Below, piece by piece: positions 1 to 35,944 of a stretch of 35,944 nucleotides of DNA. Source of the DNA: Candidatus Obscuribacterales bacterium (GTDB lineage Bacteria; Cyanobacteriota; Vampirovibrionia; Obscuribacterales; Obscuribacteraceae); assembly GCA_020050685.1 (NCBI GenBank), contig JAGVKG010000028.1, positions 1 through 35,944 on the forward strand, given 5' to 3'. The notes under the pieces are model-generated. The model saw only the letters and a list, made by a program, of their open reading frames with translations. It was not told the DNA's origin and searched no databases. Every line of letters begins with the position of its first letter. The first letter of the stretch is position 1. The translations under genes were made by a program, and so were the position numbers.

Positions 1-305
<305 letters not shown>

Positions 306-330
306 AAGGGACAGTGATGTCTCTTTTTTT
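306..330 (+). terminator. Intrinsic terminator after 16S rRNA
   Basis: A stem pairs AGGGACA (307-313) with TGTCTCT (318-324), one pair being a G-U wobble. The loop is GTGA, a GNRA tetraloop. A run of seven T follows (324-330). This is a textbook rho-independent terminator on the plus strand, about 215 nt after the 16S end. It suggests the rRNA transcript stops here and does not run into a 23S gene. Confidence 0.8.
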
Positions 331-444
331 GTGCGTCGCTGTATTCATTTTTCTTTCTATGAGACGGTTTGCCATAAAGCTTACCGGGGAATAGTCATGT
401 AAAGAGCTTGGAGAGCAAGTCATGATTGAGCTTGCCCCAGATTT

Positions 445-1557
445 TTACGGATACTTCTTGTCGAGCGCGTCCGCTTCTGCGTCGCGACCTGTGTATCTTA
501 AAAGGTTCTGGTAATCTTCTATAAACCGACGTACTTGTGGATAAAAACCAATTTCAAATGTGTCCAAGAGCGTCAGCATGTACTTGTAATAGCGTTCGAG
601 AGCTTGCGCTCTTCGCTTGGTCAATGGTAGCGATGAAGTGATTGTTTCTTGCAAGAAGCAGAATTCATCGAATGCCACATCACGTGCCGTTTTCACGTAG
701 CGGCAAAAACTGGCACGCTCTGAAATCTTTTCTTTGAGGATTCTCCTCACTCGATCATATTCAAACTCAAGGTCGTGGCTGTCTACTGCAAACGACTCGT
801 CAAACGATTTGAAAGTCAGAACACTTACTTTGCCCATGATTCCAGGATCATCGCCAGCATCATAGGCAGATTCATCCACGGCTTTCAGTGCATCCCAGCT
901 GATGCGTTTGTTATTTAATTGCACGCCATTAGAATCAAAAGTCAGACTGCCCCACATGCCTTTCCAATTGCAAGGCATGTGATCAAGGTTTTCCAGTAAA
1001 TTAGACTTGCCTGTATGCGGGTTGATATCAAAATTGCAAACATTTGGTATCTTGGCAAAAATGGAAGCAGAAATAAGAAAGAATCTTTTTGTCACCGCCA
1101 AATCAAGCTTGAATTGCTCACCTGCGTAACCGTAAATCGTCAGTACTTTGCTAGCAGTTTCATCCACTTTCTTTACTTGATCCCAAGCCAGTTGAATTGG
1201 TCTCTTGCCAAATCGGCAAAACACCAGACCCCAGTCGTTGAGCACAATTGCCGCCGTATCGCCAACCTGTTCTATGACATTCAAGCGCGTATTGGACAAA
1301 GCACCAAGATGTTTAGCTGCTAATGCTTGAGCCTGGCGCGCAGCTAACTCTCCTTGAGCCAAACTCCAGGCCATGTAGCAGGCGAGAAATAGGCCGACAG
1401 GAATGACGAAAATCAGAAGAAAAGGTAAGAAGAGACCGACGAAAAGACAGGAAATTACCATCACAGAAAAGCCGCCAACAATCAGATTGCGCAATGACAC
1501 AGCGTCGTGCACTTCGTAGTGCGGCTTGTATGATTTTTTGGAGGCATCATCAGGCAT
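445..1557 (-). CDS. Two-TM membrane protein with duplicated PH-like domain
   Basis: I do not recognise this 370-aa protein as a named family. It starts with a short polar stretch, then two hydrophobic segments (about residues 24-44 and 46-66) separated by a tight turn, so most of the chain should be cytoplasmic. Two similar units follow. One has the motif AWDQVKKVDE (about 125-134) and the other SWDALKAVDES (about 220-230). Each is preceded by a short 'G-v-x-x' strand and followed by a 'vltiyg/vltfksf' strand, a pattern that recalls bacterial PH-like domains. The last 85 residues look all-helical. It ends in a TAA-type stop before a weak hairpin at 415-435. Its ATG lies 279 bp from the divergent TPR gene. 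Function unknown; a membrane-anchored scaffold is one possibility. Confidence 0.8.
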   Translation of the reverse strand: MPDDASKKSYKPHYEVHDAVSLRNLIVGGFSVMVISCLFVGLFLPFLLIFVIPVGLFLACYMAWSLAQGELAARQAQALAAKHLGALSNTRLNVIEQVGDTAAIVLNDWGLVFCRFGKRPIQLAWDQVKKVDETASKVLTIYGYAGEQFKLDLAVTKRFFLISASIFAKIPNVCNFDINPHTGKSNLLENLDHMPCNWKGMWGSLTFDSNGVQLNNKRISWDALKAVDESAYDAGDDPGIMGKVSVLTFKSFDESFAVDSHDLEFEYDRVRRILKEKISERASFCRYVKTARDVAFDEFCFLQETITSSLPLTKRRAQALERYYKYMLTLLDTFEIGFYPQVRRFIEDYQNLLRYTGRDAEADALDKKYP

Positions 1558-1836
1558 GTGGTATCACGCAGTCTGCAGATCAGATTTCCTAAGTTATTAT
1601 CAGAAGAGTTCTATTGCCTGGTCACTATCGATTTTGCCCGCTAAGACCCTGGGGTAAACGGTCAAAGGCACGAAGAGCCACGAGCCGTGAAGTCAGGATG
1701 CGCATGTCAAGTGCGCGCAAGGCTGGCTGGTATTGGGCTCTCTCAAGATGTTATTGATTCAAGGAAGAAGGCTAATGGCTCGGATATAATTGCAGCAAAT
1801 TTGGGTGACGTCTCCATTTAAAGGGTCGAAGCGATT

Positions 1837-2952
1837 ATGCGTGCGCGGCAAAATGCGATGATAAGTCTATGTCTCCTGGTGGGAGCACAGGCCTTCTTGT
1901 CGCCCGTTGTGCATGCCACCACCAGCGGTGACAAGTACCGCACTTGGGAAAAGTACAACAAAGCCGGCGAAGAAGCACTAGCTCAAAACAATTTCGGTGA
2001 GGCAGAAAAACTGTTGCTGGCTGGTGCTAAAGAAGCAGAAAAATTTGGCGAGAGCGATTTGCGCCTTGCCACAAGCAGCAAAAATCTTGCCGACTACTAT
2101 CAGGTACGTGGTTTGCCAGAAAAGGCTTTGCCCTTATATGAAAGATGGGAGCGCGTAACTGAAAAGTCCTTAGGCACGGCTAGCCCACAAGTAATTGCTT
2201 GCGTTGTTAAGCTGACTGGCCTTTATGTTTCGCAATCCAAATTTGATAAGGGAGATCCACTAGCACGTAAGCTTGTGATGTTTGCTGACTGGAAACTTTC
2301 TCACTACGACCCAAAGGCGAGCCAAGCAATAAGTCAAAAGGACGAATTGCTGGACTTGTCTAATGGACTAAGCAGCATTGCTAGAAGTTATAAGGGACTA
2401 GGGAAATACGAGCAGGCTGAACCATTGTTCAAGGCTTCTCTGGACATCAAAGAGAAGTTCCTCACACACAATCATTTGGGCATTGCCACCAGCCTTGGCG
2501 AGTTGGGAACGGCTTATATGGCGCTGAACAAAAGAACAGAGGCAGAGCCACTTTTCCTAGATGCACTTTCGATTACCGAAGTGACCATGGGCAAGAAGAG
2601 TGGACAAGCAATTGCTTGCGCCAATGATCTTGGTAGATGTTATACAAGCGAAGGTAAATATACTGATGCCGAAAGCGTCTTCAAAGAAATTATGGAAACG
2701 ATGAAGTCCTCGGGACGGCAAAATCCGGCTGTTATTCTTTCTTATGCTTGGTTGGAGCGTAGCGAAGGAAAGTTCATGCAAGCCGAACAACATATGAAGG
2801 AAGCATTGACCATTACGGAACGATTGAATGGTTCGCAAAGTTATTCTTTGGCGCCAATCCTTGATGATTATGCCGATCTCTTGCAGAAGATGCATCGCGA
2901 TGCAGATGCATCGCGCATACTGGCTCGTGCTCGCACGATTCGTGGCATGTAG
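1837..2952 (+). CDS. Secreted TPR protein (kinesin-light-chain-like repeats)
   Basis: The 371-aa product begins with an N-terminal signal-like segment (charged start, hydrophobic core about residues 8-22, cleavage near VVHA-T). It then carries TPR repeats of the ~42-residue kinesin-light-chain type, with recurring motifs such as 'YEQAEPLFKASLDIKEK', 'RTEAEPLFLDALSITE' and 'FMQAEQHMKEALTITE'. It is probably periplasmic or surface exposed and acts in protein-protein contact; no enzyme motif is visible. A consensus TATAAT lies at 1785-1790 without a clear -35 box, giving a leader of about 40 nt. The ribosome site is weak (AAAGGG, 11 nt before ATG). It is convergent with the arginase gene, with only 3 bp between them. 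Confidence 0.88.
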   Translation: MRARQNAMISLCLLVGAQAFLSPVVHATTSGDKYRTWEKYNKAGEEALAQNNFGEAEKLLLAGAKEAEKFGESDLRLATSSKNLADYYQVRGLPEKALPLYERWERVTEKSLGTASPQVIACVVKLTGLYVSQSKFDKGDPLARKLVMFADWKLSHYDPKASQAISQKDELLDLSNGLSSIARSYKGLGKYEQAEPLFKASLDIKEKFLTHNHLGIATSLGELGTAYMALNKRTEAEPLFLDALSITEVTMGKKSGQAIACANDLGRCYTSEGKYTDAESVFKEIMETMKSSGRQNPAVILSYAWLERSEGKFMQAEQHMKEALTITERLNGSQSYSLAPILDDYADLLQKMHRDADASRILARARTIRGM

Positions 2953-2955
2953 CGG

Positions 2956-3858
2956 CTATGCGCTCAAGCTTTGAGCAATACTGCTTTCAATGAATTGGAC
3001 AATTCGTTTGGCAGATGATCTTTCCGGATCCATATCCGGATTGTAAATTGTCACATTCCAGCCAATTATTTTGCCGGACTTCAAGGAAGTTGTCGTCAAT
3101 AGCTCCAATTGATTCCAGTCGATGCCACCAGGCTGTTGATAGTCAACCGCAGGCAAAGCGCTAGTCGATAAAATATCCAGATCCAGATGCAACCAGAGTG
3201 CACTATTTTGCTTGCTCAGCTTTTTGACAACACTGTCCATCAACTCAGCGGCATCTTTGCCCTGAATGGTGGCATCGTCATACATTTCAACTTGACCAGC
3301 CAGTGATTGCACATTCTCATCGCGCAAAATGGTAGCATCGCGTGCGCCGAGCAAAATCACTTCCGAGGGTTTAAGAGAGGGAACCAGGTTCTGCAAATAA
3401 TCAGGCAAATCATCTTTGCCTCTGCCAAGCAACATACCAAGTTCCATGTCAGCTGCTTCACCAGAGGGTGATTGCTTGGGCGGATAAGCATCTTCATGAC
3501 CATCGAGAAAAATTAGCCCGATGTTGCCAAAAAGATTTTGTGCGGAGGCAAATGAACCGATGAGCAAAGGACAATCGCCACCAAGTAAAAGCGGAAAGTA
3601 ATTTGCGGCCAAGGCTTTCTCTGTAGCGCACCGCACGGAATCGAGCATGGAAGCAAGACTTTTATCAGCTATGATTCCGGAAGTTGAGTTGCGCTCGCTA
3701 TTCGGCGCGAGAAATTCCACATCACCAAAATCAATAACATCAACATGTTTTCTCAGAGCCGTCACTAGTCCCGCCTCGCGCAAGGCCTGAGGAGCGAGGG
3801 CAACACCGTCGTTTGTGCCGGAGGAATTTGATGGAACGCCAATCAACGCAATTTGCAT
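2956..3858 (-). CDS. Arginase/agmatinase-family (ureohydrolase) protein
   Basis: This is a ureohydrolase-fold enzyme of 300 aa. The metal ligands are visible as DGHED (D119, H121, D123) and DLD (D226, D228). The first ligand motif is GGDC (residues 93-96), with Cys where classical arginases have His. The EVNP motif that carries the arginase substrate Glu is replaced by TIYNP. The GEAADMELG stretch (134-141) is familiar from a GGDC-type arginase-like subfamily, so the substrate may not be arginine. The start at 3858 is preferred over a TTG at 3891: a -10 TATAAT sits 6 nt upstream of this ATG, so the message would be nearly leaderless. It is divergent from the kinase gene. Confidence 0.88.
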   Translation of the reverse strand: MQIALIGVPSNSSGTNDGVALAPQALREAGLVTALRKHVDVIDFGDVEFLAPNSERNSTSGIIADKSLASMLDSVRCATEKALAANYFPLLLGGDCPLLIGSFASAQNLFGNIGLIFLDGHEDAYPPKQSPSGEAADMELGMLLGRGKDDLPDYLQNLVPSLKPSEVILLGARDATILRDENVQSLAGQVEMYDDATIQGKDAAELMDSVVKKLSKQNSALWLHLDLDILSTSALPAVDYQQPGGIDWNQLELLTTTSLKSGKIIGWNVTIYNPDMDPERSSAKRIVQFIESSIAQSLSA

Positions 3859-3864
3859 TTTGCA

Positions 3865-3891
3865 ATTATATCGAGGCTTGACAACGGTCAA
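3865..3891 (-). promoter_or_regulatory. Promoter of arginase-family gene (leaderless type)
   Basis: Read on the minus strand, TTGACC is followed after 15 bp by TATAAT, then six bases, then ATG at 3858. Transcription would start at or next to the start codon. The 15-bp spacer is shorter than the usual 17, so strength is uncertain. It interlocks with the plus-strand promoter of the kinase gene. Confidence 0.5.
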
Positions 3892-3906
3892 AGGGTATGT
3901 TAGATT
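3878..3906 (+). promoter_or_regulatory. Promoter of kinase gene
   Basis: TTGACA (3878-3883), a 17-bp spacer and TAGATT (3901-3906) form a good sigma-70-type promoter. The leader to the ATG at 4003 would be about 90 nt. The -35 boxes of this and the opposite promoter form an inverted repeat, TTGAC-N4-GTCAA (3878-3891), so polymerase could occupy only one at a time. Confidence 0.55.
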
Positions 3907-4002
3907 CCTCTCACTTACTACATAGGCAAATCTACCTCAATAAAGCGGGCGGCGTGACTTGTTCACGTTCAAGCGGTATTGCCAGTTCAGATTCGGTGGC
4001 TC

Positions 4003-5247
4003 ATGAGAGACAACAACAACCTGGTAGAAATATTTTTTGTCGTGCTAGCTGCAACTTTGTTTTTTCTCAGTGTGCTGACAGGTATAAGCCCAAGCAAAGA
4101 AAAATCTGGACAAGCGGTTGGCGCCAAACCCGTGGCAATGGCGCGAAGCAAGCGTGCACCGGTCAAGCCCTACAAGGCTAAGATTCGCCGTGTGCCTTCG
4201 GCGCTCAACATTCATGATGTTCATAAATTCAACGACTTCTGTGAAGGCTGCCTGGCAATTATTTTCATTTTCTCTATTAGTTATTCACTTGTATCAAGAA
4301 ATGATCAGTCGAGAAATATTGTTCTGAGCACGCAAGAGAAATTGCTGCAGATGTTCTTTGGTGGCTCAAAGAAAGTTGCCGCCAAAGTGCCGGATATTTT
4401 GCCAAACGGTACACTGCTCAATTTTGGTCGCGTGGAAATCATTGCACCGTTAGGATTTGGTGGCATGTCGACAACATATCGTGCCAAACTTGGCGGCACA
4501 AAAATAGTTTGCCTAAAAGAATCAGTCATACCAGAGTATGTTGAGGATGCAATTAAGATCAAGTGGAAAGAACTGATCGCACGCGAAGCGCAGCTGCTTT
4601 CTCGTCTACATCACGAACAAATTGCTCAAGTGTTCGAGTTCTTTAGCGAGAATGGCAGAGATTACCTTGTGCTTGAGTTTGTCCAAGGCGTGAGTTTGCG
4701 AGACTTGGTGCGACAGCATGGTCCGCAATCCGAACAATCGGTTTTAAAATGGGCGCTGGAAATTGCTTATGTGCTCGACTATATGCACAATCAACGCTTG
4801 CCGATCATTCATCGCGATTTGACACCAGACAATGTTATTTTGAAGAGAGACGGATCGGTTGTGCTAATTGATTTTGGTGCAGCTAACGAATGCGTTGGCC
4901 AGATTACCGGCACATCCATTGGTAAGCGTTGCTACATGCCACCAGAGCAGTTCCGGGGTAAAGCATCACCGGCAAGTGATATCTACGCCTTGGGTGCCAC
5001 CATGCACTTTCTTTTGACGGGTTCAGAACCCGTTGCGCTTTCTGCTTCGCATCCCAACCAAATCAATCAGGACGTATCGGCAGAAACAGATTTGCTTGTC
5101 GCTCAGTGCACTCAGCTTTTACAGTCGAATCGAATTTGTTTTGCCAAACAACTTGCCCTGAGGATTGAGCAAACTCTTCATCAGCGGAACAGGCAAGCAC
5201 CAGTTTGGAACCCGGCTATTAATCGCTTGGTTGCCCCGGCGACCTAA
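4003..5247 (+). CDS. Membrane-tethered Ser/Thr protein kinase
   Basis: This is a Hanks-type protein kinase of 414 aa. Visible motifs are the Gly loop GFGGMS (151-156), the ATP-anchoring Lys in CLKES (K172), the alpha-C Glu (E195), the catalytic loop HRDLTPDN (270-277), DFG (290-292), PPEQ (313-316) and DIYALG (326-331). All key residues are present, so it should be active. Unusually, the N-terminus carries two hydrophobic segments (about 8-27 and 82-98) joined by a basic Lys/Arg-rich linker, and there is no C-terminal sensor. The kinase domain lies at the C-terminus. ATG 4003 follows GGTGG and is preferred to TTG 3979. An overlapping reading frame at 3897-4181 is not considered real. Confidence 0.92.
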   Translation: MRDNNNLVEIFFVVLAATLFFLSVLTGISPSKEKSGQAVGAKPVAMARSKRAPVKPYKAKIRRVPSALNIHDVHKFNDFCEGCLAIIFIFSISYSLVSRNDQSRNIVLSTQEKLLQMFFGGSKKVAAKVPDILPNGTLLNFGRVEIIAPLGFGGMSTTYRAKLGGTKIVCLKESVIPEYVEDAIKIKWKELIAREAQLLSRLHHEQIAQVFEFFSENGRDYLVLEFVQGVSLRDLVRQHGPQSEQSVLKWALEIAYVLDYMHNQRLPIIHRDLTPDNVILKRDGSVVLIDFGAANECVGQITGTSIGKRCYMPPEQFRGKASPASDIYALGATMHFLLTGSEPVALSASHPNQINQDVSAETDLLVAQCTQLLQSNRICFAKQLALRIEQTLHQRNRQAPVWNPAINRLVAPAT

Positions 5248-5300
5248 GACAAGTCTCTTGACTGCCGTGTGCAAATCCTACCTGCTGCCAGTCCTGGGGG

Positions 5301-5328
5301 TTGCATCCATACAAAGGTATGGTATATT
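5301..5328 (+). promoter_or_regulatory. Promoter with embedded operator-like palindrome
   Basis: TTGCAT (5301-5306), a 16-bp spacer and TATATT (5323-5328) form a plausible sigma-70 promoter for the downstream radical SAM gene. The whole spacer is a perfect inverted repeat, CCATAC-AAAG-GTATGG (5307-5322), the place where a repressor would block polymerase. The regulator is unknown. Confidence 0.5.
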
Positions 5329-5372
5329 TAAAACACATCCTTTATATAGGCAGGCAAGCAGAAAGGCAAACT

Positions 5373-6242
5373 ATGAAAATCCAGGTGCGAGAAATTCAGG
5401 CGCATTCGATTTTGACGCCGCAGAAAATGGGTAATTTGGCGGAAGCCTTCAACTATTCGCTTAACCCTTATTCCGGCTGCGCGTTTGCGTGTTCTTATTG
5501 TTATGTGCCGAAGTTTCCCAATAAAGATCACGAATATTTTGAATGGGGAAGTTGGGTTAACGCCAAGATGAATGCACCAGAGCTTATCGCCAAAGAACGC
5601 ACTAAGATTTTTGGCAGTCGAATTTTCTTCAGCTCTGCTACAGATCCGTATCAATACATTGAATTGAAGTATCGACTCTCACGAAAGTGTCTGGAGCTTT
5701 TGCAGTTGTATCAGCCTGCCAAAGTAATGATGCACACGCGCAGTCATTTGATTCTGCAAGACATCGAACTTTTAAAATCATTTGGTGATAAGCTGCAAGT
5801 TGGTGTGAGCATAACAACCGATGATGAATCTGTTCGCCAAGAGTTTGAGCCGCAAGCGCCGAGTATCAAACGCCGGTTGCAACTGATCAAGTCATTGCGA
5901 GAAGCTGGCATACGCGTACATGCATCCATTGCACCATTGCTTCCTTGTGATCCGGATAGATTGATTAGTCTGTTAGAACCATTTGTGGAGCAAGCCTGGG
6001 TTGACGAAATGCGTTGGACGGAAGTGAATACTCGCCCGGAACTTTTAGTTAAGTACAAAGACTTCTTCCATCCGGATAGCTATAAGTTTGTGCAATCAAA
6101 AGTTGCCAGTGCCTTCTTAAAAACACGAAGGCGTGAGCCGATTATTGCAGAGAGCAATTCTTTTGTCCGCCACCAATTACCTTCAGCCCGAAGAAGAAAG
6201 CCCAATCACCAAGCGGCCATCTTTCAACCTAAGTTGTTTTAG
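5373..6242 (+). CDS. Radical SAM protein, SplB / spore photoproduct lyase-like
   Basis: The 289-aa protein carries the radical SAM cluster motif C36-x3-C40-x2-C43 within NPYSGCAFACSYCYVPKFP, which is typical of the SplB/Rv2578c-like group. Members cleave S-adenosylmethionine with a 4Fe-4S cluster. SplB repairs UV-induced spore photoproduct, but many relatives in non-sporing bacteria have no known substrate, so the role here is open. The start at 5373 is set by GAAAGG six bases upstream; a TTG at 5301 is in frame but lies inside the promoter. The gene is convergent with the HTH regulator, 10 bp from its end. The last 40 residues are basic and seem less conserved. Confidence 0.87.
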   Translation: MKIQVREIQAHSILTPQKMGNLAEAFNYSLNPYSGCAFACSYCYVPKFPNKDHEYFEWGSWVNAKMNAPELIAKERTKIFGSRIFFSSATDPYQYIELKYRLSRKCLELLQLYQPAKVMMHTRSHLILQDIELLKSFGDKLQVGVSITTDDESVRQEFEPQAPSIKRRLQLIKSLREAGIRVHASIAPLLPCDPDRLISLLEPFVEQAWVDEMRWTEVNTRPELLVKYKDFFHPDSYKFVQSKVASAFLKTRRREPIIAESNSFVRHQLPSARRRKPNHQAAIFQPKLF

Positions 6243-6252
6243 TCGACGAATC

Positions 6253-7173
6253 CTAATTGCTTTCGCTTATGGTTTCTTTGCTCGGTAGGCCATATTCCGG
6301 TCTGGTTGAGACGATGATTGAATAATGGAAGGGCTCTGCCTCTGTAGAAAGAAGATCAATATCGGCTGCCCGAATTTCTGTAATTAAATCCATGATGCGT
6401 CGGGAAATATGTTTGTGTGATTCCTTGGCAATCATTGAAAGACCCTGGTAAACAAAAGCTCCTTCGCCTTCGAACGTAACCTTATTACGTGGTTGCGAAA
6501 GAGATTTTTGCGTTTCCCAGAGAATACATTTGTTCAACAGTTCATCGTCGCTAAAGGTAATGGCGGGTTTGAGGCGGCGAACTTTTCTCGGTCCACTGCC
6601 ATTTTCGCCTGAGCCAACAGCCACCAGTCCTAAACGTTCAAAGTGAGAAATGATTTGTGGTGCGGAGATTGAAACAGAATTGCGTTTCGCAACTTCGGCG
6701 ATTTCGTATTCGTTTGTGCTATTTAAACTGTAGACGAAATAGAGAATTGGCACCAATTCAAAATTTTGCTTGAAGAATGCAACCGCCTCGTCGCTGAGAG
6801 AAAGTACCTGCCGCGAATAATGCTGCATGAGGACGGTGCGATAAACTTCGTGCGTTCTGTTTTGTTCGGCAAGTTTCTCGTCAATATTTTCAAAAGTATC
6901 GTCAACAACAGGTCGAACCAAAAGTTGAATTACTGGCTCCGGTAATAAATCTTTGAGCAAATAGAAGTAATAGGTTTGAAGATCGGCTTGCAATGCTGAG
7001 CAGAGAGCACCGGCATTTTCCAAACCAACCATCTTTCTGCCGGCTTCGAGATCCCTATAGTAAACATCCGAAATTGGCAGTTTGTATTTGCGTAGATATT
7101 GCGTGACATTTGTGTAGCCGCGCTCAATGCGCAGAGAACGGAGGAATCTTCCTAAATGTGTTACCTTGGACAT
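6253..7173 (-). CDS. HTH regulator, family member A
   Basis: The 306-aa protein shares an architecture with the products at 18923-19789 and 19782-20681. The N-terminal ~75 residues form an XRE-like helix-turn-helix with the family signature 'YLRKYKLPIS..YYRDLEAGRK' (about 25-47), followed by 'C.AL.AD'. A middle part looks like a winged-helix unit (about 150-195), and a C-terminal part ends with EPFHYSIIVSTRPEYG. This resembles in outline the TIGR02147/DUF4423 regulators, but I cannot prove membership. No membrane segment is present, so it should be a cytoplasmic DNA-binding protein. The ATG has only a weak GAG motif upstream. A long palindrome lies 219 bp upstream. Confidence 0.8.
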   Translation of the reverse strand: MSKVTHLGRFLRSLRIERGYTNVTQYLRKYKLPISDVYYRDLEAGRKMVGLENAGALCSALQADLQTYYFYLLKDLLPEPVIQLLVRPVVDDTFENIDEKLAEQNRTHEVYRTVLMQHYSRQVLSLSDEAVAFFKQNFELVPILYFVYSLNSTNEYEIAEVAKRNSVSISAPQIISHFERLGLVAVGSGENGSGPRKVRRLKPAITFSDDELLNKCILWETQKSLSQPRNKVTFEGEGAFVYQGLSMIAKESHKHISRRIMDLITEIRAADIDLLSTEAEPFHYSIIVSTRPEYGLPSKETISESN

Positions 7174-7556
7174 TTTGTTATCTCAGATTAGTAATTCCTA
7201 TAGACCCTACCCACGACCCATCATTGTCACCACCGCCATTACCAAATGCGGTGAATCGCTCGCTGACGCGATCCGGCCACACAGCCAACAACCAGCAGAA
7301 TTTCTTCTCTGTCGGTTGAATATTAGGGTTGCCCAATAAAATCTGTGAAAAATGCCTGTAACTCTGCCGCGCTGAGAGCATGTGCATGATCGTACCAAAT
7401 TACTCCCCTATCCGGGGGAGTAATTTGGTACTTATTCTGTAACGCACAAATTTAGTAGGAGAGTACGACTTGCGGCGAAACCAGGCGTGAGCAAATTGTG
7501 TTATTGTCAAGAGGGTGGAATTCTCTCTGGAAAGCGGTGAGAATCACTTCATCTGC
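7174..7556. other. Intergenic region between regulator A and serine dehydratase
   Basis: These 383 bp hold no convincing gene. They contain the promoter side of regulator A (transcribed leftward) and the downstream side of the serine dehydratase gene. The only clear element is the perfect inverted repeat at 7392-7431. Short overlapping reading frames on both strands have no ribosome site or recognisable protein pattern. Confidence 0.5.
7392..7431. repeat. Perfect 17-bp inverted repeat with 6-base loop
   Basis: GTACCAAATTACTCCCC (7392-7408) pairs without mismatch with 7415-7431; the loop is TATCCG. No T-run follows on either strand, so it is not a standard intrinsic terminator. It could be an operator, a REP/MITE-like element or an mRNA-stabilising hairpin after the serine dehydratase transcript. 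I see no second copy in the window. Confidence 0.85.
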
Positions 7557-8972
7557 TTATCCTAAAGCTAAGCCGCCAGTGGCTGTTTCTTTATACTTTT
7601 GGTTCATATCTAATCCCGTTTGTTTCATAACTGAAAGCGCCTTGTCCAATGAGATCAAGTGCGTTCCATCCGAAGCTAGAGATAGTGCCACCGCATTTAG
7701 TGCCTTCACTGCACCCATGGCATTACGTTCAATACATGGTACCTGCACCAATCCTTTTATTGGATCGCAGGTCATACCCAAGTGGTGTTCAATACCAATC
7801 TCGGCGGCTTGTTCGATTTGATTTGCATTGCCACCAAGCATAGCCGTTGCACCGGCTGCCGCCATTGCGCACGATGTACCGACTTCGCCCTGGCAGCCAA
7901 CTTCTGCGCCAGAAATCGAAGCATGAGTTTTGACGAGAGCTCCAACCACAGAGGCGGTAATCAAACCATTTTGCAAAACTTCAGGCGACAAACTTTCTGA
8001 TTCTCGCAAGGTGCGCCAAACAGCAGGAATTATTCCCGATGATCCATTTGTTGGTGCAGTAACAACGCGACCACCAGCAGCGTTTTCTTCATTGACCGCC
8101 ATGGCATAGACGGATGGTCGCAAGTCGTTGCCGGCCCATGCGGGGGACTTCCCCGATTGCAATTGTTGATAAAGTGTTTTTGCTCTTCTGCGCACATTCA
8201 ATCCGCCAGGCAAAATTCCATCCGTATGTAAACCGCTCTCAATCGAGCTTTCCATGGCCTCAAGAATTTCTTGCAACTTTGAGCGCAACACTTCTTCTTT
8301 TAAACCGCGTGCATCTTCATTGGCAATGACAATCTGCCATGACTCGAGTTTGTTCGATTCGCATTGTTCGATAAATTCCGAGGCGGAATTGTATGGATAA
8401 GGCAAGGTGATGTTAGGGTCTTTATCCTCTGCTTTCCGCCTTTGACCAGTATGAGGGTCGACAGTTTCCACAAAGCCACCACCAACAGAAAGTATGACTT
8501 GTTCAAAAACAATGGCAGCGCCTTGATAAAGACGAAATCTAATTGTGTTGGGATGCGGCAAAGGCTCGTCATCCATAAACCAACCCTGCCAAATAATGTC
8601 TGTGTCAGGCTGAAAGAAAATTGTCTGGTTTCCGAATTTGACGTGCGGACTTGCTTGGAGCGAAGGCATCGCCGCCCAAATTTCTTTGGTGCTTGTGGAT
8701 TTTGGATGCATGCCGGAAAGACCCGCACAAATTGCCGCATCGGTAGCATGACCTTGTCCTGTTGCAGAGAGGCTGCCAAACAATTCAACGCGGAATCTGT
8801 AGATATCTTCTGTTGTCTGATCGCCAGAGAAATTTCCCTTGAAGTTCTCAAGTGTCTGGCGGCGAAATTCCAAGGCTGCCACCATGGGACCAACCGTGTG
8901 CGAACTGGAAGGACCGATGCCGATTTTAAACATGTCCAAAGGACTAATATGATCTGCGCGCAAAGGGTTCAT
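7557..8972 (-). CDS. sdaA: L-serine dehydratase (iron-sulfur, single chain)
   Basis: The enzyme deaminates L-serine to pyruvate and ammonia using an oxygen-sensitive 4Fe-4S cluster. The 471-aa chain has the beta-domain signature [18 protein letters not shown] (13-30), then the alpha domain with TAPTNGSSG (305-313), [15 protein letters not shown] (355-369) and [13 protein letters not shown] (401-413). Cys360, Cys402 and Cys413 match the expected cluster ligands. The chain ends at GGLALG and has no C-terminal cysteine, unlike the Legionella enzyme, whose tail Cys caps the cluster. The ATG at 8972 fits the family's usual start. The gene stands alone; together with glutamate dehydrogenase further on it fits amino acid catabolism. 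Confidence 0.95.
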
Positions 8973-9237
8973 ATAAAGAATTCACTGGTCAATACAATAG
9001 TTGCGATAAAAAGTGATGTAAATAACTGTCTCTCTTATAGCAGGCTAACTGGAGCTTTTCCTGGGATTTTACTACTATTTGATAGTGACGAGCAGGATGA
9101 TAACTTGTGCCTGCCGAAAACAATGTGAAGCCTTGCTCATGAGACACTCGCATGAGTCGAGGGCAAAGGGTGTCAAGTAGACTGAGTGGTGCAATAGACC
9201 AAATGTGGAATTTGATCGAGCTTTGGGGGAAATTGAA

Positions 9238-9873
9238 ATGCTAACACTCGTTTCGGAAAGTATTGAAGAATACGCAAAGGCAAAATCGGAAGCAGAAGGT
9301 AAGTTGCTTGCCGAGCTGACTGCAGAAACCGTCAAGGATATGGAATTGCCGCAGATGTTGTGCGGACCGATTGAGGGACGTTTTCTCAAATTGATGATCC
9401 AGGCAATTGGTGCCAAGCGTGTTTTGGAACTTGGTACTTTTACTGGTTATTCTGCCTTATCGATGGCTGAAGGTTTGCCGGCAGATGGTGAGTTGATTAC
9501 TTGCGATATTGATCCCAAGTCAATTGCTATGGCTAATCGTTACTTTGCCCGTTCTGAACACGGCAAGAAGATCACAATCAAAGAAGGACCAGGACTGAAG
9601 ACAATTGAGAAATTGACTGGTGAGCTGGATCTTGTCTTTATTGATGCGGACAAGGAAAATTATTCCAACTACTACCAAGCCGTTTTGCCAAAGCTAAAAA
9701 AGGGCGGCGTGATTCTGGTTGATAATGTACTTTGGAGTGGACGCGTGTTAGATCCGAAGACCGAAACGGATAAGGCAATTGTTTCGTTCAACGATATGGT
9801 GGCAAAGGACGATCGTGTTTCGGCAGTGCTTTTGCCTATCCGCGACGGTATTTTCTTCATTCGCAAAAAATAG
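9238..9873 (+). CDS. SAM-dependent O-methyltransferase (class I, COMT-like)
   Basis: The 211-aa protein belongs to the caffeoyl-CoA/catechol O-methyltransferase-like family (YrrM type). It has the SAM-binding motif VLELGTFTGYSALSMAEGL, an acidic CDID that should hold the ribose, the metal-site motif FIDADKENY and GGVILVDNVLWSGRV. The metal-dependent Asp/Asn set therefore looks intact. Bacterial relatives methylate small hydroxylated compounds or tRNA (TrmR, hydroxyuridine), so the substrate cannot be read from sequence. The start at ATG 9238 follows GGGGGA; a GTG at 9205 is in frame but has no ribosome site. It lies 70 bp before asnS in the same direction and could be co-transcribed. Confidence 0.9.
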   Translation: MLTLVSESIEEYAKAKSEAEGKLLAELTAETVKDMELPQMLCGPIEGRFLKLMIQAIGAKRVLELGTFTGYSALSMAEGLPADGELITCDIDPKSIAMANRYFARSEHGKKITIKEGPGLKTIEKLTGELDLVFIDADKENYSNYYQAVLPKLKKGGVILVDNVLWSGRVLDPKTETDKAIVSFNDMVAKDDRVSAVLLPIRDGIFFIRKK

Positions 9874-9896
9874 GATCTCTTAGTTGGACCTTTCGG

Positions 9897-9914
9897 GGGC
9901 GGGATTTTCCGCCC
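9897..9914 (+). other. GC-rich hairpin between O-methyltransferase and asnS
   Basis: GGGCGG (9897-9902) pairs perfectly with CCGCCC (9909-9914) around a GATTTT loop. Only a weak pyrimidine stretch follows, so termination would be inefficient. It may partly separate the two genes or sit in the asnS leader. Confidence 0.4.
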
Positions 9915-9943
9915 ATTCTCCCCAATAAAATGGTTTAGGAAAA

Positions 9944-11347
9944 ATGAAACGCACACGTATTATTCAAGCACTCTCAAAAGAAGAAATTGGAAATAAGGTC
10001 AAACTTTGCGGATGGGTGCGAACCCGCCGTGACTCGAAAGCGGGCTTTTCCTTTATTGAATTGAACGATGGCTCAACCATCAAAAATATTCAGGTACTAG
10101 CTGAGGCAGCACTGCCCAACTATCAGGATGAGATTCTCACTCTTAGTATTGGCAGCAGCGTGGAAGTGCTTGGTGCGGTCGTTGAATCTCCAGGCAAGGG
10201 CCAAGCTACAGAAGTAAAAGCGGAGTCTGTGAAAGTTTTAGGTCTAGCTGATCCACAGACTTATCCTTTGCAAAAAAAGGGAACATCGTTTGAGTTTCTG
10301 CGCACAATTGCCCATTTACGTCCCAGAACCAATACGTTTGGTGCAGTGGCTCGCGTGCGTAATGAAATTTGTCGCTCGATACACAACTTCTTTCAGTCAC
10401 GTGGATTTGTCTATGTGCATACGCCCATCATCACTGCTTCGGATTGTGAGGGAGCCGGACAAATGTTCCGCGTCACTACATTTGATCTGAACAATGCTCC
10501 AGTTGTGAATGGTGGCGGCAAAGGGGAAATTGATTTCAGTCAGGACTTCTTTGGCAAACCAACAAATTTGACTGTGAGCGGACAATTAGAAGCGGAGACA
10601 TTTGCTTTAGCGTTGTCTGACGTTTACACATTCGGTCCCACATTCCGTGCCGAAAATTCCAACACCTCAAGGCATCTGGCTGAATTTTGGATGGTCGAGC
10701 CGGAAATGGCCTTTTGCGATCTGGATGGCGATATGGATTGCGCCGAAGATTTTCTCAAGACAATTTTTTCTGATGTCTTGACGAATTGCCCGCACGACAT
10801 GGAATTCTTCAACGAGCGCATTGATAAAACTGTGATCGAAACTTTGAAGCACATAGTCGATAGCAAGTTCGAAAGACTGACATACACTGATGCTGTCAGA
10901 ATCCTTGAACAATCGCGCGAATCTTTTGAATTCCCAGTTTCTTGGGGAATGGATTTGCAGTCCGAACACGAACGCTATCTTGCTGAACAGAAATTCAAGA
11001 AGCCTGTGATTGTCACTGATTATCCACGTGGTATCAAAGCTTTCTACATGCGCTTGAATGAAGATAAGAAAACCGTGCGAGCCATGGATGTGCTTGTGCC
11101 TAAGGTAGGCGAAATAATCGGTGGCAGCCAGCGGGAAGAGCGCCTGGAAATTTTAGAAGAACGCATGTGCGACCAAGGTCTGGATCCAGAAGAATACTGG
11201 TGGTATTTAGATCTGCGTCGTTACGGCAGCGTACCGCACGCCGGCTTCGGTCTTGGTCTTGAGCGCACAGTGCAATTCGTCACAGGCATGGCCAACATCC
11301 GCGACGTGATACCATACCCCCGCGCCCCGAAATCCGCCGACTTCTAA
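9944..11347 (+). CDS. asnS: Asparagine-tRNA ligase
   Basis: This class II aminoacyl-tRNA synthetase charges tRNA-Asn. The 467-aa length is usual for bacterial AsnRS. An N-terminal OB-fold anticodon-binding domain (about 15-100, with [20 protein letters not shown]) precedes the catalytic core. Motif 2 is seen around [21 protein letters not shown] and motif 3 at [12 protein letters not shown] near the C-terminus. The insert with [14 protein letters not shown]-like sequence after motif 1 is typical of AsnRS and not AspRS. The ATG is preceded by TTTAGGA. The presence of AsnRS means tRNA-Asn can be charged directly, without the Asp-tRNA-Asn amidotransferase route. Confidence 0.96.
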
Positions 11348-11365
11348 GCCACGCACTTTTATTTT

Positions 11366-11404
11366 GTCATCCTGAGGAGGAGCGAAGCGCTGACGAAGGA
11401 CCTC
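11366..11404 (+). repeat. REP-like dispersed element (TCATCCTGAG type)
   Basis: The stretch starts with GTCATCCTGAG, continues with AGCGAAGCGCTGACGAAGGA and ends in CCTC. From memory this resembles a short palindromic repeat scattered through intergenic spaces of many environmental bacteria (reverse form near 'AGGTCCTTCG...CAGGATGAC'). Only one copy is in the window, so repeat status rests on that memory. It fills most of the gap between asnS and the Sel1 gene. Confidence 0.5.
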
Positions 11405-11417
11405 TCAGAGCTCAACG

Positions 11418-11930
11418 ATGAACCAACTTAAAGATCTCGCTCAATCCGGCGACGCCCAAGCCCAATGCAAACTTGCCTTCGCCTATCGCAAAGGTGAACT
11501 CGAAGGACAAGTGATCAACCGCGATTTAGAACAAGCATTCCTCTTGTATCATCAAGCCGCCGAACAAGGTCACGTAATCGCTCAACACAACCTTGCCTGC
11601 ATGTATCAACTGGGCGAAGGTGTCGAGAAAAACTTTGAACAAGCCATCTTCTGGTTTACCAAAGCAAGCGAAGCAGGCGACTTAGACTCTCTCTTCAATC
11701 TTGCCTTGCTTTACGAAAGCGGACAAGGTGTTACGCAAGACGAGCAAAAAGCATTTTCCTTGTACGAACAAGCAGCCAAAGGCGGCCTAGCCCGCGCCCA
11801 ATTTGACTTTGCCTGTTGCTATCTACACGGCAAAGGCTGTGAAAAAGATCTTGTTTCAGCTAAACAATGGATGGAAAAGGCCGCATCCCAAGGCTTAGCC
11901 CGCGCAAAGTACATGCTCAGCCAGCTATAA
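11418..11930 (+). CDS. Sel1-repeat (TPR-like) protein
   Basis: The 170-aa protein is made almost wholly of Sel1-like repeats of about 36 residues, with signatures such as 'A.YRKGEL', 'LACMYQLGEGVEKNFEQAIFWFTKASEAG' (split by me as LACMYQLGEGV and FEQAIFWFTKASEAG), 'LALLYESGQGV' and 'FACCYLHGKGC'. It has no signal peptide or membrane segment and should be cytoplasmic. Sel1 proteins act as adaptors; no partner is evident. It has no good Shine-Dalgarno motif. Its codons favour C in the third position (GCC, CTC, CGC) much more than the genes around it, which may mean recent arrival together with the adjacent repeat; that is inference. Confidence 0.85.
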   Translation: MNQLKDLAQSGDAQAQCKLAFAYRKGELEGQVINRDLEQAFLLYHQAAEQGHVIAQHNLACMYQLGEGVEKNFEQAIFWFTKASEAGDLDSLFNLALLYESGQGVTQDEQKAFSLYEQAAKGGLARAQFDFACCYLHGKGCEKDLVSAKQWMEKAASQGLARAKYMLSQL

Positions 11931-12077
11931 CTCGACTATCCATTTTTCAATTAATCGTCGCTGGTATTTCACATTAAATCCCTGGCAATTTTTAGCGCGC
12001 TACGTATTTTCCCCACTGATTGCGGCTTCATTTACCGCTACCATGCCCCTTAGCACTTACCAGGAGGACTAAATGCC

Positions 12078-12653
12078 ATGGGTGAATCATTTGAAGACAC
12101 AATTAAATCGAGCAGGCTACCATCAATTAAACATTTAGTCACCACAGAAGAGATGGCGAGCTACCATAAATACGAAAGGCAAATGCGGGAGACCGCAAGG
12201 GCCCAAATCGGGGCTTCGTTTGTACTGCGTAACTTCAGAGTACTGGATCAGCGGGATGGAACCGAAGATGGCAAAGTTGCCTCTAAGGGGATCAAGGCTT
12301 ATGAAGAACAACACAAGGGTAAGCTGTTTTGTGCCAATATTATTTCCGATCTCAAATCGGATCTCTTTGAGACAATGCTGAAGGAGTCCAACTTGGGACG
12401 CCGCTTGCCCAGCAACGAACTCACCCAGAAAGAGGTGCAGGCATTTTTAAGCAAGAAGATCCATGAGTTTGATAAACTCATGGTGAATTATCCTAGGGCA
12501 CCTGAAGGATCTCCCTGGAATTCTCCTGATCGCTGGCGCACCCACCACATCAGCCATGTAGGGACGCAATTCCTTCATAGTAGCTTGCGCGGTAACTTAA
12601 ATTTAGAAAAGACAACTATAACCGTGCCATACGGAATATTTGATTCGAAGTAA
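12078..12653 (+). CDS. Unknown 191-aa protein
   Basis: I do not recognise this protein. It is hydrophilic, charged and mostly helical in appearance for the first 150 residues, has no signal peptide or membrane segment, and ends in a short Thr/Val-rich beta-like tail. A segment with NSPDRWRTHHISHVG (about 148-162) has three His and could bind metal, but that is a guess. A strong AGGAGG at 12062-12067 precedes two ATGs: 12073 (5-base spacing) opens only a 21-codon frame, and 12078 (10-base spacing) opens this gene. A 10-bp hairpin at 12676-12706 lies 22 bp beyond the stop. Confidence 0.7.
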   Translation: MGESFEDTIKSSRLPSIKHLVTTEEMASYHKYERQMRETARAQIGASFVLRNFRVLDQRDGTEDGKVASKGIKAYEEQHKGKLFCANIISDLKSDLFETMLKESNLGRRLPSNELTQKEVQAFLSKKIHEFDKLMVNYPRAPEGSPWNSPDRWRTHHISHVGTQFLHSSLRGNLNLEKTTITVPYGIFDSK

Positions 12654-12667
12654 CAACGCTCACGATT

Positions 12668-12706
12668 GAAAACAAAAGCACCACCCAGTTTCCTGCGGTG
12701 GTGCTT
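12668..12706 (-). terminator. Intrinsic terminator of the candidate RNA
   Basis: AAGCACCACC (12676-12685) pairs perfectly with GGTGGTGCTT (12697-12706). Read on the minus strand, the stem is followed by TTTTGTTTT, so it should stop leftward transcription. It has no T-run on the plus strand but may still protect the 3' end of the gene ending at 12653. Confidence 0.7.
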
Positions 12707-12868
12707 AGCTACTGTCTGGCTGCCCCTTGCGAATTGGGCTCAGTATTTCTCTACGCTTCAGCCAGTCCTTCACGTAAAGCGGGCTCACTTACTACTGTTT
12801 CCAGTTAGCGCCAACTTGGCGTTCCCGTAAGGCCCCTCGGCTCATCGTGCTCAACCAATGGTGTGCAC
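12668..12868 (-). ncRNA. Candidate structured RNA of about 200 nt, unnamed
   Basis: A non-coding minus-strand unit has its own promoter (12875-12904) and an intrinsic terminator (12668-12706). Several helices can be drawn: a 5' hairpin GTGC...GCAC enclosing ACC/GGT, a stem CTTAC/GTAAG extended by GGGC/GCCC that encloses a GAAA-loop hairpin ACTG-GAAA-CAGT, and an H-type pseudoknot. In the pseudoknot, CTTTACG (12773-12779) pairs with CGTAGAG (12749-12755), and CTGGCTG (12759-12765) pairs with CAGCCAG (12716-12722). It does not match 6S, tmRNA, SRP or RNase P signatures that I know. The size is compatible with a trans-acting sRNA. It lies downstream of the permease gene but has a separate promoter. 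Confidence 0.42.
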
Positions 12869-12874
12869 TCACCG

Positions 12875-12904
12875 TTTATAAATACAGTCTACCGTAGTGC
12901 GCAA
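12875..12904 (-). promoter_or_regulatory. Promoter of the candidate RNA
   Basis: On the minus strand TTGCGC (12899-12904), an 18-bp spacer and TATAAA (12875-12880) form a sigma-70-like promoter. The start would fall near 12868. There is no ORF directly behind it, which supports a non-coding product. The rest of the gap, 12905-12985, holds nothing I recognise. Confidence 0.45.
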
Positions 12905-12985
12905 ATATTGGAAGTAGCAAATTGCACAATTAATGGCGAGTTGCATATGTGCTCGATATCTAAGACATTGTTTTGCAGATTATTT

Positions 12986-14272
12986 TTAGTGGCACGATGG
13001 TTCTTCTGGATCTTTCTTTGGAGGAACCGCCTCAGAACTTGGAGATGAATGTGTTTGGTCAGCATTTTGATGAGAGCAGCAATCGCCAATATTTGCCTTT
13101 GTGGTTTTCATGTGTGTAGATACACTTCCAGTTGAGGCGAGAAAGGCAAGCACCATGGCAGCTGTGCCAAAAAATAGGTTGAGGTAGAAAGTGTAGTTGA
13201 ATTCAAAGGACATCTTGTCCATTGGTGAGGCGTGACTAATTTGCGGCACAATTCCCAGACTGTTGAAAAGTAAATCGACAATAATTGCCGAAAGAACAAT
13301 GGTGGTGAACAAAACAAAAAATATATACGTTGCCAATTGTTTGCCAAAATATTTCTTGTATAAAGCAAGTATCGGCAAGACCAAAAGATCCGCGTAAATG
13401 AAGGCTATGACGCCGCCGAAGCTGATACCACCATGCCAAAGCACTGCTGCCATGGGTATGTTGCCAATTGAACAAACAAAGCTGGCAATCGCCAGGGCGG
13501 GTCCGATTAAGGCGTTTTCAACCAAACGAAGAAATGGCGGACCGCTCTGAACAAAAATCGTCTGCCAAACTGTCATTGGCACAAATGCGCTGAGTAGTCC
13601 GGCAATCAAAAATCCGATGATGATTTCTTTGCTCAGCATTTTCCACTCGTGCATAAATGCCTGAGCAATCTCAATTAAGCCTGAGCGTGTAGTTAGCTTC
13701 GCTTGCCAGCTTGGCGAGGGAGCCTTTTGGGAATCCGCCTGATGGGTTTGATGCTCGCCAACAGGAATGGTTAGCAAATTCTCTTCTCGATCTTTGGGTT
13801 GCAGATCCTTTGTTTGGAGATCTTTTGTCTGGAGATTTTTTGCCAAATATTTTGGATAAGTCAATTTGACGATAATCGACATGATTACAATCAAGAGTAT
13901 GCCGCCAAGCAATTCAGCTAAGACAAAGACTGGGCCCAAAAGAATCCATAAGACAAAGGAAAGCTCTAAGACCAGATTGGTTGAGGCAAACATGAAGGCA
14001 AGCGTTGGAATTAGGTGCGCGCCTTTTTGAAAGAGGCTTTTGCTCATGGCTACTGCGGCATAGGAGCACGACGATGAGGCGGCACCGGCCGCTGTGGCAA
14101 TGGCAATTCCCTTGAGTGAGGGCTCTCCTAGAAGACCGGCTATCTTTTCCTTTGGCACAACCACCTGAATTGCGGCTGACAAGATGAGCCCGGCAATCAG
14201 GGACCACAGTGTTGCCCAAAACATCAGGGCCGAATCAAGTAAGGCATGTCCTAGTGTATTTATGATGTCCAT
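12986..14272 (-). CDS. Permease of the DUF318/ArsP (UPF0718) family
   Basis: The 428-aa inner-membrane protein has two bundles of about four helices each (residues 1-135 and 215-335, plus a last helix at 360-380). The conserved half-motifs SSSCSY (66-71) and FVCSIGNIPMAAVLWHGG (265-282) identify the family, whose members export metals or organoarsenicals. The central cytoplasmic linker has a short internal repeat, LQTKDLQTKDLQPKD (147-161). The C-terminal tail carries Cys398, Cys399, His401, His408, Cys427 and His428, a likely soft-metal-binding tail, suggesting a metal substrate. No clear ribosome site precedes ATG 14272. No ArsR-type regulator is adjacent. Confidence 0.87.
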   Translation of the reverse strand: MDIINTLGHALLDSALMFWATLWSLIAGLILSAAIQVVVPKEKIAGLLGEPSLKGIAIATAAGAASSSCSYAAVAMSKSLFQKGAHLIPTLAFMFASTNLVLELSFVLWILLGPVFVLAELLGGILLIVIMSIIVKLTYPKYLAKNLQTKDLQTKDLQPKDREENLLTIPVGEHQTHQADSQKAPSPSWQAKLTTRSGLIEIAQAFMHEWKMLSKEIIIGFLIAGLLSAFVPMTVWQTIFVQSGPPFLRLVENALIGPALAIASFVCSIGNIPMAAVLWHGGISFGGVIAFIYADLLVLPILALYKKYFGKQLATYIFFVLFTTIVLSAIIVDLLFNSLGIVPQISHASPMDKMSFEFNYTFYLNLFFGTAAMVLAFLASTGSVSTHMKTTKANIGDCCSHQNADQTHSSPSSEAVPPKKDPEEPSCH

Positions 14273-14391
14273 TGCTATAGGCTGAGCCGCTCGGCGGTAG
14301 AAGGGATAAAATGTTAACTATCTTTGCTCTATCTTGTAGTATAGCCTTGTATCCGCATTAATCCCTCTCACTACCAACTGCCCCAATCACC

Positions 14392-15249
14392 ATGCCAACC
14401 AAAAGAATTTCTTTCGCGCTTTTCACTACCTTGCTTTCGTCGTCGTTGTCAATGATGCCCGTATCGGCATACACGGCAGCAGAACATTTTCGCAATGCGC
14501 AAAATTTGCGCTTTCAAAATCAAAATGAAGCAGCCATCATTGAATATCGCAAAGGACTGGAAAAGGAACCAAATTCGGTTGATGCTCACGTAAGGTTGGG
14601 TGATCTTCTCTTGGAGGAGAAGGGTGATGTCGATGCGGCGATCTCGGAATACATGACCGCACTTTCGCTTGATCCCCAATGTGCGTTTTGTCAAAAGCAA
14701 TTGGATGATGCTCTGGAAAAGAAAAACAGCAAAGTTCAGGATCAAGTTGCTCGCGGCAATCAGCTTTATGGCTTGGGGCAATTGCAACGAGCAACTGCTG
14801 CATACAGAATTGCTGTCCAGATAGATCCTAAAGATCCGGGTGCACACAATTCGCTTTCCTGGACTCTTTATCGTTTAGGCAATTTAGAAGAAGCCCTGAA
14901 GGAAGTAAATGAAGCATTGCGCTTGAAGCCTGATGATTCAGAGTTCGTCAACACACTTGCCTGTGTTCAGTACGATCTCGGTCATACGGATGAAGCGCTG
15001 GCAACCTGGCGCAAAGCAATTGCCCTTTCCAAAACACCAAGCCCAGCAGATTTATATGGTGTGGCTGTTGCTCTTCTGGTGAAGGGTGACAAAAAGGGTG
15101 CGGCGGAGAATTTCAAAGAAGCAATCAAAATAGATCCGCGCTATGGTGAGATTGAATTTGTGCGCGATCGCATCGGCATGTCCGTTCACACATGTGCCAG
15201 CCACGAAGCTTTGCTTGTGCTTTCTAAGGAAGAGAAGAAAAGCAAATAG
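14392..15249 (+). CDS. Secreted TPR protein
   Basis: The 285-aa product has a signal peptide (KR at positions 4-5, hydrophobic 8-20, cleavage near VSA-Y at about 27). It then has canonical 34-residue TPRs: 'FQNQNEAAIIEYRKGLEKEPN', 'GDVDAAISEYMTALSLDPQ', 'GQLQRATAAYRIAVQIDPK', 'GNLEEALKEVNEALRLKP', 'GHTDEALATWRKAIALS' and 'GDKKGAAENFKEAIKIDP' (each split here from longer units). It is probably periplasmic and acts as a scaffold. No good Shine-Dalgarno precedes the ATG. It is convergent with the TadG-like gene, 47 bp away. Confidence 0.87.
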   Translation: MPTKRISFALFTTLLSSSLSMMPVSAYTAAEHFRNAQNLRFQNQNEAAIIEYRKGLEKEPNSVDAHVRLGDLLLEEKGDVDAAISEYMTALSLDPQCAFCQKQLDDALEKKNSKVQDQVARGNQLYGLGQLQRATAAYRIAVQIDPKDPGAHNSLSWTLYRLGNLEEALKEVNEALRLKPDDSEFVNTLACVQYDLGHTDEALATWRKAIALSKTPSPADLYGVAVALLVKGDKKGAAENFKEAIKIDPRYGEIEFVRDRIGMSVHTCASHEALLVLSKEEKKSK

Positions 15250-15296
15250 GTGCTTTTCAATCGTCGGCCCTCTGAGACTGAAACAAGATCAAGGGC

Positions 15297-18200
15297 TTAG
15301 CTGCCCCAGGCAGGAAAGCTAGCACAGGTTTTTTGGGAATCTTTTTCTGTCTCCAGTACGTAGAGCGCGCCTTGCTTGTTTAGTGCCTGCCATACGGCCA
15401 TCGTAGCAAAACCACCGATGCCATCATGGGTGTAGCCAGAAAAGAGACCCTGCGTAACCCATTGCAGGTTGCTCACTTGCAGTGTTGCAGAGCCACCACC
15501 TTTTTTCAATGCGGTATCTACTTTCGCTCGGTCACTGGCGCCGAGTTGACTGATGTGGGAAATCACAGCACGATCACGCCACATCTTCCTTTGGATTTGA
15601 TCGCGAAGGTTTTGTTTTGCTTGGTTGTTATACTTTCGCGCATCTCCATACATTTGCACCCAGGCCTCATTCATTTTCCCGTCGCCCTCATCTGCTGGTA
15701 CCGAATGAAGTTGTTTGCCGGCATACCAGTAAGTAATATTGCCTAACGAATCAATTTTTGCCTGCACGGCTGCCCAGGTATTGCCGTCACCGACAACATA
15801 GAATGCAGGTCTTGTCTTGCACAGCGGAACAGGGGTAAACTCCGGAGAAGGTGCCGGACAGCGCAGTGTCCATTCGGCGATGAGAGGGTAATCATTCCCA
15901 CCAACAGATTGTGTGCCATTCCAACCAGCAGCATGAGAGCTGTCATTGTAATAACCAGCATTTGAATCTAAGGCGCCATTGTTGCGTGCCATACAGTTCC
16001 AGATCAGGCTAGGTGAATCCTTGGCAGTAGTAATCAGAGAAGCGGTGTTTTGGTAGACGTATTGATTGGTTAGCACGTTGGCTCCGTAGCCGGTGTCCGT
16101 CGTGGCTAAGACTGCTACATTACCGCCACCGCCCGCGCTAGCATCTCCTTGCACGACGTAAACGTATTCAGTTTGATCTTGTGTGATCGAAGTTGCAGCA
16201 AGTACGGGCGGTAGGAAGCTGCTTCCATCAGGCAGTCCTCTACTTGCTTTCTGTGCATCTGGTCCGATAAATATCAAGGCACTGGCACCTTCTTTGTTGA
16301 CCGGAGTGCTCCAGTCATTGGGCGAGTTATTACCTTGTTGACCGGTACTGATTGCACCCTCGCCAAGCACTTGTTCGATGGTGGCAGACTTGGTTGGAGT
16401 ATAGAAAATATTGCCAGCGACTGCATAATTGTTATTGGGCATTTTCTTCACGCCTAAGGCCGTAAGGGTTTTTCTATCATTGAGCATCCCAGCAGCCAGT
16501 CGCAGAGCATAATCGGCATTGCGTATGGTGTTAATTGCTCTTTCGAGTTTTGTTTCCAGGCTCTTCAATAGGTTTTCTTGCTGGGCAATGCCGGCGCTAG
16601 CATCACCTGCGGTATCGTGAGCCAGTTGGGTCTTGTACTGAGTTATTTTATCTTCTGCTTCCTTTGCTTGTTGAGCTAACTTCTTGGCGGCAGACATTGC
16701 TGCATTGAAGGTTGCTCCCGCATGGTTATTTGTATCCATGAGAGCATCCCAGAACATTACGAGGGTTTCGGCAGGCTCGCCGTTGGTTGTAGTCACTTGT
16801 CCATCACGTTGTATGGAGACAACAAGACTGGTCTCCGGCAATGTTATTTGAGCTGGAACATAGCCAAAGACGTTGGCCAGCTGCCGACGGTAAAGTGCTG
16901 TTTGATTGGCTAAACTGGACAAGTTGCGCGGATCGCCTTTGCCATTGCTTGGAATGTTGAAGATGCCAAAGGATACGGGATGTAATGGTTCTTCTTCCGC
17001 ATAAGCGCCGGGAATAAAATCTTGAGCGAATTTATGAGTCTCATTTGTTTGAAGATAGGCAGACTTTGGTGTTTGTGAAAACGGCTTTGATAACTCAGTA
17101 ACGACTTTAGCTACATTGGGCCTTAAGTAGGCGTGTCTGAGCCAGTCGTACGCAAAAATGGACAGAGATACACTTGGATCGTCAGAGCCCCTTGATCGAT
17201 AAGACTTTGCTGTTAAACTCGTATTTTCGGAAGTAGTTGGTGCGCCCTGTACCTGATAGTAGATACCTGTTGAACCTGCCGGTGGACCATTCCAACCAGT
17301 ATAGGTACTTGCACTGCCAAGACTTGCGGTAGGATTGGACAAATTGGGAGAACCTGTCAGATTGATTTGCGAATGGTTCATGATTGAGCGTGGGCTAGTT
17401 ATGTCGACAAAGTCCGGCAATGAGGGCGGAGTAGTTTGAGGAAAACCGATTACTAAAGACCCGGACGCGAAAGATTGCCTCTGCGCACCGCACACGGCGG
17501 TGGCGATGATATTAAGTGTGCTTTTCATTACCTCTGGCTGCTCTTTCTCTTGCGGGCTTTTCATGTTGGCGGCAGACCTAATTTCTTGCTCTCCTGTTAC
17601 TTGGACCACAGATGGAGCCAGGTAGAGGCTTGCGTTGGTGTCGGTTGGATCGTATGACTCGTAATTGTCGTTGCTTACTAGAGAAGGAGCGTCTGCCATA
17701 GCGACAAGGATGATTGGCAAATTGTGCTTCGCGCCTGTCGGATCAGTAATATTGGTATCAATTGGCGTGTAGGCTTTGTAAAATTTGCTTGCCGTATCTG
17801 TTCCGTGATCGGTTGCTTTGCTGTCACCCTCCGGAATGGGAATGTTTGAACTGAAATTAGTGGTTGTAAACTGACCGGCTGTGATCTTTAAGTGCCCAAT
17901 GCGTTTGCCTTGAGCCATGTTGATTGCATTTTTATCGAAGATTGTTTCTACATCTGTCAAAAGGTCAATTCTATTGCCATCTCTGTCTTTAACATTATCC
18001 TTGTCGTATTTAGGGTACACAGCGCTAAGCACTTTTTTTCGTAACTTGGCTGAGTCGGACTGAGCCTTCGCCAGATCCTCTGCTGCGGCAACTTGCATGG
18101 CGCCGTTGCCTAGTTCATCAGCAATGATGGCGTCCAGTCTCACAGTAGCCAGTAATGTATTAATGCTGATAACCGGTCGCTTGCTTGCGCTTTGAGCAGG

Positions 18201-18434
18201 CTGATCTACCAAACCGACATTGCCGAAATAAGTCCCATCGCTTTGAGAGACAACTATTCTTGAAACGTCGATAGCTGCCTGCAAGGCGGCTGCGTCAACT
18301 GCATTTTGTGCTTCTTTGTGCGAGCCAATCAGTTGATGGAAGTTGATGACTAGAAAACTGATCATGAGAACGAGGATACCTAAACACACGATCGCCAGAA
18401 CGAACGTGCTGCCGCGTCGCCTTAGTGTACTCAT
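15297..18434 (-). CDS. Giant TadE/TadG-like surface protein
   Basis: The N-terminus (MSTLRRRGSTFVLAIVCLG) is of the TadE/TadG type: three Arg, a single hydrophobic helix (about 9-32) and then 'QNAVDAAALQAA', as in Tad pilus pseudopilin-like proteins. The remaining ~1000 residues should be outside the cytoplasmic membrane. They are rich in Ser, Thr, Asn and Gly, with a coiled-coil-like part near 580-640 and scattered Cys in the last 200 residues. No von Willebrand domain is obvious. At 1045 aa it is about twice the size of usual TadG proteins. The start at 18434 follows GAGGA; a TTG at 18512 would add 26 residues before the Arg cluster. No other tad genes are in the window. The function of the large part is unknown. 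Confidence 0.75.
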   Translation of the reverse strand: MSTLRRRGSTFVLAIVCLGILVLMISFLVINFHQLIGSHKEAQNAVDAAALQAAIDVSRIVVSQSDGTYFGNVGLVDQPAQSASKRPVISINTLLATVRLDAIIADELGNGAMQVAAAEDLAKAQSDSAKLRKKVLSAVYPKYDKDNVKDRDGNRIDLLTDVETIFDKNAINMAQGKRIGHLKITAGQFTTTNFSSNIPIPEGDSKATDHGTDTASKFYKAYTPIDTNITDPTGAKHNLPIILVAMADAPSLVSNDNYESYDPTDTNASLYLAPSVVQVTGEQEIRSAANMKSPQEKEQPEVMKSTLNIIATAVCGAQRQSFASGSLVIGFPQTTPPSLPDFVDITSPRSIMNHSQINLTGSPNLSNPTASLGSASTYTGWNGPPAGSTGIYYQVQGAPTTSENTSLTAKSYRSRGSDDPSVSLSIFAYDWLRHAYLRPNVAKVVTELSKPFSQTPKSAYLQTNETHKFAQDFIPGAYAEEEPLHPVSFGIFNIPSNGKGDPRNLSSLANQTALYRRQLANVFGYVPAQITLPETSLVVSIQRDGQVTTTNGEPAETLVMFWDALMDTNNHAGATFNAAMSAAKKLAQQAKEAEDKITQYKTQLAHDTAGDASAGIAQQENLLKSLETKLERAINTIRNADYALRLAAGMLNDRKTLTALGVKKMPNNNYAVAGNIFYTPTKSATIEQVLGEGAISTGQQGNNSPNDWSTPVNKEGASALIFIGPDAQKASRGLPDGSSFLPPVLAATSITQDQTEYVYVVQGDASAGGGGNVAVLATTDTGYGANVLTNQYVYQNTASLITTAKDSPSLIWNCMARNNGALDSNAGYYNDSSHAAGWNGTQSVGGNDYPLIAEWTLRCPAPSPEFTPVPLCKTRPAFYVVGDGNTWAAVQAKIDSLGNITYWYAGKQLHSVPADEGDGKMNEAWVQMYGDARKYNNQAKQNLRDQIQRKMWRDRAVISHISQLGASDRAKVDTALKKGGGSATLQVSNLQWVTQGLFSGYTHDGIGGFATMAVWQALNKQGALYVLETEKDSQKTCASFPAWGS

Positions 18435-18650
18435 AGAAATGTGTTCCTCGCTGAGACTGCCTGCCGAATGTGTCCAGTTACCCAACGCATCTTGGAGGAT
18501 ATATGCCCGCAATTGTGTTTTATTAAACTGTTCTCAGGAGAAATTAATCAAGTCTGGTTTCCCCTGTGCCATCTCGAATGGCGGTAGTTGAGCGTACTGT
18601 ATTGTGTACGAAGCGGAAATCAGATAGTCCAATTAATCATGCGGTAGTTA

Positions 18651-18690
18651 ATCAAAAATAAAAGACTTCCTCCCGTGGGAAGAGGAAGCC
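18651..18690 (-). terminator. Intrinsic terminator, possibly an attenuator
   Basis: On the minus strand GGCTTCCTC pairs with GAGGAAGTC (one G-U), with loop TTCCCACGG, and is followed by TTTTATTTTTG. The 3' arm can also pair with AGACTTCC from 18704-18711, eight perfect pairs, which would break the terminator. It lies 217 bp before the TadG-like start, so it could be a leader attenuator or the end of a separate small RNA. Confidence 0.6.
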
Positions 18691-18713
18691 TTGGTTGGGT
18701 GGGGGAAGTCTAG

Positions 18714-18747
18714 ATTGGCTCAATGCGTGGTCTTGCGGTGAGCCAAT
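18714..18747. repeat. 9-bp perfect hairpin in the TadG-like leader
   Basis: ATTGGCTCA (18714-18722) pairs perfectly with TGAGCCAAT (18739-18747) around a 16-base loop. On the minus strand it stands just upstream of the terminator/antiterminator pair and could be part of the same leader RNA. Confidence 0.6.
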
Positions 18748-18922
18748 TTCCGAAGATGTGTTCGGTAGAAGATACTTGCCCGATGCGCATTAGCCCTAAA
18801 CCTTGCGTAACGAGAGGGCGCATTTGGTGCCAAACGGTTTCCGAATATGAACAGCACACTTCTGCCCTTATGGCTCAAACGTATGTGATAATGATGCTTT
18901 CCAGGGTTGGGCGAGAATTGTT

Positions 18923-19789
18923 ATGTCCCAGAGGCAAACTAAACTAGGAATGCATTTACGCTCGCTGCGCCTCTCAAGAGGGTTTGACAGCGTCAACGAG
19001 TATTTGCGCAAATATAGTTTGCCAATAACAGCTGCCTATTACCGAGACTTGGAAAGCGGTCGCAAATCAATAGGCATCGATACGGCCGAGCAAATTTGCC
19101 ACGCTTTAGATGCTGACATGCACGCTTTCTACTACAACTTGTTAAGTGATGTTATTCCCTTGCGAGTCATAGACAACCTTGTTCCGCCAGAGTCCAAAGA
19201 TGTTGATGAGAAGGACGAGGGCAAGGTGGAGACTTACCACACCTATGCTTGGGATCCGGCACGAACGCTGCAGATAGACAGCGAAACTGCCAAATTCTTT
19301 GAGAACAATATTGAGCTTTTGAATTCGGCTTTATTCATTTGTGGTAACGATGTGCATGGTGTGACGGTTGAAGCTCTGCAAAAGTTCTTGCACCATAGCA
19401 ATATACCTGCACCACTGGGTACAGTAATTGGACAACTGAAAGAGCTTGGCGTAATCAAGGTTTCCGATGATTCCAAAAAACTGTTTGGCACGAAAAGATG
19501 GATCAACTACCAACCGTTTAAGTCTCTACGCAAGAAATGGTTGATGAATCAAATTAGAACTTCTCTGAAACAGAAACGCAGTGAGAATGTGCCTGATAGC
19601 GATGAGGCTTTTGTGCGTTATGGCTATGGTTTTGTCAAAACCAAAAAATTGCTTGAATTGCAGGAGAGCATTGAGGATTGGACAAATACTCTAACTCAGT
19701 CTGCTATTTATCCTCCGACTCTCGAAGATCCGCCTTGCTTCATCTACCTTTTAGTTGCTTCCTGTCCAGAGATGAAAACGTATGACTAA
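18923..19789 (+). CDS. HTH regulator, family member B
   Basis: The 288-aa protein shares with members A and C the N-terminal helix-turn-helix signature: LRSLRLSRGF (about 12-21), then 'YLRKYSLPIT..YYRDLESGRK', then 'ICHALDAD'. The middle and C-terminal parts are more diverged; the final signature reads PPCFIYLLVASCPEM where A and C have 'EPF.Y....TRPEY'. It is the most divergent member at the C-terminus. No membrane segment is seen. Its stop overlaps the start of member C by 8 bp (ATGACTAA), so the two are translationally coupled and presumably work together. A weak GAG-type ribosome site precedes the ATG. Confidence 0.8.
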   Translation: MSQRQTKLGMHLRSLRLSRGFDSVNEYLRKYSLPITAAYYRDLESGRKSIGIDTAEQICHALDADMHAFYYNLLSDVIPLRVIDNLVPPESKDVDEKDEGKVETYHTYAWDPARTLQIDSETAKFFENNIELLNSALFICGNDVHGVTVEALQKFLHHSNIPAPLGTVIGQLKELGVIKVSDDSKKLFGTKRWINYQPFKSLRKKWLMNQIRTSLKQKRSENVPDSDEAFVRYGYGFVKTKKLLELQESIEDWTNTLTQSAIYPPTLEDPPCFIYLLVASCPEMKTYD

Positions 19790-20681
19790 CTTGGGTAAAT
19801 TTCTAACAGCATTGCGGCGCGAACGAGGCTTCGAGTCGGTGGCAAGATATGCCGAACGATATAAGTTACCAGTGAGTGAAGCTTATTATCGCAGCTTGGA
19901 AGCAGGGCGGAAAGTCATCGCTTTGGAAACAGCCGAGTCACTTTGTCGAGCCTTGGAAGCCGATGAGCAGGAGTTTTATATTGAACTTTTGCATGACTAT
20001 TTGCCGCGTTTGGCAATTGAAAAGTTAGTTCCCCAATCTTCGGACGACGGCTCAATTGCCGCTCGTGGGAAGCAAGACAGCACTTTTGAAGAAGGCATGA
20101 TGAGGCTGAGCCAGGAGGCAATTAACTATTTCAAGACGCACGAAGACTGTATGCCTGTTTTGGCTTTCCTTTATGCTCGTGGCAGAGATGGAATCAGCAA
20201 GAAAGATCTGACTCGCTTCATGAATGAAATGAAAGTCAATGCTAATGCCGATGAGGTAATAGGTGAATTATTGCGTATGCAGCTGGCTTCTTTTGCTTCA
20301 GACAGTAATGGCACTGTGAGAATTTGCAAGACTAAAAGAGATTTGGATTGGAATGATTCTGAATTAGAAGAACGATTGATCAAAATGGCTGTAGAAGGAA
20401 GGTTCGATCAACCGCCACCAATCAGAGTGCCGTTCGAACAAGGCGGTAGATTCGGTTATTATGGTTTTGTCGGTATTCCTGCGAGCAAGTACCAAGAAAT
20501 ACTTGCGAAGTACAATGAACTAATTGCGATTTTGGAAGCGTCCAAAGGCGAATTTGCTAATCCTGGTGAAGAGCCATTTTTCTATACGGCAATTTTTGCC
20601 ACTCGTCCTGAATATGCTAGTGGTGATCACCACAGTCCTTCGCTTGATGATCAACGCAAACCGACAGGCATTGTCAGCTGA
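19782..20681 (+). CDS. HTH regulator, family member C
   Basis: The 299-aa third member has LGKFLTALRRERGF (4-17), 'YAERYKLPVSEAYYRSLEAGRK' (split as YAERYKLPVS and YYRSLEAGRK), and 'LCRALEAD'. A winged-helix-like middle follows, then an aromatic segment with GRFGYYGFVGIPASKYQ, and EPFFYTAIFATRPEYA near the C-terminus. It is closer to member A than to B at the C-terminus. Translation probably depends on re-initiation after member B, since the start lies inside the end of B and has no separate ribosome site. Its stop is 5 bp from the end of the convergent MFS gene. Confidence 0.8.
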   Translation: MTNLGKFLTALRRERGFESVARYAERYKLPVSEAYYRSLEAGRKVIALETAESLCRALEADEQEFYIELLHDYLPRLAIEKLVPQSSDDGSIAARGKQDSTFEEGMMRLSQEAINYFKTHEDCMPVLAFLYARGRDGISKKDLTRFMNEMKVNANADEVIGELLRMQLASFASDSNGTVRICKTKRDLDWNDSELEERLIKMAVEGRFDQPPPIRVPFEQGGRFGYYGFVGIPASKYQEILAKYNELIAILEASKGEFANPGEEPFFYTAIFATRPEYASGDHHSPSLDDQRKPTGIVS

Positions 20682-20686
20682 CTTGG

Positions 20687-22003
20687 CTATTTTTTGTCCG
20701 GATGCTGGAATACGATTACGCCGACGACTGAAACAAGCGTAAAAAATACTAGAAGTCCGATGGCTGCACCGAAGCCACCAGTTGCGTGAGCCACAAGTCC
20801 TGTGATGGCTGGGGACAATATTCCGGCAGCCGCAAAGAAACAATCCATGATACCAATGGCGGTGCCAGTGCGATCCTTAGCCAGATCGGCATTCAAGGCA
20901 TAAAATGCGGCATTGGGCATTAGGCCAAATCCGACGCCGAGCGATATAGAGGTGATGGCGCAAGGCAATGAGTGAATGAATATGGCGGGCAAAAATGATA
21001 TGGCTGAAAGTAACTGGCAAATCCAAATTAAGTGCGATCTGGATTTGCGAAAGGAACCGGTTTTTTTCCAAAGCCAATCAGAAAGCCATCCGGCAAAAGC
21101 GATGAGAATGGCTGCACATGCCCAAGGAGCAATCAAAAATATACCGACATCCTTGAGGTGCATGCCATAAGTTTGTTCCAGAAAACCAGGCAGCCAGGTA
21201 AGGGCAAAAAACATCAAATAACCAAAAGCAAAAAATGCAATGTTGTTGGACATCAAGGCGGAATTGGTAAGCAGGTATTTCCAGGTCGTCGTACCTTGGG
21301 CCAAGCTATGCTTGCGAATTTCAGATTCGGAAGTGCTTGCGTCGAATTCCTGACCTGCATGAATATGTTCCAGTTCTGCTTTCGAAACATAAGGGGAACT
21401 TTGCGGATAGTCACGGAAAAAATGATGCCAGAGTACAGTCCAAATCAAACCTAAGCTGCCCAATATAATGAACATCCATTGCCAGCCGTAGGTGATGATC
21501 AAATGCGAAATAAAGGGCGCACCAATCACCGATGCCAGTGGCACACCAACCAGACCAAAAGCCATGGCTCGTGCTCTTTCTGATGCGGGAAGCCAGTCGG
21601 TAATTGCCCGTGAGAGCGCCGGGAAGTGTGGGCCTTCCGCAACACCAAGCATGGTGCGGAAAGCAAATAGCATCCAGAAACCTGAGGCTGCTGCTAAAAG
21701 TACTGTGACAATCGACCAAAGAAAGGCAGCTCCGCTCCAGATATGTCTTGGACCAAAGCGATCGACGAGAATGCCACCAAAAAATGTCATGACGATGTAG
21801 CCAATGCCAAAGGCAGAAGCAATAAAGCCAAACTCGGCATCGTTCAAACCAAATTCTTTCGATAATGGCTCGATGGCGTAGGAAAGTGAAGAACGGTCTA
21901 AGTAATTGATGATTGTGATTAAAAAAATCAAAGCAACGATTACCCAGCGGTAACCGCTTTTCTTGCCGACATCAACTGTTAGTGCCTGGGTAGCCTCGGG
22001 CAT
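20687..22003 (-). CDS. MFS transporter, anion:cation symporter (ACS) type
   Basis: The 438-aa protein has about 12 hydrophobic helices. The N-terminal YLDRSSLSYAIEPLSKEFGL and the MFS loop motif GGILVDRFGPR (helix 2-3) are typical of the ACS family (GudP, ExuT, DgoT relatives), which take up sugar acids or other organic anions with protons or sodium. R/E-rich loops are in place and the length is normal. The substrate cannot be told, and no sugar-acid catabolic gene is adjacent. The ATG is preceded by GGTAAGAA. It faces the regulator C gene tail to tail. Confidence 0.9.
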   Translation of the reverse strand: MPEATQALTVDVGKKSGYRWVIVALIFLITIINYLDRSSLSYAIEPLSKEFGLNDAEFGFIASAFGIGYIVMTFFGGILVDRFGPRHIWSGAAFLWSIVTVLLAAASGFWMLFAFRTMLGVAEGPHFPALSRAITDWLPASERARAMAFGLVGVPLASVIGAPFISHLIITYGWQWMFIILGSLGLIWTVLWHHFFRDYPQSSPYVSKAELEHIHAGQEFDASTSESEIRKHSLAQGTTTWKYLLTNSALMSNNIAFFAFGYLMFFALTWLPGFLEQTYGMHLKDVGIFLIAPWACAAILIAFAGWLSDWLWKKTGSFRKSRSHLIWICQLLSAISFLPAIFIHSLPCAITSISLGVGFGLMPNAAFYALNADLAKDRTGTAIGIMDCFFAAAGILSPAITGLVAHATGGFGAAIGLLVFFTLVSVVGVIVFQHPDKK

Positions 22004-22120
22004 TTCTTACCGACTTAGGTCGAAGTTTCTTGGCTAACAGTTTACCCCAGATGCCTGTATATATGATTGTCTACAGTAAAATATTTGGCATATCTGATTC
22101 GAAACTAATGGGGAATTGTG

Positions 22121-23185
22121 ATGAAAACAGCAAGGGGATTGGTTGGTCTTGTCGTGGCTTGTCTGGGTTTGCTGTCAGTCAACCCTGTGGCTGCTTGCAC
22201 AGATTTTGTCGTAAAGGCAGAAGATGGGGCGTATGTCTGTGGTCGTTCAATGGAATTTGGCATCGAGCTCAAATCCAAATTGCTAACCCATCCAAGGGGT
22301 GAAGTGCGCACAACCTCAACACCTGATGGTAAGTCTGGTATCAAGTGGACATCCAAGTACGGCTATGTCTCTCTGGACGGAGTCGGTTTAGGAATCTGTG
22401 TTGATGGCATGAATGAAAAGGGTCTTTCCTGTGGTTTCCTCTGGTTCCCTGGCGCCAAATATCAAAATGCCAAGGCAGAGAATGAAGCAAATGTTTTTGC
22501 CGTTGATCTTGGCGATTGGATACTCGGTAATTTTTCTACTTGCGAAGAAGTAAAGGCTGCAATTAGTAAAGTGCGGGTCTGGTGCAAATTTGTGCCAGAG
22601 CTTGGGCAAGAACCACCTGTACATATTGCCTTACACGATGCGCAAGGGCACAACGTCGTAATTGAATTTATTGATGGTGAGCAAAAGGTTTACGACAATC
22701 CAAATGGTGTTTTGACAAATGCACCAAGCTTTGATTGGCAGATTACTAACTTGAAAAATTATATTCAAGTCAGTGCAGCTAATCCGCAACCATTGAAAGT
22801 AGAAGGAACTGTGCTTGCTCCGCCCGGTCAAGGCTCAGGGTTTCTGGGTATTCCAGGCGATTGGACACCGTCTTCTCGATTTATTCGTTCAACGGCCATG
22901 TTGCATTTTGCCAAGCCAGCCAGTAATGCTCAGGAAGCAGTGAATTTATCCGAGCACATATTGAATGCGGTAGATATTCCTCGTGGTGATGTTAGACCGA
23001 CTGACAATGGCGTTGCTAATGCCGATTACACTCAATGGGCAGTGATCAAAGATCTTACGAATCAGGTTTTGTATTTTCGTGACTATGGAAATTTGACTCT
23101 GCGCTCGATTGACTTGAAGAAGGAATCACTTGAGCCTGGCTCGAAAGGCAAGTCCATTTCCGTAGTCGGAGCGACTACCAAATAA
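22121..23185 (+). CDS. Secreted choloylglycine hydrolase-family amidase
   Basis: This N-terminal-nucleophile hydrolase belongs to the penicillin V acylase/bile salt hydrolase family. Residues 1-25 form a signal peptide (hydrophobic 7-20, ending PVAA). Cys26 follows directly (C-T-D-F) and becomes the N-terminal nucleophile after cleavage. Other family positions are visible: Arg in CGRSMEFG, Asn in GMNEKGLSCG, Asn in LTNAPSFDWQ and Arg in TPSSRFIRS. The protein should act outside the cytoplasmic membrane on linear amide bonds. Homologues in environmental bacteria may hydrolyse N-acyl homoserine lactones or penicillin V; bile salts seem unlikely here. Start 22121 follows GGGGA; a GTG at 22118 is also in frame. 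Confidence 0.92.
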   Translation: MKTARGLVGLVVACLGLLSVNPVAACTDFVVKAEDGAYVCGRSMEFGIELKSKLLTHPRGEVRTTSTPDGKSGIKWTSKYGYVSLDGVGLGICVDGMNEKGLSCGFLWFPGAKYQNAKAENEANVFAVDLGDWILGNFSTCEEVKAAISKVRVWCKFVPELGQEPPVHIALHDAQGHNVVIEFIDGEQKVYDNPNGVLTNAPSFDWQITNLKNYIQVSAANPQPLKVEGTVLAPPGQGSGFLGIPGDWTPSSRFIRSTAMLHFAKPASNAQEAVNLSEHILNAVDIPRGDVRPTDNGVANADYTQWAVIKDLTNQVLYFRDYGNLTLRSIDLKKESLEPGSKGKSISVVGATTK

Positions 23186-23207
23186 TTCCTGCTGTTCGGC
23201 GATGGAC

Positions 23208-24455
23208 TTACGGCTCGAAGTCTTGTTCGAGTAAATCTTTTTCGGTTGTATAAATAACTTGACCATGGTCAATTTTCTTTTCACTAACCGCATAAGATTG
23301 GGACTCGTTCAGTTTTTTCGCCAAGTCCTTGTTTGGACTATCTAGTGCCTTGGCTGATTGCAGTTTGTTTTGATTGCGCGAGGCAATGCGCGAATTGAGA
23401 TTCTGGAGAACTAAATAACGAATTGTCGGTACAAGAACAAACATTGTGCCGTAGATCACTAAAGCCACAACCAATGGTGCAAAGGCAGCTAAAGCAATCG
23501 ATGTACCAAGCTGAGTATAAAGCCACCAACTGCCCAAGAAATTGAATGCGGCCAAAATCATTACTGGCACAAGGGCATCAATGGAAGCATTGGAGAATTT
23601 CCATTTGCGTTCGTCTAAGTAAGTGGCAGTCGGTTCAAATGATTCAAAGCCTGCACTAACTTGTAGCTCAGGAAATGTATAAACGATATTGCCTGAGTCT
23701 GTAACTTCCGGCTTACCGTTAAAGCGAACCAAGACTGGTAATACAGCATCTTCGTCTTTTGGATTGGCACCAGTATAAGGTGCCAGCTGCTCGCAAGTAA
23801 CCACGCCTTTATTTGACTTGATTACTTGTGCCAATGTTTGCCATTTTCTCTCTTCGATTCCGGCATTTGGATTACCATCGCCAAAAAGGAATGAGAAGCA
23901 GTCCATCAAAAAGTTGCTCTTGCCTCTTTGTCGATTTCCATATCTGCCTGAGTACTGACTCGGATAGCCGTAGCCCGTGTTATACCCAGTATTGCTCCAG
24001 GTGCCCCACCAGAACAGTTCGCGAATGATCATCCAGTCGAAAAAGGAGAAGTCAAAACCGCCACGGTCTCTATCGTTATCACGTCCGCCACGGCCGCTCA
24101 TGATCACGACCAAGATCAAGCCAATCACGGCAAGAAAAGACAAGATGAGCATGATGCCAAAGGAAATGCGCAAGCAAAAGTAGGCAATGTCAAAAGTCTT
24201 TTGTCCAACTTTTTCTATTATGCGAGCAATGCCCTTGGTGAGATAAGTAGTCTGGAAGCCGGGATTAAAACGATAGACAAGATCACCTGAGTCAGCAACC
24301 TGCAAATTGCCGCCAGTTTCCGAGGCAATTTGATTGAGACTTTGGCTGGTGGTGGCAAGTGACAAACCGGTCTTGGTTGATACATCGGCGACGGTTACGC
24401 GCCTGCCCAATGTATCAATTGCTTTTATGACTGTTTGTTTTTCGCTTGCTGGCAT
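23208..24455 (-). CDS. Cyanobacterial/chloroplast-type membrane protein, duplicated wHTH
   Basis: The 415-aa protein has two similar winged-helix-like units: one at the N-terminus with TVADVSTKTGLS and VADSGDLVYRF (about 21-64), and one in the middle with LAPYTGANP and VTDSGNIVYTF (about 215-260). A hydrophobic segment lies after each (about 95-118, and two at 285-335). The Gly/Tyr/Asn-rich linker at 120-175 and the signature FLFGDGNPNAGIEE are distinctive. From memory the whole pattern matches a family found in cyanobacteria and in plant chloroplasts (Arabidopsis At5g03900), annotated there, without proof, as iron-sulfur related. Its start is 15 bp after the OPT gene stop and has an AGGA ribosome site, so the two form an operon. 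Confidence 0.78.
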   Translation of the reverse strand: MPASEKQTVIKAIDTLGRRVTVADVSTKTGLSLATTSQSLNQIASETGGNLQVADSGDLVYRFNPGFQTTYLTKGIARIIEKVGQKTFDIAYFCLRISFGIMLILSFLAVIGLILVVIMSGRGGRDNDRDRGGFDFSFFDWMIIRELFWWGTWSNTGYNTGYGYPSQYSGRYGNRQRGKSNFLMDCFSFLFGDGNPNAGIEERKWQTLAQVIKSNKGVVTCEQLAPYTGANPKDEDAVLPVLVRFNGKPEVTDSGNIVYTFPELQVSAGFESFEPTATYLDERKWKFSNASIDALVPVMILAAFNFLGSWWLYTQLGTSIALAAFAPLVVALVIYGTMFVLVPTIRYLVLQNLNSRIASRNQNKLQSAKALDSPNKDLAKKLNESQSYAVSEKKIDHGQVIYTTEKDLLEQDFEP

Positions 24456-24470
24456 TTTAAACTCTTTTTC

Positions 24471-26393
24471 CTATTTGCCGAGTGCCGATGCTGCGGAAAT
24501 CATGGCAATGATTGCACAAGCCATGGATTCGCCGGCAATTGCGCCAGACGCCATTGGTATGACATAGGTGGTGGCATTTTTAGAATTCAACTTGGACCAA
24601 ATGAGAGCAATAGCTGCACCAACAAAGAAGGAAAGGCAATTGGCAAATGGCATGACCCAAGCAAGCCCCAGTCCCATTGCCGATGGCATGAACTTGCGCA
24701 CTACCTTTGGTGCATAGGCATCAATCAAAGCCAGAATTATGCCCAGTATGCCGCCAAATAAAATAGCCCAACGAGCCGAAACCGGTACGTATTGAATACC
24801 GTAAGAGAGAGCCTCCGCAACTGCTCTCCACATATTGGTGGCAGGCGGGTTGAAAGCCTCAAGTGCTGCCTTGTTTGGTATCATCAAAAACCAGGCAGGA
24901 ACAATGGCTGCTGTACCAAAAAATATACCAATAAATTGTGCCCAGAATTGTTTGCGCGCATTAGCGCCAAGCAAATAGCCACTCTTAAGATCAGTGAGCA
25001 AGTCGGCCGATGAAAGTGCCGTATTGGCGGTGACGGAAGCGGTCATCAAATTTGTTGATATATTGGCTGGTGCCAAAAGTGCATAAGTTAACTGAGCAAT
25101 CTTGCCCATGGCGCCAGTTGGCGTGATATCCGTTTCACCAGTGGCTCGGCATGCGACTAAGGCCAAGACACCAGAAAGCAAGACGGAAATAACACCCAGG
25201 GGTATTGAAATGGAAAATGCGATGTATTGCAGTGCCACCATGGCAATGGCAATGGGAATTATGCCCATGAGGAACCACTTGGCTGGTACTTCGGTTGCGG
25301 CTGAGCCGTTTTCAGTTGCTTGGGCATTGTTCTTTTTAGATTTTTTCAGTCCGGCAAAAGAACGAGCAATTGTTTTCCATTGAACAGCAAAGGCAGTCAG
25401 TCCTGATGTAACCATGATTGCCGTACCACCCCAGAGGGCCCAACGCAAAATCTTCTCCGGCGAAACAATTTCATGGGCATTAACCATGGCAGGCCCGACA
25501 ACAAGATAAAGCAAGCCGGCACTAATTAACATGGAAAGTGAAACCCGCATGCCAACGATCATGCCGGCAGCAATTAAAAGCAAACTTGGCTCGAAGCCAA
25601 AGCCTGGCATTTTACTTACATCTACGCCAGACATGCGAGCCTGGAAGGGAAGCAGTTCCGGCAATTTGAAATTGATCGCCTTTTGCCATGCATAATCACC
25701 TTTGCTGGCAATACCAACGGCGGCGGCGACAAAGAGGGAAGCGACCAAGGCATAAGCTTGACGAATAGATTCTTGGCTTTGTCCGTAAAGGCTGCGCAAG
25801 GTTTCGGCAGCAGCAATGCCACTGGGGAAAGGTAGTTGTTCAGTGTTGATCATTTGACGTTTCATGGGAATAGCAAGGAATACACCTAAAGCAGCGACGA
25901 TTAAAGTCCAAGGCAGCACCACTTGCCAGCTTATGTGATTTCCGGTAATCAAAAGGTAAGCACCAAATGCGGTGGCAAGTGTTGAACCCGTGGAATAACC
26001 GGCAGCAGAAGCTGTTGACTGCATGCAATTGTTTTCCAAAATAGACATAGGCGAGAGTTTGCGGAAGACAACGCGGAAAGCATTCCAAATGACAAAGGAA
26101 AGTACACAGGCTGTGATAGCCACACCAAAGCCCCAGCCAATCTTAAGGTGAGTGTACAAGTTTGAGATGGACATGAGCGAGCCCAAAGCAGCACCCATTA
26201 AAACGGCTCTCAAAGTTAGCTGAGGAACATTGTCACCCTGGTAGATATTTTTGTACCAATAAGTTTGAGCATCTTCTGGTGTCTTGCACAGCTTGAGCGC
26301 AATCATGTGATCGCAAATGCTCACTTCCGGCTTATTACTTGTTTGATTGTTTTTGTCCAGTGTGCTCATTGAATTTCCAGTTGTGTGACTCAC
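24471..26393 (-). CDS. OPT-family oligopeptide transporter
   Basis: The 640-aa protein has about 14-16 hydrophobic helices and matches the bacterial OPT/YSL family, with the N-terminal 'LTLRAVLMGAALGSLMSISN' segment and a long charged start. Members import peptides or metal-chelate complexes with protons. The central loop (about 350-375) is charged and hydrophilic. The start is a GTG at 26393 with AGAGGA six bases before it; an in-frame ATG at 26369 has a poorer site. It is the upstream gene of a two-gene operon with the membrane protein ending at 23208. The 207-bp gap from the glutamate dehydrogenase gene suggests its own promoter. Confidence 0.92.
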   Translation of the reverse strand: MSHTTGNSMSTLDKNNQTSNKPEVSICDHMIALKLCKTPEDAQTYWYKNIYQGDNVPQLTLRAVLMGAALGSLMSISNLYTHLKIGWGFGVAITACVLSFVIWNAFRVVFRKLSPMSILENNCMQSTASAAGYSTGSTLATAFGAYLLITGNHISWQVVLPWTLIVAALGVFLAIPMKRQMINTEQLPFPSGIAAAETLRSLYGQSQESIRQAYALVASLFVAAAVGIASKGDYAWQKAINFKLPELLPFQARMSGVDVSKMPGFGFEPSLLLIAAGMIVGMRVSLSMLISAGLLYLVVGPAMVNAHEIVSPEKILRWALWGGTAIMVTSGLTAFAVQWKTIARSFAGLKKSKKNNAQATENGSAATEVPAKWFLMGIIPIAIAMVALQYIAFSISIPLGVISVLLSGVLALVACRATGETDITPTGAMGKIAQLTYALLAPANISTNLMTASVTANTALSSADLLTDLKSGYLLGANARKQFWAQFIGIFFGTAAIVPAWFLMIPNKAALEAFNPPATNMWRAVAEALSYGIQYVPVSARWAILFGGILGIILALIDAYAPKVVRKFMPSAMGLGLAWVMPFANCLSFFVGAAIALIWSKLNSKNATTYVIPMASGAIAGESMACAIIAMISAASALGK

Positions 26394-26599
26394 GTTTCAT
26401 CCTCTGCAGATATCCGCTTGCATGATCAATTTTGCATAGCCAAGACATGACTGATTCATGCAAGGCTGGTTGGGTCTGAACATGTAAGCCATAAATATAT
26501 CTCAAAAGAGACAGTTCTATCCGCTGACAAGCATCCTGACGCCAGACAGTTAATTAAGTTTCTTCTAGGTCGGCCAAATTCAGATTAGTGCGGAACCAG

Positions 26600-27862
26600 T
26601 TAATGCTGTACCAGCATGCAGAAACTTTCATGTTCCAAGCCGCGCAAGGCTGTGGCACGTGCTACGCGAGAAATAGCTAGCTGAAAGGCAGCCGTGCGGA
26701 AATCTAAACTACCAGCTTTGACGATTTTTTTGATCTCGGTATAAGATTCCAACATCAGTGCCTTAAGCTCGGCATTGACGCGGTCTTCCCGCCAGCGGAA
26801 TTGCTGCACATTTTGCACCCATTCAAAATAGCTGACAATCACGCCACCAGAGTTGGCAAAAATATCCGGCAGAACTTTTATGCCGCGCTTGATAAAGATT
26901 TCGTCGGCTAAGGGATCAGTTGGACCATTGGCGCCTTCGATTATGTACTTGGCCTGAATGTGCACCGCATTCTCTTCTGTAAGGACATTGCCAAGTGCGG
27001 CTGGAATCAGAACATCGCATTTGGTTGTCAATAGATCGTTTGCTCTCATAGCAGTGGCATGAGGGAAACCAGAAATGCCACCAGTTTCATCGGCATAACG
27101 GCTTAAGGCTTCCACGTCTATGCCGTTTGGATTTTCGATAGCACCGGTGGCATCAGACACGGCAATGATTTTTGCACCACCGGCATAGAGAAATCGTGAT
27201 AGCCAGGCACCGACATTTCCGAAGCCTTGCACGGCAAACGTCAGTTCGGAAACTTGTTTGCCATCATCAGCAAGCAATGCCTCTGTGGCATATGCTAAAC
27301 CTCGGCCGGTGGCCGCCTCACGTCCCTCGGATCCACCCAGTTCAAGCGGCTTACCGGTCACCACAGAGGGTGTCCAGCCATGATATTTGGAATATTGATC
27401 AACAATCCAAGCCATGGTTTGCGCATTCGTACCCATATCTGGGGCGGGAATGTCAAGAGTTGGTCCAATGATATCGTGTGTTTGATCGATGAAGGCGCGA
27501 GTGATGCGTTGCAGTTCCGCGTAAGACAGTTGTCTTGGATCACAATTGATACCACCTTTGGCGCCACCATAAGGAATGTTAGCCACTGCTGTCTTCCAAG
27601 TCATCAGTGACGCTAATGAATTCACCTCATCGCGATCTACGTCTGGGTGATAACGTAATCCACCCTTCATCGGTCCGCGAGAATTATCATGTTGAACGCG
27701 GAAGGCAGAATATGAGGCAAGCTCTCCGGAATCACGCTCAATGATGCATTCGACTTTTACTTCTCTGCGGGGCGCCAACAGTACACGTTCAAGTCGTGTG
27801 CCGATGCCAAGATTTTTAGCGGCGCGTTGGAAGTAATAAGTGGTTGCCTCAGATGCTTTCAT
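26600..27862 (-). CDS. gdhA: Glutamate dehydrogenase (Glu/Leu/Phe/Val family)
   Basis: The enzyme interconverts glutamate and 2-oxoglutarate plus ammonia. The 420-aa length is that of the hexameric ~45-kDa class. Visible motifs are [10 protein letters not shown] with the substrate Lys, PYGGAKGGI with the catalytic Lys, PAPDMGTN with the catalytic Asp, and the Rossmann turn [29 protein letters not shown] precedes the cofactor domain. The Gly-rich turn followed by an acidic/neutral end (AVSD) fits NAD, but this is not certain. The start is ATG 27862, seven bases after GAGGA; a GTG at 27880 is in frame but lacks a site. It lies 115 bp behind the ATPase gene. Confidence 0.95.
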
Positions 27863-27977
27863 GGCCAATTCCTCATGCACGCGAGTCGGTATCCATCTCG
27901 GCTATACCACAGAGATGGACAAAACCTGCTCAAATATCAGACGCATTGGTACGCGTTCAATTAATTAGCAGCTAAGC

Positions 27978-28580
27978 TTAGCGAATGGAAAGTGCGGAAT
28001 TGGCTTGTAGTCTGGCTTGTATGCGCTCTTCGCGGATAGGCGAAACGTCAAATTGTCCGGATGCTTGACCAAGAAATTGTGCCACTTTTTCTAACGCATA
28101 AGCTGTGCGGGCCTCGGGAGGCATGGCAGGAATTCTTGCCACTGGAATATGCCTACTGCGATAGCAGTGCTCGAGCACTTTGGAGACTTCGATGGTGAAT
28201 TCCAAATTCTCCTTGCGGATTTCATTTGGCTCATAAAACGGCAAGTCTTCAATCAAGAGCGCCATGGAATAACGTGAAGGGTCAAGTGAGGCAAAAATTG
28301 GCGGCACTTCCAGTTTGTCAATTATGTAATAGGCTTCGCCATCGAATAAGCCGCGGTCGAGAAAGACTGGCTTGTCAGTTTCGGCAACTTGGCTTTCTGC
28401 CTCGAGTTGTCGCCTGAGAACTTCTTTTTGGAAGTTCACGCGATCCAACCAGGGCATAAGACGCCCCTCTTGAATCAGCTTGGTCGCTTGCTCGTGCACA
28501 ACAGGATATCCCTGTGCTTCCAGCATGCGAATAATAGTTGTCTTGCCTACGGAAGGACCACCCGTAATAACAATGCGCAT
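27978..28580 (-). CDS. Predicted P-loop ATPase (AAA_28 / NadR-like)
   Basis: The 200-aa protein opens at once with MRIVITGGPSVGKTTI, a Walker A motif (GGPSVGKT, 7-14). The pattern with 'E..A..lI..G' and FLDRGLFDGEAYY (about 72-84, acting as the Walker B/substrate region) matches the AAA_28 family of predicted ATPases, related to kinases such as the NadR ribosylnicotinamide kinase domain. It is most likely a small-molecule kinase-like enzyme; no substrate can be read. ATG 28580 follows GAGGTG; an in-frame start at 28643 would add 21 residues not typical of the family. It is likely transcribed after the patatin gene. Confidence 0.85.
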   Translation of the reverse strand: MRIVITGGPSVGKTTIIRMLEAQGYPVVHEQATKLIQEGRLMPWLDRVNFQKEVLRRQLEAESQVAETDKPVFLDRGLFDGEAYYIIDKLEVPPIFASLDPSRYSMALLIEDLPFYEPNEIRKENLEFTIEVSKVLEHCYRSRHIPVARIPAMPPEARTAYALEKVAQFLGQASGQFDVSPIREERIQARLQANSALSIR

Positions 28581-28692
28581 TGGCACCTCGGCTCTGAGCG
28601 TGACTCCCGCTCTTAAGCAAAACTCTAATAAATAAATGGGCAAAAGGCAAGCAAATACACAGATTATTTAAGGTGGAAGCCCCCATTAACCC

Positions 28693-29733
28693 CTAAAGTT
28701 GTGGGGGTGGGGTGGTTTCTGGTGATTGTGGCGCATTGATTGTCTCGCCTCGAACAAACTTGGCGCCTTGCAGCTGCAGGGCTTGGCGAATTTGAGGCAA
28801 AGCTGCCTCGGCTGCGTTTTCTCCAGCTAGGATAGCTTTGTCCGCATCGGCGATGCTCATCGAAAGCACGCTGACATCAGCTGTGTCAGGGCAGATCAAA
28901 ACATCGGCAGCTTTACCTTGCTCTTCGTCTACTTTGGTGAGAAAGAAAACAGCTGTGCGATTCTCGACTGTGCCGAGATGGCGAAAAGTATCTTGGGCAA
29001 CCGGTTTTAGTGGTCCGTCAACGTTTACGGCAATGACAATATCGGCACCAAGTTCGCGTGCTTGCTTAACCGGTAAATTGGCCAATGGTGCTCCATCAAC
29101 CAAAAGTTTGTCATCCATGATCACTGGTTTGCGCAACCAAGGAATGGCAGACGATGCTTGCAGTGCTTTTCCCAAGCTGCCATGTTTGATGATGCAAACT
29201 TGTCCGTCCAATAAATTAGACGCAACGGCATAAAAAGGGATTTTCAGTTTGGATAAATCTTGAGTGACTTCCGGTGCTTGCGCATTTAAGAACTTAGCAA
29301 ATTTGTGCCCGCGGTAAAGTCCTTCGTAAGGGTGAATGCCGACTGTTCTTGGCAGAAAGAAGACGGGCATTAAAAGCAAGCGAAGACGAATTGGCACGGT
29401 GTTGTAAGCGCTGGCAAGCGAATGATCATGCACCATTCGGTCGATGCGAGAAAGCGGCACACCGGCCGCATATAGTCCGCCCATGACTGCGCCCATGGAT
29501 GTGCCAACGATTAAATCGTAGGGAATATGCTCTCTTTCAAATACTTTCAAAACACCAATGTGTGCCAGGCCCTTAGTGCCACCACCACCAAGAACAAGTG
29601 CTACCTTTAATCTGGTTTCCGTCATGCGCCCTTCAGAATCTTCCAGAGCTAATGCCGGTACGAAACCGGATAGAGCGCCCTGCCAAATTACGCAGGCGGC
29701 AAGCAATAATTTTTTCATCGAAATTCTAAACAT
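28693..29733 (-). CDS. Patatin-like phospholipase (RssA/NTE type), exported
   Basis: The 346-aa protein has a signal-like N-terminus (KK at 7-8, hydrophobic 9-28). The patatin catalytic set follows: oxyanion motif GGGGTKGLAHIG (49-60), nucleophile GTSMG with Ser79, and the catalytic Asp in VDGAPLANLPV (Asp213). It should hydrolyse acyl-ester bonds of phospholipids, probably in the envelope. The C-terminal end is Pro/Thr-rich and disordered in appearance. The start could be ATG 29733 or ATG 29718; neither has a clear ribosome site. Behind the stop a GC-rich hairpin with CCCCA/TGGGG arms may end the transcript or weaken it. Confidence 0.92.
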   Translation of the reverse strand: MFRISMKKLLLAACVIWQGALSGFVPALALEDSEGRMTETRLKVALVLGGGGTKGLAHIGVLKVFEREHIPYDLIVGTSMGAVMGGLYAAGVPLSRIDRMVHDHSLASAYNTVPIRLRLLLMPVFFLPRTVGIHPYEGLYRGHKFAKFLNAQAPEVTQDLSKLKIPFYAVASNLLDGQVCIIKHGSLGKALQASSAIPWLRKPVIMDDKLLVDGAPLANLPVKQARELGADIVIAVNVDGPLKPVAQDTFRHLGTVENRTAVFFLTKVDEEQGKAADVLICPDTADVSVLSMSIADADKAILAGENAAEAALPQIRQALQLQGAKFVRGETINAPQSPETTPPPQL

Positions 29734-29886
29734 TTACTGCAGGTAACCTGAAGATGATTGAGATATGTTGAGAGAGTTTAAATACATCTTCTTGTGATTC
29801 TACAGGATCTTTGGCAGATGTGACGGTGGTTTGCTTGTATTTGGCCGCTTCTGATAAATGCAATCTTATCAATGACTTCTAGGCTA

Positions 29887-29917
29887 TTGGTGTGAAAGTT
29901 CCTAACCATGCTATAAA
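29887..29917 (+). promoter_or_regulatory. Promoter of the desaturase gene (extended -10)
   Basis: TGCTATAAA (TATAAA at 29912-29917) is an extended -10 box; a weak -35-like TTGGTG lies at 29887-29892 with a long spacer of 19. Transcription would start near 29924, giving a leader of about 60 nt that contains the hairpin at 29937-29961. Confidence 0.45.
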
Positions 29918-29936
29918 TTAACTCCTAAGTTGTTTT

Positions 29937-29961
29937 TTCAGCAGGCAGAAGTGCCGCTGAA
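29937..29961 (+). promoter_or_regulatory. Leader hairpin of the desaturase gene
   Basis: TTCAGC pairs with GCTGAA (29937-29942/29956-29961) and GGC with GCC (29944-29946/29953-29955), with one bulged A and the loop AGAAGT. It ends 12 bases before the AGGAGA ribosome site. It may influence translation or RNA stability, for example with temperature; that is inference. Confidence 0.4.
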
Positions 29962-29985
29962 TTTTGAACCTTCAGGAGACCGCAA

Positions 29986-30786
29986 TTGTCCATCGCTGCT
30001 ATCAATCCAGTTTCTATCACCTGGACCATTTCCAGTTTTGTTGCCTGGTTCTTGGGCTCATATCTATATCACGGACTTGGTGTGACCTTAGGCTATCATC
30101 GCCTTCTCACACATAAGGCGCTGACCGTGCCGCGTTGGCTGATGTATCTAATTGTTTCCGGCGGTTATTTGACACTCATGGGCTCACCAATTGTTTGGGT
30201 CGGTGTGCACAGGTTGCATCACCAGAAAACCGATGTTCCAGGAGATCCACATTCGCCTAACGAAGGATTCACCCACGCCCTTTATGGCTGGATGTTTCAG
30301 ATGGACAAAATCCAGTCGACGGAAGAATTGCATACGCAAGTAAAAGACTTGATGGCAGATCCATTGATGCGCATGCTCGGTGATAGTCATGCTCCATGGC
30401 AGGCGCTTTTATGCCTAATTATCAACATTGTTGCCAGAGTGGTGCTTTTCTTGCTCTTTGGTTGGACCGCACTGATTGCTGATTTGCTTGCCACGCTTAT
30501 AGTTTTTTGGAGCCCACAATTAGTCAATTCGGTTTGCCATTTGCCCAATTTTGGTTACAAATTGCAAGCGACAAAAGACAATAGTCGCAATGTTTGGTGG
30601 GTAGCTTTACTTTCTTTGGGAGAAGGCTGGCACAACAATCACCACGCCATGCCCACATCGGCCAGACATGGTTTTGCCTGGTGGGAAGTTGATATCACCT
30701 GGTACACAATTTGGATCTTGGAAAAGTTAGGGCTCTCGAAAAAAGTAATTAGACCGCCTGAGAAGAATTATCAGATTCAATCATAA
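29986..30786 (+). CDS. Acyl-CoA/acyl-lipid delta-9-type desaturase
   Basis: The 266-aa membrane di-iron desaturase has the three His boxes HRLLTH (38-43), HRLHH (75-79) and HNNHH (216-220), and two pairs of hydrophobic segments (about 10-30, 52-72, 138-178). It introduces a double bond into fatty acyl chains, probably at position 9, to adjust membrane fluidity. The length is that of the short bacterial/cyanobacterial DesC-like group without a cytochrome b5 domain. The start is TTG 29986: AGGAGA six bases before it decides this, and no ATG is near. Electron donors are not encoded nearby. Confidence 0.92.
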   Translation: MSIAAINPVSITWTISSFVAWFLGSYLYHGLGVTLGYHRLLTHKALTVPRWLMYLIVSGGYLTLMGSPIVWVGVHRLHHQKTDVPGDPHSPNEGFTHALYGWMFQMDKIQSTEELHTQVKDLMADPLMRMLGDSHAPWQALLCLIINIVARVVLFLLFGWTALIADLLATLIVFWSPQLVNSVCHLPNFGYKLQATKDNSRNVWWVALLSLGEGWHNNHHAMPTSARHGFAWWEVDITWYTIWILEKLGLSKKVIRPPEKNYQIQS

Positions 30787-30895
30787 GACAGCCCGTCACA
30801 TGTGATACCACCTGTGGTGCCTGCCGATCTGGCTTGCCGAAATGTTCGTCAAGCAAGTTTGGCTTTCGTTTGGGGCAATTTGCAAAGAGCTATAG

Positions 30896-30925
30896 GCTGA
30901 GATTGCTAATGCTGAGATTGCTAAT
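30896..30925. repeat. Tandem 15-bp direct repeat (two copies)
   Basis: GCTGAGATTGCTAAT occurs twice back to back (30896-30910 and 30911-30925), identical. It sits 112 bp before the 628-aa TPR gene, and a palindrome AGATT-N5-AATCT follows it. The rest of the 30787-31037 gap holds a TCACATGTGA palindrome (30796-30805) and no gene. Two adjoining repeats could be a regulator's binding sites, or simple slippage. Confidence 0.6.
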
Positions 30926-31037
30926 AAAGATTAACAAAATCTGATGTATTTCGATCAAACCATTTGTCAGGAGCATATCTTGATAAAAGGATTTCAGAGG
31001 GTAGCTTGAAAGTACTTGTAATTTTTGGAGGTGTCGG

Positions 31038-32924
31038 ATGGACACGAACGTTCGTAAATTGGCGTCTTTTGTAAATGTCTTGGGACTGTCAAGTATTTTG
31101 CTTGGCTCACAAGCGATGGCCCAAGCTCCGGTAACTAACGGCGTCGGCACGATTGTCCCCCAAAAGGATATTTTGACTGGCCAAATTAAGCAGAACATGT
31201 TTACTGCCGACAAACTCTTGGCTCAAGGTAAATACTCCGATGCCGAAGATCTCTTTCGCCAGATGCTCGTAAATAATCCTCAAGATGTGGCTGCGACTGT
31301 CGGCTTGGGCATGGCGCTGGCCAAACAATTTAAGCTCGATGGTGCCGATGAAATGTTCAATCGCGTTTTGTCTGCCGATCCGAATAACGCCCTTGCCCAT
31401 GCCGGCAACGCAATTGTTCAGATGAATAGATTGCAATCGTCCTCCGGTACAATCCGCTCGCAACGCGATTCGATTTTGCAATTTGCAGAATCAGAAGCAC
31501 GCCGCGCCTGCCAATTGGCACCAGCTGATGCAGAGTGTCATTATGCGCTTGGTTTGGTTTTGAAAGAGCAAGGGAAAATGGATGATGCGGCAAGTGAATT
31601 GCGCACTGCCACCAACTTGGATCCAGGTCATTCTTCTGCCCTTGCAGCTTTGGGAAAAATCAAACTCGATCAAGGCAGCGTTGCTGAAGCCAGTGAATAT
31701 TTCCGCAAAGCCATTGACCTCAATTCCGGTAATTCATCGGCACACTATGGCTTGGGTGTTTCTTACCTCAAGCAAGGCATGGTTGATGATGCAATTAAAG
31801 AATTGAACATTGCTCTTTATCAATTTCCCAATAGCGCTCCAGTGCGTTTAGCCATGGGTGAGGCTTATCAAAAGCAAGGTAACGAAGCAGCGGCTTTGAA
31901 AGAATACGAGCAATCAATTTTGATCAAGCCGGAAACTCCAGATCCGTATTTGCACATTGCGGAAATTCGTGAGTCACGTGGCGATCTGGAATTAGCTTTG
32001 GCTGAGTTGAGATCTGGTCTGGCACAATTGCCTTATAACTTGGATTTGCGTATGGAAATTGCCGATATGTTGGTTAAGTTGGAAAAGGCAGACGATGCAA
32101 TCAAGAGTTATCAAACAATCATGACCATGAGTCCAAACAATACACAAGCAGTCAAAGGTTTGAGCCAAGCGCTTTATATCAAAGCACAAAAGGCTGCTGC
32201 TGGTGCCATGCTTGCTTCCAACGATTACGAGTCGGCACTCAAGTCTTTGGGTGATGCGATCAAGCTCAATCCAAACGATATGGAGTTGAGGCTGGCGCAG
32301 GCCAAGTTGATGTCCTTGGCTGGTACCAAACTTGATTTGGCTCAAGTTGGTCAACCACAAAATGATGGTGAGCGGATTGCTTATGCAGAAGCGCTGACAG
32401 CTCAAGGTGATTTTGAAAAATCATCGCAAGTTGTTGCCGATGTGGTAAGCCGTTTGGCGGATGCCAGACAAGCATTGGCAGTGGCTGATTTGGTGACGAT
32501 GATTGATGATTTGGACAATGCTCAAGCTGCTTATCAAAAAGCGCAAGCTCTTGGTGGCAATGCTGATCGTATTGCTAGAGGCACGGCGCAAATTGCAAAA
32601 CTCAGACAGCATGCTCTTGATGATGTGAAAGTTGCTGACGAATTGAATAAGAAAAAACAATTCGATGGTGCAGCCGAGCGTTACAGAGATGCAATTGCCA
32701 CCAATCCAAGATTGGCAGAAGCACATCTTGGTTTGGCAAGAACGCTTGAGAAAATGCCAAAGCCCACTCAAGCTATCTTGTCCGATGCTGCTCAACACTA
32801 TCGCCTTTATGTCGCTTTGAAGACGGACTTGTCAATCAAAGAAAAGCAGAAGATCACAATTCAAGCAGACAAGTTGAGTGATAGAGCTAACAAGCTGGCG
32901 CAAAAACATACCGGGCACAGCTAA
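31038..32924 (+). CDS. Large secreted TPR protein (628 aa)
   Basis: A signal peptide (basic at 6-7, hydrophobic 9-26, cleavage near AMA-Q) is followed by at least twelve TPR units that cover nearly the whole chain, e.g. 'GKYSDAEDLFRQMLVNNPQD', 'GKMDDAASELRTATNLDPGH', 'GSVAEASEYFRKAIDLNSGN' and 'GMVDDAIKELNIALYQFPNS'. It should form a long superhelix in the periplasm or at the cell surface and act as a scaffold for an assembly, as in exopolysaccharide or pilus systems; no partner is evident. The ATG at 31038 follows GGAGGTG. The gene is convergent with the methylmalonate-semialdehyde dehydrogenase gene; a GC-rich hairpin separates them. Confidence 0.9.
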   Translation: MDTNVRKLASFVNVLGLSSILLGSQAMAQAPVTNGVGTIVPQKDILTGQIKQNMFTADKLLAQGKYSDAEDLFRQMLVNNPQDVAATVGLGMALAKQFKLDGADEMFNRVLSADPNNALAHAGNAIVQMNRLQSSSGTIRSQRDSILQFAESEARRACQLAPADAECHYALGLVLKEQGKMDDAASELRTATNLDPGHSSALAALGKIKLDQGSVAEASEYFRKAIDLNSGNSSAHYGLGVSYLKQGMVDDAIKELNIALYQFPNSAPVRLAMGEAYQKQGNEAAALKEYEQSILIKPETPDPYLHIAEIRESRGDLELALAELRSGLAQLPYNLDLRMEIADMLVKLEKADDAIKSYQTIMTMSPNNTQAVKGLSQALYIKAQKAAAGAMLASNDYESALKSLGDAIKLNPNDMELRLAQAKLMSLAGTKLDLAQVGQPQNDGERIAYAEALTAQGDFEKSSQVVADVVSRLADARQALAVADLVTMIDDLDNAQAAYQKAQALGGNADRIARGTAQIAKLRQHALDDVKVADELNKKKQFDGAAERYRDAIATNPRLAEAHLGLARTLEKMPKPTQAILSDAAQHYRLYVALKTDLSIKEKQKITIQADKLSDRANKLAQKHTGHS

Positions 32925-32932
32925 TCGTGATT

Positions 32933-32965
32933 ATTGTAGGGGCGGGGAAACCCCGCCCCTACGAT
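32933..32965. repeat. GC-rich 15-bp hairpin, REP-like
   Basis: ATTGTAGGGGCGGGG pairs with CCCCGCCCCTACGAT (one G-T wobble) around AAA. It lies between two convergent genes and may end both transcripts, although T-runs are weak. Palindromes of the type GTAGGGGCGGGG...CCCCGCCCCTAC are, from memory, dispersed in many cyanobacterial and environmental genomes. Confidence 0.7.
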
Positions 32966-32986
32966 GGTGATGTTTGCGTTTTTAAG

Positions 32987-34510
32987 TTAGCTCTTTGTCT
33001 TCCAAACGGGATCATGGAATTTGTCTTTTGCTGGTCCGGAGAACCAACGTGTCATGATCATCTTTTGTTGTGTGTAGAAGAGAACTCCTTCACGTCCCTG
33101 AATGTGCAAATCGCCGAAGAACGACGCATTCCAGCCGGTGAATGGGAACCAGGCCATTGAGGCTGGCACGCCAACATTGATACCAATCATGCCGGCATTG
33201 AAGTGACGCTTGAATTCACGGGCTGCACGTCCTGAATTGGTGAAGATCACGGCGCCATTTCCGTAAGGGCAGTCCTTGCCCAGCTGAATTGCGTCTTCAA
33301 TCGTTTTGACGCGTACCACGGATAATACTGGTCCAAATATTTCCTCTTGCACAATCGACATTTGTGGTTTGGCATGGTCGAAAATCGTTGGTCCGACAAA
33401 GTAACCGTTTGGTGCATCAGAAACTTTGACGTCACGTCCATCAACTAAAAGCTCCGCGCCTTCTTTCGCGCCCTTGTCGATTAAGGACTTAACGCGATTC
33501 ATGTGATCGGCGGTAATTACCGGTCCCATATCCGGTGTGCCATCGATATCAGTGCGCCCAACTTTCATTGCCTTGGTGGATTCGGCCAATTGCGGCATCA
33601 AAATGTCGCCTGCTTCACCTACCGGTATGGCAAGCGAGCCTGCCATACAACGCTCGCCAGCGCAACCAAAGGCAGAGGCTTGCAGAGCCTGGCGGGTTTG
33701 ATTCATGTCTGCATCAGGCATGATGATGATGTGATTTTTGGCACCACCAGCGGATTGCACGCGCTTGCCGTTGGCAGTTCCTTTTTCGTAAATGTATTTG
33801 GCAATCGGAGTGGAGCCGACGAAAGATACTGCTTTGACCAATGGATGTTCAAGCAATGCATCGACAGCTTCTTTGCCGCCGTGTACGATATTGAATACAC
33901 CCTTCGGAACACCAGCCTCAATCAAAAGCTCGGCAATTTGAATGGAAGCCAAAGGCACTTTTTCCGACGGCTTCAAAATGAATGTATTTCCGCAAGTCAA
34001 TGCCAACGGGTACATCCACAAAGGCACCATGGCTGGGAAATTGAATGGTGTGATGCCGGCGCAAACGCCCAGTGGATGGCGTTGCGTTTCGCAATCAACA
34101 TTGCGAGCAATGTTCTCCAAGCTCTCGCCCATCATCAAGGATGGAATGCCACAAGCAAATTCAACAACTTCAATACCGCGCTGCACGGAGGCTTTCGCTT
34201 CGGCAAATGTTTTGCCATGCTCGCGTGAAACAGTGCGGGCAATATCTTCGTAATTTGCATCAAGCAAATTCTTGAAGCGGAACATCAAGCGAGCCCGCTC
34301 AACCACCGGTGTTTCCGACCATTCGGCAAATGCATGATGAGCGGCTTCGACTGCCTGATTAACTTCCGCACGTCCGCACATTGGCGTGCGAGCAATCACT
34401 TCGCCTAAGGAGGGATTGGTTACGTTGACAAATTCCTTGCTCTCCGAGGCAACCCATTTACCACCAATTAACAGCTTGCAATCTGTTACCTTGCTTTGTG
34501 TCAGAGCCAT
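32987..34510 (-). CDS. mmsA: Methylmalonate-semialdehyde dehydrogenase (CoA-acylating)
   Basis: This aldehyde dehydrogenase uses NAD and CoA to convert methylmalonate (or malonate) semialdehyde into propionyl-CoA (or acetyl-CoA) in valine and inositol degradation. The 507-aa chain has the family motifs GVCAGITPFNFPAMVPLWM (148-166) and the catalytic GCAGERCMA with Cys288; the NAD-binding FVGSTPIAKYIY lies at 230-241. The FNFPAMVPLW pattern separates MmsA from ordinary aldehyde dehydrogenases. ATG 34510 has GGAGG five bases upstream; the in-frame TTG at 34522 coincides with that site and is rejected. It stands alone without other valine genes nearby. Confidence 0.94.
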   Translation of the reverse strand: MALTQSKVTDCKLLIGGKWVASESKEFVNVTNPSLGEVIARTPMCGRAEVNQAVEAAHHAFAEWSETPVVERARLMFRFKNLLDANYEDIARTVSREHGKTFAEAKASVQRGIEVVEFACGIPSLMMGESLENIARNVDCETQRHPLGVCAGITPFNFPAMVPLWMYPLALTCGNTFILKPSEKVPLASIQIAELLIEAGVPKGVFNIVHGGKEAVDALLEHPLVKAVSFVGSTPIAKYIYEKGTANGKRVQSAGGAKNHIIIMPDADMNQTRQALQASAFGCAGERCMAGSLAIPVGEAGDILMPQLAESTKAMKVGRTDIDGTPDMGPVITADHMNRVKSLIDKGAKEGAELLVDGRDVKVSDAPNGYFVGPTIFDHAKPQMSIVQEEIFGPVLSVVRVKTIEDAIQLGKDCPYGNGAVIFTNSGRAAREFKRHFNAGMIGINVGVPASMAWFPFTGWNASFFGDLHIQGREGVLFYTQQKMIMTRWFSGPAKDKFHDPVWKTKS

Positions 34511-34729
34511 AACGTCCTCCAATTGAATGCAGGCCTAATTCTAGTGATTCCAAGCCCGTATTATCAGCTTCCTAAGAGCATTTTTAAATATAAGTAAACG
34601 CTTGTCCAGCCCTGGCAGGGGGATTGACCGACATATATTGGTTACTTTTCATATATGAGGGAATATTATTTGGGACGTGGAGGCTCAGGGCGCAGGGGAC
34701 GATATGAGTTTGAAGGGCAAAGCTCGCCT

Positions 34730-35317
34730 ATGAAAAGTTCGGTCGGTAAAGGAATTTGGAATCTGGCTGGGGCTGCTTTTCTAGCCGGCGTTTTTGCTTG
34801 GTCCCCAGCCTTGGCCCAGGATTACTCGCAAAACTATGCTCAAGGAATGATGGCTTACAAAACCGGTGATTGGTCCGATGCGATTAACTTTTTTTCGTCG
34901 TCTTATTCGCAGGCAATTGGTTGCGGGCATGAAATCGACCTAGTCGGTGCCGACATCATGCATTGGCTTGCCATGTCCTATTACAAGAATCAAGATTATT
35001 CCTCGGCGGAAACCTACTTCCAGAAGGAAGTGGAGATTTTATCCAATCGAATATTTCCATATTCCGACATGGATGAATCAATTGATCTACCGACAACAAC
35101 AGATTCGCCCGCGTCTCTCGGCATTGCGCTTGAATGCCTTGCGGATGCTCGTTATGCGCTGGGCGACTATGAAAGTGCAAAGAGAAACTACTTGCAGGCA
35201 ATTAAGATTTTGAAAACGGTAGAACAAGACTCGGAAGTTGCAACAAGTTTGGCGCAGGCGCAGAAAATGTTGATTGCCTGTATGAAGAAAGTTCCTGATC
35301 CACAGTCAGCTCAGTAA
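34730..35317 (+). CDS. Small secreted TPR protein, tandem copy 1
   Basis: The 195-aa protein begins with a signal peptide (Lys2 and Lys7, hydrophobic about 10-26, ending ALA-Q). It then has TPR-like units 'AQGMMAYKTGDWSDAINFF', 'LAMSYYKNQDYSSAETYFQKE' (split here) and 'LADARYALGDYESAKRNYLQ'. ATG 34730 is chosen because the signal peptide begins there; an ATG at 34655 in the same frame would place 25 Gly/Arg-rich residues before it. The same layout recurs in the next gene, so the two are tandem paralogues. Probable envelope scaffold; no enzyme motif. Confidence 0.8.
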   Translation: MKSSVGKGIWNLAGAAFLAGVFAWSPALAQDYSQNYAQGMMAYKTGDWSDAINFFSSSYSQAIGCGHEIDLVGADIMHWLAMSYYKNQDYSSAETYFQKEVEILSNRIFPYSDMDESIDLPTTTDSPASLGIALECLADARYALGDYESAKRNYLQAIKILKTVEQDSEVATSLAQAQKMLIACMKKVPDPQSAQ

Positions 35318-35372
35318 TCGGCTCAGTAAGTAATTTGCAAAGTCATTCTGTCCTTTATCGAGAAAGAGGAAT

Positions 35373-35924
35373 ATGCCAGTGATTCTGAGACTTACAGTAA
35401 TTCTGTCGGTGCTAGTTGGTTTCTCGCTCGGCGAAAGTAGTGTTCGGGCGCAAGGGTATGTGCAGAAAATGGCGGAGGGCGATCAAGCTTACAGCCGTGA
35501 AGATTATGGCAAGGCTGCAAACTTGTATCGACAGGCATTGCAACAGAGTACAAATAGCGGCGGCTACAAGAATGATCCGTTAGCTGTATCGATTGTCCAC
35601 AAATTAGGCTTGGCGCTTTATCGCTCCGGTAATTTTTCCGAGGCAGAATCGACCTTTGAACGTGAGCGCACCTTGCTTGAGCAAGCCGAGCAGCGCGAAA
35701 AAACCAGGCTTTCTCCAATTAAGCCGGCTGCCGCCACCAAGGCCTATTGTCTTGCGCATTTAGCCGATGCACGTTTTGCCAACCAACATTACTCTTCGGC
35801 AAGAGAAGACTATAAAAAAGTACTTGAGATTATGCACACAACACCGATGGACTATGGGCTGAATGCACTTTCTGAGCATGCAAAAAAACAAATCGAAGTC
35901 TGCGAGCAAAAGCTGCACCATTGA
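35373..35924 (+). CDS. Small secreted TPR protein, tandem copy 2
   Basis: The 183-aa protein has a signal peptide (hydrophobic 4-19, ending VRA-Q near 26) and the same repeat order as the gene before it: 'AEGDQAYSREDYGKAANLY', 'GLALYRSGNFSEAESTFERE' and 'LADARFANQHYSSAREDYKK'. Each half of the pair keeps the conserved LADAR...Y.SA...Y core. AGAGGA precedes the ATG. It lies 55 bp behind copy 1 in the same direction, so the two are probably one operon. The gene is complete; it ends 20 bp before the window edge. Confidence 0.85.
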   Translation: MPVILRLTVILSVLVGFSLGESSVRAQGYVQKMAEGDQAYSREDYGKAANLYRQALQQSTNSGGYKNDPLAVSIVHKLGLALYRSGNFSEAESTFERERTLLEQAEQREKTRLSPIKPAAATKAYCLAHLADARFANQHYSSAREDYKKVLEIMHTTPMDYGLNALSEHAKKQIEVCEQKLHH

Positions 35925-35944
35925 TTTAGCATCTGGCTTATTAG

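Follow-up and report, generated by a model that had tools for sequence, protein, structure and literature searches.

The minus strand around positions 12,668 to 12,904 of the window, as the whole stretch of 35,944 nucleotides analysed here is called, raises the question of whether it encodes an RNA of its own and, if so, of which kind. The original prediction described an independent structured non-coding gene, complete with a promoter and a terminator, that matched no class its author knew and perhaps represented a new RNA family. The gene itself is borne out by comparison, as detailed below. Its novelty must be rejected, since Rfam RF03041 (poplar-1) matches positions 12846-12705 (-) at 140.7 bits (cmscan, E 7.9e-32), which exceeds the gathering score (110.5 bits) by 30 bits, and the match spans model positions 1-141 of 141 with no truncation. 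The consensus helices of RF03041 are formed in the window copy, with a single pair flagged as non-standard in the alignment. The Rfam scan proposed as a check on the gene thus returned a known family and not 6S RNA; across 12600-12960, poplar-1 is the sole match up to E = 1, with no other class present. Judged by its sequence, the locus is a further member of poplar-1, a named family without characterisation, and not a novel RNA class. Rfam gives the type of RF03041 as ‘Gene; sRNA’. No paper in the literature searched mentions the family by name. The family was reportedly first described by Weinberg and colleagues in 2017, and we know of no function for it.

Support for the structure of the window RNA comes from comparison and not from single-sequence folding, which is only weakly unusual (z -1.82). 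For this comparison, 75 distinct poplar-1 copies were aligned on sequence alone. In an unsupervised covariation analysis the helix pairs score highest, the nested helices are recovered de novo by RNAalifold, and standard pairs occupy 97.0% of the 4064 cells of the full proposed structure. Changes on both sides occur at 45 of its 55 pairs, although the aligned copies are kin and such covariation counts are therefore not independent events. When partners are slid by 1-3 columns as a control, pairing falls to 35-40%. The core and its helices are located as follows.

12705-12846 (-): Rfam RF03041 poplar-1 core (cmscan, 140.7 bits)
12835-12832/12784-12781 (-): P2, part of the 12781-12835 domain, in which 91-100% of cells are paired, with compensatory changes
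12830-12827/12792-12789 (-): P2', same domain, pairing and compensatory changes
12816-12812/12807-12803 (-): hairpin P3, same domain, pairing and compensatory changes
12779-12773/12755-12749 (-): P4 hairpin, 92.4% paired, compensatory changes in 7 of 7 pairs
12765-12760 with 12721-12716 (-): pseudoknot between the P4 loop and the P5/P6 internal loop, 98.2% paired
12745-12742/12713-12710 (-): P5, 100% paired, compensatory changes
12739-12736/12725-12722 (-): P6, 100% paired, compensatory changes; loop with conserved GCAA

Two interleaved 7-bp helices had been predicted from the single sequence, at 12773-12779/12749-12755 and at 12765-12759/12722-12716 (CUGGCUG/CAGCCAG), with compensatory changes in both named as the evidence that would support them. 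Both lie where they were placed and are conserved, and such changes are found in each among the 75 distinct relatives. The pseudoknot that they form is real, but its description as H-type is too simple, as the P4 loop pairs with the P5/P6 internal loop. Because nested prediction cannot show pseudoknots, this pairing was tested separately: compensatory changes occur at five of its six pairs, 47 cells are doubly changed compared with 9.9 in shuffles, and slid versions are 5-43% paired. The seventh, 12759/12722, is in competition with one pair of P6. The helices drift in sequence among the copies, whereas certain unpaired residues are invariant, namely GnAAC (12825-12821) and GAnAC (12801-12797), the two conserved internal-loop strands between P2' and P3, and the CAA of the P6 loop. 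A divergent subgroup (L031, L041, L043, L049, L053, L075, L077 and L147) has replaced the P4 loop and pseudoknot sequences with retention of their complementarity.

The fold extends 5' of the first Rfam position. There, all copies carry, in this order, CGGUGA, a hypervariable hairpin, three free nucleotides and GAGCCG, either hexamer being in some copies a near variant; CGGUGA/GAGCCG itself occurs in 70 of the 75. The window copy reads CGGU GA GUGC...GCAC GAU GA GCCG, and is divided as follows.

12838-12874 (-): whole 5' kink-turn hairpin, assigned from its sequence signature; RNAalifold also predicts its stems de novo
12874-12871/12841-12838 (-): kink-turn NC stem, CGGU with GCCG
12870-12869/12843-12842 (-): kink-turn G.A pairs, GA with GA
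12868-12865/12850-12847 (-): kink-turn C stem, GUGC with GCAC
12846-12844 (-): kink-turn L1-L3 bulge, GAU

Bulge sizes of 0-7 were compared for C-stem pairing across the 75 copies. The C stem pairs with a bulge of 3 nt and with no other size (4.97 contiguous bp on average, at least three in 65 of 75), the remaining sizes giving a mean of about 1.5 contiguous bp or less. A 3-nt bulge together with G.A/A.G between two helices is the standard kink-turn arrangement, and the poplar-1 5' element has the sequence of such a kink-turn.

Outside the fold, 69 distinct upstream regions, anchored on the -10 box, yield the family promoter consensus TTAAAT-7-GGGGTAnT-19-GnTAnACT. In the window, the corresponding elements and the terminator are these.

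12928-12933 (-): upstream promoter element TTAATT (consensus TTAAAT); commonest base at 0.68-0.91 at these positions in the 69 upstream regions
12913-12920 (-): promoter box TTGCTACT (consensus GGGGTAnT), degenerate in the window copy
12886-12891 (-): -10 hexamer TAGACT (consensus GnTAnACT); first T, A and final T invariant in the 69 upstream regions
12668-12705 (-): intrinsic terminator, stem 12705-12693/12688-12677, 98.6% paired, followed by TTTTGTTTT, with a T-rich tail

The terminator is as originally proposed: its stem is conserved, and 11 of its 12 pairs show compensatory changes. The promoter was misplaced: the TATAAA at 12880-12875 that had been taken for its -10 box falls in the transcript start region, and the conserved -10 (TAnACT) aligns with TAGACT at 12891-12886. 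The transcript would likely begin at ~12879 and include the kink-turn 5' strand (12874-12869), which would be missing from a transcript beginning at 12868. In the genomes searched, the pattern with its 36-nt layout occurs essentially only before poplar-1, matches with other spacing lie, in those inspected, in unrelated sequence, and a reversed control pattern gives few matches. The whole promoter motif looks specific to the poplar-1 family (e.g. in L109, L110 and L117). The exact GGGGTAnT consensus is absent from the window's own genome. As the window box is degenerate and the copy single, its control may be weak or of another kind, weak expression being one possible outcome.

The window copy is the sole poplar-1 in its genome, yet multiplicity is common among its relatives: within the Obscuribacteraceae, 44 of 50 genomes carry 1-14 copies each, many of them several and often in tandem. 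Such arrays reach four copies in 3.5 kb (L109) and five copies in 4.2 kb (L110). Copies are often interrupted by contig breaks, as is expected for near-identical repeats. The six genomes of the 50 with no match indicate that poplar-1 is not essential to the lineage. Strong copies come almost entirely from Candidatus Obscuribacterales/Melainabacteria MAGs, and among 289 genomes of the class from outside the Obscuribacteraceae only three are positive, all from one other family of the same order. Within the class, poplar-1 does not extend beyond the order Obscuribacterales (Melainabacteria). A contig labelled Proteobacteria (L031, JAJPJO010000543.1) has two copies and may be a mis-binned Obscuribacterales contig. 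Wider spread was considered and set aside. In a phylum sample of 386 genomes the remaining matches are weak (20-24 bits); our own R1 model gave weak matches in small photosynthetic-type genomes and one distant family, and by eye these resemble chance matches in coding DNA. The named hits that a short DNA pattern gave in high-GC actinobacteria, among others, are mostly chance, a profile HMM finding no poplar-1 there, and four viral-contig hits of the same pattern have no model match. An orphan named RNA family is thereby tied to a definite host group, and a highly structured, multi-copy RNA that most members of the order retain is likely to be important to those cells.

The surroundings of the gene are not shared. 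Around 63 copies, neighbouring ORFs occur in all four orientations (22/21/11/9), there is no widely shared neighbour family, and the upstream genes differ in family and strand. This variation in identity and orientation argues that poplar-1 is an autonomous trans-acting gene and not a leader or 3' UTR. In the window, an ArsP-type permease gene (12986-14272 (-)) lies upstream on the same strand, and downstream a 191-aa ORF without a Pfam match (12078-12653 (+)) runs towards the RNA gene in convergent orientation. A free-standing sRNA is what the promoter, the terminator and the orientation of the neighbours would predict. Elsewhere (window 1-90 and 91-500), the contig opens with the 3' end of a 16S gene, which appears unlinked from 23S, neither a 23S gene nor a tRNA being found in the rest of the 36 kb (Rfam, ARAGORN). 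A 1071-aa ORF at 15297-18512 (-) has an N-terminal TadE/G-like (Flp pilus) domain.

What such an RNA might do must be approached from its architecture. Comparison shows its identity, structure and pseudoknot, the sequence signature of a kink-turn, its autonomous position and the multiple copies in relatives. On this basis, poplar-1 can be proposed to fold compactly and to act as a scaffold or regulatory RNA, presenting the GnAAC/GAnAC internal loop to a partner, a reading with roughly balanced chances. The kink-turn would bend the 5' domain and the pseudoknot between the P4 loop and P5/P6 would lock the 3' half, so that the whole RNA would form a single compact particle with the invariant loop between P2' and P3 on display. 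This loop probably binds a protein, the RNA acting as scaffold or sequestering it, or another partner. Output would be set by gene copy number, and also by a regulator or sigma factor reading the GGGGTAnT box. Taken jointly with the view of the locus as a poplar-1 gene of ~200-210 nt that has its own promoter and terminator and acts in trans, this proposal has, in our estimation, an even chance of being correct. A bolder form, which sees in poplar-1 a scaffold or catalytic RNA carried in multiple copies by the Obscuribacterales, with a kink-turn, a loop-to-internal-loop pseudoknot and an invariant GnAAC internal loop making up a functional core of an undescribed kind under a dedicated promoter system, appears improbable. 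The promoter signature and the invariant residues render the function of poplar-1 testable.

The main rival to the scaffold proposal, possible but clearly the less favoured, is a base-pairing regulatory sRNA whose GnAAC/GAnAC strands and P4 loop would pair with mRNAs or another sRNA, in the way that Yfr2 pairs with Yfr1 and Yfr10. Multiple copies, lack of synteny, conserved unpaired motifs and a family-restricted promoter motif all fit this model, being also features of the cyanobacterial Yfr2 genes, for which the promoter motif is CGRE1 (PMC6778093; PMC2662882). However, the conserved strands are short and sit within an elaborate fold, and divergent copies lose the P4 loop motif and retain the pseudoknot pairing instead. 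Homology to Yfr2/Cyano-1 was rejected, as RF01701 matches neither the window nor any of 21 relatives. Neither Hfq nor CsrA was detected in the window's own genome, which argues against both Hfq-dependent pairing and a role as a CsrA/RsmA sponge resembling the Rsm RNAs. The sponge, to which the 1-6 GGA motifs per RNA and the multiple, tandem copies might point, is largely refuted and is the least probable of all the readings: CsrA is present in only 2 of 21 genomes and missing from nearly all poplar-1-bearing relatives examined, and GGA is not invariant, loop A being GnAAC and both AGAAAC and GGCAAC occurring.

Scarcely more credible is a cis-acting element. The RNA does share its strand with the ArsP-type permease gene and lies downstream of it, and a 3' UTR of that gene had been named as the finding that would overturn the original prediction. 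Against this, or against an attenuator, the conserved promoter signature travels with the RNA beside unrelated genes on either strand, the terminator follows directly after the fold and the next downstream gene in the window is convergent; a riboswitch and a synteny-linked function were rejected along with the 3' UTR, as neighbours vary among copies. An RNA belonging to a mobile or repeat element spreading through the genome would account for up to 14 copies, for tandem arrays and for copies that lie at contig ends or are broken by them, and is very unlikely, though a little less so than a cis element. No neighbour family such as a transposase recurs, the genes between copies are varied, contig breaks would accompany any near-identical repeat, and the structure is under strong selection.

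The RNA can finally be set beside known systems. In common with RF03041, the window RNA shows a full-length match in sequence and secondary structure above the curated threshold. However, the 141 positions of that model start at the kink-turn bulge and end after P5, without the kink-turn 5' strand, promoter or terminator, and its displayed structure lacks the pseudoknot. The 5' kink-turn, pseudoknot, conserved terminator and promoter signature are additions to the Rfam covariance model, and the boundaries of the family are corrected. Standard kink-turns are found in riboswitches, rRNA and box C/D RNAs, whereas that of poplar-1 belongs to a free-standing bacterial sRNA; no L7Ae-type protein was detected in its own genome, and three weak domain matches were obtained among 21 genomes. 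The likeness to Yfr2/Cyano-1 (RF01701), from a neighbouring lineage, lies in the multiple non-syntenic copies, the conserved unpaired motifs and the family-restricted promoter motif, although that RNA, at about 80 nt, is built on another fold.
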